Assembly: GCF_004634425.1 (NCBI RefSeq)
Contig: NZ_SBJL01000001.1
Span: forward strand, 531,001 to 595,000
Direction: 5' to 3'
From: Vitreimonas flagellata
GTDB lineage: Bacteria > Pseudomonadota > Alphaproteobacteria > Caulobacterales > Aquidulcibacteraceae
Length of the DNA stretch: 64,000 bases
Positions within the stretch are counted from its first letter, which is position 1. The number at the start of each line of letters is the position of its first letter. Position numbers and translations under genes: made by a program. Positions 1-64,000 of this stretch are shown one piece after another. The notes beneath the pieces were generated by a model. It was not told the origin of the DNA and ran no database searches. It saw only the letters and a program-made list of their open reading frames with translations.

Positions 1-303
1 GAGATCACGCTGCGCGGTCGTGTGCTGCCGATCGGTGGCCTGAAGGAAAAGCTGCTCGCGGCGCTACGTGGCGGCGTGAAGCTCGTGCTGATCCCGAAGG
101 ACAACGAGAAGGATCTGGCCGACATCCCAGAGAACGTGAAGCAGGGCCTCGAAATCGTGCCTGTCTCCACTGTCGATGAAGTGCTCCAGCGCGCGCTCAC
201 GCGCCCGCTGACGCCGGTCGAATGGTCGGAAGAGGACGAACTCGCCGAGAACCGTCGCGCTGATGGTTCCAGCGAAGGCCGTGAAGGCGCGCGCCCCCAT
301 TAG
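1..303 (+). CDS. lon: Lon ATP-dependent protease, C-terminal end (5' truncated by window)
   Basis: This is the last 100 codons of Lon, the cytoplasmic AAA+ serine protease that degrades misfolded and regulatory proteins. Reading frame 1 is open from the first base. It begins [17 protein letters not shown], the signature of the Lon proteolytic domain; the first Lys after GGL is the catalytic-dyad lysine (K722 in E. coli). The catalytic Ser and the AAA+ module lie outside the window. The C-terminus has the usual LIP...DIPENV helix region followed by a charged tail. hupB follows downstream on the same strand, a common lon-hup arrangement in proteobacteria. The stop codon TAG is at 301-303. Confidence 0.97.
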
Positions 304-310
304 GGGGCGC
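291..310 (+). terminator. GC hairpin overlapping the lon stop codon, possible terminator
   Basis: A perfect 8-bp inverted repeat (GCGCCCCC at 291-298, GGGGGCGC at 303-310) with a 4-base loop spans the end of lon and its stop codon. No clear T-run follows, so termination is inferred and could be Rho-assisted. Confidence 0.4.
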
Positions 311-468
311 GTAGCGCGCGATTTGCAGTGTTTTCACGGCATTTTCGCACTGCAGCAAGCTTGCACACGGCAGCGAATTACCCCTAGCGTCCAACTATAG
401 CGCGCGCCGCAAGCAGAATCGGCTTAGCGAACGCGGTTCAAATTTTCTCGGTCGCGAGGGGGTTCAAA

Positions 469-741
469 ATGAACAAAGCAGAATTGGTCGCCGATGTGGC
501 CGAGCGTATGGGCGAGTCCAAGCTGAAGGCCGAAGAGGCTGTCAACGCCGTGTTCGACGCCCTCACCAACGCCTTGAAGAAGGGCGACGAAGTGCGTCTG
601 CCCGCGTTCGGCGTGTTCGACGTGAAAGAGACTGCCGCCCGCACCGCACGTAACCCGCAAACCGGTGAAGAGGTGAAAGTGCCGGCCGGCCGCAAAGCCC
701 GCTTTAAGCCAGGCAAAGCGCTCAAGGACGCAATGGCCTGA
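469..741 (+). CDS. hupB: HU family DNA-binding protein
   Basis: A 90-residue histone-like HU protein that bends and compacts DNA in the nucleoid. It starts MNKAELVADVAERMG and has the usual HU fold: an N-terminal helical dimerisation region (about 1-45), then the beta-arm region with the RNPQTGEEVKVPA core (about 60-72) that contacts DNA, then a Lys/Arg-rich C-terminus (FKPGKALKDA). Length matches the family (90-94). A G-rich ribosome binding site (GAGGGGG) lies 6 bases before the ATG. It has its own intrinsic terminator downstream and follows lon, as in many proteobacteria. IHF is less likely, because the arm is the plain HU type. Confidence 0.97.
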   Translation: MNKAELVADVAERMGESKLKAEEAVNAVFDALTNALKKGDEVRLPAFGVFDVKETAARTARNPQTGEEVKVPAGRKARFKPGKALKDAMA

Positions 742-762
742 GGCAAGACGCCATAGGCTTTG

Positions 763-792
763 AAGGGCGGCTCGCAGGGGCCGCCCTTTTCA
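763..792 (+). terminator. Rho-independent terminator of hupB
   Basis: AAGGGCGGC (763-771) pairs perfectly with GCCGCCCTT (780-788) around an 8-base loop and runs into TTTTC. It sits 22 bases after the hupB stop. Confidence 0.85.
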
Positions 793-835
793 ATTTAGGG
801 CGGTTTGTGTAGCCACGGCTGAGAAGAGGGCAGAC

Positions 836-1141
836 ATGCTGGCGAAGATTTACCGGCCCGCGAAGAACGCGATGCAATCTGGCAAGGCGACCACCAAAAA
901 GTGGCGGCTCGAATTCGTGCTCGCCGACGCGCCGCGTCCGGATGCGCTCATGGGCTGGATCAGCGGCGCCGATCCGAACGGCCAAGTCCGCATGTCGTTC
1001 GACACCAAGGAAGCCGCGATCGAATTCGCACGCGCGCACGCGATCCCGCACCAAGTGATCGAACCCGAAGAAACCAAGCGCCAACCGCGCGCCTACGGCG
1101 ACAATTTCGCGTTCAAAAGACGCGAACCCTGGTCACACTGA
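836..1141 (+). CDS. NADH dehydrogenase accessory subunit, NDUFS4 family
   Basis: A 101-residue protein of the 'ETC complex I subunit conserved region' family (NDUFS4, the 18 kDa accessory subunit of mitochondrial and alphaproteobacterial complex I). It starts MLAKIYRPAKNAMQSGKA. A MGWISGADPNGQVRMSF core (about 39-55) and the terminal YGDNFAFKRREPWSH match the WTGW...D...L.F.TKE and SYGANFSW blocks of the mitochondrial protein. It should sit on the cytoplasmic peripheral arm near the N-module. As is usual in alphaproteobacteria, it lies alone, away from the nuo operon, just upstream of a tRNA gene. Restriction of this family to alphaproteobacteria and mitochondria supports the taxonomic reading. 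Confidence 0.93.
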   Translation: MLAKIYRPAKNAMQSGKATTKKWRLEFVLADAPRPDALMGWISGADPNGQVRMSFDTKEAAIEFARAHAIPHQVIEPEETKRQPRAYGDNFAFKRREPWSH

Positions 1142-1143
1142 AA

Positions 1144-1221
1144 GCGAATAGCGAATGGTGCGTAGCGAATACGGCACGCCGCGCGCGCTTGACTATTCGC
1201 CCTTCGCTCCTCCCTATTCGC
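1144..1221. repeat. Nested inverted repeat built on GCGAATAG / CTATTCGC
   Basis: GCGAATAG (1144-1151) is complementary to CTATTCGC (1214-1221), and an inner AGCGAATA (1164-1171) is complementary to TATTCGC within 1194-1200. The fold occupies nearly the whole gap between the NDUFS4-like gene and tRNA-Arg. It may terminate the upstream transcript or be a dispersed palindromic repeat; only one copy is seen here. Confidence 0.5.
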
Positions 1222-1228
1222 CTCCGAT

Positions 1229-1305
1229 GGCCCCGTAGCTCAACTGGATAGAGCATCCGCCTTCTAAGCGGACGGTTGCGTGTTCGAGTCACGCCGGGGT
1301 CGCCA
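1229..1305 (+). tRNA. tRNA-Arg (anticodon TCT)
   Basis: Cloverleaf read by eye: acceptor GGCCCCG pairs with CGGGGTC (one G-T), D-arm GCTC...GAGC, anticodon stem TCCGC/GCGGA with loop CTTCTAA (anticodon TCT, reading AGA), T-arm GCGTG-TTCGAGT-CACGC, discriminator G, and an encoded CCA at 1303-1305. The stop codon of the convergent metC gene begins at the very next base. Confidence 0.97.
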
Positions 1306-2481
1306 TCACGCGAGGCGCGCGAAGCCTTGCGCAAGATCCGCGATCAGATCGCCCGGATGCTCCAGGCCAATCGACAAGCGCACCAACGGCCCTTCGGCCT
1401 TCCACGGCTTGGCCGTGCGCGTGATATTGTCGTCGCACGGGATGATCAAACTCTCATAGCCGCCCCATGAGAACCCCATCGAGAAGAGCGCATAGGTCTC
1501 TAGCATCACTTTGAGCTTCGCCGCAGCGACCGGTTTCAGCACCGCGCCGAACACGCCTGCCGCACCGGTGAAATCGCGCTTCCAGATCGCGTGATCGGGA
1601 TGCGACGGTAGAGCAGGGTGGATCACACGCGCCACTTCGGGCCGCGTCTCCAGCCAGCGCGCAATCTGCAAACCGGACGCTGCTTGCCGCTCCAGCCGCA
1701 CGCTCAGCGAACGCATGCCGCGCAACACCAGATACGCATCATCGGGCGAAGCGCCCAAGCCCAGCTGCTTGTAGGTCGCCTTCACGCGCTCGCCCATCTG
1801 TGGCGTCGCCGAGAGCACCGCGCCCATGAACGCGTCAGCGTGGCCGGCTTGATACTTGGTCAGCGCCTGCACGGAGAGATCGACACCGTGCTCGAACGGT
1901 TTGAAGTAAAGCCCCGCAGACCACGTATTATCGAGGATCGTCGGCACGCCACGCGCCTTTGCCGCCGCCGCGATCGCCGGCACGTCCTGCACCTCAAACG
2001 TGATCGAGCCCGGCGATTCCAGAAACACGCCGCACGTGTTCTCGTTGATCAACCCAGCGATGTCGCCGCCAATGTGAGGAGCGAAATACGTTGTGCGCAC
2101 ACCCAAGCGATGCAGCACCGTGTTGCAGAAGCGCCTTGTCGGCCCATAGACGGAATCCACCACCAGCAATTCGCCGCCCGCCCGCGCGATCGTCATCAGC
2201 GCCAGCGTGCACGCGCCCAAGCCCGAAGGCGCCAGCGTGACTGCCGCGCCGCCCTCGATCGCCAGCAGCGCAACCTTCAACGCGTCCTGCACCGCCATGC
2301 CTTCAAGCGCGTAGGTCTTTTGGGGCGTGTTGTAGAGATCGCCCGTGTCTTCGATCACGAGCGTGGTCGCGCGGTGGATCGCGGGGTTCACGCCGCCGTC
2401 GTGCCGCGCCGGATCGCGCCCCGCGAGCGCGAGGCGCGTTTCAACGCGTAGCTTCGACAAGTCCAAATCTTTCCCAGCCAT
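1306..2481 (-). CDS. metC: Cystathionine beta-lyase (PLP-dependent)
   Basis: A 391-residue enzyme of the Cys/Met metabolism PLP family. It cleaves cystathionine to homocysteine, pyruvate and ammonia in methionine synthesis. Seen: the SGLGA phosphate-binding region (about 86-90), D184 in TILDNTW (pyridine-nitrogen aspartate) and the Schiff-base K209 in QALTKYQAGHAD, matching the SATKYxxGHSD block of E. coli MetC. The start at 2481 is preferred over an upstream in-frame ATG because it forms a TAATG overlap with the sseA stop and begins a normal-length N-terminus. It pairs with sseA, another sulfur gene. The enzyme may also act as a cysteine desulfhydrase. Confidence 0.93.
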   Translation of the reverse strand: MAGKDLDLSKLRVETRLALAGRDPARHDGGVNPAIHRATTLVIEDTGDLYNTPQKTYALEGMAVQDALKVALLAIEGGAAVTLAPSGLGACTLALMTIARAGGELLVVDSVYGPTRRFCNTVLHRLGVRTTYFAPHIGGDIAGLINENTCGVFLESPGSITFEVQDVPAIAAAAKARGVPTILDNTWSAGLYFKPFEHGVDLSVQALTKYQAGHADAFMGAVLSATPQMGERVKATYKQLGLGASPDDAYLVLRGMRSLSVRLERQAASGLQIARWLETRPEVARVIHPALPSHPDHAIWKRDFTGAAGVFGAVLKPVAAAKLKVMLETYALFSMGFSWGGYESLIIPCDDNITRTAKPWKAEGPLVRLSIGLEHPGDLIADLAQGFARLA

Positions 2482-3332
2482 TACGCACCCGTCGCGATCG
2501 GCGCGTCGGGCAGCGCGCCCCATTCCGCCCACGCGCCGTCATAGATCGCAGCGTCCCAATGCCCAAGCCGCGCGAGCGCCAACGCGATGATCGCCGCTGT
2601 CACGCCCGAGCCGCACGAGCAGATCGCCGGTTGCGATGGATCAGCGCCGGCGGCGGCAAACAGCTCCTCCAATTCTTCCTTGGAGCGGAGCGAACCGTTC
2701 TCGTTGATCAAGCTCCCGGCCGGCAACGAACGTGCGCCAGGCATATGCCCGCTCTTCAAACCCGCGCGCGGTTCGGGCGTCTCGCCGCGAAAGCGTGGTG
2801 CGGGGCGCGCATCTAGAATGGTCTTGGCGTCGGCGATCGCTTTGCGCACATCGGATGCATTGCGCACCAGATCGCCGCGATAGCGCGCCGTGAAATGCCG
2901 CTCCGCCCGCGTCGCCGGCGGATGGCCGTCAATCGGAAAGCCGCCGCGCTCCCAAGCCGGAAAGCCGCCGTCGAGCACTGAGACATCCTCGTGCCCCATC
3001 ACGCGGAACGTCCACCACACGCGCGCCGCCGAGAACAGTCCCTGATTGTCGTACACGACAACGCGCGCGCCATCGCCGATGCCAAGCTTGCGCATGCGCG
3101 AGGCGAACTTCTCCGGCGAGGGCAGCATGTGCGGCAGGTGCGAGTCCGTATCGGCGATCTCATCGATGTCGAAGAACACAGCGCCCGGGATCCGCCGCTC
3201 TTCGTAGAGGGCCTTCGCGTTGCGCTCATCGCCCGGCAGGAACCAGGTCGCGTCCACGACGCGCATATCGGGCGCCTCAAGGCGCTCCGCCAACCAGGTG
3301 GGGGAGACAATCGGATCGGGGGCTTTGCTCAT
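2481..3332 (-). CDS. sseA: 3-mercaptopyruvate sulfurtransferase
   Basis: A 283-residue two-domain rhodanese that moves sulfur from 3-mercaptopyruvate (cysteine catabolism) to thiols or cyanide. The N-terminal inactive rhodanese domain spans about 5-135. The C-terminal catalytic domain spans about 155-280, with the six-residue active-site loop CGSGVT beginning at C240. That loop is the mercaptopyruvate type; thiosulfate sulfurtransferases carry CRxGx[RT]. RFRGETPEPR (about 180-189) matches the substrate-binding region of SseA. Its stop overlaps the metC start, so the two sulfur-amino-acid genes are probably cotranscribed and translationally coupled. Confidence 0.95.
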   Translation of the reverse strand: MSKAPDPIVSPTWLAERLEAPDMRVVDATWFLPGDERNAKALYEERRIPGAVFFDIDEIADTDSHLPHMLPSPEKFASRMRKLGIGDGARVVVYDNQGLFSAARVWWTFRVMGHEDVSVLDGGFPAWERGGFPIDGHPPATRAERHFTARYRGDLVRNASDVRKAIADAKTILDARPAPRFRGETPEPRAGLKSGHMPGARSLPAGSLINENGSLRSKEELEELFAAAGADPSQPAICSCGSGVTAAIIALALARLGHWDAAIYDGAWAEWGALPDAPIATGA

Positions 3333-3390
3333 GGCCGGACGCTATGCCGCCCGGCCGCGCGCTTCAACTACAGCCGCCCATTAGGAACGC

Positions 3391-4644
3391 TTAAGCGGGC
3401 TTGGCCAATTGCAATTGGACCACGTCCGTGCGTCCGGTCCGGAAGCCGGCCTCGCAATAGGAGAGGTAAAACAGCCAAAGCTGCTTGAACCGTTCGTCGA
3501 AGCCCATGGCGCGAATATCGTTCCACTTGGCTTGGAAGCGCCGCGACCATTCCGCCAAGGTCACCGCATAGGATTGGCCGAACGCTTCGGCCTTGCGCCA
3601 GGCAAGCCCCGCCTTCGCGGTCTCTTCCTTCAGCCGCTCGACGCTCGCCAACATGCCGCCGGGAAACACGTAGCGCTGAATGAAATCCGCACGCGTACGG
3701 TACGCCTCGAACAGGTCGTGCTTGATCGTGATGATTTGCAGCGCCGCGCGACCGCCAGGTTTGAGCACATCGGCGATTTTGCCGAAATAGGTCGACCAGT
3801 GCCGTTCGCCCACGGCCTCGAACATCTCGATCGACGCGACCTTGTCGAATTGGCCTTCGACATCGCGATAATCCTGGATGCGAATATCAACGCGATCGGA
3901 CAAACCCGCGCGCTCGATCCGCGCCTTGGCGTAAGCGAGCTGCTCCTCACTGATGGTGATGCCCGTCACCCGCGCGCCGTACTCGCGCGCCGCGAATTCG
4001 GCAAAACCACCCCAGCCACAGCCAATCTCCAGAACATGATCGCCGGGCTTCAAATCCAAATGCTCGGCCAGCGCCTTGTATTTCGCGCGTTGACCGGCTT
4101 CCAGATCGGCCACAGTCGCATCAAAGCGGGCAGACGAATACGTCATGGAAGGATCGAGCCAGGCTTCGTAAAAGCGATTGCCCAGATCGTAATGCTCATG
4201 AATGTTGCGCCGCGATCCCTCGCGCGTGTTATCGCGCGACAGGTGACGCACCCAATTCATCGCCTTGCCGAAGAAACTTCCTTCGAACACGCGCTTGAAG
4301 CGCTCGATATTGTCAGCGAGCAAAGTGAGCAGGGCGGAGAGATCGGACGTTTCCCATTCGTGCGACATCCAACTTTCCGCGAAGCCGATATCGCCATTCT
4401 TCAAGACGCGATTGGCGAAGCGATAGTCTTTCACGATGAGCGCGATCGGCGCGCGATCATCGTCGCCGAAGCGCAGCGTTTCGCCGGTGGGCGTCGAAAT
4501 GTCGATCGCGCCACCTTTGATGTTGAGCAGCGCCAACAACACGGCCTTGGCGCGCGCGGGCGCCTTCAAGCGATGGATCGCGGCGGCGGTGGCGCGGGCC
4601 GGTTGAGCCGGCGCAGAGGCAGGCAGATGGTCCATAGGCTTCAA
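3391..4644 (-). CDS. cfa: Cyclopropane-fatty-acyl-phospholipid synthase family methyltransferase
   Basis: A 417-residue S-adenosylmethionine-dependent enzyme that methylenates the double bond of membrane phospholipid acyl chains. The N-terminal lipid-binding segment covers about 35-130. NIHEHYDLGNRFYEAWLD (about 147-164) is the family hallmark before the SAM fold. The SAM motif VLEIGCGWGG is at 204-213, and the Cys of YCEAGFRTG near the C-terminus matches the conserved C354 region of E. coli Cfa. Sixty-three bases separate it from phrB upstream. A cfa homologue beside a photolyase is typical of light/singlet-oxygen stress regulons in alphaproteobacteria, but no regulator is visible here. Confidence 0.92.
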   Translation of the reverse strand: MKPMDHLPASAPAQPARATAAAIHRLKAPARAKAVLLALLNIKGGAIDISTPTGETLRFGDDDRAPIALIVKDYRFANRVLKNGDIGFAESWMSHEWETSDLSALLTLLADNIERFKRVFEGSFFGKAMNWVRHLSRDNTREGSRRNIHEHYDLGNRFYEAWLDPSMTYSSARFDATVADLEAGQRAKYKALAEHLDLKPGDHVLEIGCGWGGFAEFAAREYGARVTGITISEEQLAYAKARIERAGLSDRVDIRIQDYRDVEGQFDKVASIEMFEAVGERHWSTYFGKIADVLKPGGRAALQIITIKHDLFEAYRTRADFIQRYVFPGGMLASVERLKEETAKAGLAWRKAEAFGQSYAVTLAEWSRRFQAKWNDIRAMGFDERFKQLWLFYLSYCEAGFRTGRTDVVQLQLAKPA

Positions 4645-4707
4645 TGTAGGTGATCCCGTCTGTGGATAAAAGTTCTGCGACAGCCGCTCGAACTCTTACG
4701 CGCGGGC

Positions 4708-6156
4708 TCAGGCCTCGGATTTGAGGCTGGCGAAGGCTTCTAAAGCGCGAGCGCGGGCGGCGGCATGATCCACCAGGGGACGCGGATACGTCCGGCCCAA
4801 TTCCACGCCAGCGGCCTTCAACGTGACAGGGTCAGCTTCCCAAGGCTTGTGCAGCACATCATTCGGCAGTTTCGCCAATTCAGGGACCCAGCGGCGCACA
4901 TATTCGCCATCAGCGTCATAGCGCTCGCCCTGCGTGACCGGATTGAAGATGCGGAAATAAGGCGAAGCATCGGCGCCCGAACCGGCCACCCATTGCCAGG
5001 ACGCAGCATTGTTCGCGAGGTCCGCGTCCAGCAACGTATCCCAGAACCATTCTTCGCCGCGCCGCCAATCGATCAGCAAATGCTTGATCAGAAACGACGC
5101 CGCGATCATGCGCGCGCGATTGTGCATCGTGCCCGTGACCCAGAGCTCACGCATCGCCGCATCGACGATTGGATAACCCGTTTGCCCGCGCTGCCAGGCG
5201 CGCAGCGCCTCCTTGTCGTCGCGCCACGGAAAGGCATCGAAAGTGTCGCGCCAATTTGCTTGCGGCAGCGTCGGCCAATGGAAGAGCAGATTGGTCGAAA
5301 ACTCGCGCCAGCCAATCTCGGACATGAATTTGTCTGCGCCACGCTGCAGCGCCGGCGCCTCGTGAGCAGCCCTCTCGATCGCCGCGCGAATTTGCACCGG
5401 CGAGATTTCACCAAAGTGCAAATGCGGGGAGAGGCGCGAGGTCGTGTGCGCGCCCATCTGGTCGCGCGCTTCCGCGTAACCGCTCAAGCGCAACTCAATG
5501 AATAGTCGTAGGGCTGCAAGCGCACCGGCTTCGCCCGGATTCCATTCCGGATCGAACCCCGTCGCCCAGTTCGGCTTAGTCGGGAGCAGCTTCCAATCCG
5601 CCACTCGATCGCTCGCGACATCGCCAGCAAGGCCATTGAGTTTCTTGGGCGTAGGCGCCGGCGCGCGCCGCTCAGGTATTTGCTGCGCCGCGCGCCAATA
5701 GGGCGTGAACACCTTGAACGGCTCACCGGTCTTGGTTTTCACCACCCACGGCTCATTCAGAAGAGCACCGTTAAAGCTCTGCACCTCCGCACCAGCTGCG
5801 CTTAACTTCTCTTTCAGCGCCTTATCGCGCGCGATCGCGTACGGCTCATAACAACGGTTCCAAAACACCGCCCCCGCGCCAATGTCTTTCACCAGCTTCG
5901 GCAAAACCTTCGCCGCCGCGCCCTTGCGCAACACCAAGCGCGCGCCGCGCTTCTCAATGTCAGCGCTCAGCGCGCTTAAGCTTTTGTGCAACCACCAACG
6001 CGACGCGCCGCCCAAGCGCCACGGCCCCGGCGTCTCGTCATCCAGCACATAAAGCAAAACCAGGGGCCGCTCGGTCTCGATCGCGGCCCGCAGCGCGGGA
6101 TTGTCGCCCAGCCGCAAATCCTGCCGCAACCAGACAATCGCCGGCGCGTCAGTCAT
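4708..6156 (-). CDS. phrB: Deoxyribodipyrimidine photolyase
   Basis: A 482-residue flavoprotein that repairs UV-induced cyclobutane pyrimidine dimers using blue light. It starts MTDAPAIVWLRQDLRLGDNPAL, the standard N-terminal antenna-domain sequence. The C-terminal FAD domain shows RTSRLSPHLHFGEISP-type residues (about 240-255) and the NNAASWQWVAGSGADASPYF block (about 380-400) that lines the FAD and dimer pocket. Length fits class I CPD photolyases (about 470-490). The start overlaps the end of the glycosyltransferase gene by 8 bases, indicating a shared transcript. A cryptochrome-like role cannot be excluded from sequence alone. Confidence 0.95.
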   Translation of the reverse strand: MTDAPAIVWLRQDLRLGDNPALRAAIETERPLVLLYVLDDETPGPWRLGGASRWWLHKSLSALSADIEKRGARLVLRKGAAAKVLPKLVKDIGAGAVFWNRCYEPYAIARDKALKEKLSAAGAEVQSFNGALLNEPWVVKTKTGEPFKVFTPYWRAAQQIPERRAPAPTPKKLNGLAGDVASDRVADWKLLPTKPNWATGFDPEWNPGEAGALAALRLFIELRLSGYAEARDQMGAHTTSRLSPHLHFGEISPVQIRAAIERAAHEAPALQRGADKFMSEIGWREFSTNLLFHWPTLPQANWRDTFDAFPWRDDKEALRAWQRGQTGYPIVDAAMRELWVTGTMHNRARMIAASFLIKHLLIDWRRGEEWFWDTLLDADLANNAASWQWVAGSGADASPYFRIFNPVTQGERYDADGEYVRRWVPELAKLPNDVLHKPWEADPVTLKAAGVELGRTYPRPLVDHAAARARALEAFASLKSEA

Positions 6157-6937
6157 CCTTCGCCGCGTCGCGATTGCGCAGATGGATTTCCACCATCTTC
6201 GCGTCTTTCAGCCAGCGCCCGTGCGCCGCAATCGAGGCCATCGCAAAGCCGTACCAGCCCGCGCGCCACATGCCGCGCAAGACATAATGGTTCAAAAAAT
6301 AAAACGGCCGCGCCAGCACCATACGCAACGCGCACTGCCAGAACGGCTTCAGCTTCGTGTCGCGCGCGCGGCCGGACGAATTGCGATTGAACTTCTCTTC
6401 CAGTTGCGCGAGGTCGCGGAACGAATAGTGCAGCAGGCGGCCGTCAAGCTTCCCCACAGCGACGCCATCCGGAACCTTGAATTGATCCCAATTCGGATGA
6501 TCCGGCTGACGCACGACGCGGCGGTCATAAAGCTTGCGCCGATCCACCAGATAGAAATCGCGCCAATCGCCACTGATCGGCGGCGCCGTCGCCATCATCA
6601 TCTCGAACGCGCCCACATTCGGCGCACCCTTGGCGAATACGTTGCGAATTTCCGCCGCCAGCTCCGGGGTCACGATTTCGTCGGCGTCGAGATCGAGCAG
6701 CCAATCGTGCACGCAAGCGTCTTCGCCGGTCCGCTTCTGTTTGCCGCCGCCCAGCCACGCGCTGCGCACCACGCGCGCACCTAAGCCTTCGGCGATCTCG
6801 ATCGTCTTGTCGGTTGAGCCGGAATCTACGAGCACGACCTCGGATACGACCTGTTGTGCGGCGCGGATCACATCGCCAATCATCCGCTCCTCGTTCTTGG
6901 TGCGGATATAGGCGGAGATGGGCGGGTTCTGGCTCAT
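6149..6937 (-). CDS. Glycosyltransferase family 2 (LPS core/WaaE-like)
   Basis: A 262-residue inverting GT-A glycosyltransferase. It opens with MSQNPPISAYIRTKNEE, has VLVDSGSTDKT (nucleotide-sugar binding) and a metal-binding DLDADE in the acidic segment before the acceptor half. This pattern resembles beta-glucosyltransferases of the WaaE/LgtF group that decorate lipopolysaccharide core, but the acceptor cannot be read from sequence. The C-terminal half has Trp/Tyr-rich amphipathic segments (about 205-240) suggesting membrane association. The start at 6937 is chosen over an upstream ATG because it begins the domain directly. It overlaps phrB by 8 bases. Confidence 0.85.
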   Translation of the reverse strand: MSQNPPISAYIRTKNEERMIGDVIRAAQQVVSEVVLVDSGSTDKTIEIAEGLGARVVRSAWLGGGKQKRTGEDACVHDWLLDLDADEIVTPELAAEIRNVFAKGAPNVGAFEMMMATAPPISGDWRDFYLVDRRKLYDRRVVRQPDHPNWDQFKVPDGVAVGKLDGRLLHYSFRDLAQLEEKFNRNSSGRARDTKLKPFWQCALRMVLARPFYFLNHYVLRGMWRAGWYGFAMASIAAHGRWLKDAKMVEIHLRNRDAAKDD

Positions 6938-6967
6938 GGGCGGATCAAGCCTGGGCGCGCGCAAAAA

Positions 6968-9058
6968 TCAACCAGAACGCGCCAATTCGGCGGCGTCGGC
7001 GTAGCCAAAGATGTTGAGCACCAGACGCACGGCTTGGCCGCGCGGCGTTTTCAGGTCCGGATCGCGCTCAATGGCGAGCCGCGCTTCCTTGTCGGCCGCG
7101 CCGAGCATGTCCGCATGCGCCTCGGGCGAGACCAGCCGGAACGGCGGCAGCCCTGATTGCTGCGTGCCCAGCACGTCGCCGGCGCCGCGCATTTTGAAAT
7201 CCGTCTCGGCGATCGCGAAGCCATCATCGTTCTGCCGAATCGTATCCAGTCGCTCTTTCGCCGCCGGCCCAATCGGCGGCTTCCAAAGCAAAATGCACGA
7301 TCCACGCTTGTCGCCGCGGCCAACGCGGCCGCGCAATTGGTGCAATTGCGCCAAGCCGAAGCGCTCGGCGTGCTCGATCACCATGATCGTCGCTTCCGGC
7401 ACGTTGACGCCGACTTCGATCACCGTCGTCGCCACCATTACGGTGGATTCGCCCGAGCGAAACCGCTCCATCGCCTGCTCGCGCGCAGCAGGGGAGATGC
7501 GCCCGTGCACGATCTCCACGCCCTTGCCGAACAGCGCCTTCAATTCCTCGTAACGATCCTCGACCGCCGCCAGATCGACCGCCTCGCTCTCCTCGATCAG
7601 CGGGCACACCCAATACGCACGCTCACCGCGCGCCGTCGCTTCGCGGATTGCATCCATGATCTCGTGCGCACGTGTGGACGGCATCGCCACCGTGCGGATC
7701 GGCTGGCGCCCCGGCGGCTTCTCGTCCAAGATTGAAATGTCCATGTCGCCATGAATGGAAAGCGCCAGCGTGCGCGGAATCGGTGTGGCGCTCATCACCA
7801 GCACGTGCGGCGCAAAACCCTTGGCCACCATACGCATGCGATCGGACACGCCAAAGCGATGCTGTTCGTCGATCACGATCAGCCCCAAATCCTTGAAACT
7901 CACATCGTCCTGAAACAGCGCATGCGTGCCGACGACGACCGCGATCTCGCCGGACGCCATTTTCTCCATGATCGCGCGCCGATCCTTCGGCTTGTCGCGC
8001 CCCGTCAGCACCGCCATCGAGATGCCGGCCGCTTCCAGCAAGGGCTGCAACGTCACGCCATGCTGACGCGCCAACAAATCCGTAGGCGCCATCATCGTAC
8101 TTTGCAGCCCAGCTTCAGCCGCACGCGCCATCGCCAACGCCGCCACCAAAGTCTTGCCCGAACCCACATCGCCCTGCAGTAAGCGCAGCATCGGCGCAGG
8201 CTCGGCCATATCGGCGTAAATCTCCTTCACCGAACGCGTTTGCGCGCCCGTCGGCGCGAAGGGGAGGCTGGCGAGGATCTTGTCCGCCAGAGCGCCATCG
8301 CCCGTCACCGCGCGCCCAGGCTCTTTGCGACGATGCTGGCGCCTCAGCCGCAACGCACATTGCCGCGCGAACAATTCGTCATAAGCCAAGCGCATACGGA
8401 ACGCGCTTTCCGGCGCCACATCTTCCGGCGACGTCGGCCGATGCATGTGCTCCAGCGCCGTGCGAAAATCCGGCCAGTCGTGCGCCTTCACCGTGGAAGG
8501 CTCCAACCATTCCGGCGCTTCCGGCACGGTATCGAGCGCGCCCAGGATAGTTCGCGACAACGTCCGTCCCGCGAGCCCTTGTGTGAGCGGATAAACCGGC
8601 TCCACCGGCGGCGGCGCTTCGCCGCGATCTGGATCGACCACATGATCTGGATGCAGCATCTGCCGCATACCGTCGTAAAATGTCACCGTGCCGCTGACCA
8701 AACGCTTCTGGCCGACGGGCCACATGCGCTCGAACATCTCCTTGTTGCCGCGAAAATACGCGACCGAGAGAAAGCCCGTCTCATCACGCAGCCGAATGCG
8801 ATGCGGCAGATTCTTGTAAGCCGGCGCATAGCCGTCGACCTCGGCTTCGATCGTCGCGATGTCGCCGTCCTGCGTCTCCGCGATCGGCACACGCAGGCGC
8901 CGGTCGATCGCGCTGTTTGGCGGCAGGAACACGAGGTCGCGCACCAGCCCGCCACCCGCAACTTTAGCGATTAGGCCAAGCGCGTCCTTGCGCGCACCCT
9001 TGGGCAAACGCGCCGGCGCCAAAAGCGCTACCAGGGCTGGGGGTGAAACGTCGCTCAT
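6968..9058 (-). CDS. recG: ATP-dependent DNA helicase RecG
   Basis: A 696-residue superfamily 2 helicase that remodels stalled replication forks and Holliday junctions. The N-terminal wedge/OB domain covers about 1-230. Walker A GDVGSGKT is at 296-303, the DEQH box at 397-400, then motif III MSATPIPRTL, and the C-terminal helicase half contains QLHQLRGRVGRG followed by the ADFKMRGAGD-type TRG region. The start at 9058 (MSDVSPPAL) is preferred to an in-frame start 12 codons upstream because it gives normal family length. It is transcribed divergently from sdhE-mfd, another repair gene pair. Confidence 0.97.
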   Translation of the reverse strand: MSDVSPPALVALLAPARLPKGARKDALGLIAKVAGGGLVRDLVFLPPNSAIDRRLRVPIAETQDGDIATIEAEVDGYAPAYKNLPHRIRLRDETGFLSVAYFRGNKEMFERMWPVGQKRLVSGTVTFYDGMRQMLHPDHVVDPDRGEAPPPVEPVYPLTQGLAGRTLSRTILGALDTVPEAPEWLEPSTVKAHDWPDFRTALEHMHRPTSPEDVAPESAFRMRLAYDELFARQCALRLRRQHRRKEPGRAVTGDGALADKILASLPFAPTGAQTRSVKEIYADMAEPAPMLRLLQGDVGSGKTLVAALAMARAAEAGLQSTMMAPTDLLARQHGVTLQPLLEAAGISMAVLTGRDKPKDRRAIMEKMASGEIAVVVGTHALFQDDVSFKDLGLIVIDEQHRFGVSDRMRMVAKGFAPHVLVMSATPIPRTLALSIHGDMDISILDEKPPGRQPIRTVAMPSTRAHEIMDAIREATARGERAYWVCPLIEESEAVDLAAVEDRYEELKALFGKGVEIVHGRISPAAREQAMERFRSGESTVMVATTVIEVGVNVPEATIMVIEHAERFGLAQLHQLRGRVGRGDKRGSCILLWKPPIGPAAKERLDTIRQNDDGFAIAETDFKMRGAGDVLGTQQSGLPPFRLVSPEAHADMLGAADKEARLAIERDPDLKTPRGQAVRLVLNIFGYADAAELARSG

Positions 9059-9155
9059 ACGCCTTAGCTCGACGGCGCTGACATGGCCGCCCATATGGGT
9101 TATAGCGCGGCCCCCTCCGGTTTAGCCGCCTTCTTTTCTCCGCCCCAGACGCCCT

Positions 9156-9425
9156 ATGGATGACCGCCGCAAGAAGCTGAAATTCCGCGCCTGGCGTCGA
9201 GGCTTCCGCGAGATTGACTTGATTCTAGGCAATTTTGCCGACCGTCATCTGGCGACTTTGACCGAGACGCAAGTGGACGAGTTCGAGCGCCTGCTCGATG
9301 CGCCCGATCAGGACGTCTATGCCTGGATCACAGATCAGGCCCGGGCGCCCAGCGAATACGACACCCAAACCCTCGCGCTGGTTTGCGCGTTCCGATCCGA
9401 GATCATTCCGCGCCACGATGCCTGA
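9156..9425 (+). CDS. sdhE: Succinate dehydrogenase assembly factor SdhE
   Basis: An 89-residue all-helical protein that promotes covalent FAD attachment to SdhA of succinate dehydrogenase (mitochondrial homologue SDHAF2/Sdh5). Seen: the conserved RGFRE (RGxxE) motif at about 15-19, then DLILGNFADRHLATL and the DxxxYAWIT-like helix. Length fits the family (85-95). Its end overlaps the mfd start by 8 bases (ATGCCTGA), an arrangement found in many alphaproteobacteria. Confidence 0.93.
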   Translation: MDDRRKKLKFRAWRRGFREIDLILGNFADRHLATLTETQVDEFERLLDAPDQDVYAWITDQARAPSEYDTQTLALVCAFRSEIIPRHDA

Positions 9426-12400
9426 GACCGCCCTAAACCCACGCCTTGTTGAGACGCTCGCCAAGGCCAAGGAGGCGTTGGTGGTCTCCGGCGCGCCCGA
9501 GGGCATCGATGCGGCCGCCCTCGGCGAAGCTGCGCGCCTGCGTGGCGGCGTGACGCTCTTTGTCGCCCGCGATGAAACCCGCGCCTCGTCGTTCGAAGCC
9601 GCCGTGCGCTTCTTCACGCCCGACCTTGCCACGTTGCGTCTGCCAGCCTGGGACACGCTGCCTTACGATCGCATTTCGCCTGCCGCTTCCGTCGCCGCAC
9701 AACGCTGCGCCGCGCTGGCCGCACTCGCGCGCCGCAAGCAGAGCGAACCGCCGCTGCTCGTCATCGCCACGGCTTCCGCGATTGCGCAGCGTGTGCCGCC
9801 GCGCGCGCGCCTCAACGCAGCGACGTTCGCCGCCGCGGCCGGCTCTGAAACCTCAATGGCAGACCTCGAGAATTATCTCGTCGTCAACGGCTACTCACGT
9901 TCCTCCACGGTCCGCGCGCCCGGCGAGTTCGCCGTTCGGGGCGGCCTGATGGACGTGTTTCCGCCGGGCGCGGCCGAACCGCTGCGCTTCGATTTCTTTG
10001 GCGACGAACTGGAAGCCATCCGCAGCTTCGATCCCGAAACGCAAATCTCGAAGACGAAGCTTAAAGCGGCGCTGCTCACGCCCGTCAGCGAAGTGCTGCT
10101 CGATGATCAATCCGTGCTGCATTTCCGCAAGCGCTTCGGCCAGAGCTTCGGCGCTGTCAGCGACCCGCTCTATGACAGCATCAGCGCCCGCATCCGCCGC
10201 CAAGGCGTCGAGCAATGGCTGCCCTTCTTCTACGACATCCTCGAAACCGTGTTTGATTATGTCGGTTTCGACGCGCTGGTGGCGTTTGACGCTCTTGCCG
10301 AGGAAGCGCTCAAAGAGCGCGTCGAGACCGCACGCGATCATTTCGAATCCCGTAAAGGCGCGCCGGTATCGCGCGGCGGCACGGCCTTCCGCGCGCCCAA
10401 TCCGGAATTGCTCTATCTGTTCGACGACGCGCTCAGCGTCGCCCTGGGCGCCCGCGCTGTGCGCCGCTTCACCCATTTCGACACGGACGCGAAGAACAAG
10501 CTCGACCTCGGCGGCCGACCCGGTCGTGATTTCGCTGCTGAGCGCCAAACCGCCGACACCAACATTTTCGAGGCCGCGGCCAAACACGTTGGCGCGCTGA
10601 CGAAAGCGCATAAGCGCGTGGTGGTGGCCGCATGGTCGGAGGGCTCAGCTGAGCGTCTGGGTGGTGTGCTGACCGATCACGGCGTCGATACTGTGATCCG
10701 TTCGGAATCCTGGCCGCATGCGTCGTCGCTGCCGCGCGGCGCCCATGCGCTGGCCGTGCTGCCCCTCGAACACGGCTTCGAGACCGACACACTCGCGTTC
10801 CTCTCCGAGCAAGACATCCTCGGCGATCGTCTCGCGCGCCCACGCAAGCGCCGCAAAGCCTCGTCAGTCATCGCGGAAGCCGCGGCCATGAGCCAAGGCG
10901 ATCTCATCGTCCACCAAGATCACGGCGTTGGCCGCTACGAGGGCCTCAAAACGCTCGATGTCGCCGGCGCCCCGCACGATTGCTTGGATCTGACCTACGC
11001 GGGAGGGGACAAGCTCTACCTGCCGGTCGAAAACATCGAACTCGTCAGCCGTTACGGCGCAGAGGATGCTGAGGCGCAGCTCGACAAGCTGGGCGGCGTC
11101 GCCTGGCAGAGCCGCAAAGCGCGCGCCAAACAGCGCCTGCGCGATATGGCGGAAGAATTGCTGCGCATCGCGGCCATGCGCGCCACGCGCACAGCCGAAC
11201 CGCTCGCGCCGCCAGAAGGGCTGTGGGACGAATTCTGCGCACGCTTTCCGTACGAAGAAACCGACGATCAGCTCAGCGCCATCGATGATGTCGTCGGCGA
11301 TCTCGCCGCCGGCAAACCTATGGATCGCCTCATCTGCGGCGATGTCGGCTTCGGCAAAACCGAAGTTGCGCTGCGCGCTGCGTTCCTGGTGGCGATGACC
11401 GGCAAGCAAGTCGCCGTCATGGCGCCAACCACGTTGCTCTGTCGCCAGCATTTCCGCACCTTCAGCGAGCGCTTCCGGGGCCTTCCCGTTCGCGTGCGCC
11501 AACTCTCGCGTCTTGTGTCGACCAAGGAAGCCAGCGAAACCAAGGCGGGCCTCGAAGCCGGCACGATCGAAATCGTCGTCGGCACGCACGCGCTGCTGTC
11601 AAAGACCATTAAATTCGCCGATCTCGGTTTGATGATCATCGACGAAGAGCAGCATTTCGGCGTGAAGCACAAAGAGCGCATGAAGGATCTCCGCGCCGAA
11701 GTGCACGCGCTCACGCTGTCGGCCACGCCAATCCCGCGCACGCTGCAACTCGCGCTCGCCGGCGTGCGCGAAATGAGCCTCATCACCACGCCGCCGATCG
11801 ATCGCTTGGCGGTGCGCACTTACGTCACGGCGTTCGACAACGTCACCGTCCGCGAAGCTCTGCTGCGCGAGAAATACCGGGGCGGCCAAAGCTTCTTCGT
11901 CGCGCCGCGCATCTCCGATCTCGATGAAGTCTCGGATTTTCTCCGCCGCAACGTGCCGGAAGTGACGTTCGCCGTCGCCCACGGCCAGATGCCGCCGAAC
12001 GCGCTCGACGAGATCATGACGCAATTCTATGACGGCGCCTTCGACGTGCTGCTCTCCACCTCAATCGTGGAATCCGGCCTCGATATCCCGCGCGCCAACA
12101 CGCTCATCGTCTATCGCGCTGATATGTTTGGCCTAGCGCAGCTATATCAATTGCGTGGTCGCGTCGGCCGCTCGAAATTGCGTGGCTACGCCTATCTCAC
12201 CACCGCCGCTGAACAAGCGCTCACCGTCAGCGCCGAAAAGCGCCTCAAAATTCTTTCCTCGCTCGACAATCTGGGCGCCGGTTTCACGCTCGCCAGCCAC
12301 GATCTCGACATGCGCGGCGGCGGCAATTTGCTCGGCGAAGAGCAATCCGGCCACATCCGCGAAGTCGGCGTCGAGCTCTATCAGAGCATGCTCGAAGAGG

Positions 12401-12912
12401 CCGTTCAGGCGCTGCGCGAGGGCAGGGACGAGGAGGAATTCTCCGAAAAGTCGTGGTCGCCGCAAATTAATGTCGGCGCCTCGGTGCTGATCCCGGAAGA
12501 TTACGTCGCCGATCTCACCGTGCGCTTGGCGCTCTATCGCCGCTTGGCCGACCTCGAAACCGATCAGGAGCGCGAAGCCTTCGCCGCTGAATTGATCGAT
12601 CGCTTCGGCCCGCTGCCCGCGGAAGCCGAACAGCTCATCGCCGTGGCTGCACTCAAATCGCTCTGCCGTCGTTGCCAAATCTCGAAGCTCGACGCCGGCC
12701 CCAAGGGCGCGGTGCTCACGTTCCGCGAGATCGGCTTCCCCGATCCGCTCGCGCTCGTGCGCTACGTCCAAGAACGCCCGGACGATTTCAGAATGCGGCC
12801 TGACGGCAAACTCGTCGTCACCGGCGGCTGGCCCGAAGCCACCGCGCGCCTCAAAGCGCTCCGCGGCGTGCTGGACGCACTCTCACGCATGGCCACGAAG
12901 AAAGCGGCTTAG
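9418..12912 (+). CDS. mfd: Transcription-repair coupling factor Mfd
   Basis: A 1164-residue DNA translocase that removes RNA polymerase stalled at lesions and recruits UvrA. The N-terminal UvrB-like region spans about 1-350 and includes the LPAWDTLPYDRISP block; the RNAP-interacting and linker domains follow. Translocase Walker A GDVGFGKT is at 641-648, DEEQ box at 742-745, and LSATPIPRTLQLAL follows. The C-terminal TRCF domain includes GGGNLLGEEQSGHI. The start at 9418 (MPETALNP) is chosen because it overlaps the sdhE stop and gives the normal length; a 40-codon upstream extension lies inside sdhE. Its stop overlaps the convergent PopA-like gene by 4 bases. Confidence 0.97.
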   Translation: MPETALNPRLVETLAKAKEALVVSGAPEGIDAAALGEAARLRGGVTLFVARDETRASSFEAAVRFFTPDLATLRLPAWDTLPYDRISPAASVAAQRCAALAALARRKQSEPPLLVIATASAIAQRVPPRARLNAATFAAAAGSETSMADLENYLVVNGYSRSSTVRAPGEFAVRGGLMDVFPPGAAEPLRFDFFGDELEAIRSFDPETQISKTKLKAALLTPVSEVLLDDQSVLHFRKRFGQSFGAVSDPLYDSISARIRRQGVEQWLPFFYDILETVFDYVGFDALVAFDALAEEALKERVETARDHFESRKGAPVSRGGTAFRAPNPELLYLFDDALSVALGARAVRRFTHFDTDAKNKLDLGGRPGRDFAAERQTADTNIFEAAAKHVGALTKAHKRVVVAAWSEGSAERLGGVLTDHGVDTVIRSESWPHASSLPRGAHALAVLPLEHGFETDTLAFLSEQDILGDRLARPRKRRKASSVIAEAAAMSQGDLIVHQDHGVGRYEGLKTLDVAGAPHDCLDLTYAGGDKLYLPVENIELVSRYGAEDAEAQLDKLGGVAWQSRKARAKQRLRDMAEELLRIAAMRATRTAEPLAPPEGLWDEFCARFPYEETDDQLSAIDDVVGDLAAGKPMDRLICGDVGFGKTEVALRAAFLVAMTGKQVAVMAPTTLLCRQHFRTFSERFRGLPVRVRQLSRLVSTKEASETKAGLEAGTIEIVVGTHALLSKTIKFADLGLMIIDEEQHFGVKHKERMKDLRAEVHALTLSATPIPRTLQLALAGVREMSLITTPPIDRLAVRTYVTAFDNVTVREALLREKYRGGQSFFVAPRISDLDEVSDFLRRNVPEVTFAVAHGQMPPNALDEIMTQFYDGAFDVLLSTSIVESGLDIPRANTLIVYRADMFGLAQLYQLRGRVGRSKLRGYAYLTTAAEQALTVSAEKRLKILSSLDNLGAGFTLASHDLDMRGGGNLLGEEQSGHIREVGVELYQSMLEEAVQALREGRDEEEFSEKSWSPQINVGASVLIPEDYVADLTVRLALYRRLADLETDQEREAFAAELIDRFGPLPAEAEQLIAVAALKSLCRRCQISKLDAGPKGAVLTFREIGFPDPLALVRYVQERPDDFRMRPDGKLVVTGGWPEATARLKALRGVLDALSRMATKKAA

Positions 12913-14225
12913 GCCGTTTCAGCCGGCACGAAGTCCATATCGAGCGCTCGCATGGCGCGCGCGAGCAAGCTCGCGCCGCTTTCGCCGGGCTGCAGCTCCG
13001 CCGCGCTCTGCTCGAACACCAACGGCCCCGTGCCGTTGTCGCCAGCCGCAAACGCCGTACATTCCGCGACTGAGGCAATTCTTTCACCTGTGCGCTTAGC
13101 GCCCTTCATATCCGTCGCGCTCAGCCCCACCGCGATCACATCGCGCCCAATCGTGGCGCCCGCATCGGTTTCACGCATTAAACGCGCCGCCAAACTCGCA
13201 ATCTCGTTGAAGCCGCGTTTCCATGCGTCATCCGACGGATCATTGCTGCCCGGCGCCGGAAGCACGCGCATCACTGAAAGCGCAAACGGTCGGCCGCTGT
13301 GTTGATGGTCGGACGCTAAGCGCTTCAAATGCGCCTCGAACGCCGCGCGTTTGAACAAGCCCGTCCGCGCTTCGCCCATCACATCGCGCAGACCGCGCAC
13401 ATCATGCTCCGCCGCGCGTCGACGACGCTCACGCCGCACAGCTTCAAACAGCCAACCCAAGCTCGGGCCATATTGCGCATTGGTGTCGACAACCGCACTC
13501 GCGCCGCGATCGATCACCGCTTTGCGCGTCGCGCCATCCTGCGGGGCCGTCACCACCATTGTCGGCATATGATAGAGACTTGCGTTCCGCCGCAGCGCCG
13601 CGCAGAGCGAAATCGCGGTCGCTGGATCTTGCGCGCCATTCAGCACCACCGCGTCAAACGGCTCGTCGTGCAAATGGTCAAAGCCTGCATACGAAGAGAA
13701 CGCCGCCGCGACCAAGCCGCCATGCTCTGAAAGCGCACGCTCCAGCGCCAAGAACACCGCACTCGGCGCGCCGATATAGAGCGCCTTCAAACGACGCAGC
13801 TCCGCCGGCGTGGGCATCGCCGCATTCATCTCAACCGCCGTCGCCATGCGGCGGGCGCGTTCCTCTTCGGCAAGCGCTACGCGCACGCACGCTTCGATCT
13901 GCGCATTGATCAGCTTGGCCGGCGCATCGATCGCGATCGCGCCCGCGAACGGGGCTGGCGCCTCCAAGCCAGCCGGCAAAGGCCGATCGCTTTTCAGCGC
14001 TAACAACGATGCCAGCGGCTTACGCTCCGCGCGTTGCGCCGCCTCAGCGAGTTCCACTGCGCGCGCAACATCGCCATCGAGCGCCGCAAATACCGCGATG
14101 TCCTCACCATCGGGCGCAGCACGATACGCGCCCGGCATTGCTGCGGCTTCAATCTCCGCAGCGGCAAGCAACGCTTGCGCCTCACGCGCCACGCGCGCGT
14201 CATGGGCTCGCACAACAATCCGCAA
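12909..14225 (-). CDS. PopA-like receiver/degenerate GGDEF protein, probable c-di-GMP effector
   Basis: A 438-residue protein. Residues about 1-130 and 147-265 look like two receiver folds without a clear phospho-acceptor pocket. Residues about 285-435 form a GGDEF-like domain, recognised by ARTGLFKRAAFEAHL (286-300; TGLxNRRxF region of cyclases). The active-site GGDEF is replaced by GRDVI at 360-364, so cyclase activity is not expected. An RxxD I-site (RETD, 351-354) is kept at exactly the normal five-residue spacing, so c-di-GMP binding is plausible. The same REC-REC-GGDEF layout with dead A-site and intact I-site defines PopA, which directs CtrA to ClpXP at the Caulobacter pole; orthology is inference. 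Start is TTG, with GGAG 9 bases upstream. Confidence 0.75.
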   Translation of the reverse strand: MRIVVRAHDARVAREAQALLAAAEIEAAAMPGAYRAAPDGEDIAVFAALDGDVARAVELAEAAQRAERKPLASLLALKSDRPLPAGLEAPAPFAGAIAIDAPAKLINAQIEACVRVALAEEERARRMATAVEMNAAMPTPAELRRLKALYIGAPSAVFLALERALSEHGGLVAAAFSSYAGFDHLHDEPFDAVVLNGAQDPATAISLCAALRRNASLYHMPTMVVTAPQDGATRKAVIDRGASAVVDTNAQYGPSLGWLFEAVRRERRRRAAEHDVRGLRDVMGEARTGLFKRAAFEAHLKRLASDHQHSGRPFALSVMRVLPAPGSNDPSDDAWKRGFNEIASLAARLMRETDAGATIGRDVIAVGLSATDMKGAKRTGERIASVAECTAFAAGDNGTGPLVFEQSAAELQPGESGASLLARAMRALDMDFVPAETA

Positions 14226-14323
14226 GACTTGACGCTCCGGCGCCGGAGACGGCGGGCAAAGGATGGGAGATACTTAGCCCAATATAGCTCTGGTCGAAAT
14301 CCAGAGGGTAAACGGAGACAATC

Positions 14324-15430
14324 ATGGGAAAGGGTCCGCTTTCGGGCGTGAAAGTCGTTGAATTTCAGGGCATCGGCCCTGGACCCTTCGCTTGCATGCT
14401 GCTGTCCGACATGGGCGCTGACGTCGTCCGCATCGACCGTAAGGGCGGAGCCGGGGGCTCTAAGTTCGACGTGCTCGCCCGCGGCCGCCGTTCGGTGGCG
14501 CTTGACCTGAAGAACCCGGCCGACATGATTGTGGCGCTGGAACTCATCTCCAAGGCGGATGCGCTGGTGGAAGGCTTCCGCCCCGGCGTGATGGAACGCC
14601 TGGGCCTCGGCCCCGATGAAGCGCTGAAGCGCAATCCCAAGCTCGTCTATGGCCGCATGACCGGATGGGGCCAGGATGGCCCGCTCGCGCAAGCCGCCGG
14701 CCACGATGCGAACTACATCTCCATCACCGGCGCGCTTGGCGCGATGGGGCGCACAGGCGCCAATCCGTCCGTACCACTCAATCTCGTCGGCGATTTCGGT
14801 GGCGGCGCGCTTTATCTCGCGATGGGCATTTGCGCCGCACTGGTTGAAGCGAAGACCTCCGGCAAAGGCCAAGTTATCGACGCCGCGATCACCGATTGCA
14901 CGGCGTCACTGATGGCGATGATGTACGGCTTTCGCGCCGCTGGCATGTGGACCGACAACCGCGATTCCAACCTGCTCGACGGTGGCGCGCCGTTCTACGA
15001 CGTCTATGAAACCAGCGACGGCAAATACGTGACGATCGGTTCGCTCGAGCCGCAATTCTATGCACTGTTGCTCGAAAAGACCGGCCTCAAAGACGATCCA
15101 GCTTTCTCAGCGCAAATGGATCGGAACCAATGGCCCGCGATGGAAGCGAAGCTCACCGCGCTCATCAAAACCAAAACGCGCGACGAATGGGCGTCCATCA
15201 TGGAAGGCACAGACGTGTGCTTCGGCCCGGTGCTCAACATGGCTGAAGCGCCAAACCATCCACACAATGTCGCGCGCAAAGCCTTCCTCGAAATCGACGG
15301 CGTGGTCCAACCTGCCCCCGCCCCCCGCTTTTCGCGCACGCCTGGGGAAGTGCAGGGGCCCCCAGCGAAGCTCGGCGCACACACCGATGAAGTGCTCGCC
15401 GCCTGGAACATCGAGGCGCGCCCAAGCTGA
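14324..15430 (+). CDS. CaiB/BaiF family CoA transferase, alpha-methylacyl-CoA racemase-like
   Basis: A 368-residue class III CoA-transferase-fold protein. The catalytic set of alpha-methylacyl-CoA racemase is present: H127 in AAGHDANY, D157 in VGDFGGG and E242 in GSLEPQF, each one position from H126/D156/E241 of the mycobacterial racemase. The enzyme would invert the 2-methyl centre of branched acyl-CoAs so they can enter beta-oxidation. It starts [21 protein letters not shown], with GGAGAC 6 bases upstream. Expressed alone, it is followed by a hairpin and then a CoA-transferase operon, suggesting a small acyl-CoA locus. Confidence 0.9.
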
Positions 15431-15550
15431 TTTTTGGATTCAGCGGCGGTTCAACCGGACTGGTGTTTCATCATCCTCGGTTCTGGACGATTTTTCGTCC
15501 CTCGCTCGTACCAGGACCAAGTTCTCATCCCCTCCCGGGGGTGAAACAAA

Positions 15551-15585
15551 GCGCCGGCGGCCGGCTCAGCCGCCGGCGCAATTTG
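15551..15585 (+). terminator. Perfect 10-bp GC hairpin, probable terminator
   Basis: GCGCCGGCGG (15551-15560) pairs perfectly with CCGCCGGCGC (15570-15579) around a 9-base loop, followed by AATTTG. It lies about 120 bases after the racemase-like gene. The T-tract is short, so efficiency is uncertain. Confidence 0.65.
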
Positions 15586-15677
15586 TCTGTGGCAATCTGA
15601 AACTTGCATTTCCGCTCGGGAATGTTGCGCCGCAGCGAAAGCCTCCCTAACAGAGGCGCTCAAGATAAGGGCGCCGC

Positions 15678-16385
15678 ATGGTCAACAAGGTCTACAAGGA
15701 CGCAAAATCCGCGCTGGAAGGCTTCGCCTTCGACGGCATGACGGTCATGAGCGGGGGCTTCGGCCTCTGCGGTATTCCCGAAAACCTGATCATCGCGCTG
15801 CGCGATACGGGCGTGAACGGCATCACCGTGATCTCGAACAATTGCGGCGTCGATTCTTGGGGTTTGGGCCTGCTGCTCGAAACCAAGCAGATCAAAAAAA
15901 TGATCTCGTCCTACGTGGGTGAGAACAAGGAATTCGCCCGCCAATATCTCTCTGGCGAACTCGAACTCGAATTCAATCCCCAAGGCACGCTGGCCGAACG
16001 CTGCCGCGCTGGAGGCGCAGGCATCGCGGGCTTCTACACCAAGACGGGCGTCGGCACGCTGGTGGCTGACGGCAAGGAGACGAAGGTCTTCAACGGCGAG
16101 ACCTATGTGCTGGAAACGGGCCTCGTCGCCGATCTCTCGATCGTCAAAGCCTGGAAGGGCGACAAGGAAGGCAATCTGATCTTCCGCAAGACCGCGCGGA
16201 ACTTCAATCCGATGATGGCCACCGCCGGCAAGAAGTGTGTCGCCGAAGTGGAAATCCTTGTTGAAGCAGGTGAACTCGATCCCGACGCGATCCACACGCC
16301 CGGCATCTATGTCGACCGCATCGTGCAAGCCACCTTCGAAAAGCGCATCGAACAACGCACCGTCCGCAAGCGGGAGAACGCATAA
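15678..16385 (+). CDS. 3-oxoacid CoA-transferase subunit A
   Basis: A 235-residue alpha subunit of succinyl-CoA:3-ketoacid (acetoacetate) CoA transferase. It swaps CoA between succinyl-CoA and acetoacetate for ketone-body or PHB-derived carbon use. It starts [15 protein letters not shown] and carries the glycine-rich [15 protein letters not shown] block (about 24-38) and [14 protein letters not shown] (about 54-67) typical of the SCOT A half. Length is normal (about 230-240). Its stop overlaps the subunit B start (TAATG), so the two are translated as a coupled pair. It could accept other 3-oxoacids. Confidence 0.93.
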
Positions 16386-17032
16386 TGGCCTGGTCCCGCG
16401 ATCAACTCGCCCAGCGCGCCGCCAAAGAATTGCGCGACGGCTTCTATGTGAACCTCGGCATCGGCATTCCAACGCTGGTGGCGAACTACATTCCTGACGG
16501 CGTGGAAGTGACGCTGCAATCGGAGAACGGCATGCTCGGCATGGGCCCGTTCCCGTACGATGAGGACGTCGACGCCGATCTCATCAACGCCGGCAAGCAA
16601 ACCATCACCGAACTGAAGAAGACCTCGTATTTCTCATCGGCGGATTCGTTCGCGATGATCCGCGGCGGTCACATCGATCTTTCGATCCTTGGCGCGATGG
16701 AAGTCAGCCAAAATGGCGACCTGGCGAACTGGATGGTGCCGGGCAAGATGGTCAAAGGCATGGGCGGCGCGATGGACCTCGTCGCTGGCGTTAAGCGCGT
16801 CGTGGTCGTCATGGAGCACACCTCGAAAGAGGGCGCCTCCAAGCTCCTGAAGGCCTGCACGCTGCCGCTGACTGGCGTGCGCGTGGTCGATCTCGTCATC
16901 TCAGACCTGGGTGTGTTCGAGATCGATAAGCATGGCGACAAGCCGATGCGCCTCATCCAGCTCGCCGACGGCGTCAGCCTGGACGAAATCACCGCCAAGA
17001 CCGAAGCCGCCTTCGAGAACGGCCTGGGTTGA
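16385..17032 (+). CDS. 3-oxoacid CoA-transferase subunit B
   Basis: A 215-residue beta subunit partner of the preceding gene. The catalytic glutamate that forms the CoA thioester intermediate is E47 in [12 protein letters not shown], the S-E-N-G signature of family I CoA transferases. N-terminal [13 protein letters not shown] (about 23-35) is the conserved beta-subunit opening. The gene overlaps the A subunit by one base and is followed by a GC-rich hairpin and tRNA-Ser. Confidence 0.94.
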
Positions 17033-17060
17033 GCCCCAGATCAGCGTGGCGGATTGCAGA

Positions 17061-17093
17061 AAGGCGCGGGCGCTGGTACGCCCCGCGCCTTCT
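17061..17093 (+). terminator. Hairpin terminator after the CoA-transferase operon
   Basis: AAGGCGCGGG (17061-17070) pairs perfectly with CCCGCGCCTT (17082-17091). It lies directly between the subunit B gene and tRNA-Ser, so it can insulate the tRNA from the operon. Confidence 0.7.
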
Positions 17094-17183
17094 GGAAGGA
17101 TGGCCGAGTGGTTTAAGGCAGCGGTCTTGAAAACCGCCGTGGGTGCAAGCCCACCGTGGGTTCGAATCCCACTCCTTCCGCCA
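17094..17183 (+). tRNA. tRNA-Ser (anticodon TGA)
   Basis: A class II tRNA: acceptor GGAAGGA/TCCTTCC, anticodon stem GCGGT/ACCGC with loop CTTGAAA (anticodon TGA), a long variable arm (TGGGTGCAAGCCCA), T-arm GTGGG-TTCGAAT-CCCAC, discriminator G, and an encoded CCA at 17181-17183. Confidence 0.98.
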
Positions 17184-17240
17184 GCGTCACGTTGCGCGCC
17201 ATCGCATTTATCTATCAGCTAGCGGCCAACGGAGACCCGA

Positions 17241-18017
17241 ATGGCTGAGCCCAGCGAACCCAAGCCCGCCGCAACCATCTTGTTGCTGCGCGACGCGCCT
17301 GAATTTCAGGTGCTGATGGTCAAGCGCCACCACCAAATCGACTTCGCCTCAGGCGCGCTCGTGTTTCCGGGCGGCAAAATCGCGCGCGGCGACGATGACG
17401 AGGCCTGGGCCGAGCATGTCGTCGGTTGGGAAAGCTTTGACGCCGTACAACGCGCGTTGCGCATCGGCGCGATCCGCGAATCCTTCGAAGAAGCGGGCAT
17501 TCTCGCAGCCGACAATCGCGATGGGACGCCATTCGCCACTGTGTGCGATGTTGACGTGCGCGCGTCGGTCGATCGTGGCGAGACGCCGTTTCTCGATGTC
17601 GTGCGCGATCTGGGTGTACGCTTGCGTCTCGACGGCCTCTCTGTCTTCGCGCGCTGGGTCACGCCGACCATGATGCCGAAGCGGTTCGACACATGGTTCT
17701 ACGTGATGCACGCGCCGCCTCAACAAGTCGCCGCCTACGATGGCCGCGAGACTGTGGATGCCGAGTGGATCGCGCCGAGCGAAGCCGTACGCCTCGCCGC
17801 CGACGGCCAACGCACGATCATCTTTCCAACCTTGATGAATCTGAAACTGCTCGCCGAAGCGCAAAGCGCCGCCGATTGCATTGCCCGCGCCGAAGCGCGC
17901 GACCTCGTCACCGTGTTGCCGCAAGTCGAGCAACGCGACGGCAAACCCGTCCTGGTTCTTCCGCCCAATGCCGGCTACGGCGACATCGTTGAACCGCTGA
18001 CCAGCATCGCTGGCTAG
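17241..18017 (+). CDS. Nudix hydrolase, NUDT7/NUDT19-like
   Basis: A 258-residue Nudix hydrolase. The domain begins AATILLLRDAPEFQVLMVKRH. The Nudix box is split by a long insertion: the GGK at 44-46 and the RESFEEAGI core at 79-87 (RExxEExGU) are about 33 residues apart. That is characteristic of the NUDT7/NUDT19 coenzyme A diphosphatase-like group, so CoA or acyl-CoA derivatives are plausible substrates. The nearby CoA-transferase genes fit, but specificity is inference. It starts MAEPSEPKPA with GGAGAC a few bases upstream. Confidence 0.85.
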   Translation: MAEPSEPKPAATILLLRDAPEFQVLMVKRHHQIDFASGALVFPGGKIARGDDDEAWAEHVVGWESFDAVQRALRIGAIRESFEEAGILAADNRDGTPFATVCDVDVRASVDRGETPFLDVVRDLGVRLRLDGLSVFARWVTPTMMPKRFDTWFYVMHAPPQQVAAYDGRETVDAEWIAPSEAVRLAADGQRTIIFPTLMNLKLLAEAQSAADCIARAEARDLVTVLPQVEQRDGKPVLVLPPNAGYGDIVEPLTSIAG

Positions 18018-18119
18018 AGCGTTGCGCTGTAGTTAATCGGAAAAAAGCATAAATCCTTACGTCACCTAAATAGGCGCACGCGTAAAAACGGCCTCCAATT
18101 CCTTTTGGGGTCGTCGTTG

Positions 18120-19277
18120 ATGTTCTCGAACTCGATCGGTCGCGTTGCTTTGAGCGGCCTCTTCGCATTCGCCATTGCAGCCGCCGCCCACGCCGATCCC
18201 GCGCCGATCACGTTCGCCGGGCAGGGCGCCTCCGCGCCGGTGCAAACCGCATCGCTCGCCGGCGGCGGCGACAATTCGTACGGTTACGGCGCCGAGCGCC
18301 GCCGTTCAGGCGCGACCATCGACATTCGTCGCAGTGAAGGCGACACCCCACGCGCCCAACGCGCCCCGTTCGAAATCAACGTCGCGCAAGACGCCGACGA
18401 TGAAGACGAAGCGCCCGCACAAAGCGCGGCGCCACAACGCACGCTCGCGCAAGCTGCGCCCGCGCAGCGCCCGGAATGGTTGGAGCAGGAGCGGGTAGGC
18501 CCGCCCTACGAAGCCAATGGCCGCTGGTACGTGCCAACGCCCGAGCCGGGCTACGAACAAACCGGCACGGCGTCCTGGTACGGCGCCGATTTCCAAGGTC
18601 AGCGCACCGCGAGCGGCGAGACCTTCGACCAAGCCGCGCTCACCGCCGCACACCCGACGCTGCCGATCCCCAGCCTCGTGCAAGTCACCAATCTCGAAAA
18701 CGGCCGCGAAGTGATCGTGCGCGTGAATGATCGCGGCCCGTTCGTGGGCGAGCGCCTGATCGACATGTCGCGTGGCGCAGCTGAAGTGCTGGGCTTTGAC
18801 CAAGCCGGCCATGCCCGCGTCCATGTGCGGTATCTGGGCCCAGCGCCGCGCCGCGTCGATGCGGAGGAGGGCGCCCGCCCTGCTCCAGTCGCGCCGCCGG
18901 CCCCTGCCCGCAGCGCCCGCGCCGCCAATGACGGCCCCCTCTCGCTCACCCCGGAGCAGGGGAGTGGGGATGACGCCCTCGCCGGCGCGCCTATGGGCGA
19001 ACCGGTCCGCCGTCCGACCGCACCATCTTACGCCGCTGCAACGCAAAGCAATTTCTTCGTCCAAGTCGGTGCGTTCTCGGACCTCGGCAACGCCCATCGC
19101 GTCCGTGACGCCGTCGGCCAGGCTGGCCCGGTCGTAGTGGATGTGCGCACCACGGCCTCGGGTGGCGAATTGTTCCGCGTCCGCGTCGGTCCGTGGACTA
19201 GCCGCGAAGAGGCGGATGCCGCACGCCGCACCCTGGCCTCGCTCGGCTATGGCGAGACGGTCATCGCTTCCCGCTAA
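18120..19277 (+). CDS. rlpA: Septal ring lytic transglycosylase RlpA with SPOR domain
   Basis: A 385-residue exported cell-wall protein. A signal peptide (about 1-25, ending AAAAHA) is followed by a Pro/Ala/acidic linker. The double-psi beta-barrel domain (about 147-240) contains GTASWYGADFQGQRTASGE and VNDRGPFVGERLIDMS, whose Asp is the catalytic candidate. A C-terminal SPOR domain (about 305-384; FFVQVGAFSDLGNAHRV) binds denuded septal glycan. RlpA cleaves naked glycan strands during daughter-cell separation. No lipobox cysteine is seen, so it is probably periplasmic. The start at 18120 is preferred to a TTG five codons upstream. A D,D-carboxypeptidase follows, giving a wall-remodelling pair. 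Confidence 0.92.
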   Translation: MFSNSIGRVALSGLFAFAIAAAAHADPAPITFAGQGASAPVQTASLAGGGDNSYGYGAERRRSGATIDIRRSEGDTPRAQRAPFEINVAQDADDEDEAPAQSAAPQRTLAQAAPAQRPEWLEQERVGPPYEANGRWYVPTPEPGYEQTGTASWYGADFQGQRTASGETFDQAALTAAHPTLPIPSLVQVTNLENGREVIVRVNDRGPFVGERLIDMSRGAAEVLGFDQAGHARVHVRYLGPAPRRVDAEEGARPAPVAPPAPARSARAANDGPLSLTPEQGSGDDALAGAPMGEPVRRPTAPSYAAATQSNFFVQVGAFSDLGNAHRVRDAVGQAGPVVVDVRTTASGGELFRVRVGPWTSREEADAARRTLASLGYGETVIASR

Positions 19278-19361
19278 GTCCTCGGTTTGTTGACGTAATC
19301 CCGCCGCCTCGGTTTGATCCAAGCCCATGGCCCAGAAGCGGGCGGACGATTCGGCGGAAAC

Positions 19362-20516
19362 ATGATGCTGCGACGCGCACTCAGCGCTCTAACTTTGCTT
19401 GGTGCGGTTGCGGCCGCGCCTTTGGCGCACGCCCAAACAAACGGCCTCACCACGCCCGCGCGCCACGTCACCATCATGGATGGCGCCAGCGGCGCGATCC
19501 TCTTCTGCGATGATTGCAACACGCCCATGCCGCCGGCTTCGATGTCGAAGCTGATGACGGTGCTGCTCGTCGCCGAGCGTCTGCAATCCGGTCAAATCAC
19601 ACTCGATACCCGCTTCCCGGTGAGCGAAAACGCGTGGCGCAACGGCGCCATGTCGGATGGCTCGCACATGTTCTTGGAGCTGAATTCCGAGGTGAGCGTC
19701 CGCGATCTGTTGCGTGGCGCCATCGTCGTCTCCGCCAACGACGCCTGCATCGTGCTCGCCGAAGGCATCGCCGGCTCTGAGCAAGCTTTCGTCACGCAAA
19801 TGAACGAACGCGCGCAAGCGTTGGGTCTCACCAGCGCCCGCTTCCGCAATGTCACGGGGCTACCCGATCCCGATCACGTCATCAGCTCAAGCGATCTCGC
19901 GCGCCTCACGCGCCACCTGATCAACACCTATCCCGAGCTCTATCGCATCTATTCCGAGCGCGAGTTCACGCATAACAACCGCACCCAGCAAAACCGCAAT
20001 CCGCTGCTCGGCGCCTATACAGGGGCGGACGGGGTAAAGACCGGCCACACTGACGACGCGGGCTACGGCCTCGTCGGCTCTGCGCTCGTCAACGGCCAAC
20101 GTCGCATCATCGTTTTCAACGGTCTAGACACGATGGCCGCACGCCGCACCGAAGCGCTCCGCATCATGAGCGCGGCGTTCAACGATTTCTCCGTCGCGCA
20201 GATTGCTGCGCAAGGCGAAGAGGTTGGCGAAGCACAAGTGCGCCTGGGCTCCCGTCGCACTGTGCCGCTGGTGGCGCAGAACAACATCATCATCGGCGGG
20301 CCTCGTGGTGTGCAAAGCGCGCTCACGGCAAGCATCGTCTATGACGGCCCGCTGCAGCCGCCGATCGCGGAAGGCCAAGTGGTGGCGCGCCTCGTCGTGG
20401 AAGGGCCGAACTTCCAGACCCAAGAGTTTCCACTCGCCGCTGGCCGCCGCATCGGCAAGGCCAATTGGTTCTCACGCGCCTGGGAGGGCTTGCGCCTGAC
20501 CCTATTCGGCGGTTGA
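19362..20516 (+). CDS. D-alanyl-D-alanine carboxypeptidase (PBP5/6 family)
   Basis: A 384-residue serine peptidase that trims the terminal D-Ala of peptidoglycan pentapeptides. The signal peptide covers about 1-24 (ending PLAHA). The penicillin-binding triad is complete: SMSK with S60 and K63, SAN at 124-126, and KTG at 226-228 (GVKTGHT). A C-terminal beta-sandwich domain (about 270-365) and an amphipathic C-terminal segment (about 366-384) follow, as in DacA/DacC. Two consecutive ATGs are possible starts; the first is used. Eight bases separate it from tmk, so it may head the tmk-holB-tatD transcript. Confidence 0.94.
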   Translation: MMLRRALSALTLLGAVAAAPLAHAQTNGLTTPARHVTIMDGASGAILFCDDCNTPMPPASMSKLMTVLLVAERLQSGQITLDTRFPVSENAWRNGAMSDGSHMFLELNSEVSVRDLLRGAIVVSANDACIVLAEGIAGSEQAFVTQMNERAQALGLTSARFRNVTGLPDPDHVISSSDLARLTRHLINTYPELYRIYSEREFTHNNRTQQNRNPLLGAYTGADGVKTGHTDDAGYGLVGSALVNGQRRIIVFNGLDTMAARRTEALRIMSAAFNDFSVAQIAAQGEEVGEAQVRLGSRRTVPLVAQNNIIIGGPRGVQSALTASIVYDGPLQPPIAEGQVVARLVVEGPNFQTQEFPLAAGRRIGKANWFSRAWEGLRLTLFGG

Positions 20517-20523
20517 TGGACCC

Positions 20524-21141
20524 ATGGCGCAGGGCCGGTTCATCACCCTCGAAGGCGGCGAAGGCGTCGGCAAGTCGACGCTCGCGCGTGGTTTGCAAGC
20601 GGCGCTCAGCGCACGCGCCGAAATCGTGCTCACACGCGAACCCGGCGGCGCGCCTGGCGCCGACGCGATCCGCGCGCTGCTGGTGCAAGGCGATTCCAAT
20701 CGCTGGAGTGCGATGGAAGAAGCGCTGCTGCTCGCCGCGGCGCGATTGAACCATTTGACGCAAACTATCAAACCAGCACTCGCGCGCGGCGCTTGGGTGA
20801 TCTGCGATCGCTATTACGATTCAACCCGCGCTTACCAAGTCGCCGCGGGCGGTCTTGATGCGGCAACGCTCAACGCGCTCAACACCATGATCCAAGCGCC
20901 GGCGCCTGATCTCACGCTCGTGCTCGATCTTGATCCGACGGCCGGCGTTGACCGCTCGCGCGGCGCAAGCGTTGGCGAAGATCGCTTCGAAAAAAAGGGC
21001 GCGGATTTCCATGCGCGCGTGCGCGCGGAATTTCTCGCCATCGCCGAACGCGAACCAAGACGCTGCGCCGTGCTTGATGCAAGCCAACCGGCCGACGCGG
21101 TGCTTGCGTCAGCGCTTCGCGAAATAGAGGCGCGGTTGTGA
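20524..21141 (+). CDS. tmk: Thymidylate kinase
   Basis: A 205-residue kinase that phosphorylates dTMP to dTDP. The P-loop GGEGVGKST lies at 11-19 after the FITLE strand. The DR[YF] substrate motif is seen in VICDRYYDSTRAYQ, and an LID segment (RSRGA-type) follows TLVLDLDP. Length is typical (205-215). Its TGA overlaps the GTG start of holB. The tmk-holB pairing is conserved across proteobacteria. Confidence 0.97.
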   Translation: MAQGRFITLEGGEGVGKSTLARGLQAALSARAEIVLTREPGGAPGADAIRALLVQGDSNRWSAMEEALLLAAARLNHLTQTIKPALARGAWVICDRYYDSTRAYQVAAGGLDAATLNALNTMIQAPAPDLTLVLDLDPTAGVDRSRGASVGEDRFEKKGADFHARVRAEFLAIAEREPRRCAVLDASQPADAVLASALREIEARL

Positions 21142-22124
21142 AAGCGGAAAAAGCCGCCCCCGAGACCGACAAAGAGCCCAACGCGGCACACCCGCGCGAA
21201 ACCTTCTTCTACGTCGGCCACAACGCAGAAGAACAAGCGCTCGCCGAAGGCCTGCGCGGCGGGCGCATGCATCACGCTTGGCTGCTCACCGGGGCCAAGG
21301 GCATGGGCAAAGCTACGCTCGCGTATCGCTTCGCGCGCGCAGCGCTTGGCGCCAAAACCGGTGGCGCACGCCCATTCGACACACATCCCGAAGATCCCAT
21401 CGCGCGGCGCGTCATCGCGCAATCACACCCGGACCTCTTCATCCTGCGCCGCGGCCTGAACGATCGCGGCAAGCCGCGTCGCGAAATCACCGTCGATGAA
21501 GCGCGCGAGCTCGGCCAATTCTTCTCGCTCGCGCCCTCAGAAGGCGGCATGCGCGTCGCCATCATCGACGCTGTGGACGATCTCAATCGCAACGCCGCCA
21601 ACGCCATTCTTAAAACGCTCGAAGAACCGCCCGCGCGCTCCGTGTTGCTGCTCGTCTGTCACGCACCAGGCGCGATCCTGCCGACGATCCGCTCACGCTG
21701 CCGTCGTCTCACACTGCGCACGCTGACGGAGCCGCAGATGAAGCAAGCGGCCGGCACAGACACAGACGGCGTCATCTTCCAACTCGCCAAAGGCCGCCCC
21801 GGCCGCGCCATCGCGCTCAAAGCGCAAGGCGGCCGTGAAATCGCGTCGCTTCTCGCCACCAGCCGCGGCGGCATCGGCGCATCGATCCCGGAGCTCTACG
21901 AAAAGCTCGGCGGCGAACCGTTCGAGCGCCTCGCATCCGTCATCGAAATCGCGGAAGATTGGGTGCACGGCAAAGGCGTCGAAGAGGGCGGCGAGCACTG
22001 GGCCGAAGCCTGGTCGCAACTCGAAACACTCCGCTCCGAAGCCGAAGGCCTCGACATGGACCCGCGCCACGCACTCGCGCGTGCGGTGGGCATACTTGAT
22101 CGCGCCGCAGGCGCACGTAGATGA
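21138..22124 (+). CDS. holB: DNA polymerase III delta prime subunit
   Basis: A 328-residue clamp-loader subunit that helps gamma/tau load the beta sliding clamp. The AAA+ domain shows GAKGMGKAT (Walker A-like, about 53-61), a sensor region VDDLNRNAANAILKTLEEPP and the SRC motif in TIRSRCRRL. It starts with GTG inside the tmk stop (GTGA), so it is coupled to tmk. The Zn-binding cysteines present in gamma/tau are absent, which supports delta prime. It overlaps tatD by 4 bases. Confidence 0.94.
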   Translation: MKAEKAAPETDKEPNAAHPRETFFYVGHNAEEQALAEGLRGGRMHHAWLLTGAKGMGKATLAYRFARAALGAKTGGARPFDTHPEDPIARRVIAQSHPDLFILRRGLNDRGKPRREITVDEARELGQFFSLAPSEGGMRVAIIDAVDDLNRNAANAILKTLEEPPARSVLLLVCHAPGAILPTIRSRCRRLTLRTLTEPQMKQAAGTDTDGVIFQLAKGRPGRAIALKAQGGREIASLLATSRGGIGASIPELYEKLGGEPFERLASVIEIAEDWVHGKGVEEGGEHWAEAWSQLETLRSEAEGLDMDPRHALARAVGILDRAAGARR

Positions 22125-22912
22125 GCGCCATGCTGATCGACAGCCACGTGAACCTGCACCACCCGAGCTACGCGCAAGATCGCGAAGCGGTGATCGCGCG
22201 CGCGCGTGAGGCGGGCGTCAGCCGCATGATCACGATCTGCGACAAGGTCGAAAGCTTCCCACAAGTCATCGCCATCGCCGAAGCGCACGCCGACATTTAC
22301 GCCAGCGTCGGCGCGCACCCGCACTACGCCAAGGATCACCTCGGTCTGACGGCAGAGACTCTAATCGAACTCGGCCGCCATCCCAAAATCGTCGGCATCG
22401 GCGAAACTGGCCTCGATCAGCATTACGGCTTCAGTCCGTTCGAAGAGCAGGTGCAGGTGTTTCGCGTCCACGCCGCCGCCGCCCGCGCGCTCGACAAAAC
22501 CCTCATCATCCACACGCGCGAAGCGGACCAAGCGATGGGGGATTTGCTGGAAGAGGAGGCGGGGAAGGGCCCTCTTCGCATCCTGATGCATTGCTACACG
22601 TCCGGCGCCGAACTCGCGCGCCGCGCCATCAAGCTCGGCGCCTATATTTCATTCTCCGGCATCATGACGTTCAAGAACGCCAACGACGTGCGTGCGATCG
22701 CGCTGGAAACGCCGCTCGATCGCATCATCGTTGAAACCGATTGCCCATATCTCACGCCCGTGCCGCATCGCGGCCAACGCTGCGAACCGCACCACGTGGC
22801 GGACGTGCAGGCCGCGTTGCTCAAGTTGAGGGGGCTAGGAGAAGAGGAGGGGAGCGCCCTGCTCGCCGAGAACTTCTTCCGCATCTTCCCACACGTCGCG
22901 AGGCCGGCATGA
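22121..22912 (+). CDS. TatD family metal-dependent hydrolase
   Basis: A 263-residue TIM-barrel metallohydrolase; family members are DNases or D-aminoacyl-tRNA-type hydrolases. Metal ligands visible: H9 in DSHVNLHH, Glu of GIGETGLD, His of LIIHTREAD, His of MHCYTS and Asp of VETDCPYLTP. The usual HxH at the N-terminus is HxN here (DSHVNL), so the second histidine is missing. This also occurs in E. coli TatD itself (GVNL) but is less common in YcfH-type members. It sits in the tmk-holB-tatD-MBL run with 4-base overlaps at both ends. The substrate is unknown. Confidence 0.9.
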   Translation: MSAMLIDSHVNLHHPSYAQDREAVIARAREAGVSRMITICDKVESFPQVIAIAEAHADIYASVGAHPHYAKDHLGLTAETLIELGRHPKIVGIGETGLDQHYGFSPFEEQVQVFRVHAAAARALDKTLIIHTREADQAMGDLLEEEAGKGPLRILMHCYTSGAELARRAIKLGAYISFSGIMTFKNANDVRAIALETPLDRIIVETDCPYLTPVPHRGQRCEPHHVADVQAALLKLRGLGEEEGSALLAENFFRIFPHVARPA

Positions 22913-23727
22913 GCGGCACACTCCGCGTCACCATTCTTGGCTGCGGCTCATCCGGCGGCGTCCCGCGCGCCACCGGCGATTGGGGCGTGTGCGATCCCAA
23001 CGAGCCGAAGAACCGCCGCACGCGCTGCGGGCTCTTGCTGCAGAAATGGAGCGGGGCGCCAGGCGAGGCGGGCGAGGCGACCACGGTGTTGATCGACACG
23101 CCGCCGGATCTGCGCACGCAGCTTGCGGAGGTGAAGCCGGCGCATCTCGACGCCGTGCTCATCAGCCATGACCACGCCGACCAAACCAACGGCTTCGACG
23201 ACGTCCGCGCCTTCGCCATCAAGGCGCGTCGGCAAATTCCGATCTGGATCGACGAACCGACGCGCAAGACCTTCCTGCGTCGCTTCGGCTACGCGTTCGA
23301 AACTCTGGGCGGTTATCCCGCCATCGTGCGCGACGCCGGCCACATGGCGCCGCTCGTGCCGGTTGTCATCGACGGGCCAGGGGGCAAGCTCGAAATCCTG
23401 CCGCTGGAGCAGGACCACGGCTTCTCCCTCTCGCTCGGCTTCCGCGCCGGCCCAATCGGCTATTCCAACGACGTTGTCGCCATGCCGGATCGCACGTTCG
23501 ATGAATTGGCCGGTCTCGATCTCTGGATTGTCGATGCGCTGCGCGAGACGCCGCATCCGACACACGCGCACGTCGGCCGCAGCCTCGAATGGATCGAGCG
23601 CTTGGCGCCCAAGCAAGCTGTGCTCACCAACATGCACATCGACCTCGACTACCAGACGCTGAAAGCAAAGCTGCCAGCCGGGGTCGAACCAGCCTACGAT
23701 GGCTGGCAGGCCGATTTCGCCCTTTGA
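22909..23727 (+). CDS. MBL-fold metallohydrolase, PhnP-like
   Basis: A 272-residue metallo-beta-lactamase-fold enzyme. The start at 22909 (MSGTLRVTILGCGSSGGVPR) overlaps the tatD stop as ATGA; a 56-codon upstream extension lies inside tatD and is not used. The metal motif SHDHADQTNGFDDV matches the HxHxDH of PhnP/ElaC-like phosphodiesterases. An N-terminal VCDPNEPKNRRTRC region has cysteines like PhnP. It may cleave cyclic nucleotide or ribose phosphodiesters. The tatD-MBL order after holB is common in alphaproteobacteria. Confidence 0.9.
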   Translation: MSGTLRVTILGCGSSGGVPRATGDWGVCDPNEPKNRRTRCGLLLQKWSGAPGEAGEATTVLIDTPPDLRTQLAEVKPAHLDAVLISHDHADQTNGFDDVRAFAIKARRQIPIWIDEPTRKTFLRRFGYAFETLGGYPAIVRDAGHMAPLVPVVIDGPGGKLEILPLEQDHGFSLSLGFRAGPIGYSNDVVAMPDRTFDELAGLDLWIVDALRETPHPTHAHVGRSLEWIERLAPKQAVLTNMHIDLDYQTLKAKLPAGVEPAYDGWQADFAL

Positions 23728-23784
23728 GTCGGCTCAGCCAAAGCCAGCAATTACTTCCCATAATCTATCTTATGCGAGAAACGT

Positions 23785-24627
23785 ATGTCAGCTCAATACG
23801 CTGAAAAGATAGAAGAAAAGGACGCCACCAAGGCCGCGCGCAACGCCGCCTCCACCCAGGCCATGCTCGATGTGATGGCGCGGCTGCGCGATCCGCAGCG
23901 CGGCTGCCCTTGGGACATCGAGCAGAATTTCGCGACCATCGCGCCCTACACGATCGAGGAAGCCTACGAGGTCGCCGACGCCATCGAGCGCGCCGACATG
24001 CCAGCGCTCAAGGAAGAGCTGGGCGACCTCCTCTTCCAAGTCGCGTTCCATAGCCGCATGGCCGAAGAGCAAGGCGCGTTCGATTTCGCCGACGTCGCCC
24101 AGGCGCTCGCCGACAAAATGATCGAACGCCATCCGCACGTGTTCGCCGATGCGGGCGACGGCCGTACGGCCGCGCAGCAAACCGTCGCGTGGGAAACGCT
24201 CAAGGCCGAGAAACGCGCCGCGAAGGGCGCGCCCTCCCTGCTGCACGACGTGCCGATGGCCCTCCCCGCCCTCATGCGCGCCGAGAAGCTCACCAAGCGC
24301 GCCGCGCGCATCAATTTCGATTGGCCGACCTCCGACGAGGTTCTGGCCAAGCTCGACGAGGAATTGGCCGAACTGAAAGACGCGCAAGCGGCGGGCGACC
24401 AGGATCACATCGCCGAAGAGATGGGCGACATCCTCTTCGTGATGGCGAACCTCGCCCGCAAACTCAAAGTCGATCCCGAAGAAGCGCTCCGCCGCGCCAA
24501 CGCGAAATTCACCCGCCGCTTCCAATACATCGAAGCCAAACTCGCCGAACAAAACCGCACCGGCCCCCAGCCGCTGGACGATATGGAAAAGCTGTGGCTT
24601 GAGGCGAAGGCGGCTGAACGCAAATAA
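23785..24627 (+). CDS. mazG: Nucleoside triphosphate pyrophosphohydrolase MazG
   Basis: A 280-residue enzyme that hydrolyses (d)NTPs to NMPs plus pyrophosphate. It contains two MazG domains: about 25-140, with LRDPQRGCPWDIEQNF and EEAYEVADAIE...EELGDLLFQV, and about 160-270, with EELAELKDAQ and EEMGDILFVMANLARKL. The EExxE and ExxD Mg-binding motifs are present in both halves. Length suits the E. coli-like two-domain form. It is followed by a palindromic repeat and a convergent gene. Confidence 0.95.
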   Translation: MSAQYAEKIEEKDATKAARNAASTQAMLDVMARLRDPQRGCPWDIEQNFATIAPYTIEEAYEVADAIERADMPALKEELGDLLFQVAFHSRMAEEQGAFDFADVAQALADKMIERHPHVFADAGDGRTAAQQTVAWETLKAEKRAAKGAPSLLHDVPMALPALMRAEKLTKRAARINFDWPTSDEVLAKLDEELAELKDAQAAGDQDHIAEEMGDILFVMANLARKLKVDPEEALRRANAKFTRRFQYIEAKLAEQNRTGPQPLDDMEKLWLEAKAAERK

Positions 24628-24647
24628 CGGCGCCCAAATTTCACTCC

Positions 24648-24753
24648 GTCATTCCGGCCGGAGGCGCGTTAGCGCCGTAGAGCCGGAACCCCAGGGCCAC
24701 CGCTGCGTCGTTTGCCCTGGGTTCCGGATCGCGCTCCGCGCGTCCGGAATGAC
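24648..24753. repeat. 106-bp nested palindromic intergenic repeat
   Basis: Outer arms GTCATTCCGG (24648-24657) and CCGGAATGAC (24744-24753) are perfect complements. Inside, CCGGAACCCCAGGGC (about 24683-24697) pairs with GCCCTGGGTTCCGG (about 24713-24726) with one base missing. Two small GGCGC/GCGCC-type hairpins flank this. It fills the gap between convergent mazG and ldcA. It resembles the mobile intergenic palindromes of alphaproteobacteria and may also act as a bidirectional terminator. Confidence 0.75.
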
Positions 24754-24764
24754 TGAGTTAGATT

Positions 24765-25607
24765 TTAGCGATTGAGCGCTCCGAACGGCACCACGCGATT
24801 ATCGACATCGTGCCCAATGTCCGCGCGCCCGAGATACGCAATCCCAGCGCGCTCGCACCAATAGCGCACCATTTCTTCTTCGGTCGCGCCGAACGGCTTG
24901 TCGTTCTCCGGCACGTCGGAGATGCGACCCAACTTAATCCCCCTCACCCGGCGCACATTGGCGGACGAGGTGATGTGGAAGAGGGCGCGGTCTAGCCGAT
25001 AAAGATACTCGCCCACGTCTTCGAGCATCAACACGTGGCCTGTAAGATCCGGCTCCAGCGACGTGCCGAGGATCGATTGCAGGATCATGATGTTGAAGGC
25101 GACGGTCTTGCCCTCGAACATCACCGTGAGCTCAAGCGATTCATTGGCGCGCTCGATTAGATACGCGAGCGAACGCCGCACCGCCGCATCCCCGCCTGCC
25201 CTGATAATGTCCACCGGCATCGGCCCATGCGCGACGTGGCCAATACCGTGCGCGTACAAGCCGCCCAGCAGCACACCGCCATCGCTGTAACCGAGATAGG
25301 TTTTCTTGCCCGCGTGCTCGTTCAATTGCGCGATCGCCGCTTCCGCAATCCGGCACGCGCCGTAGCCGCCGCGCGCAAACCAAATCGCATCGAGCGATGG
25401 ATCGTTCGCGTACTCCACAAACGCCTTCAGCCGCGCCGCATCGTCGCCCGCGAAATGCCCAGCGCTCAGAAAACATTGCGGGTGAACAACAATCTCCGGC
25501 GCCTGATCGAGATAAAGGTCAGCCGCCAGCGCCTTAACCCGCTCCGCCAATTCAGGCTCGATGCGCGTGCCGGGCGCTACAACGCCAATGCGGATCGGTG
25601 GAGCCAT
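24765..25607 (-). CDS. ldcA: LD-carboxypeptidase (S66 family)
   Basis: A 280-residue serine peptidase of the LdcA/MccF family that removes the terminal D-Ala from murein tetrapeptides in wall recycling. Nucleophile S108 is in TYLGYSDGG, the catalytic Glu is in the LEDVGEYL segment (E196 or E200), and H266 is in ADIGHDVDN, giving the Ser-Glu-His triad. RGGYGACR (about 79-86) is the conserved RGGYG block. It is transcribed divergently from a Mpl-like ligase that reuses tripeptide, so the two probably serve murein recycling together. An MccF-like immunity role is less likely in this context. Confidence 0.9.
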   Translation of the reverse strand: MAPPIRIGVVAPGTRIEPELAERVKALAADLYLDQAPEIVVHPQCFLSAGHFAGDDAARLKAFVEYANDPSLDAIWFARGGYGACRIAEAAIAQLNEHAGKKTYLGYSDGGVLLGGLYAHGIGHVAHGPMPVDIIRAGGDAAVRRSLAYLIERANESLELTVMFEGKTVAFNIMILQSILGTSLEPDLTGHVLMLEDVGEYLYRLDRALFHITSSANVRRVRGIKLGRISDVPENDKPFGATEEEMVRYWCERAGIAYLGRADIGHDVDNRVVPFGALNR

Positions 25608-25661
25608 CTCTGTGTTCGCGTCCTTGCCGGGAGCCGGGCTTTCTCGTCATAACCGTGGGCC

Positions 25662-27065
25662 ATGAGTCAGGCCAAATCCTATTTCTTCAGCGGCGTCGGC
25701 GGCTCCGGCATGCTGCCGCTGGCGCTCATATTGCGCGGCAAGGGCGTCACTGTCGCCGGCTCCGACCGTTCGCTCGATCAAGGCCGCCTGGGCGCTAAAT
25801 TCGAGTATTTGAAAGCCCAAGGCATCGCCCTCTTCCCGCAGGACGGCTCGGGCCTCACCAGCGCCGAGCAGATCCTCGTCCGCTCCGCCGCCGTTGAAGA
25901 CACCGTGGGCGATGTTGTCGCCGCCAAGCGTCTCGGCGCGCGCGACATGAAGCGCCCCGAGTTGCTGGCCGAACTCTTCAACGCAGCGCCGGTACGCATC
26001 GGTGTCGCCGGCACTAGCGGCAAATCCACCACCACAGCGATGATCGCCTGGATGCTCCACCGCGCCGGCCGCGATCCCACGGTGATGAACGGCGCTGTGA
26101 TGAAAAACTTCGTTACGCCCGACGCGCTCTTCGCTAGCGCGCTCGTAGGCAAGGGCGATGCGTTCGTCTCCGAGGTCGACGAAAGCGACGGCTCGATCGC
26201 GCGCTATCAGCCGACAATCGCCGTCGTGAACAATATCGCGCTCGACCACAAGAGCATGGACGAACTCCGCGCGCTGTTCTCCGGCTTCGTCAGCAAGGCG
26301 GACGTCGCCGTGCTCAATCTCGACAATGACGAAACCGCCAAGCTCGTCATCAATACATCAGTCCGCACCCGCACCTATGCGCTGCGCTCTGGCCTCGCCG
26401 ATCTCCACTGCGTCTCGATCGCGCCCGCGCCGGACAGCATCGCTTTCGAAGTGCTGGAGCGCGAAGGCAGCGCCGCCGCCAGCGTGAAGCTCAACGTGCC
26501 GGGCGAGCACAACGTCGCCAACGCACTCGCCGCACTCTCCGCCGCACGTGCGTACGGGCTTTCGCTGAAAGAGGCGGCAGCCGCACTCGAAGGCTTCTCC
26601 GGCACCAAGCGCCGCCTCGAGGTCGTCGGCAAAGCCAACAACGTCACCGTCATCGATGATTTCGGGCACAACCCCGACAAAATCACCGCCACGCTGGCGA
26701 CCCTGCACGCCTTTCCCGGTCGTCTGCTCATCATGTTTCAGCCACACGGCTACGGCCCGCTGAAGCTCATGAAAAACGAATTCATCGAGTGCTTCGCCAA
26801 GACCATGGCCGACGACGACGTACTGATCATGCCCGATCCCGTCTATTTCGGCGGCACCGTCGATCGCAGCGTCACCAGCGAACACATCGTCGCCGGCGTT
26901 CGCGCGCGTGGTCACCAAGCGCTCGCGTTCGCCGAACGCAATGCGTGCGGCGATAAACTGATCGAACTCGCCGAACCCGGTGACCGCATCATCGTTATGG
27001 GCGCACGCGACGACACGCTGAGCACATTCGCCGCTGAGCTGGTGCAACGCCTTGATCGGAAGTAG
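25662..27065 (+). CDS. mpl: Mur ligase family protein, Mpl/MurC-like
   Basis: A 467-residue ATP-dependent ligase with the three Mur domains: N-terminal UDP-binding ([14 protein letters not shown], about 8-21), central ATPase (GTSGKSTT, 117-124) and C-terminal amino-acid/peptide domain (GTKRRLE...[12 protein letters not shown]). It resembles MurC, but it is away from the division/wall cluster and faces ldcA, so a Mpl role (joining recycled tripeptide to UDP-MurNAc) is more likely. The catalytic-region DDFGHNP has Asn where MurC usually has His. Length matches Mpl (about 455-470). The symbol is inference from fold and context. Confidence 0.8.
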
Positions 27066-27074
27066 GGCGCTCCC

Positions 27075-28433
27075 CTACTCCGCCGCCTGCTTCGGTTCTT
27101 CGGGCAGGGGCTCCAGCGGCGCAAACCGCGCGGCATCTTCCACCAGCAACTCCGCGCGCAACGTGATCACGCCGTCATCGTCGGTTTGCTCTTCAAGAAT
27201 TTTGCCCGCCGCCGCGATCTGTGCGCGCGCGCGTCCGGCATCATCCGGCGACAAGGTGAGGGTGACCACGCGCGTGGCTGAGAAGGCCGCGCGATCGATC
27301 GCCGCGAGCAGGGCGTCCACGCCCTCCCCCGTCTCCGCCGAAATCGCAACAGGGGGTAGGGCCTCGCCCTGCCCCTGCTCGGCCGCCGTGTGCGCGCGCC
27401 GCAAGCGGCCTTCGCGCGTCGCATCGTCCAGCAGATCGATCTTATTCCAAGCCTCGATCACGCGCGGCGTTTTCCCGCCCGCATCTTTCGCCAATTGCGC
27501 CAGCACGCCCAGCACATCGGCCTTCTGCTTGTCCGTCTCCGGATGCGCGATGTCGCGCACGTGCACGAGCAAATCCGCTTCCGTCACAGCTTCCAAAGTG
27601 GCGCGAAACGCCTCCACCAGCTCGTGCGGCAGATCGGAGATGAAGCCCACCGTGTCGCTCATGATCACGGCGCGATGGCTCGGCAGCTTCACTTGCCGCG
27701 CCGTTGGATCGAGTGTGGCGAACAGCATGTCTTTCGCCAGCACGCCGGCCTGCGTCAGCCGATTGAACAGCGTGGACTTGCCCGCGTTCGTATAGCCCAC
27801 CAACACCACAGCCGGCAGCCCCGCACGCGAGCGCGCGCGACGCTGCAGGCCGCGCGTGCGCCGCACATCCTCCAGTTCGCGCTTCAGCTTCAAAATCCGA
27901 TCGGCGATGATCCGGCGATCGAGCTCGATCTGCGTTTCGCCAGGGCCGCCGGTTTTGCCTAGGCCGCCACGCTGACGCTCCAAGTGCGTCCATGTCCGCA
28001 CCAGGCGCGAGCGCTCATAGCCTTGCCGCGCCAGCTCGACCTGCAGCTTGCCTTCCTTGGTGCGCGCACGCAGGCCGAAGATCTCCAAGATCAGCCCCGT
28101 GCGATCCACGACCTTCGCGCCAATATCCGTTTCCAGATTGCGCTGCTGCACAGGCGAGAGCGGCGCATCGATCACGACAACGCCCGCGCCAGTTTCTTCG
28201 GCGCGCTCTTTCAAACGCTCCACGCGCCCGCCGCCCAGATAGGTGCGCGGGCTGATCTGGCGCAGCGGCGGGGCCTCCGCGTGCGTCACGTCGAGCCCAA
28301 GCGCCTGCGCCAGCCCTACGGCTTCCAGCAGGCGCGCTTCTCCGTCGCGAATGCTCTCGCCCGCCGTCGCCAGCGGGCGCAGCACGATCGCGCGATTGAA
28401 ATCTTTGAGCGGCGTATCAGCCGTCGGCTTCAT
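27075..28433 (-). CDS. hflX: GTPase HflX
   Basis: A 452-residue ribosome-associated GTPase that splits stalled or hibernating ribosomes. The N-terminal HflX domain (about 1-190) contains [12 protein letters not shown] and the glycine-rich [13 protein letters not shown] linker. The G domain follows, with G1 [10 protein letters not shown]3 DTVGFI and G4 NKID. The start at 28433 ([12 protein letters not shown]) overlaps the hfq end by 17 bases; a 44-codon upstream extension inside hfq is rejected. The hfq-hflX order is widely conserved. It converges with the mpl-like gene, 9 bases away. Confidence 0.95.
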
Positions 28434-28668
28434 CAGCGGCCTTGTCGATATCGTACAATTGCACGGGCGCGCCCGGCATGATCGTCGAAATCGCGTGCTT
28501 GTAAACGAGCTGCACCTGCCCATCGCGGCGCAGCAACACACAGAAATTGTCGAACCAGGTGACAACGCCCTGCAGTTTCACGCCGTTGACGAGGAAAATC
28601 GTGAGTGGCGTCTTGGCCTTGCGGACGGCGTTCAGGAACGTGTCCTGGAGGTTTTGTTTCTTATCCAT
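28417..28668 (-). CDS. hfq: RNA chaperone Hfq
   Basis: An 83-residue Sm-like protein that pairs small RNAs with mRNAs as a hexameric ring. It starts [17 protein letters not shown]. Sm1 (about 8-40) contains [15 protein letters not shown], and Sm2 carries the YKHAIST signature (about 60-66) whose KHA lines the proximal U-binding pore. The C-terminal tail is short, as usual in alphaproteobacteria. The start at 28668 gives the canonical N-terminus; a 30-codon upstream extension is non-homologous in look. It lies between dat and hflX and overlaps hflX. Confidence 0.97.
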
Positions 28669-28786
28669 GGTGTAGCCCCATGCTTGAGTTTTATGACGCC
28701 GCGACGAAACGCGCGGCTTGATGGGGCTGCTATAGGCGCGATCCGGCGCCGGCGCCAACTCTACCGCACGCGAAGAACTGTAATGA

Positions 28787-29635
28787 CTACTCGGCGCCCA
28801 AATATGCGGCGCGCAGGGCCTGGGTCACCGGGCCGGGCTTTCCTTCGCCAACCGGAACATTGTCGATGGCGATCACCGGAAAGATTGGGCTGCCAGCGCC
28901 GGTCACGAACGCCTCACGCGCGGCTTTGGCTTCAGCCAGCGTGAACGGCTCTTCGATAACCTGCATCTGCCGCTCCTGCGCCACGCGCATCACGGACGCG
29001 CGCGTCACGCCATGCAGGATATCATTTGAGAGCGGCCGCGTGCGGAGGCGCCCTTGCGCATCCACGATCCATGCATTCGAGGACGTGCCCTCGGTGATGA
29101 AGCCGTCCTCGTCCACGAACCACGCCTCGAACGCGCCAGCTTCCTTCGCCGCCTGACGCTGCAATATGTTCGGCAGCAGATTGACCGATTTGATGTCGCG
29201 CCGCGCCCAGCGAATTTCCGGCGTCGTGATCACTTTCACGCCTTCGGCGCCACGCTTGCGCATCCCCGCCTGATCCAAATTCTTCGCCGTGATGATCAAA
29301 GTCGGCTTGATCGGCTTGCTCGGAAACGTGTGATCGCGCGGGGCCACGCCACGGCTCACTTGGATATAGACGATGCCTTCACGCACCTTGTTGCGCCGCA
29401 TCGTCTCCTTGATCACCAGATGCAGCGCACGGTCATCCATCGGCGCTGGCGCGCGGATTTCGTTCAACGAGCGTCGCATGCGCGCAAAATGGCCGTCAGA
29501 ATCGCGCAGCTGACCGCCGCGCACGGGCCAGACCTCATAGATTGAATCGCCAAACTGAAAGCCGCGATCGTTGATTGAGATCGCCGCATAGCGCATCGGC
29601 ACGTATGCGCCATTCACATACGCGATCTGGCTCAT
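28787..29635 (-). CDS. dat: D-amino acid aminotransferase (class IV PLP)
   Basis: A 282-residue class IV aminotransferase that interconverts D-alanine and D-glutamate via pyruvate/2-oxoglutarate, supplying wall D-amino acids. The PLP lysine is K149 in [13 protein letters not shown]. The class IV signature region E-x-x-x-S-N-A-W ([13 protein letters not shown]) follows. It starts [13 protein letters not shown], typical of Dat. The start overlaps the ntrX end by 4 bases. Its place between ntrX and hfq suggests it is expressed with the ntr block. A branched-chain aminotransferase role is less likely, given the Dat-like N-terminus and KSVNLLPN. Confidence 0.9.
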
Positions 29636-31023
29636 TCAGCTTCTTGCCCAGCCCGCCCCGGCGCTTCCACGCCAAGTGATTTCAGCTTCCGGTGCAACGC
29701 CGACCGCTCCATGCCGATGAACGCGGCCGTTCGCGAGATATTGCCGCCAAAGCGCGTGATCTGCACGTTCAGGTATTCGCGTTCAAACCGCTCGCGCGCG
29801 TCGCGCAACGGCAGACCGATCACTTCCTGCATCCCATCGTGCTTGGCGCCGGCTGACGGCCAAGCCTCCGGCGGCAGCGAATCCACCGTCACCGGCGTCG
29901 CCAAATCACCTGTCGCCAAGATCAGAATGCGTTCGATCACGTTGCGCAGCTGGCGCACATTGCCCGGCCATTCCGCGGCTTGCAGCGCCGCCAACGCATC
30001 TTCGCCAATCTGGCGCGCCGGCACGCCCGTCATGCCCGCGAGACGACCGACAAAATAACCCGCCAACTCCGGAATATCCTCACGCCGCTCAGCCAATGCC
30101 GGCGCGCGCAACGGCACCACATTCAAGCGATGATACAAATCCTGGCGGAAACGGCCTTGCTCGATATCGCCGCTCAGATCGCGCGACGACGACGACACCA
30201 CGCGCACGTTCACCTGCACATCCGTCGAGCCACCCAAGCGCCGGAAACGTTGCTCCACGAGCACGCGCAGGATTTTCGATTGCGTCTCTATCGGCATGTC
30301 GCCGACCTCATCCAAGAAGAGCGTCCCGGCGTGCGCTTGCTCGAACACGCCGATCTTACGCGCGCGGCCGTCTGGGCCTTCTTCGCCGAAGATTTCGCTT
30401 TCCATGCGATCTGGCGCGATCGACGCCGCATTGATCGCCACGAAAGGTCCGCCATTGCGGGCGCTGCGCTCATGTAGCAGTCGCGCAATCAATTCCTTGC
30501 CCGAGCCTGCCGGGCCACTGATCAAGACGCGCGAATTCGTTTGCGACACCCGGTCGATCGCGCTGCGCAACGCCGCCATCACCGCCGAAGAACCGATCAG
30601 ATCATCACTCGCCGCCGAGCGCGCCTTCAGCGCCATATTTTCGCGCTTCAGACGCGTTGTCTCCAACGCGCGCTCCACCACGAGCAGCAGACGGTCAGCC
30701 GTGAACGGCTTCTCGACGAAGTCATACGCACCTTTGCGGATCGCCGAGACGGCGGTCTCGATCGTACCGTGACCGGAGATCACGATCACCGGCATATCGG
30801 GATCGATCTCCTTGAACGTCGCCAAGAGCTCAAGGCCATCCATCCGGCTGCCTTGCAGCCAAATATCCAACACGATCAGCGATGGCGTGCGTCGACGCAG
30901 CGCATCGAGCGCTTCGTCAGAGTCGCGTGCTGTGCGCACCTGGTGGCCGTCGTCTTCGAGAATGCCCGAGACGAGATCGCGAATGTCAGCTTCGTCGTCG
31001 ATAATGAGGATGTCAGACGCCAT
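29632..31023 (-). CDS. ntrX: Response regulator NtrX (GAFTGA-less AAA+)
   Basis: A 463-residue response regulator. The receiver domain (1-120) has acceptor D53 in VLDIWLQG. The AAA+ domain has Walker A GPAGSGKE (about 170-177) and Walker B TLFLDEVGDMP, and the C-terminus is a Fis-type helix-turn-helix (ISRTAAFIGMERSALHRKLK). Between IFGEEG and the Walker B strand (211-232) there is no GAFTGA loop, so classical sigma-54 activation is not expected. That matches other alphaproteobacterial NtrX proteins, which act on nitrogen, redox and envelope genes. It overlaps ntrY by one base. Confidence 0.95.
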   Translation of the reverse strand: MASDILIIDDEADIRDLVSGILEDDGHQVRTARDSDEALDALRRRTPSLIVLDIWLQGSRMDGLELLATFKEIDPDMPVIVISGHGTIETAVSAIRKGAYDFVEKPFTADRLLLVVERALETTRLKRENMALKARSAASDDLIGSSAVMAALRSAIDRVSQTNSRVLISGPAGSGKELIARLLHERSARNGGPFVAINAASIAPDRMESEIFGEEGPDGRARKIGVFEQAHAGTLFLDEVGDMPIETQSKILRVLVEQRFRRLGGSTDVQVNVRVVSSSSRDLSGDIEQGRFRQDLYHRLNVVPLRAPALAERREDIPELAGYFVGRLAGMTGVPARQIGEDALAALQAAEWPGNVRQLRNVIERILILATGDLATPVTVDSLPPEAWPSAGAKHDGMQEVIGLPLRDARERFEREYLNVQITRFGGNISRTAAFIGMERSALHRKLKSLGVEAPGRAGQEAE

Positions 31024-33254
31024 CAGGCTGCTCCTGCGCCGTGTTCTGCGGCCGTTTCGACCGTGTCATCGGCCCGCTTGGGGAGAACAAAACGGACGAC
31101 AGCGCCTGGGCTTTGCCCCGGCGCGTCGTCCAACTCAATCAGCCCCCCGTGGTCTTCAACAATGCGCGCAACGATCGCCAGGCCCAGCCCCGAGCCTTTC
31201 ACCCGCGTCGTCACGTACGGTTCGATCAGGCGGTGGCGATCCTTTTCGGGAAAACCCAAGCCGTTGTCGATCACTTCAAACTGCACGCCAAAATCCAGAT
31301 CGCGCAGCCGCAGCAACACGAACCCATCCTTCGGCTCACCGTCGCGCGCGCGACGCGCCTGCACGCTTTCTGCGGCATTCTTGATAAGGTTCAGCAACGC
31401 CTGCGAGATCAAGCGCTCGTCGCTGACCAGTCCAATCGGCTTATCGACGCCTTCGACTTCGATGCGCATGTCCGCGAACGCTAGGCGCTGACCAAACACA
31501 GTCTGACGCGCGATCTCGCTCATGTCGGCAAACGCCATACGCGGCGTCGGCATCCGCGCGAACGACGAAAACTCATCCACCATGCGGCCGATATCGGCGA
31601 CTTGACGCAGGATCGTGTCGGTGCATTTCAGGAACGTGTCCTGATCCGATGTGATTTCGTCCGTGTATTTGCGACGCAGACGTTCCGCCGAGAGTTGGAT
31701 CGGCGTCAGTGGATTTTTGATCTCGTGCGCGATGCGACGCGCCACGTCCTTCCAAGCCTCCTGGCGCTGGGCCGAGATGAGCTTGGTCATGTCGTCGAAC
31801 GTGAGCACCAAGCCGCCGTCCGCCTCCGGGCTCATGCGGACACTCAAATTGAGCGAGCCACCGTCGCGCATGAGATCGACGCGCATCGCCGGCGTCTCGC
31901 CCATTGGTGAAGCGCGATTGAGCAATTCCGCGAATTCGGGCGCGACATCGATTATGCGCCGGCCGACCAAATTCTCTTCGCCCAAGAGCTGCACCGCCGA
32001 GCGATTGGCGGCCGAGATGCGCCCATTCTTGTCGAGACCGACCACGCCTGCGCTGACGCCCGCGAGAACGGTCTCGATGAATTGGCTGCGGTCCTGCGCT
32101 TCTTCCTGTGCGGCAATCAGATCGCGACGCTGCGCATCCAGCTGCGCCGTCATGCGATTGAACGCCGTCGCCAGCGCGTCGATCTCGTCGCGTTCCTCGC
32201 CGACGCTGACGCGCGCTTTGAGATCACCGCTTTCCACGCGCCGCGCAGCGCCGACCAGCCGGCCAATCGGCTCGGCCACGCGCGTGGCGCTGTTCAACCC
32301 AACCCAGCCTGCCGCCAACAACACAAGCAGCGCGGTTGAGAGATAGGCCAAGCCAAACAAGCTGCGTAGCGCGCCCTGTTGTTCGCGCGCGCTGCGATAG
32401 TCTTCAACCGAGGATTCGAATGCGCGCAATTGCGTCACCAATCCCGGTGCAACCGGGCGCGTCACGAGCAGATACGCGTCCTGATACTCACTCAGCCGAT
32501 TGAGCGCGCGAACGCTATTGGTCGGCTCGTCGAATCGCACAGACACTTCGCCGGCATTCGCCGCCACGTAGGCGTTGGCTGATGGCGCACTATAGGCGCC
32601 CCCACCCGGCATCTCGCTCCGCGCCAAAATGCGGCCGGCGCTATCGACCACGTACGCGGCCGACAGAGCGCGGCGCTCTGTCTGCGCATCGAGGAACGCC
32701 AGATAACGCTGCGGCTCGGTCAGCAGTCCCTGGCGCGCCGCATTCAAATCGACGCTCATCGCTTCGACTTCATTGCTGAGCCCGCCGGACGCGAGGTCGA
32801 CGTAAGCGCGGCCAACGTCAGCCGCGTTCTCGATCGTGCTCTCCACGCGCTGGCTGAACCAACGATCGACGCCCTGGCTGAAGGTGAAGCCCAGAAACGC
32901 CGCGACGATGATCGCCGGCGCGAGCGCGGCCAGCGCAAACAACGTCACGAAGCGCAAATGCAAACGCGCGCCGGTGGCGGCCGAGCGCCAAGCCTTGGCG
33001 ATGCGCAGCATGCGATGCGCGAAAATGCCGGTGAGCACCACAGAGATGGCGATGCTGGCGAAGAGCATCCCGCCGATCGCCGTATTGGCCTCCCCTGCCA
33101 GACCTTCGCCGAGGAGGAGGGCGATGGTCGCGATCGAGGTGAGGAGGGCGGCGACGCCAAACCCTATGGCGAACGCGAGCGCGCTCTTACCTTGCGGACG
33201 GTCGCTTAGAACCGCCGCGTCAGACGCAGGCTCATTCGCCGTGATTTGCACCAT
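31023..33254 (-). CDS. ntrY: Sensor histidine kinase NtrY
   Basis: A 743-residue membrane kinase paired with NtrX. Several hydrophobic helices occupy about 25-110, then an extracytoplasmic loop and another helix near 290-315, a HAMP domain (about 315-370), a PAS domain (about 380-480), a HisKA motif with ARRIAHEIKNPLTPIQLSAE (phospho-His), and a HATPase_c domain ending with SGLGLAIVARIVEDHGG. The architecture is that of NtrY rather than NtrB. In relatives it senses redox/oxygen through PAS-bound haem, but no haem ligand can be assigned here. A palindrome lies 14-35 bases upstream of the start. Confidence 0.95.
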   Translation of the reverse strand: MVQITANEPASDAAVLSDRPQGKSALAFAIGFGVAALLTSIATIALLLGEGLAGEANTAIGGMLFASIAISVVLTGIFAHRMLRIAKAWRSAATGARLHLRFVTLFALAALAPAIIVAAFLGFTFSQGVDRWFSQRVESTIENAADVGRAYVDLASGGLSNEVEAMSVDLNAARQGLLTEPQRYLAFLDAQTERRALSAAYVVDSAGRILARSEMPGGGAYSAPSANAYVAANAGEVSVRFDEPTNSVRALNRLSEYQDAYLLVTRPVAPGLVTQLRAFESSVEDYRSAREQQGALRSLFGLAYLSTALLVLLAAGWVGLNSATRVAEPIGRLVGAARRVESGDLKARVSVGEERDEIDALATAFNRMTAQLDAQRRDLIAAQEEAQDRSQFIETVLAGVSAGVVGLDKNGRISAANRSAVQLLGEENLVGRRIIDVAPEFAELLNRASPMGETPAMRVDLMRDGGSLNLSVRMSPEADGGLVLTFDDMTKLISAQRQEAWKDVARRIAHEIKNPLTPIQLSAERLRRKYTDEITSDQDTFLKCTDTILRQVADIGRMVDEFSSFARMPTPRMAFADMSEIARQTVFGQRLAFADMRIEVEGVDKPIGLVSDERLISQALLNLIKNAAESVQARRARDGEPKDGFVLLRLRDLDFGVQFEVIDNGLGFPEKDRHRLIEPYVTTRVKGSGLGLAIVARIVEDHGGLIELDDAPGQSPGAVVRFVLPKRADDTVETAAEHGAGAA

Positions 33255-33267
33255 GACCGGGGGAACT

Positions 33268-33298
33268 CATGTTGCCATATAGCAACATGGTGTTGAAC
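33268..33298 (-). promoter_or_regulatory. Inverted repeats upstream of ntrY, candidate NtrX operator
   Basis: CATGTTGC (33268-33275) and GCAACATG (33282-33289) are perfect complements around CATATA. An overlapping CAAC-ATGGT-GTTG (33283-33295) gives a second inverted repeat of the CAA...TTG type. NtrX of related bacteria has been reported to bind CAA-N-TTG inverted repeats at the ntrYX promoter, so autoregulation is plausible. It lies so near the ATG that an mRNA hairpin is the alternative. Confidence 0.45.
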
Positions 33299-33314
33299 CA
33301 AGATCACGCCAGCG

Positions 33315-34694
33315 TCAATCGCCGCGCCCAGTCTTGATGCCTAAGGTTTGGATTTTCTTCCGCAAAGTATTGCGGTTGATGCCCAGCACGGCCGCAGCCC
33401 GGATCTGGTTGCCGCGGGTGGCCTGGAGCGCTTGCTCGATCAGCGGACGCTCCACCTCGGCCAAAAGCCGATCGTAAAGCCCGGCGTCGGGCAGGTCGGG
33501 GCTGGCTGCGGCGAATTCCGAGGCGAGACGGCGCGAGACGGCCGCTTCAAAGCCCTCCCCGCTCTCCTCCGCTGCCTGCTCCTTCGCGGCGACGCCCAAC
33601 TCATTGCCGATCTCGCGGGCCGTGATCACCGAAGCAGGGCTCAAGGCGGCCGCGCGGCGCAGCAAATTCTCGAGCTCACGGACGTTGCCAGGGAAATCGT
33701 ACGCCTTCAGCCGCTCGATCGCCGAGCTGTCCAATTGCTTATCCGGCAGCCCCTCACGCTTGGCGCGCACGAGAAACGCTCGCGCCAGATCGCCGACGTC
33801 TTCCAAGCGCTCGCGCAGCGGCGGCAGACGGATCGCCACCACGTTCAAGCGATAGAACAAATCCTGGCGGAACGAGCCTTGGCGCGCGAGTGACGCCAGC
33901 GGGCGTTGCGCCGCCGCGATTAAGCGTACATTCGGCCGTTCGTTTGGATCGTCTGAATGCAGCAAGCCGGCCAAACGCGTCTGCGCGTCGCTCGGCAGCT
34001 CATCAACATCTTCCAAAAACAGCGTGCCATTGCGCGCCTGATGGAATTTACCCTCTGGGCCAAACAGATCCTGATCGATCTGCGCGGGCGCCGCGCCCGC
34101 GAGGCTCACAATCACGAACGGCCCGCTAGCACGGCGACTATGATCGTGGATCGCCCGCGCCACGCGCTCCTTGCCCGTGCCGCTTTCGCCTTCGACCAGC
34201 ACGGTCAGATCCGTGCCCGCCACACGCGCCATTACGCGATAAACTTCCTGCATCGCCGGCGCGCGGCCGATCAACGGCAGCTTCTCTTCCTTCTCGGCCT
34301 TTGCGCCCTGCGCGCGCGTCTTCGCATCCGGCCCGCCGGTCAGCGCGCGGCGCACAGCCGCCATCAGATCATCGAGATCAAACGGCTTAGGCACATAATC
34401 ATAAGCGCCGGCGCCAGCCGCGGAGAGCGCGGTCGATACCGTCGACTGCGCGCTCATCACGATCACGGGCAGGTTAGGGCGCGCCATCCGCATTGAGGGC
34501 AGTGCGTCGAACACGCATTCGTCGCCCATGTAAACGTCGCTCAGCACGAGGTCGCCCTCCCCCTCGCGCACCCATTTCGACAATGTCGCGACATTGCCCG
34601 TCGCGCGCACATTGTACCCCTCTTTGCCGAGCGCTTGCGACAGCACGAAACGCAATGAGGCGTCGTCATCCGCCAGCAGAATGCGTGCGCTCAT
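33315..34694 (-). CDS. ntrC: Nitrogen regulator NtrC lacking GAFTGA
   Basis: A 459-residue response regulator: receiver (1-120, acceptor D53 in LSDVYMGDE), AAA+ domain (about 140-375, Walker A GESGTGKE at 169-176) and C-terminal Fis helix-turn-helix (IRAAAVLGINRNTLRKKIQ). The loop that should read GAFTGA is deleted: DLFGPEGKFHQARNGTLFLED (209-229) runs straight to Walker B, which is LEDVDE rather than LDEIGD. Sigma-54 contact is therefore unlikely. The same loss is known for Rhodobacter capsulatus and Caulobacter NtrC, which work with other holoenzymes or as chromatin-like regulators. It overlaps ntrB by 4 bases. Confidence 0.93.
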   Translation of the reverse strand: MSARILLADDDASLRFVLSQALGKEGYNVRATGNVATLSKWVREGEGDLVLSDVYMGDECVFDALPSMRMARPNLPVIVMSAQSTVSTALSAAGAGAYDYVPKPFDLDDLMAAVRRALTGGPDAKTRAQGAKAEKEEKLPLIGRAPAMQEVYRVMARVAGTDLTVLVEGESGTGKERVARAIHDHSRRASGPFVIVSLAGAAPAQIDQDLFGPEGKFHQARNGTLFLEDVDELPSDAQTRLAGLLHSDDPNERPNVRLIAAAQRPLASLARQGSFRQDLFYRLNVVAIRLPPLRERLEDVGDLARAFLVRAKREGLPDKQLDSSAIERLKAYDFPGNVRELENLLRRAAALSPASVITAREIGNELGVAAKEQAAEESGEGFEAAVSRRLASEFAAASPDLPDAGLYDRLLAEVERPLIEQALQATRGNQIRAAAVLGINRNTLRKKIQTLGIKTGRGD

Positions 34695-35782
34695 GGGTGA
34701 TCCTCCGGATCAATAGGGAGAAGAATTTTGAATGCGGTGCGGCCAGGCACGCTATCGACCTCGATGCGCCCGTCGTGCCGCGCGACGATGTCAGCTGAGA
34801 CCGTGAGGCCAAGCCCCATGCCGCCGGATTTCGTGCTCGCGAACGCTTCAAACAAGCGATCGGCGACGTCAGGATGCAAACCCGGGCCATTGTCGACAAT
34901 CTGCACTTCAAGCTGCGCACGCGCTGCGCCGCTGGCGGCTGAGCGGAAACGCACGCCAGGCCGGTACGCCGTGATGATCGCGATCTCGCCGTCTTGCTGC
35001 TCGCCCAAAGCTTCGACGGCGTTCTTGGCGATGTTCAAGAAGGCTTGGATCAATTGGTCCAGATCGCCGCGCACCGGCGGCAAGCTCGGGTCGTAGCGTT
35101 CGCGGATCATCACATCCGGCGAACTCGACCCAATAAGTTTGCGCACGCGATCGAGCGCTTCGTGAATGTTGAACGGCTCAAAGCGCGGCGGATGGAACGA
35201 ACCCAACGGGTCGATCCGGTCAGTCAGTCGGTGAATCCGATCCACTTCATCGCAAATCAAGGTCGCAAGCGCTGACGCTTCGTCATCAGCGCCACGCGAG
35301 ATGAGTTGTGCGGCTGCGCGAATGCCGGCGAGCGGATTGCGCACTTCATGCGCCAGCGTGCGCGTCGCGGAATTCATCGCGGTGGCCAGCGGCGCCACAC
35401 GCGCGCGCGGCGCATGCGTAATCACCAGCGCCACGTAGCCGTTATCACCCACCTGCCCCGCCGACACCGTCGCGCGGCCCAAAGCAAAGCCGGGGCCTGC
35501 GAGCGTCACATCGGCCTCAGCCACCGCTACGCCATTCGCGGCGCGCCGCGCGAGCCCAAGGATCGGCGCATCATTTCCGAATATCTCGTCGAGCCGGCGG
35601 CCCAGCAGACCGCGTCCGACAGCGGCGAGCAATTCAGCGGCGGCAGCGTTCACGAACCGAATGCGTTCACCGGAATCCAGGCCAATCACCGGCGCCGGCA
35701 GCGCCTCCAGCCAACGCTCGGCATCCGGCGTGGACATCCGTCCCGCGAGAGGCCGCACCTCGCTCAATCTAGAACCGACCAT
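34691..35782 (-). CDS. ntrB: Nitrogen sensor histidine kinase NtrB
   Basis: A 363-residue soluble kinase/phosphatase of NtrC. The N-terminal PAS-like domain spans about 20-125, the HisKA box ATRTLAHEVRNPLAGIR holds the phospho-accepting H145, and the HATPase_c domain (about 230-360) has NIAKNAVEAL (N box), DNGPGLHPD (G1) and GGMGLGLTVS (G2). No transmembrane helix is seen, as expected. The start at 35782 is chosen from an in-frame ATG that yields normal length; a 149-codon upstream extension runs antisense through ispDF and is rejected. Its partner PII protein is not in the window. Confidence 0.93.
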   Translation of the reverse strand: MVGSRLSEVRPLAGRMSTPDAERWLEALPAPVIGLDSGERIRFVNAAAAELLAAVGRGLLGRRLDEIFGNDAPILGLARRAANGVAVAEADVTLAGPGFALGRATVSAGQVGDNGYVALVITHAPRARVAPLATAMNSATRTLAHEVRNPLAGIRAAAQLISRGADDEASALATLICDEVDRIHRLTDRIDPLGSFHPPRFEPFNIHEALDRVRKLIGSSSPDVMIRERYDPSLPPVRGDLDQLIQAFLNIAKNAVEALGEQQDGEIAIITAYRPGVRFRSAASGAARAQLEVQIVDNGPGLHPDVADRLFEAFASTKSGGMGLGLTVSADIVARHDGRIEVDSVPGRTAFKILLPIDPEDHP

Positions 35783-35939
35783 GACCGCACCCCCAGCGCG
35801 AGGCGCGAGACAAGCCGGCGATTTTCGTTCAAATCGAGCATCCTTGGCCCCGTCCTCGGCGTCGAGTATGGCGCCTAAAAAGCGGGCGCCAAGGGTTTTA
35901 TGCTGCGATGCAACACGAGCGCGAAGAATTCTCCATCCG

Positions 35940-37076
35940 ATGAAAGTCTCCGCCATCATCGTCGCCGCAGGCGTCGGCAGCCGCGCCGGCGGCGAATTAC
36001 CCAAACAATACAATCGTCTTCTGGGTAAGCCGGTGCTGCGTTGGTCGATAGAGGCGTTCCTGGGCGCCGACGTGGAGGAGGTCGTGGTCGCCATCGGCCT
36101 CGACCAGGACGACCTCTTCAATACCGCAATTGCGTCCCTCCCCGCTCGCGCGGTGCGAGGCGGGGCGACGCGCACGGAATCCGTACGAGCGGCGCTGAAC
36201 GCGATTTCCGACACCGATGTCATTCTCATTCACGACGCTGCACGCCCGGGCCTTTCTGAGACCACGATCCGCGCTCTGATCGAAGCGGTGTGCGACGGCG
36301 CGCCTGCTGTAGCGCCGGCTTTGCCCGCTGCGGATGCACTCCAGCGCGTCGGCGCCGACAATGTCGTCGTCGCTGAGATTTCACGCGAGAATTTGATGCG
36401 CGTGCAGACGCCGCAAGCCTTCAATGCCGCCGCCCTGCGCGCCGCCTACGCCGCCGCTGGCGAGGCAAGCTTCGCCGATGACCTCGCCGTGATTCGTGCG
36501 TACGGCGCCGAAACGAAACTCATCGCCGGCGATCCGCGCCTGATGAAGATCACCTATCCCGGAGATTTGGAAATGCTCGCCCGCCTGCTCGATGAGCGCT
36601 TCGTCAGCGTCGGCAACGGCATTGACGCGCATCGCTTCGGCGAAGGCGATCACGTCACGCTTTGCGGCGTGCGCATTCCGCATGAAAAAGGATTGCTCGG
36701 TCATTCCGACGCCGACGCCGGCTGGCACGCGCTCGTCGACGCCATTCTCGGCGCACTCGGCGAAGGCGATATCGGCGCGCACTTCCCGCCCAGCGATCCA
36801 CAATGGAAAGGCGCGGACTCGGAAAAATTTCTGCGCCACGCGCTGCAACTCGCCGATTCCGCCGGCGCCACGATCACGCACGTCGATGTCACGCTCGTCT
36901 GCGAACGCCCGAAGATCGGCCCGCACCGTGACGCCATGCGAGCGCGCACCGCCGCCGTTCTCGATCTGCCGATCGAACGCGTCAGCGTGAAAGCCACCAC
37001 GACCGAACGCATGGGCTTCCTCGGCCGCGAAGAAGGCCTGGCCGCGTACGCGACAGCAACGCTGCTGCGCCGCTAG
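35940..37076 (+). CDS. ispDF: Bifunctional IspD/IspF isoprenoid enzyme
   Basis: A 378-residue fusion that catalyses two steps of the MEP pathway: MEP cytidylyltransferase (IspD, about 1-210) and 2-C-methyl-erythritol 2,4-cyclodiphosphate synthase (IspF, about 218-378). IspD shows AIIVAAGVGSRAG with PKQY and the IHDAARP motif; IspF shows GNGIDAHRF (DxH metal ligands) and LGHSDADAGWHALVDAI. The fusion is characteristic of alphaproteobacteria and campylobacters. The start at 35940 (MKVSAIIVAAG) is chosen by homology. It is divergent from ntrB, as in many relatives. Confidence 0.97.
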   Translation: MKVSAIIVAAGVGSRAGGELPKQYNRLLGKPVLRWSIEAFLGADVEEVVVAIGLDQDDLFNTAIASLPARAVRGGATRTESVRAALNAISDTDVILIHDAARPGLSETTIRALIEAVCDGAPAVAPALPAADALQRVGADNVVVAEISRENLMRVQTPQAFNAAALRAAYAAAGEASFADDLAVIRAYGAETKLIAGDPRLMKITYPGDLEMLARLLDERFVSVGNGIDAHRFGEGDHVTLCGVRIPHEKGLLGHSDADAGWHALVDAILGALGEGDIGAHFPPSDPQWKGADSEKFLRHALQLADSAGATITHVDVTLVCERPKIGPHRDAMRARTAAVLDLPIERVSVKATTTERMGFLGREEGLAAYATATLLRR

Positions 37077-37079
37077 CCG

Positions 37080-39788
37080 CTATTGCTGCGTCGGATCAGT
37101 CGGCGCCGTCGGCGTTTCCTGCGCCGGCAATTCGCCGCCACATCTGCGCATCCAAGGATAGATGCGGCACTCTTCCGCGCCTGAGAGCCCTTCCCAGAGC
37201 GCACGCGGCAGATTGATGTAATCGTCCGTCCAACCGGGCCCATCCGGCGCCGGAAACTCCCGCCAACCGCCGCTCGGCAGCGCGAGATGGCTCATGAGCT
37301 CCGGCGATTTCGCCACGATCATCACGCTCGCGGCCAAGCCGCCATAATACGACACATATGGCTGCTCGAAGCGATCGCTGATCCGGTATTGCGTGTAGGC
37401 GCCCAGATCACGCGCCACGCGCGCCGCTTCCGACACCAGCGCCAGATTGCGGTTCGATAGGTGCAACACCACGATGCCGCGATCCGAGGTCTTGTTGAGG
37501 TACGTGCGGATCGCTTCCGCCGTCAGCAAGTGCGCCGGGATCGCGTCGGACGAGAACGCATCGACGACGATCACATCGAACTCGCCATCCGGCTCTTCAG
37601 CGATCCGCAGCCGCGCATCGCCGATCACGACGCGCGCGTTCGGCTGACATTCCGGCACGTAGGTAAAGTCGCCGCCGGGTTCTACTGCCAAGCGCACAAC
37701 AGCTGGATCGATCTCGAAAATCGTCAAACTATCGCTCGGACGCGTCAGGCACGCCGACGAACCAGCGCCCAAACCGATCAGCGCCATATTTGAGCTTTCG
37801 CCGGTCGAAAGGCCCGCGAGGATCGCCTCCCCTAGCGCGGTGCGCGGATGATAATAGGTGAGGGGCAGGCGGGTGAGGCCGGGGGCTGCGAGCTGGGCGC
37901 CGTGGATCGTGGTGCCGTGCAAAAGAATACGCAACGGCGGCACGCTCGGATCGCTCGGATCGTCCATCACGCGCGTACGCAGCACGCCGAAGAAGCTGCG
38001 CTCTTGCGTGATAATCCGCGCACCGCGTGCGTCTTCCAAGAAGATCACAACAAACGATACCAGCACCACAGCCGCCAACACAAATGGCCGCCCGCGATTG
38101 AAGAACACGCCAAACGCACAGAGCAGAATGCCGACCGTCACCAGCAATTGCGGCGTCAGCCGCGCGCCGACGAGCACCTGCATAATGAGAAACAACAAAC
38201 TCGGCAGCGCCACGCCGCACGCAAAATCCGCGACGGGCGAATCCCCGTCGCGTCGGTTCTGCGTCGTGCCGTGTACCACAAACATCAACACCAGCATGCT
38301 CGACGCGATTAGCACCAAGCCCCAAGGCTGCTGAATTTCCAGATGCGCGGCGCCTTCGATGATGGAGCGGACGAAGATCGTCTCCAGATGGAAGGCGATC
38401 CAAATCACAATGCCCGCATGCACGGCCGCCGCACCGAGGAACGCATAGCGGAACGGCGCCGGTCGGCGTTCATCGCCCCACCCCGCCGCCACCATCGCGC
38501 ACGCTGCACCCAGCGCGCCGACAATGATCACCGCATCGATCGTCGCCGCGCGCACGTTCAAGATCACGAACAGCACCGCGATCATCACGGCCGCGCCTAT
38601 TGAAGCATCCATCAAACGCGGCATGTCGTTCTGTTGGCGCGGTCTGAACAAGCACGCCGCCGCCAAGGCCAACGGATATTCATAGACGTTGTTGAAGATC
38701 ACCGGCGCCAATAGCGCCGCGAACGCGCCGCCGAGCACGCCGCCCAGCGACACGTAAAGATAAAACTCCGTCAGCCGGCTCGCATCCGGCCGCGCCTTAG
38801 CGAGCGTCAGGTGGCACACGAGCGCGCTGAAGAAGAAGCCAGTCACAATCCCGGTGACCGAGAACACCCAATTGCCGGACGCGTAATAGGACGCCAGCAA
38901 AAACGCGATTGCGAAGGGATGAATGAAGAGCGTCGACGCAATCAGCTTCTCGCTGCCCTTCGCGAATGCGATCACGAACGTCGCGAGATAAAGCGCCAGC
39001 GGGATCACCCACAGCATCGGCGCCGAGGCCACATCCGTCGAAATGTGCTGCGTCACGCCGAGCGAAAGTGCGGACGGCGCCGCCGCCGCCGCGATCCAAT
39101 ACAGACGCTCGCGCCACGTCACCGCCGCCGCATCCGGCGCAGCTTCCGATTTCACCGGCGCAGGCGCGCCGTCATTGGCCGACACCGCCATGCCCGCGCA
39201 CAGCACCACCAGCGCCGCCACCAGCACATAACCCGCTGTCCACGCGCTACTCTGCGCCTGCGCGCCCAAGAGCGGTTCGATCAAGGCCGGATACCCGAGC
39301 AGGCCGATGAACGAACCCAAATTGCTCGCCGCGTAGAGATAATACGGATCGTGTGCGTCTGCGCGTCCGGTGCGCGAATACCAGGCTTGCAGCAAAGGCG
39401 CGGTCGCTGATGCCGCGGCGAACGGCGCGCCCACCGAAAGCGCGAGCACACCAACAAGCCACAATGCCGGATGCTCAGAACTCGGCGCGCCCAGCGCGTT
39501 CGTCACGTGCACGGGCAGCACCAGCCACGCCGCCAACAGAACCACGCCATGCACCACGGCCTGCACCCGCAAATCGCGCACGCGCGCCAGCAAGTGCGCA
39601 TAGAGGTAGCCCACCAGCAACGCCGCCTGGAAAAACGCCATCGACGTGTTCCACACCGCCGGCGATCCGCCCAAGAGTGGCGTCACCATCCGCCCGAACA
39701 GCGGCTGCAGCACGAAGATCAGCGCAGCGCTGGAAAACAGCGCCAGCGCGAAAATCGGCGCAGCGGCGCGGCGCGCAAGAGATTGCAT
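37080..39788 (-). CDS. Fused membrane transporter-like/spermidine synthase-like protein
   Basis: A 902-residue protein. Residues about 1-600 contain many hydrophobic helices (roughly 18) in a major-facilitator-like arrangement. The C-terminal domain (about 660-870) has a spermidine-synthase-like Rossmann fold: ALIGLGAGSSACL (SAM-site glycine loop), FEIDPAVVRLA (acidic residue after beta2) and VVDAFSSDAIPAHLLT (catalytic aspartate region). The family is annotated as fused MFS/spermidine synthase, but its reaction is unproven. The start at 39788 has a strong GGGAGG ribosome site 5 bases upstream; a 163-codon extension runs antisense through cinA and is rejected. Cytochrome-c-linked or polyamine export roles are speculative. 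Confidence 0.85.
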   Translation of the reverse strand: MQSLARRAAAPIFALALFSSAALIFVLQPLFGRMVTPLLGGSPAVWNTSMAFFQAALLVGYLYAHLLARVRDLRVQAVVHGVVLLAAWLVLPVHVTNALGAPSSEHPALWLVGVLALSVGAPFAAASATAPLLQAWYSRTGRADAHDPYYLYAASNLGSFIGLLGYPALIEPLLGAQAQSSAWTAGYVLVAALVVLCAGMAVSANDGAPAPVKSEAAPDAAAVTWRERLYWIAAAAAPSALSLGVTQHISTDVASAPMLWVIPLALYLATFVIAFAKGSEKLIASTLFIHPFAIAFLLASYYASGNWVFSVTGIVTGFFFSALVCHLTLAKARPDASRLTEFYLYVSLGGVLGGAFAALLAPVIFNNVYEYPLALAAACLFRPRQQNDMPRLMDASIGAAVMIAVLFVILNVRAATIDAVIIVGALGAACAMVAAGWGDERRPAPFRYAFLGAAAVHAGIVIWIAFHLETIFVRSIIEGAAHLEIQQPWGLVLIASSMLVLMFVVHGTTQNRRDGDSPVADFACGVALPSLLFLIMQVLVGARLTPQLLVTVGILLCAFGVFFNRGRPFVLAAVVLVSFVVIFLEDARGARIITQERSFFGVLRTRVMDDPSDPSVPPLRILLHGTTIHGAQLAAPGLTRLPLTYYHPRTALGEAILAGLSTGESSNMALIGLGAGSSACLTRPSDSLTIFEIDPAVVRLAVEPGGDFTYVPECQPNARVVIGDARLRIAEEPDGEFDVIVVDAFSSDAIPAHLLTAEAIRTYLNKTSDRGIVVLHLSNRNLALVSEAARVARDLGAYTQYRISDRFEQPYVSYYGGLAASVMIVAKSPELMSHLALPSGGWREFPAPDGPGWTDDYINLPRALWEGLSGAEECRIYPWMRRCGGELPAQETPTAPTDPTQQ

Positions 39789-39875
39789 ATTCCCTCCCCT
39801 AGACAGGGCGCTTCTGCCATCGCCCCCGAGCCCTGGGAATGGACTTTCTCCACATCGCGGCGCTATCCACGACGA

Positions 39876-40361
39876 ATGACCGCCACCTATAAGAACGCCC
39901 AAAAGCTGCTGGCCGAAACAAAATCGCGCGGCCTGATGATCGCCACCGCTGAGAGCTGCACCGGCGGTCTGATCGCCGCTTCGCTCGCGGCCGTGCCCGG
40001 CGCTTCCGCCAGCTTGGAGCGCGGCTTCGTCACCTATTCGAACGAAGCCAAAACCGAAATGCTCGGCGTGCCCGCCGATCTTATCCAGCGCCTCGGCGCC
40101 GTCAGCCGCGACGTCGCCATTGCGATGGCCGAAGGCGCGATCGCCAAAAGCCGCGCCGACATAAGTGTCGCGGTCACCGGCATAGCCGGCCCCGACGGCG
40201 GCACGCCTGAAAAACCCGTCGGCCTCGTCCACCTGGCCGCCGCAGGCCGCAATGGCGCGACCATCCACGAAGAGCAACGCTTCGGCGATTTAGGGCGGCA
40301 CGAAATCCAACTTGCGACCGTGCTCGCCGCGTTCGATCTGCTGAAGCGCGTGATGGATTAG
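39876..40361 (+). CDS. CinA C-terminal domain protein (nicotinamide-nucleotide amidase)
   Basis: A 161-residue stand-alone CinA C-terminal (PncC) domain, which deamidates nicotinamide mononucleotide in NAD recycling. Signatures: IATAESCTGGLIAASL (about 22-37, catalytic Ser/Thr region), GFVTYSNEAKTEMLGV, and VAVTGIAGPDGGTPEKPVGLV (residues about 106-126). The N-terminal MoaB-like domain of full CinA is absent, the usual form in alphaproteobacteria. Its stop overlaps the convergent COQ10-like gene by 4 bases. Confidence 0.93.
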   Translation: MTATYKNAQKLLAETKSRGLMIATAESCTGGLIAASLAAVPGASASLERGFVTYSNEAKTEMLGVPADLIQRLGAVSRDVAIAMAEGAIAKSRADISVAVTGIAGPDGGTPEKPVGLVHLAAAGRNGATIHEEQRFGDLGRHEIQLATVLAAFDLLKRVMD

Positions 40362-40813
40362 CGGCCGAGCCGCTTCTTCGCTTCGCGCTCAAACGCGCCC
40401 ATCACCCGCGCGGCGACCTTGTCCTTGTTGGCGCTCACGACCGCATTCAGCAACGGGTTCTTGAACTGATACGAAATCCAGAAGCGCACCTTCGCGCCTT
40501 TCTCGTGCGGCTCGAAGCGCCAGCGATTGTCGAGCGCATGAAAGGGCCCGCTCACCAGCGCCACGTCCACTTCGCCCTTCGCAGGCTCGCAGCGCACCGT
40601 GGTCGAGAAGCGCTCGGTGATCGCCTTCCAGCCCACGATCGCCGTGGCGACACCTTCCCAGCCGCCTTCATCGCGCGGCTCTTCCTTCACCACGCGCAAG
40701 CTCTGCAGCCACGGAACAAATTCCGGATACGCGCGCACATCGCCGACCAACCGGCACAAATCCGCCGGCGCATACGGCAAGATGCGCTCTGCTTCGATCG
40801 TGGTGCGGGTCAC
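40358..40813 (-). CDS. COQ10/RatA-like polyketide cyclase/START protein
   Basis: A 151-residue single-domain START/SRPBCC protein. ERILPYAPADLCRLVGDV followed by YPEFVPWL (about 29-36) is typical of the Coq10/RatA family. In mitochondria COQ10 binds coenzyme Q and supports respiration; E. coli RatA is described as a ribosome-association toxin. In alphaproteobacteria the COQ10 view, with lipA and pdh nearby, is more convincing, but function is not proven from sequence. It lies just downstream of lipA, separated by a palindromic repeat, and probably shares its transcript. Confidence 0.88.
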   Translation of the reverse strand: MTRTTIEAERILPYAPADLCRLVGDVRAYPEFVPWLQSLRVVKEEPRDEGGWEGVATAIVGWKAITERFSTTVRCEPAKGEVDVALVSGPFHALDNRWRFEPHEKGAKVRFWISYQFKNPLLNAVVSANKDKVAARVMGAFEREAKKRLGR

Positions 40814-40820
40814 TAAACTG

Positions 40821-40943
40821 CTCCCCCGTTTACGGGGGAGCTGTCACGCACAGCGTGACTGAGGGGGCGCGGCGCACGCAATTGGCGGAGTTTCCCCCTC
40901 CAGCTCGCTACGCTCGCCACCTCCCCCGCTAGCGGGGGAGGAG
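40821..40943. repeat. GC-rich palindromic repeat, full copy 1 (intergenic)
   Basis: The copy opens with CTCCCCCG-TTTA-CGGGGGAG (40821-40840), continues CTGTCACGC-ACA-GCGTGACTGAGGGGG, and closes after a spacer with TTCCCCCTC...CTCCCCCGCTAGCGGGGGAG. It sits between lipA and the COQ10-like gene. The same modules occur at 47205-47318, 49458-49512 and, diverged, at 53185-53310. Confidence 0.85.
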
Positions 40944-40958
40944 TTGGCATGCGCCGCC

Positions 40959-41930
40959 TCAAGCTTGCTGCGCCAAACGCGCCGCTTTCAGCCGCGCAAA
41001 ATCTTCGCCCGCGTGATGCGAAGAGCGCGTCAGCGGCGAGGCCGACACCATGAGAAAGCCCTTGGCGTACGCGATCGTCTCCAGCGCCTTGAACTCTTCC
41101 GGCGTCCAGAACCGATCGATCGCCGCGTGCTTCTTCGTCGGCTGCAAATATTGGCCGATGGTGAGAAAATCCACGTTAGCGACGCGCAGATCATCCATGA
41201 CCTGCAGCACTTCGTCTTTCGTCTCACCGAGGCCCACCATCAGCCCAGACTTCGTGAATTGGTTCGGATCGCGCTGCTTCACCGAATCCAGCAAGCGCAG
41301 CGATTGATAATAACGCGCGCCCGGCCGGATCGAATGATAGAGCCGCGGCACGGTTTCCAGATTGTGGTTGAACACATCCGGCGCCGCGTCGATCACCAAT
41401 TCCGCAGCACCCGGCTTACGCAAAAAGTCCGGCGTCAAAATTTCAATCGTCGTCTCAGGCGCAGCCTCACGAATAGCGCGGATCGTCCGCACGAAATGAT
41501 CGGCGCCGCCGTCGTCCAGATCGTCGCGATCGACTGACGTCACCACGACATGCTTCAAGCCCATCTTCGCGGTGGCGTGCGCGACATTCTCCGGCTCAGA
41601 CTCATCCAGCGGCGACGGCTTGCCCGTCGACACGTTGCAGAAGCTGCAGGCGCGCGTGCAGATGCCCCCCAGGATCATGAAGGTCGCGTGCTTTTGGCTC
41701 CAGCACTCGCCGATGTTCGGGCAGCCGGCTTCTTCGCAGACCGTGTGCAGCTTCAGATCGCGCACGAGCTCTTTGGTCTGGTGGTAGCCCAAGCTCGTCG
41801 GCGCCTTCACCCGGATCCAGTCCGGCTTACGCGGCGACGCATTATCCGGCCGCCGCTCCTTTTCGGGGTGGCGGGGGCGGGCTTCGCCCGGCTTTTCGCC
41901 TTCTGAGCGCAAATCAATCAGCGTCGGCAT
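40959..41930 (-). CDS. lipA: Lipoyl synthase
   Basis: A 323-residue radical SAM enzyme that inserts two sulfurs into protein-bound octanoate to make lipoyl groups, including those on the PdhB and PdhC lipoyl domains encoded nearby. Auxiliary cluster ligands are C65, C70 and C76 ([12 protein letters not shown]). The radical SAM cluster is C91, C95 and C98 (CTRACSFC). The C-terminal RSSHHAGE matches the conserved RSSY/H-type Ser that ligates the auxiliary cluster. Length is typical. It is transcribed in the same direction as the pdh operon but is separated from it by a gene on the other strand. Confidence 0.97.
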
Positions 41931-42055
41931 CCCCGGAACATGAGCCTCCGCGCCTTGTCCCGCAACGCCTGGACGACATTTCTGCTCCGCGCCGCCAAGG
42001 GGTTAACGTGCGACGTCTTGCCCAAGTCTGGCCACGCCGATAGTCTCTGTTACAG

Positions 42056-42075
42056 CCGTGAAACAATAATCACGG
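42056..42075. promoter_or_regulatory. CCGTG-N10-CACGG inverted repeat, candidate operator
   Basis: CCGTG (42056-42060) and CACGG (42071-42075) flank an AT-rich 10-base centre, 62 bases before the acyl-ACP/CoA synthetase start. Spacing of about 1.5 helical turns suits a dimeric repressor, but no regulator is identified. Confidence 0.3.
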
Positions 42076-42137
42076 GACAAGCGTCCACCACTTCCTTGCG
42101 GGCGCTTTGGGCGGGTCAGTACGGAGGCATCAGGCTC

Positions 42138-43706
42138 ATGGCGCAGAAACCGTTCGAGTTGGCGCGTACGCGCGTCTCCTTGTTCGAAGCCCTTCTTCGG
42201 GCGCGTGATGGTCGCGGCGGCAAGTACAAGATTCTTGAGGATCACGAGCGTAAGCCGCTCTCCTACGACGACATCGTCCGCGCCGCGTTCGCGCTCGGCG
42301 GCAAGCTCGACATGTTGATCAAGCGCCGCGAAACCGCGGGCATCCTGCTGCCAACAGGCGCGGGCTGTGTGGTCACGTTCTTTGCGCTGCAAGCCATTGG
42401 CCGCACACCGGCTATGCTCAACTTCACGGCCGGTGCGATGAATCTCCGCGCCGCGTGCGAAGCCGCGAACGTCAAAAAGATTCTGACATCCCGCGCCTTC
42501 ATCAAGCTCGGCGGTCTCGAAGCGTTGGAGAAGGAACTCTCCAAGCACGCTAAGCTCATCTATCTCGAAGACGTCCGCAAAACGATCGACATCGGCGACA
42601 AGCTCGTCGCCTTGCTGAAGGGCTCTTTCCCCCGCGTATTCGCCGCGAAAGCCAATCCGGACGACACCGGCGTCATCCTCTTCACATCGGGCTCGTACGG
42701 CACACCGCGCGGCGCTGTGCTGAGCCACGCCAACATTGTCGGCAATGTCGAACAAGCACACGCGCACGTGCCGTTCGATCCGGAATGGGTGTTCTTCAAC
42801 CCGCTGCCGATGTTCCATTGCTTCGGCCTGACGGGTGGGGCGATGCTGCCGCTCTTCACCGGCCACAAAGTGTTTCTCTTCCCGTCGCCGCTGCAGGTGA
42901 AGGAAATTCCGAAGTTGGTGAAGGAAACCGGCGCCAACGTCTTCTTCGCCACCGACACGTTCGCGCAGCAATATGCGCGCAACGCCAAGGACGGCGATCT
43001 CAATTGCATCAAGCTCATGGTCTGCGGCGCTGAACGCGTGAAACCGGAGACCCGCGAACTCTACAAGACCCGCTTCGACGTCGAATTGCTCGAAGGCTAT
43101 GGCGCGACCGAGGCCTCGCCCGTCATCGCCGTGAATATCCCCGGCGCCAACAAGCACGGCACCGTCGGCCAATTCCTGCCTGGCATTGAGTGGCGCCTGG
43201 AGCCGGTGCCGGGCATCGAAGGCGGCCAGAAGCTCTTCGTGCGCGGCCCCAACGTGATGCGCGGCTATCTCGATCCCACGAAGCCGTTCGGCATCGATCT
43301 CTTGCCGCAAGGCTGGCACGACACGGGCGACGTGGTGGATGTCGACGAAGACGGCTTCATCCGTATCCTCGGCCGCGTGAAGCGCTTCGCCAAAGTCGGC
43401 GGCGAGATGGTCTCGCTCAACGCCGTCGAGAGCTACGCCCAAACCGTGTGGCCCGACCACCTCCACGCCGCCGTGGCCTTGCCGGATTCCCGCAAAGGCG
43501 AACGCATCATCCTCTTCACGGATAACGCTGACGCCAAAGTCGAAGACCTGCAGGCCTGGTGCAAAGAAAACGGCGCCAGCGAGCTCGCGATCCCGAAACG
43601 CATCGTCGTCATCGAAAGCATCCCGGTGCTCGGCAGCGGCAAAACCGATTACGTCGTGCTGCAACGCATGGCGGCGGAGCGCTTCGCGGAAGCGAAAGCG
43701 GCTTAA
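42138..43706 (+). CDS. AMP-dependent acyl-ACP/acyl-CoA synthetase (Aas C-terminal-like)
   Basis: A 522-residue ANL-superfamily adenylating enzyme. The P-loop-like FTSGSYGTPRGAVLSH (about 199-214), LLEGYGATEASPV (A5) and the GWHDTGDVVDVDEDGFIRILGR hinge region (A7-A8) are present, and the catalytic lysine lies in LGSGKTDYV near the C-terminus. It most resembles the acyl-ACP synthetase half of Aas, which recycles fatty acids into phospholipids; the N-terminal acyltransferase half is absent. The start at 42138 is preferred (GGAGG 10 bases upstream); a 66-codon upstream extension looks non-coding. Its stop overlaps the convergent small membrane-protein gene by 4 bases. Confidence 0.85.
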   Translation: MAQKPFELARTRVSLFEALLRARDGRGGKYKILEDHERKPLSYDDIVRAAFALGGKLDMLIKRRETAGILLPTGAGCVVTFFALQAIGRTPAMLNFTAGAMNLRAACEAANVKKILTSRAFIKLGGLEALEKELSKHAKLIYLEDVRKTIDIGDKLVALLKGSFPRVFAAKANPDDTGVILFTSGSYGTPRGAVLSHANIVGNVEQAHAHVPFDPEWVFFNPLPMFHCFGLTGGAMLPLFTGHKVFLFPSPLQVKEIPKLVKETGANVFFATDTFAQQYARNAKDGDLNCIKLMVCGAERVKPETRELYKTRFDVELLEGYGATEASPVIAVNIPGANKHGTVGQFLPGIEWRLEPVPGIEGGQKLFVRGPNVMRGYLDPTKPFGIDLLPQGWHDTGDVVDVDEDGFIRILGRVKRFAKVGGEMVSLNAVESYAQTVWPDHLHAAVALPDSRKGERIILFTDNADAKVEDLQAWCKENGASELAIPKRIVVIESIPVLGSGKTDYVVLQRMAAERFAEAKAA

Positions 43707-44179
43707 CCGCCGCGCTGCTCCATCCGCATCGTCCCGTCGATGCAGCTCATCGTCAGATCGCCTTGCAGCGTCTTGAAGCGTACAACGCGACGGTCGGCGC
43801 TGTTCTCGATCACGGTCGCGGGTCCAAGCGTGGCGGCGGCTTGGTCAATGGCGCCCACGCACATCTCGAACGATGCGCCCTCCACCACCGGCGCCTCGAA
43901 ATCCGAAGTCGGGCCTTCTACCACGGGTGAGGCGTCGCCAAGATTGTCCGCGCTCGTCGTCGGCGCGACGGACACATCATTTGTCGGCGCGTTCTCCGCG
44001 AAATCCGGCCACTGAATCTCCGGCATCTCAATCTCGGGCAACGCAAACTCCGGCATACGAAGCGCGTTGTCGTCGCGCACAGCCCACAGCAACGCGCCAA
44101 ACACCAACGCAGCGATGGTCCAGCCAAGCCAGCGCGGTGTCTCACCAGGCTCGCGTACAGGCTCCGGCCACTCGCTCAA
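43703..44179 (-). CDS. Hypothetical single-pass membrane protein at end of pdh operon
   Basis: A 158-residue protein I do not recognise. One transmembrane helix is seen at about 18-33 (WTIAALVFGALLWAV). It is followed by a periplasmic-looking acidic/Pro segment with a near-repeat (PEFALPEIEMPEIQWPDF) and a C-terminal domain with two cysteines (MCVGAID and MSCIDGT) that could form a disulfide. It lies 9 bases after lpdA on the same strand and is likely the last gene of the operon. Confidence 0.7.
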   Translation of the reverse strand: MSEWPEPVREPGETPRWLGWTIAALVFGALLWAVRDDNALRMPEFALPEIEMPEIQWPDFAENAPTNDVSVAPTTSADNLGDASPVVEGPTSDFEAPVVEGASFEMCVGAIDQAAATLGPATVIENSADRRVVRFKTLQGDLTMSCIDGTMRMEQRGG

Positions 44180-44188
44180 CGCACTCTC

Positions 44189-45598
44189 CTAGACGTGCAG
44201 CACGCGCCCATACGCATCGAGCACCGCTTCGTGCATCATTTCCGAGAGCGTCGGATGCGGGAACACTGTTTCCATCAGCTCCTGCTCCGTCACTTCGGCG
44301 TTCATGGCGACGACATAGCCCTGAATCAGCTCCGTCACTTCAGCGCCCACCATATGCGCGCCGAGCAATTCGCCGGTCTTTGCGTCGAACACCACTTTGA
44401 CCATGCCCTGGTCCTCGCCCAGCGCAATCGCCTTCCCGTTGCCGACGAATGGGAAGCGCCCCACCCGCACCTCACGCCCCGCCGCTTTTGCCTTGGCTTC
44501 GGTGAGGCCAACGCTTGCGACTTGCGGATGCGAATAGGTGCAACCGGCGATGCGCTCCTTGATCATCGCGTGCGGCTTCTGCCCCGCAATCGCCTCGACG
44601 CAGATCATGCCTTCGTGCGACGCCTTGTGCGCCAACCACGGCGCGCCGGTTACATCGCCAATCGCATAGAGCCCGGCCACGTTCGTCTTGCCGTAGCCAT
44701 CCGTGACGATGTGCCCGCGCTCCGTTTTCACACCGAGCGTTTCAAGCCCCAGATTTTCAATGTTGCCCGTGATGCCCACAGCCACGATCGCATGCGACGC
44801 CGCCAGGGTCTCTTGCTTGCCGTTCGCCGCCACCACGGCCTCAACACCGTTCGCCGTCGCCTTCAGCGACTTCGCTTCGGTGGATGTCAAAATCTTCAGC
44901 CCTTCCTTCTCGAAGCGCTTCTTCGCGAACGCGGAGATTTCCTCGTCTTCGACCGGCAACACGCGGTCGAGCAATTCGACCACCGTCACCTTCACGCCGA
45001 ACGCCGCATAGAAAGAAGCAAACTCAATCCCGATCGCGCCCGAGCCGAACACCAGCAAACTCTCCGGCCATTCCGGCGGAATCATCGCATCGCGATAAGT
45101 CCAAATCCTCTTGCCGTCGCTCTTCAAGCCTGCGGCCGGAATCTCACGCGCCCGCGCACCGGTGGCGAGGATCACGTGCTTCGCATCATACGACGCGTCT
45201 TTGCCGTCCTTGCCCTTCACGACCACTTTCGGCGCCGCACTGCCCTTCTCCAAGCGCGCTTCGCCTTCCACGACTGTGATCTTGTTCTTCTTCATCAAGA
45301 ACTGGACGCCCTTCTCCATGCGTCCGGCCACGCCGCGCGAGCGCTTCACCACCGCCGCGGGATCAAACTTCACGCCCTCGGCCGAAAGCCCGAACTCGCC
45401 CGCATGTTTGAAATTGCGATACACTTCGGCCGAGCGCAGCAGCGCCTTGGTCGGGATGCAGCCCCAGTTGAGGCAAATGCCGCCCAGACGATCGCGCTCC
45501 ACGATCGCCACCTTCATCCCCAGCTGCGACGCGCGGATGGCGGTCACATAGCCGCCAGGGCCCGAACCAATCACGATCAGATCAAACGAGTTGCTCAT
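44189..45598 (-). CDS. lpdA: Dihydrolipoyl dehydrogenase (E3)
   Basis: A 469-residue flavoprotein disulfide reductase that reoxidises dihydrolipoamide in PDH and related complexes, making NADH. FAD-binding GSGPGGY is at 11-17, redox-active C42 and C47 in GGICLNWGCIPTK, NAD-binding GSGAIGIEFASF follows, and the C-terminal catalytic HPTLSE is present. It is preceded by marC (4-base overlap) in the pdh operon and gives the third PDH component. Confidence 0.97.
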   Translation of the reverse strand: MSNSFDLIVIGSGPGGYVTAIRASQLGMKVAIVERDRLGGICLNWGCIPTKALLRSAEVYRNFKHAGEFGLSAEGVKFDPAAVVKRSRGVAGRMEKGVQFLMKKNKITVVEGEARLEKGSAAPKVVVKGKDGKDASYDAKHVILATGARAREIPAAGLKSDGKRIWTYRDAMIPPEWPESLLVFGSGAIGIEFASFYAAFGVKVTVVELLDRVLPVEDEEISAFAKKRFEKEGLKILTSTEAKSLKATANGVEAVVAANGKQETLAASHAIVAVGITGNIENLGLETLGVKTERGHIVTDGYGKTNVAGLYAIGDVTGAPWLAHKASHEGMICVEAIAGQKPHAMIKERIAGCTYSHPQVASVGLTEAKAKAAGREVRVGRFPFVGNGKAIALGEDQGMVKVVFDAKTGELLGAHMVGAEVTELIQGYVVAMNAEVTEQELMETVFPHPTLSEMMHEAVLDAYGRVLHV

Positions 45599-46239
45599 GC
45601 GCCGATCCCAAAGGCGTTGCGTACGCCATCAACAACGAATTGCGCCGCCAGGGCCGCAAGCAAAATCCCAAACACGCGCGTCAGCATCGAGCCCACCGTC
45701 GGCCCCATCACTTTCGAGATCGGGCCAGCCAACAGGAAGGCCCCCAAGCACAGCGCCAAATTGATCCCGACGCCGAGCAGAACCATCGTCCGCTCCAGCG
45801 CGCCTTCATATTGCGCGAAGAAAAGCATGATCGAAGCGATCGCGCCCGGGCCCGCAATCAGCGGAATCGCCAGCGGAAACACCGAAATGTCGTCCTGATG
45901 CTCTGGGTGCTCGGCCTGATGCTGCGCCACCTTCTCGGCCCGCTCATCACGTCGCTCCGCGCGCTTCTCGAACAGCATGTCGACCGCGATCAGGAACAAC
46001 AGCAAACCGCCGGCGATCCGGAATGCATCCATCGACACATGGATCTGTTCCAGCAGCCAGGCGCCGCCAAACGCAAACGCCAACAAAATGCCGCTCGCAA
46101 TCGCCACCGACTTGATCGCCATCTTGCGACGCCATTCCGGCGTCATGCCCGATGTCATGGTCGTAAACATGGGCGCCATCGCCACAGGGTCGATAGCGAC
46201 GAAGAACGTCACGAACGAAGCAAGCAGAAGAGACAGCAT
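45595..46239 (-). CDS. MarC family integral membrane protein
   Basis: A 214-residue protein of about six hydrophobic helices. It starts LSLLLASFVTFFVAIDPVA, the MarC/YhgN opening, and has FPLAIPLIAGPGAI (about 110-123), the family signature. MarC proteins are predicted transporters; a role in antibiotic resistance was not confirmed, so function is unknown. It lies between pdhC (3-base gap) and lpdA (4-base overlap) and is thus cotranscribed with pdh, an unusual position for it. Confidence 0.88.
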   Translation of the reverse strand: MLSLLLASFVTFFVAIDPVAMAPMFTTMTSGMTPEWRRKMAIKSVAIASGILLAFAFGGAWLLEQIHVSMDAFRIAGGLLLFLIAVDMLFEKRAERRDERAEKVAQHQAEHPEHQDDISVFPLAIPLIAGPGAIASIMLFFAQYEGALERTMVLLGVGINLALCLGAFLLAGPISKVMGPTVGSMLTRVFGILLAALAAQFVVDGVRNAFGIGA

Positions 46240-46242
46240 GGA

Positions 46243-47586
46243 TCAGAGCAACATCGCCATCGGGTCTTCCAGGAAGCCGCGGAACGCTTTCAGGAAGGCC
46301 GCGCCCAGCGCGCCATCGACGACGCGGTGATCGCACGTCACGGTCACGCTCATCATTGTCGCGATCGCCAGCGCGTCGTTCTTCACGACCGGTCGCTTTT
46401 CGCCGGCGCCGATCGACATGATCATGCCGTGCGGTTCGTTGATGATCGAGGCGAAACTCTTGATTCCCATCATGCCCATGTTGGAGATCGAGAACGTGCC
46501 GCCCTGAAACTCTTCCGGTTTCAGCTTCTTGGTGCGCGCGCGTTCGGCCAGATCGGCCATCTCGTGCGAGATTTGCGCGAGGCCCTTCGTCTCCGCCGCC
46601 CAGATGATCGGCGTGATCAAGCCGCCCGGTATCGCCACGGCCACGGCGACGTCGGCGTGGTGGTGAACCGCGATGCCGTCCGGCGTGTATGACGCGTTGG
46701 CTTCCGGGACGAGCTTCAGCGCCAAGGCCGCCGCCTTGATGCACATGTCGTTGACCGAAATCTTCACGCCCTTATCGCCGAAGCGCTTGTTGATCTCGGC
46801 CCGCGCCTTCAACAGCGTGTCGATCTCGATATCGATGTTCAGCGGAAAATGCGGCACATCGCGGAAGCTTTCGGTCATGCGCTTGGCGATCGTTTTGCGC
46901 ATCAGATCAAGCGGCACGAGATCGTATGAGCCCGCGCGAATGCCTTGCTGCTCCAGCGTTTTGTGTTGCACGGGCGTTTGCGTAGCTGGCGCTTGCGTCG
47001 CCAGCGCACGCGATTCCAAACGCGGGGGCTCATCCCTGCGCGGCGCTGGCTTCTTCGCAGCCGGCGGCGCCTTCAACGCCGCTTCCACATCCGCCTTCAC
47101 CACGCGCCCATGCGGCCCCGAACCCGCAAGCCCCGAAAGATCAATCCCACCTTGCTCTGCGAGCCGACGCGCCAATGGCGACGCGAGTACGCGCGGTTCG
47201 GATGCTCCCCCGCGCACGGGGGAGCTGTCAGCGCGCGCAGCGGGCTGACTGAGGGGGGCGTTGCGCACTTCCCCCTCCCCTCGCTGCGCTCGGACCTCCC
47301 CCGCTTGCGGGGGAGGAGTTTTCGCAACCGGCTTCGCCGCTTCGCCTTCGCCCGCGAGCGTTGCGATCGGCGTATTCACCTTCACGCCTTGCGTACCCTC
47401 AGCGACCAAAATCTCAGCGATCACGCCTTCATCGACGGCCTCGACTTCCATCGTCGCCTTATCCGTCTCGATCTCGGCGATGACCTGACCCGGCTCGATC
47501 GTATCGCCGACCTTCACGTGCCATTTCGCGAGATTGCCCTCCTCCATCGTCGGAGAAAGCGCGGGCATGGTGATTTGCGTCGTCAT
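46243..47586 (-). CDS. pdhC: PDH E2, dihydrolipoamide acetyltransferase
   Basis: A 447-residue core subunit of pyruvate dehydrogenase. One lipoyl domain (1-78) carries lipoylated K43 in [12 protein letters not shown]; an Ala/Pro/Arg linker (about 79-130) follows; the E1/E3-binding domain (about 131-166) has [11 protein letters not shown]...[10 protein letters not shown]; the catalytic domain (about 220-447) ends with the active-site [15 protein letters not shown]. Residues about 90-128 of the linker are encoded by a 114-bp palindromic repeat (47205-47318) that keeps the frame. The start at 47586 overlaps the upstream gene as ATGA. Confidence 0.96.
47205..47318. repeat. Palindromic repeat inside pdhC linker, copy 2 (full)
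   Basis: A 114-bp element (38 codons) with the same modules as 40821-40943: CTCCCCCG-CGCA-CGGGGGAG, a CTGTCAGCGC hairpin ending CTGACTGAGGGGGG, then TTCCCCCTCC and CTCCCCCGCTTGCGGGGGAG. Read on the minus strand it encodes a linker segment containing [12 protein letters not shown] (residues about 110-121). Confidence 0.85.
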
Positions 47587-48026
47587 TCCGAAGCTCTTTT
47601 CGATTGCAGCGAGACGTTCACGACGTCGGGCTTCCAGCGATGGATAAAGGTCATGTAGCCAAGGGCGGCATAGACGGCGATCATGCCCGCCCACAGCAAC
47701 AAGCGCACGGCGCTATCGATGCCGCTTGAGGCGTTCAGCAATGCGGCTTGGCCCGGGGCCGTGAGTTCGCCCGCCGCCGCCAATTCATGCAGGCGTTGAA
47801 TGAGCCCGTCATGCGCGGTCTGCGCGCCGACCATCAGCACCAAGAGGAGCGCGAGGATCAGCGACACGAACGAGAAAGCGCCAAGGCGCGCGACGAACAT
47901 GGCTTCGCCGACAAAATAATTGAGCGCCACGATGTAGGCGGACACCACCGTGAAGATGATCGACACGCCCAGCAGCAAGAGGCTCATATAGCCGATCAAT
48001 TGCTCGACAACTTCGCCTTCACTCAT
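47583..48026 (-). CDS. Hypothetical membrane protein in pdh operon
   Basis: A 147-residue protein I do not recognise. Hydrophobic helices are visible at about 14-35, 47-68 and 107-126 ([17 protein letters not shown]). An amphipathic/helical loop (about 70-100) lies between the second and third. Gene overlaps are 4 bases with both GFA (upstream) and pdhC (downstream), so expression is coupled to PDH. A role in membrane attachment of the complex would be pure speculation. Confidence 0.75.
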
Positions 48027-48436
48027 GCCGCGGCCTCCGTGAGCTGCATCGGCGTCCAGCGCGCGAGGCGGCGTGCGATGCGTTCGGCTTCGCTTTCGCC
48101 GTCGAGGCTAGCATTGGTTACGGGTTCGTCTTTGAGCTCGGGGATGGCCAGACCAACGACATTGATCACGCCGACAGGGCCGTGCGGGCCTTCCATGTAT
48201 GTGGCGACATAGGCTCCGCATGTCGGGCAGATGAGAAAATCCGCGCTCTTCTGACCAAAGCGATAGCGCGTCAGCTTCGCGTCACTCGTCAGCGCAAGCT
48301 TGCCGTCCGGATCGGACGCCGATTTCACGCCGCGCGACGCGCAGAACGAGCAGCCGTCATGGCGCAGGCGCACCGGCGTCTCCGTCTCATAAACCGCGCG
48401 CACCGCGCCGCAATGACATGCGCCGTGATAGATCAC
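48023..48436 (-). CDS. GFA/CENP-V family zinc protein
   Basis: A 137-residue protein of the glutathione-dependent formaldehyde-activating enzyme-like fold. Zn ligands: C7 and C9 (GACHCG), C29 and C32 (CSFC), C70 and C73 (CPTC). RGVKSASD and the [11 protein letters not shown] strand are family-typical. Formaldehyde-glutathione condensation is the named activity for the family, but most members are uncharacterised. It is wedged between pdhB and a membrane protein with 4-base overlaps on both sides. Confidence 0.88.
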
Positions 48437-49794
48437 CGATACGTCACCGCTTTCACCGCATCGACGATCTTATCCACGCTCGGCAGCGCGAGCGCTTCGA
48501 GATTGGCTGCGTACGCGAGTGGCGCATCGACTTGGTGCACACGCGTCGGCGGCGCATCGAGATAGTCGAACGCCTCAGACGTCACGCGCGCGGCGATCTC
48601 GGCGCCGACGCCCGATTGGCCCCAGCCTTCCTCGACCGTGACGATGCGGTTCGTCTTCTTCACGCTTTCGATAATCGTACCGGTATCCAACGGACGCAGC
48701 GTGCGCAGATCGATCACTTCGGCGTCGATGCCTTCGTCCGCCAATTGCTCGGCCGCCTTCAACGCCAAGCCCACCATGCGCGAATGCGCCGTGATGGTGA
48801 CGTCAGCGCCGACGCGGCGAATCTTCGCCTTGCCGATCGGCACGATCCAATCGGCGACGTCCGGCACCTCGAACTCGACGCCATAGAGCATCTCGTGCTC
48901 CAGAAAGACGACCGGGTTCGGATTGCGGATCGCGGCTTTCAACAAGCCCTTCGCATCGGCCGCATCATACGGCGCGATCACGATGAGGCCTGGAATGTGC
49001 GAGTACCAAGACGAATAATCCTGGCTGTGCTGCGCCGCGACGCGAGAGGCCGCGCCGTTCGGCCCACGAAACACAATCGACGATTTGATCTGGCCGCCCG
49101 ACATATAGAGCGTCTTCGCGGCCGAATTGATGATCTGGTCGATGGCCTGCATGCCGAAATTCCAGGTCATGAATTCGACGATCGGCTTCAAACCCGCCAT
49201 CGCCGCGCCCACGCCGAGGCCGGCAAAGCCATGTTCGGTGATCGGGGTATCGACCACGCGCTCGGGTCCGAACTCATCGAGCAGCCCGCGCGAAACCTTG
49301 TACGCGCCCTGATATTGCGCGACCTCTTCGCCCATCAAAAACACGCTCGGATCGCGGCGCATTTCTTCCGCCATCGCGTCCCGCAGCGCATCGCGCAGTG
49401 TGACCTTCACCATTTGCGTGCCTGGCGTGAGTTCTGGATCGGCGACGCTCAGCGATGCTCCCCCGCGCGCGGAGGCGCTGTCAGCGCGCGCAGCGGGCTG
49501 ACTGAGGGGGGCCGGCGTCTGCTTGGCTTCTTGCTTCGCAGACGCAGCCGCTTCGCCTTCGCCATCCAACACAGCGATCGGCGTATTCACCTTCACGCCC
49601 TGCGCGCCTTCGTCGACGAGCAGTTTCGAGATCACGCCTTCGTCGACGGCCTCGACTTCCATCGTCGCCTTGTCGGTTTCGATCTCGGCAATGACTTGGC
49701 CCGGCTCGATTCTATCGCCGACCTTCACCAGCCATTTCGCGAGATTGCCCTCCTCCATAGTCGGAGACAGCGCGGGCATGAGGATTTGCGTCAT
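48433..49794 (-). CDS. pdhB: PDH E1 beta subunit with N-terminal lipoyl domain
   Basis: A 453-residue subunit. Residues 1-79 are a lipoyl domain nearly identical to that of PdhC, with lipoylated K42 ([12 protein letters not shown]). Residues about 95-113 ([19 protein letters not shown]) are the translated part of a palindromic repeat. The transketolase-like beta domain (about 127-453) has [28 protein letters not shown] and the C-terminal GQSGVGAEI. It forms the TPP site with PdhA. A lipoyl-bearing E1 beta is known in alphaproteobacteria. The start at 49794 overlaps the MAPEG stop (TGATG). Confidence 0.95.
49458..49512. repeat. Palindromic repeat inside pdhB linker, copy 3 (half element)
   Basis: A 55-bp element that matches the first half of the pdhC copy at 52 of 55 positions counted by eye. 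The first hairpin arm has decayed (CGCGGAGGCG instead of CACGGGGGAG), while the CTGTCAGCGC...GACTGAGGGGGG half is unchanged. The second half, present in pdhC, is absent. Confidence 0.8.
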
Positions 49795-50192
49795 CAGGCG
49801 AGAACCCCGAACAGAGCCAGGAAGATGAGCACGCAGGCGATCACGCCGGCGAGCCAGAAGAATGCACGCAGGATCGGCCAGCCGAACGCGTACCAAACCG
49901 CGTGCAGAATACGCGAGAAGAAGAAGATTTGAGCGCCCAGCACGGTCCATTGATTGGAAATGCCGGAGATCGCCGCGATCAGAATGAGCGGCGCGAAGAA
50001 CCAAAGGTTCTCGCGGAAATTGTCGACCAAGCGCTTCATGCGCGCCTGAAACACGGTCGGCGGCTTCAGATTATCGCGATTGTTCATCATCGCGAGCCCG
50101 CCATTGTTGCGGACGCCCGCGCCAGCCTGCACAAACACGACCACGAAAAACAACGCGATCGAGTACGCGAGATATGTAAGTTCAACGCTCAT
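49794..50192 (-). CDS. MAPEG family membrane protein
   Basis: A 132-residue four-helix membrane protein of the MAPEG family (membrane-associated proteins in eicosanoid and glutathione metabolism). It starts [17 protein letters not shown] and contains the [19 protein letters not shown] motif (about 52-70) resembling the ER...NxxENxP block that binds glutathione in eukaryotic members. It could be a glutathione transferase/peroxidase, but substrates are unknown. It sits between pdhA (27-base gap) and pdhB (overlap). Confidence 0.85.
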
Positions 50193-50219
50193 GCAATTCC
50201 CCCCTCTTTGGTCGATGTC

Positions 50220-51230
50220 TTACGCATCGATATAAATGTCCGTCATCAGCTCGCTCGGATCGGGCTCCGGGCTCTCTTGCGCGAACGTCGCGCTTTCGCT
50301 GACCACGCCACGGATCTCGCGATCGATCTCTTTCAACGCCGCCTCATCAGCGTGACCGCCATCGATCAGCATTTTCTTCACCAGCTCAATCGGATCGCTC
50401 TTGGCCTTGATGTCGTCGACCTCTTCCTTGGTGCGATATTTCGCCGGGTCCGACATCGAGTGGCCGCGATAGCGATAGGTCTTCATCTCCAACAGATACG
50501 GCCCCTCGCCCGCGCGCGCGCGCTCCACCGCGCGCTTGCCCGCTTCGCGCACCGCGACGACATCCATGCCGTCCACTTCTTCGCCCGGAATATTGAACGA
50601 GACGCCGCGCTTATAGAGATGCGTTTCCGAGCTGGAGCGCGTGATCGCCGTGCCCATCGCGTATTGATTGTTCTCAACGATATAGACGACCGGCAGCTTC
50701 CAGAGCGCCGCCATATTAAAGCTCTCGTAGACTTGGCCTTGGTTCGCCGCGCCGTCGCCAAAATAGGTGAGGCAGACCTTGCCGTCCTTGCGATACTTGT
50801 TCGCGAACGCGAGCCCGGTGCCGAGCGACACCTGCGCGCCGACAATGCCGTGGCCGCCATAGAACGCCTTCTCGATGCTGAACATATGCATCGAGCCGCC
50901 CTTGCCTTTGGAATAGCCGTCGCGACGCCCGGTCAGCTCCGCCATGACGCCGTTCGCGTCCATGCCGGCCGCCAGCATGTGGCCGTGATCGCGATAGGCG
51001 GTGATGACTTGGTCGCCATCCTTCAACGCCGCTTGCATGCCGACGACGACCGCTTCCTGGCCGATATACAGGTGGCAGAAGCCGCCAATCAGACCCATGC
51101 CGTAAAGCTGGCCCGCGCGCTCCTCGAAGCGCCGGATCAGCAGCATGTCCTTGTAGTATTGAAGCAGCTCCGCGCCGCTGGCCTCAGCCGAATGCGATCC
51201 GTTTGCGCGCTTGGCGCCAGCTTCCGCCAT
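50220..51230 (-). CDS. pdhA: PDH E1 alpha subunit
   Basis: A 336-residue thiamine-diphosphate enzyme subunit that decarboxylates pyruvate with PdhB. The TPP/Mg motif is GDGAANQGQVYESFNMA ... ENNQYAMGT (GDG...N). The loop MKTYRYRGHSMSDPAKYRT matches the conserved phosphorylation-loop region of E1 alpha. GGYCHLY-type FCHLYIGQEAV is near residue 50. It is the first gene of the operon. The start at 51230 has a ggag-type site upstream. The alpha2-beta2 form, rather than homodimeric AceE, is typical of alphaproteobacteria. Confidence 0.97.
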   Translation of the reverse strand: MAEAGAKRANGSHSAEASGAELLQYYKDMLLIRRFEERAGQLYGMGLIGGFCHLYIGQEAVVVGMQAALKDGDQVITAYRDHGHMLAAGMDANGVMAELTGRRDGYSKGKGGSMHMFSIEKAFYGGHGIVGAQVSLGTGLAFANKYRKDGKVCLTYFGDGAANQGQVYESFNMAALWKLPVVYIVENNQYAMGTAITRSSSETHLYKRGVSFNIPGEEVDGMDVVAVREAGKRAVERARAGEGPYLLEMKTYRYRGHSMSDPAKYRTKEEVDDIKAKSDPIELVKKMLIDGGHADEAALKEIDREIRGVVSESATFAQESPEPDPSELMTDIYIDA

Positions 51231-51389
51231 GTGGTGCTCCTCCGGCGCTGACTAACGCCGTGCATTGCGATCGGTGTCCACAGACGCCCGCGCGCTCCTC
51301 ATATGCGGAATTGATATAGCTCGCTACCGAGCTTTGCGTTGCTGCAATGCAGCAAAATTGGTCAGAGCCAAGAAACTCTCTAGAGCACC

Positions 51390-51683
51390 TTAGCGGTCCA
51401 GCGCGAACACGATCTCTTCGCTGTCGCCGGCCGCCAGCGTCAGCCGCGCGCGCTCATCGAGATAATCGAGGTCCAAGGTCTCAGGGCGCATCCGCGCCGC
51501 CCGCGCTTCGAGCGCCGCGTGCTCTTCCTCGAGAGCGTCCACACGCTGCTCCAGCGCATGCTCCTGCGCCTGCAGATCGACATAGGCCATGAGCCCTTGG
51601 TGGCCCGTCACGGCGTGCGCGCCGAGGTATAGAATTGCCGCACCGAGACCGATGCTGACGATCGCCGACCCTTGCTTACCCAT
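51390..51683 (-). CDS. ftsB: Cell division protein FtsB/DivIC family
   Basis: A 97-residue bitopic protein of the septum formation initiator family. A membrane helix (about 7-25) is followed by a coiled coil (about 36-63; LQAQEHALEQRVDALEEEH) and the LDLDYLDERARLTL patch (about 71-84), where family members bind FtsL and FtsQ. It acts in the divisome with FtsL/FtsQ to activate septal wall synthesis. Proximity to eno and pdhA is the usual alphaproteobacterial setting. Confidence 0.9.
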   Translation of the reverse strand: MGKQGSAIVSIGLGAAILYLGAHAVTGHQGLMAYVDLQAQEHALEQRVDALEEEHAALEARAARMRPETLDLDYLDERARLTLAAGDSEEIVFALDR

Positions 51684-51880
51684 GCCTCAAACCCCGATTC
51701 GGGCGGACCTTGAGTCGCGTTGGTAAAGGAATCGTAAAGACTCAAAAATATTCTGTGTTTGTTCTATTCGTGTAAAATCATAAGCTTAAGCGCGCCTCAC
51801 CAGTTATAGTGGTGCGGTCTTGTTCTGTTCTCGCAACGGGCTGCGTTTGAACGCTAGGAAAAATTTGCAGCGTGCAGACA

Positions 51881-51913
51881 GAAAAACGGACGCGACCTGG
51901 GGATCGCGTCCGT
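51881..51913 (-). terminator. Strong Rho-independent terminator (minus strand)
   Basis: On the minus strand ACGGACGCGA and TCGCGTCCGT (51904-51913 and 51886-51895) form a perfect 10-bp stem with an 8-base loop, followed by TTTTCTGTC. It lies 29 bases past the stop of the 31-codon ORF and upstream of ftsB, so it ends that small transcript and separates it from ftsB. Confidence 0.85.
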
Positions 51914-51941
51914 GAAGCTGAGGTTCGGCTTGGAGGCCGCC

Positions 51942-52037
51942 TCAGGCGATGATGTGCGCAGCTTGGTTGAGCGTCGCAAAGGCGCCCGGCACGAAGGCCA
52001 TCAAAGCAAGCATCAGGCAGCTAAAGCGGATCAACAT
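51942..52037 (-). CDS. Tiny ORF, 31-residue hydrophobic peptide
   Basis: I do not recognise this peptide. It reads MLIRFSCLMLALMAFVPGAF, then ATLNQAAHIIA. The first 21 residues look like a signal or membrane segment, with a possible cleavage after AFA. An AAAGGAG ribosome site lies 7 bases before the ATG, and a perfect intrinsic terminator follows the stop, so the unit is a well-formed small gene or leader. The Shine-Dalgarno is inside a hairpin (next entry), which suggests controlled translation. It may be cotranscribed with the gene at 52091-52381. Confidence 0.6.
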   Translation of the reverse strand: MLIRFSCLMLALMAFVPGAFATLNQAAHIIA

Positions 52038-52041
52038 GGTC

Positions 52042-52082
52042 AGGCTCCTTTCCTCATCGCCCTCTGGCGATGAAGGGAGCCT
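52042..52082 (-). promoter_or_regulatory. Hairpin masking the ribosome binding site of the tiny ORF
   Basis: On the minus strand AGGCTCCCTTCATCGCC pairs across an AGAG loop with GGCGATGAGGAAAGGAGCCT. The stem is 7+8 pairs with a small 3-base bulge. The AAAGGAG Shine-Dalgarno lies in the 3' arm, paired to CTCCCTT, 7 bases before the ATG. It could be an RBS switch or, without a T-run, a terminator of the upstream gene. Confidence 0.6.
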
Positions 52083-52090
52083 AAACCGGC

Positions 52091-52381
52091 CTAGGCCGCT
52101 GCGCCGTGACGTTCGTCACGCCTATCGGAATCACCCTCGTTCGCGGCCATCTCGGTCAGGTGGCCCGAATAGATGAGTTGATTGATCTGGTAAGCGGGCA
52201 CGGCCGTCAGGTCGGCGTAATGATAATGGGTCCAGCCGCGGTCGCGGTTCTCGACCCGCACCGGCACCATCACCGCCGCCCTGTTCGACACTTCGATCCG
52301 AAGCGCCCAGGCAAACGATTGTTTCTCGGAGAGGCTCAACCAGCCGACGAAGTGTCCCGATTTATGCGCAGGCAGCTTCAT
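52091..52381 (-). CDS. Hypothetical protein, 96 residues
   Basis: I do not recognise this protein. The clearest segment is a compact Trp/Tyr/His-rich stretch, GWTHYHYADLTAVPAY followed by QINQLIYSGHLTEMA (about 49-79), with a plausible alternation for a small beta/alpha domain; the last 17 residues are charged and probably disordered. The start at 52381 (MKLPAHKSGHF) is one option; an in-frame ATG at 52453 would add 24 Arg-rich residues that look less genuine. It sits 53 bases upstream of the tiny ORF on the same strand. Confidence 0.45.
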   Translation of the reverse strand: MKLPAHKSGHFVGWLSLSEKQSFAWALRIEVSNRAAVMVPVRVENRDRGWTHYHYADLTAVPAYQINQLIYSGHLTEMAANEGDSDRRDERHGAAA

Positions 52382-52945
52382 GAATAATCCCGCCAGCGGC
52401 CCCAGCGCCGCTTTCGCCCGATCAATGCAAACGCGGCGCCGAGTTCGCCCCATCGGACCGCCGGCTTCCAGCAGGCCTTCCCTGTCCGGTCGATTTTGGT
52501 GAAACCTTCATGCTGATCGTCCGCGTCTGGCCCAATCCGGTCATCCCGTGGCGCGTGCCAATCTCTCAAGGCCAGCGGCTGCCGCGCTGCGAACTTCAGT
52601 ATTGTCGTCATCTAGGGCGCGCTCGAAAACCGGCTTGGCTCTGGGATCGTCCAGGATCATGAGTTGATGGTTGGCCCTGGCGCTCGCGCCGCCGCTGCCA
52701 AAGCCGCGCCCAATCCAGCTGCCCTTAATCTACACGACGATAAAACAGCCCGCGCCGCCGCGCGAACGCAGCACTGAGCGCGGCCACGCCTTTCGCCTCT
52801 GGCCGCGCGCGAAACCACATCCCGCGCGCATCCGCCTGCCCGGCAAACCACAAACCCGCGCCGGGCTCGAACGCGACAGCCTCTATCAAGCGCAACTTGA
52901 AAACCTTAAGCGCGCCTGCGCCGTTCGTTGCCGCCGGTGCAGCGT
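52382..52945. other. About 560 bases without a convincing gene
   Basis: No open frame here resembles a known family or has a good ribosome site. The best candidate is a minus-strand 77-codon frame at 52378-52611 (MTTILKFAARQPLALRD), which overlaps the 52381 start as ATGA but has no visible Shine-Dalgarno and a Trp/Arg-rich composition. On the plus strand, 52671-52949 is open but Pro/Arg-rich. The stretch probably holds decayed coding sequence. Confidence 0.5.
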
Positions 52946-53171
52946 ATGATCCGTCGCATCAATGCGCTGAGCCGCGTGCTGGAGAAGCCGCTGTCCTACG
53001 CGCAACGCCTCGCACGCTATGCGCCGCGCGCCAAAGAAGTTTCTCGCCCACATCGCGTTCAAGCGCCAACCGCGCTCGCCCTACATCGACCCGCGCATGC
53101 AACGCGACGCCGAACTCCACGTCTGGCCTGCGACGCGCGCGGAATACGAGCGTCGCGCTGTTTCAAGTTGA
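52946..53171 (+). pseudogene. Probable frameshifted small gene
   Basis: The frame from ATG 52946 reads MIRRINALSRVLEKPLSYAQ and onward to RYAPRA. Near 53030-53034 the coding signal moves one base forward and continues KKFLAHIAFKRQPRSPYID to a TGA at 53169-53171. The joined product would be about 75 residues of a basic, helical alphaproteobacterial type. I cannot name the family. It is either a recent frameshift or a sequencing error. Confidence 0.45.
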
Positions 53172-53184
53172 GCTGAGTTTCGTG

Positions 53185-53310
53185 CTCACCCGATAGGGGA
53201 GCTGTCAGGCGTCAGCGTGACTGAGGGGACGGCGCCGCTGCCCGCAGAATTTCGCACCCGCCCCTCCATCGCGTGCTCGGCACGCACCACCTCCCCCTCA
53301 CGGGGGAGGA
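53185..53310. repeat. GC-rich palindromic repeat, diverged copy 4 (intergenic)
   Basis: CTCACCCGATAGGGGAG, then CTGTCAGGC-GTCA-GCGTGACTGAGGGG, a spacer, and CTCCCCCTCACGGGGGAG (53291-53308) follow the order of modules in the copy at 40821-40943. It lies just downstream of eno on the minus strand and may serve as its terminator. Confidence 0.75.
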
Positions 53311-53324
53311 CGATGGCGTATGCG

Positions 53325-54929
<1,605 letters not shown>

Positions 54930-54970
54930 CTAAACGGAGCCGCCCGGCAAGGCCGCCCGCCCCTGAAAGC

Positions 54971-55786
54971 TCAGACCTGGGCGTGAATTTCAGCCGGCTG
55001 GTCCAGGTGCGGCAGCCCGGCCAGGGTAAACCGCCGGGTGCTGGCGCTCTGGCACACGCCCTGGACGATGTGAATAACCTCGGTCTCAATCACCTGGGGT
55101 TCCGGCCGGCGGATGACGCTAAAGGCGCACGGCTCATGGCGCACACGCTGTGAGAGCGTCCCGCTCGTCACCGAAAGCGCCCTGGTCCCCACCAGCCGCG
55201 CCGAGGCAAAATGGAGATGGCCGCTGAGGAAGAGCTCGGCCCCGGAATCGATCAGCTTCTCCAACCCGCGCAACCCACCGCGCGTCAGCCCCTTGATCGG
55301 CGCATCATTCGGCCAATCCAGCGGGTGATGCGTGATCACGATCCGCAGCGCGCCTTCCTGCGCGCGTTGCAATTCGGCGCCGGCGATCGCGGTTTGGCCA
55401 CGCGAGATTTCGCCCTGCGCCCAGTTAAATCTGAACTGCCAAGCTCGCGCGGTGTTGATCGGCACGATGCTCCAAAGCGGCGTGTGCCAAGCTTCAGTCT
55501 GAATTCCGACCGCCGCTCGCTCAAACCGATCCCACGGGTAAAGCAACCGGCCGAGCATTTCGTAGTACGGCACGTCGTGATTGCCGGGCGTCAGCATCAC
55601 TGGCGCCTCAAGCCCGCGCATCCAATCGCCGGCGGCCATCAGCTCGCTTTCCAAACCGTCTTTGGAAATATCTCCCGTGACGATCACGGCGTCCGGCTTG
55701 GTTTCGGCGATGTATTTCTTCGCCGCGTGTAACGCCGCCTTGTCCTCACAGCCGAAGTGCAAGTCGGTCAGATGCACCAATTGCAC
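54971..55786 (-). CDS. Calcineurin-like metallophosphoesterase
   Basis: A 271-residue metallophosphoesterase. Metal motifs: DLHF with D8 and H10, GD at 38-39 in VIVTGDISKDG, GNHD at 68-71 in LTPGNHDVPYY, a later HHPLDW and a GHLHFAS motif. The closest general type is the 3',5'-cAMP phosphodiesterase/Icc-like or UDP-diacylglucosamine hydrolase-like family; the substrate is not readable. It overlaps the lipid-kinase gene by one base, hinting at a shared phospholipid or wall-lipid role. Confidence 0.88.
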   Translation of the reverse strand: MQLVHLTDLHFGCEDKAALHAAKKYIAETKPDAVIVTGDISKDGLESELMAAGDWMRGLEAPVMLTPGNHDVPYYEMLGRLLYPWDRFERAAVGIQTEAWHTPLWSIVPINTARAWQFRFNWAQGEISRGQTAIAGAELQRAQEGALRIVITHHPLDWPNDAPIKGLTRGGLRGLEKLIDSGAELFLSGHLHFASARLVGTRALSVTSGTLSQRVRHEPCAFSVIRRPEPQVIETEVIHIVQGVCQSASTRRFTLAGLPHLDQPAEIHAQV

Positions 55787-56691
55787 TAGAGGCGTTCCTC
55801 AAGCGCGATCACCCGCGGCCCTTTGGGATCATAGGTGACGCGCACGCGCTGCATGAAGATGCGCGGCTCTCCGTCTAACGTGGCCGGGATCATGCCGAGC
55901 GAAACGATGTCGCTCGACTTGCACGGCGCGATTTCGACGCTTGAATCATTACGCCAATCCGCCGTCAGCGCACGCAGGCTCACGCGTGCGAAATCCAGCA
56001 GGTGCCGCGCGTCGAGCTTCACCCATTCAAGGGTGTCCGCCTCGATGCCGCCGGAGAATGCCGGGCACAAAACGCCGACCGCCTCCGCCTTGCGCATCGG
56101 CTCACGCCCCACGCGCGCACGAATGCTGCGCGTGAACGAACGCTTCCAAGCATGTAGAAAACGACGCCAAGCCGAGAGTGGCTTGCCCTCGCGCATCGCC
56201 TCGCGCGCGCGCGCCAACAATGTCGATGGGCCGAAGAGCGCCGCCACGTAGAATGGTTCGCCATTCGCGCGGCCAAACGTCAGCCGCTTCACCACGCCGC
56301 GTTCGAGCGCGGCGTTCAAGGCTTCCGGCCAACCGAGTTCGCCGTAAAGCGCTTTCGGGAGAATGTTCAACGTGCCGCCTGGCAGCAGCACCAGAGGCGG
56401 CCCATCGCGCGGCGCGAGTTCGGCGACCGTACGCGCTGTGCCGTCGCCGCCGAGCACGATCAGCACATCGAACGTCTTCGAGCGTTCGAGCAGTTTGCGT
56501 GAGAGCTTCTCCGGCCCGATCACAGCAATATGCTCAATGCCGGCCTGACGCACGGCTTCCACCAGCTTTTCGCCATCGCCAGCGGAAACACTGCCCGCCT
56601 TCTCGTTAAACAAGACAAGCGCTTTCGCGCCGGCCTCAGGTATGGGCCGGCGCGTGGGAGCCTCGATTGTGTCCGCAGCTATGGAGGTCAT
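55786..56691 (-). CDS. Diacylglycerol kinase catalytic-domain lipid kinase
   Basis: A 301-residue DAGK-like kinase (YegS/DgkB type) that phosphorylates diacylglycerol or a related lipid. The ATP-binding GGDGT is at 81-85 in IVLGGDGTARTV, and LVLLPGGTLNILPKAL (about 98-113) is the typical second motif. The N-terminus (VLFNEKAGSV) is the standard 'NP.AG' strand, here NEKAGS. Sphingosine-kinase-like specificity is possible. It is cotranscribed with the metallophosphoesterase gene. Confidence 0.88.
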   Translation of the reverse strand: MTSIAADTIEAPTRRPIPEAGAKALVLFNEKAGSVSAGDGEKLVEAVRQAGIEHIAVIGPEKLSRKLLERSKTFDVLIVLGGDGTARTVAELAPRDGPPLVLLPGGTLNILPKALYGELGWPEALNAALERGVVKRLTFGRANGEPFYVAALFGPSTLLARAREAMREGKPLSAWRRFLHAWKRSFTRSIRARVGREPMRKAEAVGVLCPAFSGGIEADTLEWVKLDARHLLDFARVSLRALTADWRNDSSVEIAPCKSSDIVSLGMIPATLDGEPRIFMQRVRVTYDPKGPRVIALEERL

Positions 56692-56724
56692 AGCGCAGAA
56701 ACGCCGATGGGAACCGCCGGTTCC

Positions 56725-57336
56725 CTAGTCGGTGATGGAGCCGCCCATGGCGGTGGAGCGACCGCGGCTCGCGCCATCGCCATCGACATTGATCGAGGCG
56801 CCCATGGCGGCCGAGCCTTCATAAGTCTCGGTCACGAAGATACGCGCATCCGCGCCCATCGCGGCGGAGACGTCCGCCGTGCGGCAGCGCAAATCGCCCG
56901 CACGGACGCTCGCGCCCATGGCGGCCGAAAGGTCGAGCGCGCCACACGTGCCGGCGACGCGCACGTCCGCACCCATCGCCGCCGAAAGATCGAACGTCTC
57001 GGCTTCGATGCCCGTCGCCGTTACGGAGACGCCGCGCGACGCCGCGAGCGCGTTCAATTGCGGCAGGTTCACGCGCACATTGGCGTCGAGATCATTGCGG
57101 CCGAACCACGAACGATTGCGCTGGCGAATGCGGAGTGTGCCGTCCTCCACCACGGTCTCGACGCGCGCCGCGTCCCGCCCTGTGATTTCCACCGCGTACG
57201 GCGAACTGGCGGTGATATCGAGATCGATGCCGTCAGAGACGTTGATGGCCGTGAAGCCACGCAGATTACGCGTTTCAGCCGACGCTGGTGCGGCGAGCGC
57301 CAGAGCGAGAGCGGACACGGCGATAAGGCGCTTCAT
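56725..57336 (-). CDS. Secreted DUF2807 (GIN domain) protein 1
   Basis: A 203-residue protein with a signal peptide (about 1-20, MKRLIAVSALALALAAPASA) and a right-handed beta-helix-like head GIN domain. The body contains near-periodic SAAMGADVRV / SAAMGASVRA / SAAMGADARI units, so Ala-Met-Gly-Ala recurs about every 20-24 residues. Function is unknown; family members are envelope-associated. It is the downstream member of a tandem pair with the gene at 57425-58042. Confidence 0.85.
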   Translation of the reverse strand: MKRLIAVSALALALAAPASAETRNLRGFTAINVSDGIDLDITASSPYAVEITGRDAARVETVVEDGTLRIRQRNRSWFGRNDLDANVRVNLPQLNALAASRGVSVTATGIEAETFDLSAAMGADVRVAGTCGALDLSAAMGASVRAGDLRCRTADVSAAMGADARIFVTETYEGSAAMGASINVDGDGASRGRSTAMGGSITD

Positions 57337-57424
57337 ATTTCCCTCCAGAATTCAGCCGCGCCCGTGGCGCAATGCTTTCCCTGTGTGTTGAGATGCGTGC
57401 TTGCGGCGGTTTGGATGCAAACGC

Positions 57425-58042
57425 TCAATTCGCGCGGCGCATCGAGCCGCCGGAGGACATCGAGACCTCGCCCAGCCCCGGCTCGCCAAAGACCACCACG
57501 TCGGCGCCGCTCGACGCTTCGACATTGAGCCGACCGCGCGCGAACACGCGCGCATCGGCGCCCGAGGACACATCGACGCTGCCGTTCTCGCAGCGCAGCG
57601 CTTCCGCGTTGAGGTCGCTGCCGCTTGACGCATCGGCGGTGAAACTGGCGCAACGGCCGCTCACGCGCAGATCGGCGCCGGAGGACGTGGAGAGCGCGAT
57701 GGCGTCGGCGGTGACGTTGCTCGCAACGAGATCAGCGCCGCTCGATGAGGAGAGCCCTTCCACGCGCGGCATGCTCACGCGCACTTCGGCGCGCGGAGAC
57801 GGCCCCCAGGAGAACCAGCTGTTGCGGCGCTCAACGATCAAGGTGTCGCCGGAAACGCGCGTGATCACGCGGTCAGCACCCGGACCGCTGACATCCACAC
57901 TGAAAGGCGCGCCCGCAGTGACGGTCACATCCGTGCCAGCGCTCGCGTTGACGCGGGTGAAGCCAGAATGCTGGCGCGGCTCGGCGGACGCCGGCCCTAC
58001 AGCTACGATCGCCAAAGCACAGCCCGCCAAAATCAATCGCAT
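57425..58042 (-). CDS. Secreted DUF2807 (GIN domain) protein 2
   Basis: A 205-residue paralogue of the next gene, with signal peptide MRLILAGCALAIVAVGPASA. The same fold is built from SSGADLVASNV, STSSGADLRVSG, DASSGSDLNAEAL and DVSSGADARVFA units: Ser-Ser-Gly-Ala/Ser-Asp replaces Ala-Ala-Met-Gly-Ala at the same spacing. Each unit probably forms one turn of a beta-helix. Function unknown. The two genes are 88 bases apart and probably cotranscribed. Confidence 0.85.
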   Translation of the reverse strand: MRLILAGCALAIVAVGPASAEPRQHSGFTRVNASAGTDVTVTAGAPFSVDVSGPGADRVITRVSGDTLIVERRNSWFSWGPSPRAEVRVSMPRVEGLSSSSGADLVASNVTADAIALSTSSGADLRVSGRCASFTADASSGSDLNAEALRCENGSVDVSSGADARVFARGRLNVEASSGADVVVFGEPGLGEVSMSSGGSMRRAN

Positions 58043-58162
58043 GACATTCCCCTAAGCCAACCGGACGCAATTGGGGCGTCCTTTGACTAGGAGATGCGCA
58101 GCGGACGCGGTTTGGATGCGCGGTCTGGACATCCGTCGCCGACTGGGGCTCGTACATGCGGT

Positions 58163-59017
58163 ATGCATCGTCGCACATTGCTCGCCGCACTCCCCACCCT
58201 GGCCGCATGCACCCCCTCGCTGGGAACATTCGACACGATCGCGCCACGCGATGCAGGCGCACGCCAGGTCGTCCACGACGCCCCTTACGGCCAGAGCCCA
58301 CGTCAGCGGCTTGACGTCTACGCGCCGACAGAGACGAACGGAGCCTCGCCTGTTCTGATTTTTTTCTACGGCGGCTCTTGGCGTTCTGGGGAGAAGGACG
58401 ACTACAACTTCCTCGGCGCCGCCCTCGCCGCGCAGGGTTTCCTCACTGTTATCCCCAATTATCGTTTGGTCCCAGAGGTCCGCTTTCCGACATTTCTGGA
58501 CGATTGCGCGCAAGCTGCGCGGTGGGTCGCCGACAATGCCGCCGTACATGGGGGCAATCCAAATCGTATCGTTCTCGCCGGCCATTCCGCGGGCGCCTAC
58601 AACGCCATCATGCTGGCGCTAGACGCGCGCTTCCTGCGCAACGCTGGCGTGGACGCATCACGAATACGCGGCGCCGTAGGCCTTGCGGGTCCGTACGATT
58701 TTCTGCCCTTCGACGTGGATGCGACACGCAATGCGTTTGGCGCCGCGCCCGATCCCGCGCAAACGCAGCCAGTTCAATTCGCGCGCGCGGATGCGCCGCC
58801 GCTTCTGTTGCTTTGGGGCGCCGATGACCGCACCGTTGGACCGCGAAATCTTGAGGGACTAAGCGCGGCGATGCGCGGGGTTGGCGGCGCGGTCGAAAGC
58901 AAGGTTTACCAGGACGTTGATCATATCGACATCCTGCTCGCACTCTCACGCCCCTTCCGCGGTCGTGCGCCTGTGCTCACCGATGTGAGCGCGTTCGCCC
59001 ATCGCGTAACAGTTTAG
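58163..59017 (+). CDS. Lipoprotein alpha/beta hydrolase (esterase)
   Basis: A 284-residue alpha/beta hydrolase. The N-terminus is MHRRTLLAALPTLAACTPS, a lipoprotein signal with lipobox LAAC and acylated C16. The oxyanion-hole FFYGGSW (about 67-73), nucleophile S142 in AGHSAGAYNA, acid D222 in WGADDRTVGP and H254 in VDHIDILL give a full triad. The HGG/YGGS-type segment places it near BD-FAE/isoprenylcysteine methylesterase-like esterases. The substrate is unknown. The start at 58163 is chosen for the lipoprotein signal. It is divergent from the DUF2807 pair. Confidence 0.85.
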   Translation: MHRRTLLAALPTLAACTPSLGTFDTIAPRDAGARQVVHDAPYGQSPRQRLDVYAPTETNGASPVLIFFYGGSWRSGEKDDYNFLGAALAAQGFLTVIPNYRLVPEVRFPTFLDDCAQAARWVADNAAVHGGNPNRIVLAGHSAGAYNAIMLALDARFLRNAGVDASRIRGAVGLAGPYDFLPFDVDATRNAFGAAPDPAQTQPVQFARADAPPLLLLWGADDRTVGPRNLEGLSAAMRGVGGAVESKVYQDVDHIDILLALSRPFRGRAPVLTDVSAFAHRVTV

Positions 59018-59050
59018 CCGGCGCTCAGCCGCTTGCTTTGACGGATGTGC

Positions 59051-60697
<1,647 letters not shown>

Positions 60698-60747
60698 TCA
60701 GCCCGGAAGTCGTTCTAACCCCAGCTCGTTTTCGTCGAGCTTCGCTC

Positions 60748-61449
60748 TTATTGGTCCGGGCCAGCCCGCTCGCGCCGGACCGCTTCCACACCATTCGAAG
60801 CAGCTTCGCCCGATTCGGGGGCGATTTGCGCGGGGTCGAGCGTCAGCGCCGCACCTGACGTATTCGGGATCGTCAGCGGACGCGTCGCTGGCTGGTTCGC
60901 CGCCGTAGTCGTCGGCGGTGTCGTGCGCTGCGTCGCGGCCGGACGGGTGCTGGCCGGCTGCGTCGTGGCCGGACGATTCGCCGTCGCCGGCGGCGTCGCG
61001 ATCGGCGCTGCGCGTGCAGCAATGCTCGGCGTTGTCGCCGGCGGGGTCGCGCTAGCGGGCGCCGGACCTGGCGTTACCGCCGAAGCCAATTGTGTTTCAG
61101 CAGCTTGCGGGGCGCTGCTCTCGGTCGGGTCGGGCGTGGTCGACGCCGGCGGCAGCGTCGGAATCGCCGGTGCGGATTGCTCGGCCGGCGCGTTGTCGAA
61201 CACCGAGCGGCCGGCATTGGCCGTACCCGAACTGGATAGGAATGTTAGCGTCAGAGACGTGACGAGAAAGAAGCCGCCCGCGACCTGGGTCATCTTCGCG
61301 AGCGCGTCAGCAGCGCCTCGGCCGCTCATCAGCGAGCCGCCGCCGCCACCGCCCATGCCGAGCGCACCGCCCTCGGAGCGCTGCAACAAAACCAAGCCAA
61401 TCAAGCAGATGCAGACCAGCAAATGAATGCTGAGAACGACGACTTCCAT
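60748..61449 (-). CDS. secG: Preprotein translocase subunit SecG with long low-complexity tail
   Basis: A 233-residue SecG. The core (about 1-80) has two membrane helices (VVVLSIHLLVCICLIGLVLL and VAGGFFLVTSLTLTFLSS) around the conserved GGGALGMGG/SLMSGRGAAD loop. It is followed by about 150 residues rich in Ala, Pro and Thr (for example TPPATANRPATTQPASTRPA), making it roughly twice the E. coli length. Such tails are known in alphaproteobacterial SecG but are variable. SecG supports SecYE during export. It is upstream of pyrG and downstream of tpiA. Confidence 0.9.
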   Translation of the reverse strand: MEVVVLSIHLLVCICLIGLVLLQRSEGGALGMGGGGGGSLMSGRGAADALAKMTQVAGGFFLVTSLTLTFLSSSGTANAGRSVFDNAPAEQSAPAIPTLPPASTTPDPTESSAPQAAETQLASAVTPGPAPASATPPATTPSIAARAAPIATPPATANRPATTQPASTRPAATQRTTPPTTTAANQPATRPLTIPNTSGAALTLDPAQIAPESGEAASNGVEAVRRERAGPDQ

Positions 61450-61558
61450 AGACCCACCGTCTCCCGCGCAGCCTTATCGCTTCGCCCAGATGGGCGCGCG
61501 CGAAAGGGCGCTCAATAGCTGAGCCTGATCTTAAACGCCAGCCCGCTCGAAAGCACCC

Positions 61559-62314
61559 CTACACAGCAGCCGGGTGCGCAAGAATAATCGCAGCAAAGTC
61601 AGAGGCTTTGAGGCTGGCGCGGCCCACCAGGGCGCCGTCCACGCCCCCAGCGGAGAAGATCTCTGCCGCGTTCTTCGGACCGACCGAGCCGCCGTAAAGA
61701 ATGCGGGTGCGGTTCGCCTTGTCGCCGAATTTGGTCTGGAGGGTTTCGCGGATCAGGCGATGGACGTCGGCGATCTCGGGGATTGTCGGCGTGCTGTTGC
61801 CGCCGATCGCCCAGACCGGCTCATACGCCACCACGAACGCGCCGCCGGCCGGCACGCTGTCGCGAACTTGGCCGCCGACAATCTCGGCCACCCTGCCCGC
61901 TTCGCGCTCAGCCTGGGTTTCGCCGACGCAAACGATGGGCGTCAGGCCCGCGGCCAACGCCGCTTCGGCCTTGCGCCGCACAAGGTCGTTGCTCTCGCCG
62001 TGGTTCGAGCGGCGCTCGGAATGGCCGACGATCACGTAGCGGGCGCCCACATCGGCCAGCATGGCGGCCGAAACCTCGCCGGTACGGGCAGAATCTTCCG
62101 CCACCGGGCTGCAATCCTCGGCCCCAACCAGAACCGAGCCGCCACGCGCCGTCTCGGCCGCCGCGGCAATGTAAGGGAACGGCGGACAGATCAGGGCGTC
62201 GATCGCCCCCGAAACGTGGCCAACCTGCGCGTGCAGGGCGGCAATTTCGCTTAAGGCGGCGCGCCGGCCATACATTTTCCAGTTTCCGGCGATCAACGGC
62301 TTACGCACGCCCAT
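61559..62314 (-). CDS. tpiA: Triosephosphate isomerase
   Basis: A 251-residue TIM-barrel glycolytic enzyme that interconverts dihydroxyacetone phosphate and glyceraldehyde 3-phosphate. N11 and K13 in AGNWKMYG, the catalytic H98 in VGHSERR and catalytic E165 in AYEPVWAIG are all present, and the phosphate loop GGSVGPKN follows. The start at 62314 has an AGGGGAGAAGGA site immediately upstream and is preferred over an ATG 7 codons earlier. It lies upstream of secG. Confidence 0.97.
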   Translation of the reverse strand: MGVRKPLIAGNWKMYGRRAALSEIAALHAQVGHVSGAIDALICPPFPYIAAAAETARGGSVLVGAEDCSPVAEDSARTGEVSAAMLADVGARYVIVGHSERRSNHGESNDLVRRKAEAALAAGLTPIVCVGETQAEREAGRVAEIVGGQVRDSVPAGGAFVVAYEPVWAIGGNSTPTIPEIADVHRLIRETLQTKFGDKANRTRILYGGSVGPKNAAEIFSAGGVDGALVGRASLKASDFAAIILAHPAAV

Positions 62315-62410
62315 TCCTTCTCCCCTTAGCCCCATGCGGCAGTCTGCGGCGATTGCCCCGGTTCGGGGCCATCTCTATGGTCCGCGGCCTCACGCTTACC
62401 GGAAGATGCC

Positions 62411-64000
62411 ATGCTCACACAAATGCGAAGCCTCACGCGCGGCTGGGTTGCCTACATCCTGCTGTTCCTGCTCGTGGTTGCATTCGCCATCTGGGGCATC
62501 AACGACGCGTTCAATGGCGTGGGCTCAAACAGCATCGCCGAGGTCGGCGGTCGCAAGATCACGCCGCTCCAATTGTCGCGCGAGCTGGACATCGAATTGC
62601 GCAACCGGCGCAACCAAGGCGCCAACGTCACGCGGCAAGATGCGATTGACGCGGGCTTCCACGAGCGCCTGCTTGAACGGCTCATCGCGCGCAACGCGCT
62701 CTACTCGTACGCCGACAAGCTTGGCGTAAGCGTCAGCGACACGGCCGTGGCGAACTACATTCGCGCCATCCCGCCAGCGCAGAACCCGGTGACAGGCGGC
62801 TTTGACCAGACCGCCTACAATAGCCTGCTGCAGCAATTGGGGTTCACCGGCCCCGAGTTCGAAGAAGTCATTCGTGGCGATATGACCACGGAAATGCTGA
62901 TGAATGCGCTGGTCAACGGCACGCGCGCGCCGTCAAGCTACGGCGCGCTACTGGTGGCGTTCCAAGGCGAAACGCGCACGATTAGCGTGGCCGAGGCGCC
63001 GGCGTCTGTTGTGGGCGCGATCCCCGCACCGACCGATGCGCAGGTTCAGACCTTCTACGAAGAGAACCAAGAGCAATTGCGGCTGCCCGAATTCCGCGGC
63101 CTGACGCTTGTGCGCGCCAGCGTGGAAGATTTCGTCTCGCGTGTGGATGTGCCGGAAGCGCGTTTGCGCGAAGAATTCGATGCGCGCGCCCCCGCGCTCA
63201 CGCAACCTGAGCGCCGCACCTATTTCCGCATTAGCGCAGCGAACGAAGCGCAAGCGAACGACATCGTGGCCCGCCTCAGCCGTGGCGAAGCGCCGGAAGC
63301 CGTCGCCCAGGCCGTCGGCGCGCAAGTGCTGCGCGGTGAAAACCAACAGCGCAACGAAGTGACGGATTCAGCTGTCGCGGCCGCGGTGTTCGAGATGCAA
63401 GCGAACGCTGCGCCACGCGTCGTGCGCGGCCAACTCACACCGTTCGTGGTGGTGCGCGTTCAATCGGTCACGGCGGCGCAAGCGCCGAACTTTGCGGCTC
63501 TGCGTGATGAATTGCGCCAAGCCATCGCCCAAGACGAGGCCGGCGAATTGTTGAGCGCCGCCATCGGCGCCTTCGAAGACGCCCGCGCGGGCGGCGCAAG
63601 CATTACCGAGGCCGCCCGCACCGCCGGGCTGCCAACGACCACAATCGCCGCTGTCGAACAGGGCGGCCGTGACCAAACGGGCGCGCCCGTGGAAGGCGTC
63701 CCGGAGGAATTGCTGGCGACAGCTTTCGAAACGCCGGAAGGCGAAGCCAGCGACTTCTTGCCTTACGGCGATGTGGACATGGTGGTCGCCGTGGATCGCA
63801 TCATTCCCTCGACCGTGCGCCCGCTCGCCGAGGTGCGTGAAGAATTGGTGCGTGAATGGACCAACCGCGAGCGCATCACGCGCATGCGCGCGTTGGGCGC
63901 GGAAATGGTTGCGGCTGTGCAAGGCGGCCAAACGCTGGCGGAGGCGGCGCGGGCGCGCGGCTTCCGCATGGCTGTGACCTCGCGTCCTTTCTCGCGTGAA
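62411..64000 (+). CDS. PpiD/SurA-type periplasmic chaperone, N-terminal part (3' truncated)
   Basis: Open to the window end (530 codons). It starts MLTQMRSLTRGWVAYILL, a cytoplasmic tip followed by one membrane anchor (about 13-28; YILLFLLVVAFAIWGI). A SurA-N-like helical region (about 35-170; GGRKITPLQLSRELDIELRN) follows, then a parvulin-like/peptidyl-prolyl isomerase stretch (about 240-420) without a clearly complete catalytic motif. This is the layout of PpiD, which folds outer-membrane and periplasmic proteins as they leave SecYEG. It faces away from tpiA; in relatives trpE follows. Confidence 0.88.
   Translation, partial: MLTQMRSLTRGWVAYILLFLLVVAFAIWGINDAFNGVGSNSIAEVGGRKITPLQLSRELDIELRNRRNQGANVTRQDAIDAGFHERLLERLIARNALYSYADKLGVSVSDTAVANYIRAIPPAQNPVTGGFDQTAYNSLLQQLGFTGPEFEEVIRGDMTTEMLMNALVNGTRAPSSYGALLVAFQGETRTISVAEAPASVVGAIPAPTDAQVQTFYEENQEQLRLPEFRGLTLVRASVEDFVSRVDVPEARLREEFDARAPALTQPERRTYFRISAANEAQANDIVARLSRGEAPEAVAQAVGAQVLRGENQQRNEVTDSAVAAAVFEMQANAAPRVVRGQLTPFVVVRVQSVTAAQAPNFAALRDELRQAIAQDEAGELLSAAIGAFEDARAGGASITEAARTAGLPTTTIAAVEQGGRDQTGAPVEGVPEELLATAFETPEGEASDFLPYGDVDMVVAVDRIIPSTVRPLAEVREELVREWTNRERITRMRALGAEMVAAVQGGQTLAEAARARGFRMAVTSRPFSRE

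Follow-up and report, generated by a model that had tools for sequence, protein, structure and literature searches.

Dispersed palindromic repeats lie in frame within lipoyl-domain linkers of Vitreimonas flagellata and its relatives

Several families of short palindromic repeats are known from bacterial genomes, and the cited accounts describe them as follows. Rickettsia palindromic elements (RPEs) and similar Wolbachia repeats measure about 105-146 bp and occur between genes as well as in frame within conserved genes (PMC2229807, PMC10969869). In-frame palindromic repeats reached an unusual level in Rickettsia, and a 2024 review presents a comparable route of protein evolution in other prokaryotes as merely conceivable (PMC10969869). 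The Caulobacter CIR repeats are hairpins of about 110 bp found in Alphaproteobacteria (PMC2229807); they contain GANTC, are strictly intergenic and carry stops in all six frames (PMC2229807, PMC10969869). ERIC/RU-1, RU-2, NEMIS and other bacterial MITEs are non-autonomous and can be translated within a protein (PMC2229807), and REP elements are 20-40 bp long (PMC3733652). Our literature search, with thin coverage of subscription journals, found no prior report of palindromic repeats in lipoyl linkers.

The window, a stretch of 64,000 nucleotides from V. flagellata, contains pdhC and pdhB (Table 1). The pdhC product matches Pfam Biotin_lipoyl, E3_binding and 2-oxoacid_dh and scores above the cut-off of NCBIfam TIGR01349, and pdhB scores above that of NF008854. 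In a tree of 20 rows (12 named rows from 80 loci) its E1 beta groups beside Caulobacterales with a fork support of 90. AlphaFold, given 16 rows, produced a low-quality model of E1 beta (mean pLDDT 42) that is uninformative on linker disorder.

The original prediction had placed a palindromic repeat in frame in pdhC and a half copy in pdhB, and its coordinates, frame and identity (52 of 55 bases between 47205-47259 and 49458-49512) all hold. The segment 47205-47318, flanked by CTCCCCCGCGCACGGGGGAG and CTCCCCCGCTTGCGGGGGAG, lies within the open E2 frame. The placement of a 114-bp element there was correct but its length was slightly short: the pdhC copy spans about 118 bp, and members of this family, which we call family A, measure about 118-130 bp. 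The element has strong predicted hairpins, and its predicted fold joins one end to the other by base pairing, giving the terminal inverted repeats typical of MITEs. A profile built from 15 family A copies outside the window (E <= 0.01) found four places within it, at 40819-40944 (92 bits), 47203-47319 (62 bits), 53183-53310 (35 bits) and 49456-49511 (17 bits), and no fifth; the first and third recover the family members predicted near 40821-40943 and 53185-53310. The third is crossed by a 510-aa open run on the + strand, at most a putative gene. Across the whole window, Rfam at gathering scores returned nothing besides two tRNAs.

Table 1. Positions of the host genes, their lipoyl-domain stretches and the family A copies within the window
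Feature	Position	Strand	Remarks
pdhC, pyruvate dehydrogenase complex E2 (lipoyl, E3-binding, acyltransferase domains)	46243-47586	-	translation, Pfam, NCBIfam
pdhC lipoyl-domain coding stretch	47336-47585	-	85% identity to pdhB 49547-49796
pdhC linker, full family A palindromic element	47203-47320	+	encodes 39 residues on reverse complement
pdhB, E1 beta with N-terminal lipoyl domain	48433-49794	-	translation, Pfam, NCBIfam
pdhB lipoyl-domain coding stretch	49547-49796	-	sequence comparison with pdhC
pdhB linker, half family A element	49454-49512	+	encodes 20 residues on reverse complement
family A copy	40819-40944	+	not crossed by any open run >120 aa
divergent family A copy	53183-53310	+	profile match; absent from the 34 BLAST places

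The segment 47180-47340, used as a query at E <= 0.001, matched 34 places in its own genome, far beyond chance; the pdhB half was found at E = 2.8e-20 and the best other own-genome copy at E = 1.9e-30. Family A matched in at least 27 of the 30 genomes of the genus, the own genome counted; this count, like those below for B, C and E, is a minimum, since no more than 29 candidates were scored per genome and the match lists were truncated. The repeat is thus dispersed both in its own genome and among relatives. Genes were called at 31 of the 34 places (pdhB, pdhC and 40819 were left out): seven are spanned by a called ORF, five overlap an ORF end and 19 are intergenic. Six of the seven spanned places were judged sound, five of them with Pfam domains; L009, L016 and L019 do not count among the sound coding copies, as they have either a weakly supported gene call or an element situated at the ORF start. 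Besides pdhC and pdhB, in-frame copies occur in the genes for a bkd-like lipoyl E2, MutL, UvrC, KsgA and an Lhr-like helicase. In KsgA, relatives have a shorter loop at the insert site; of 28 loci, one was extracted by its motif and searched by profile, the remainder and the family names in relatives being judged by eye, and the own-genome copy is family A.

All sound coding copies of family A in this genome share one orientation, and the excluded L009 has the opposite one. Stops do not account for this bias. In 15 copies, 31 of the 90 frames (six each) are open. We considered a distinct coding subfamily and rejected it, as the identity among coding copies (0.844; 10 pairs from five full-length copies) was close to that among intergenic copies (0.837; 105 pairs) and between the two classes (0.842; 75 pairs). 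Differences within the element number 56, 36 and 66 at codon positions 1, 2 and 3, summed over non-independent pairs, a weak sign of constraint at the protein level.

The original prediction had captured part of a wider phenomenon. Five dispersed repeat families, A, B, C, E and F, occur in the genus; one segment is common to A and C. With queries taken from linkers, matches were found in at least 24 of 30 genomes for B, 22 for C (some of them owed to the segment common with A) and 29 for E, and in five of five chosen genomes for F. Four lipoyl-protein genes have repeat-occupied linkers: pdhB, pdhC, a bkd-like E2 (a working label, as it passes no NCBIfam cut-off) and E2x, which falls below every NCBIfam cut-off and adjoins a 773-aa ORF with an E1-beta-like part. 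With a threshold of 15 bits, profiles made from copies located elsewhere matched 42 of 97 linkers (13/25 in pdhB, 7/23 in pdhC, 7/26 in the bkd-like E2 and 15/23 in E2x), against none of 147 controls, the highest of which reached 10.8 bits. Likewise, stems of at least 8 bp were present in 39 of 97 linkers versus 21 of 485 catalytic windows. Different families occupy the same linker site in different genomes, and on the tree the linker states of the four genes imply a minimum of 10, 7, 6 and 8 changes.

Several relatives have linkers free of the repeat, which argues that the repeats are insertions. The opposite reading is that an ancient coding linker merely resembles the repeat or that the repeat spread outward from the linker. 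The refuting case proposed originally, in which all relatives would share the peptide and the repeat would not be dispersed, is contradicted. The common frame and similar ends of the family A peptides in pdhB of four relatives (G013, G003, G012 and G026) suggest that the insert may be old. However, at the 15-bit threshold the profiles miss 12 of 25 linkers in pdhB and 16 of 23 in pdhC, several families share one site, own-genome copies lie mostly outside called genes, and coding copies are as near to intergenic copies as to one another. We therefore regard an ancient linker as very improbable. Misplacement of repeats in the pdh genes by assembly is more improbable still: some contigs do stop within a linker (contig C100 of G018 starts inside that of pdhC) and the pdhB element of G022 has a broken frame, but the inserts are present in near-complete genomes (G002 in one contig, G003 in five) and in the chromosome of Mesorhizobium sp. 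AR07, a record titled complete genome, and the frames are intact. This strain, outside the genus, has a dispersed repeat in two E2 linkers, in GlyS (twice) and in a UvrD-type helicase, and in a Caulobacteraceae MAG pdhB and pdhC each contain a copy of a dispersed repeat peculiar to that genome. At named loci outside the genus, linkers were extracted at 127 of 160 with a wide motif (50 with a narrower one).

Not every lipoyl linker accepts repeats. The true sucB, a fifth lipoyl gene identified as an NCBIfam equivalog, had a repeat in none of 26 readable linkers (28 fetched, two unreadable), compared with 42 of 97 for the other lipoyl genes (Fisher p 4e-6). The proposal that the linker tolerates extra residues is supported but incomplete; since sucB was never hit in 26 genomes, tolerance alone is insufficient. 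Linkers of pdhB average 63.9 residues with a repeat versus 53.4 without, a gain below the 40 or so codons that an element adds; part of the former linker must therefore have disappeared as well. Those of pdhB and pdhC stay at 46-70 residues irrespective of origin. This constancy, together with the strong predicted hairpins, the single orientation of own-genome coding copies and the repeat-free sucB linker, would also fit inserts with a function of their own: the RNA hairpin might, for instance, slow translation between domains, or selection might favour a flexible linker of fixed length. We consider retention for function improbable, as many relatives do without the repeat and inserts are found also in MutL, UvrC, KsgA and GlyS.

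How the pdhC copy arose is a closer question. It may derive from the pdhB element by recombination of the similar lipoyl regions, with pdhB later losing half, and we rate this just short of an even chance. The half region of pdhC is nearest to pdhB of G013 and to its own pdhB (56/59 each), followed by pdhB (54/58) and the bkd-like E2 (52/55) of G003, and the best sampled non-linker copy reaches 49/56. G013, the nearest relative, has a full family A element in pdhB, and its pdhC carries family B; pdhC of G022 has no profile match; and the lipoyl regions of pdhB and pdhC share 85% identity. Against this, the identity of B and C lipoyl regions in one genome (72-88%) is lower than that of C to the best C of another genome (83-94%), so conversion left no clear trace; we sought lipoyl-domain gene conversion and saw no clear signal. 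Over the full length, non-linker copies match the pdhC copy at 103/115 and 105/118, and G013 pdhB matches it at 110/119. In the Caulobacteraceae MAG the pdhB copy has five nearer matches in other places (90-93%) than the pdhC copy (89%). In the favoured reading the pdhC copy postdates the divergence from the closest relative sampled, whether by insertion or by copying from pdhB.

Taken together, we think it very probable that mobile repeats insert widely and that tolerant linkers retain those copies which keep the frame. The segments in pdhC and pdhB are copies of dispersed family A, which some enzyme would have moved from elsewhere into the genes. Repeats would land at many places and selection would remove most copies inside genes, with stop-free in-frame copies surviving, as neutral passengers, where a linker is flexible, most clearly after lipoyl domains. 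The GC-rich palindromes would translate to peptides rich in Pro, Ala, Gly, Ser and Arg that may substitute for the usual Ala/Pro-rich linker; linkers could therefore turn over by insertion, decay and replacement. REP elements are mobilised by Y1 transposases (RAYT). The Y1-type family PF01797, the single mobilising-enzyme family sought, had no match in the own genome but did match in 5 of the 14 control genomes; its absence counts against the mobile-repeat explanation, and we rejected a RAYT-moved REP on the same result.

The present in-frame repeats occur in Alphaproteobacteria outside Rickettsiales and in genes of central metabolism and repair; several families share the same sites, close relatives are repeat-free and one sister linker is never hit. 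Given in-frame repeats in this genome and other repeats in relatives' connectors, lipoyl connectors seem to be sites at which stray DNA can be turned into protein. A broader proposal, which we hold tentatively and at somewhat less than even odds, is that certain lipoyl linkers are entry points in Alphaproteobacteria, where several families of dispersed palindromic DNA become protein and renew central-metabolic linkers; the orientation preference and the spared sucB might then point to a rule of insertion or expression. Such repeats may be neutral passengers or may furnish protein sequence, a question that can now be tested.

Compared with known repeats, CIRs are similar in being hairpins of like size in Alphaproteobacteria, but as described they differ from the present repeats, which have coding copies. 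GANTC occurs in 0/15 profile copies of A, 0/10 of B, 0/10 of C, 2/10 of E and 0/7 of F; its absence from family A, the coding copies and the open frames led us to reject CIR membership. REPs are likewise palindromic and present in many copies, yet they are far shorter than the 118 bp seen here, in a genome without PF01797. ERIC/RU-1, RU-2 and NEMIS belong to other hosts and are set apart by description, the accessible part of their account not mentioning reuse of a linker by several families. The predicted resemblance to RPEs holds for behaviour, compared by description: family A is a dispersed palindrome of comparable size, in frame in the conserved genes pdhC, pdhB, bkd-like E2, mutL, uvrC, ksgA and lhr-like. 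The differences are a host outside Rickettsiales, GC-rich repeats and the sharing of individual lipoyl-linker sites by several families. By this likeness of behaviour, the repeats described here work like RPEs, in Alphaproteobacteria outside Rickettsiales.

We compared the segments that follow the lipoyl domain (linkers) of pdhC and pdhB, and both carry a copy of the palindromic repeat family A. The two copies are as alike as the original prediction had it (52 of 55 bases, over the coordinates it proposed), and both lie inside the open frame. At both ends of the pdhC stretch there are hairpins of the form CTCCCCC(n)GGGGGAG, and a strong fold is predicted whichever strand is taken.

Coordinates of the pyruvate dehydrogenase genes and of palindromic elements (window positions unless a contig is named)
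Feature	Position	Strand	Remarks
pdhC (E2)	46243-47586	minus	translation, domains, name over NCBIfam cut-off
pdhB (E1 beta with own lipoyl domain)	48433-49794	minus	translation, domains, name over NCBIfam cut-off
Family A, full element	47203-47320		in pdhC, between lipoyl domain and next domain
Family A, half element	49454-49512		in pdhB, between lipoyl domain and next domain
Family E palindrome (ATTCCGG..CCGGAAT type)	24647-24753		crossed by no open run >120 aa
Family F palindrome, one arm only	52451-52480
Family F palindrome (CCGGCTTCCAGCCGGC type)	G000 C3:30407-30492 (L205)		in linker of E2x, which is under all NCBIfam cut-offs and beside a fused E1

As had been proposed, the element is dispersed: with 47180-47340 as query we found 34 places in the V. 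flagellata genome (G000; E <= 0.001), and matches in 27 of the 30 genus genomes, its own included (at least 1 to 37 each). Around 31 of these places (pdhB, pdhC and the copy at 40819 excluded) genes were called with a simple codon model trained on the window; 19 copies were intergenic, five overlapped an ORF end and seven were spanned by a called ORF, one of them (locus L009) doubtfully. The other six lie in a bkd-like second E2 (in its post-lipoyl linker), MutL (between the N- and C-terminal parts), UvrC (within the region that the RNase H domain model hits), an Lhr-like helicase, KsgA (directly ahead of NLPYN) and a small ORF without Pfam match. With pdhB and pdhC, 8 of the 34 places are thus sound in-frame coding copies, three of them in lipoyl-protein linkers. 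Intergenic copies (L010-L038) often lie no more than 20 bp from a called gene, and only 1 of the 19 examined lies between divergent genes.

All eight sound coding copies point in the same direction relative to their gene, whereas of 13 copies between tandem genes five take that direction and eight the opposite one (Fisher p 0.007); of the 24 copies not spanned by an ORF, 19 supplied these 13, and three fragments and two copies at ORF starts were excluded. When the doubtful L009, L016 and L019 are included, 10 of 11 coding copies share one direction. Genus linkers with family A as best match carry it on the same strand in 14 of 15 cases, many via common descent. Stop codons do not explain this bias, because the two strands have nearly the same number of open frames (16/45 vs 15/45).

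The original prediction had called for a comparison of orthologues, and across the genus we read the linkers of pdhB, pdhC, the bkd-like E2 and E2x, another E2 whose neighbour is a fused E1. They are plain and Ala/Pro/Lys-rich in some genomes and hold family A or other palindromic peptides in others. In all, 97 linkers of these four genes were run against profiles built from copies at other places (15 copies for A, 7 for F and 10 each for B, C and E); for A the copies called as in-gene were excluded, for the others copies were taken irrespective of gene context. Four of the 97 linkers had themselves been queries for gathering copies: pdhB of genomes G018 (family B, matches in 24/30 genomes) and G009 (C, 22/30), and E2x of G016 (E, 29/30) and G000 (F, 5/5 genomes that we chose); the family A search started from pdhC of G000. 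Matches of at least 15 bits were found in 42 of the 97 linkers, and the controls, made up of 50 catalytic-domain DNAs and reversed versions of all 97 linkers, scored 10.8 at most. Stems of at least 8 bp, which require no family model, occurred in 39/97 linkers vs 21/485 equal-length catalytic windows, a comparison of related rows whose Fisher value is therefore no true probability. Families A and C have a ~40-bp segment in common, so that some family C matches are A copies, and many B and F matches are a single arm. Copies of family C in full length (L240-L249) are 82-90% alike between species of the genus, suggesting that the element is either conserved or recent.

Linkers with a repeat profile match or a stem
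Gene	Profile match	Families	Stems >= 8 bp
pdhB	13/25	A 6, B 6, C 1	13/25
pdhC	7/23	B 4, A 2, C 1	10/23
bkd-like E2	7/26	A only	13/26
E2x	15/23	F 8, E 7	3/23

The fifth lipoyl gene, true sucB, was fetched from 28 genomes (L316-L343). None of its 26 readable linkers matched a repeat profile; every one is plain and Ala/Pro-rich, and four have stems of at least 8 bp. Against 42/97 for the other lipoyl linkers this gives p 4e-6, on related rows. In V. flagellata itself family A is present in pdhB, pdhC and the bkd-like E2, and family F in E2x; sucB, the last of the five lipoyl-protein genes examined, has no repeat. Being a lipoyl linker does not by itself suffice.

In a tree built from the catalytic parts of E1 beta and E2, G000 has G013 as its sister, and G022 comes next. 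Family A is present in pdhB of all three, and of G003, G012, G026 and G029 (opposite strand in G029). The pdhC linker of G000 has A, that of G013 has B, and that of G022 matches no profile. In the single-contig genome G022 the pdhB frame is broken inside the element (L095), by sequencing error or a real lesion. The minimum number of linker-state changes was 10 for pdhB, 7 for pdhC, 6 for the bkd-like E2 and 8 for E2x, with states that we assigned from profile matches (G022 added) and 10 of the tree's 25 inner branches weakly supported. Empty sites are provided by the KsgA loop: GDAL to NLPYN, read by eye with spelling variants included, spans 20-22 residues in 16 of 28 loci (L270-L297), 24-26 in three and 30-44 in six (G000, G002, G011, G013, G018, G026), and three loci are broken across frames or contigs. 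This loop is another shared site, where several species have repeat-like inserts of differing kinds.

Outside the genus, 80 named loci gave 127 of 160 possible linkers. Only L150 and L100, the latter with an E1 beta that groups with the genus, reached 15 bits against the genus profiles; these families are therefore not general. Stems of at least 8 bp occurred in 20/127, several being plain Ala/Pro repeats. In a Caulobacteraceae MAG (L102) one palindromic peptide is common to the pdhB and pdhC linkers; the pdhB copy has 59 matches in the 2.3-Mb MAG, five of which (90-93%) are closer to it than the pdhC copy (89%). The E2 linker repeat of Mesorhizobium sp. AR07 (L150) has 111 matches in its genome, mostly single arms, and its four other full-length places all lie within genes with the frame kept: one in a second lipoyl E2, one in a UvrD-type helicase and two in the glycyl-tRNA synthetase beta chain. 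That single glyS beta gene (L309) holds two in-frame copies of one palindromic element. The E2 linkers of two other Mesorhizobium loci (L140, L170) hold no repeat.

Most likely, these repeats insert at many places as mobile elements, and in-gene insertions would be kept where frame and fold permit. A GC-rich palindrome would be translated into a Pro/Ala/Gly/Ser/Arg-rich peptide, near the usual composition of these linkers. Mean linker length is 63.9 residues with and 53.4 without a repeat in pdhB, and 61.1 and 53.9 in pdhC; old linker is therefore lost as the new one arrives. Protein-level constraint on the inserts is weak at best. As candidate mover we sought one family, the Y1-type transposases (PF01797), which is absent from the V. 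flagellata genome.

In the open-access literature that we searched, no earlier description of palindromic repeats within lipoyl linkers turned up. In-frame palindromic repeats as such are already known: PMC2229807 and PMC10969869 describe them in Rickettsia and Wolbachia, and MITE-derived frames in enterobacteria and Neisseria. The Caulobacter CIR repeats, by contrast, are reported to be strictly intergenic, whereas the repeats of this genus also lie in genes.
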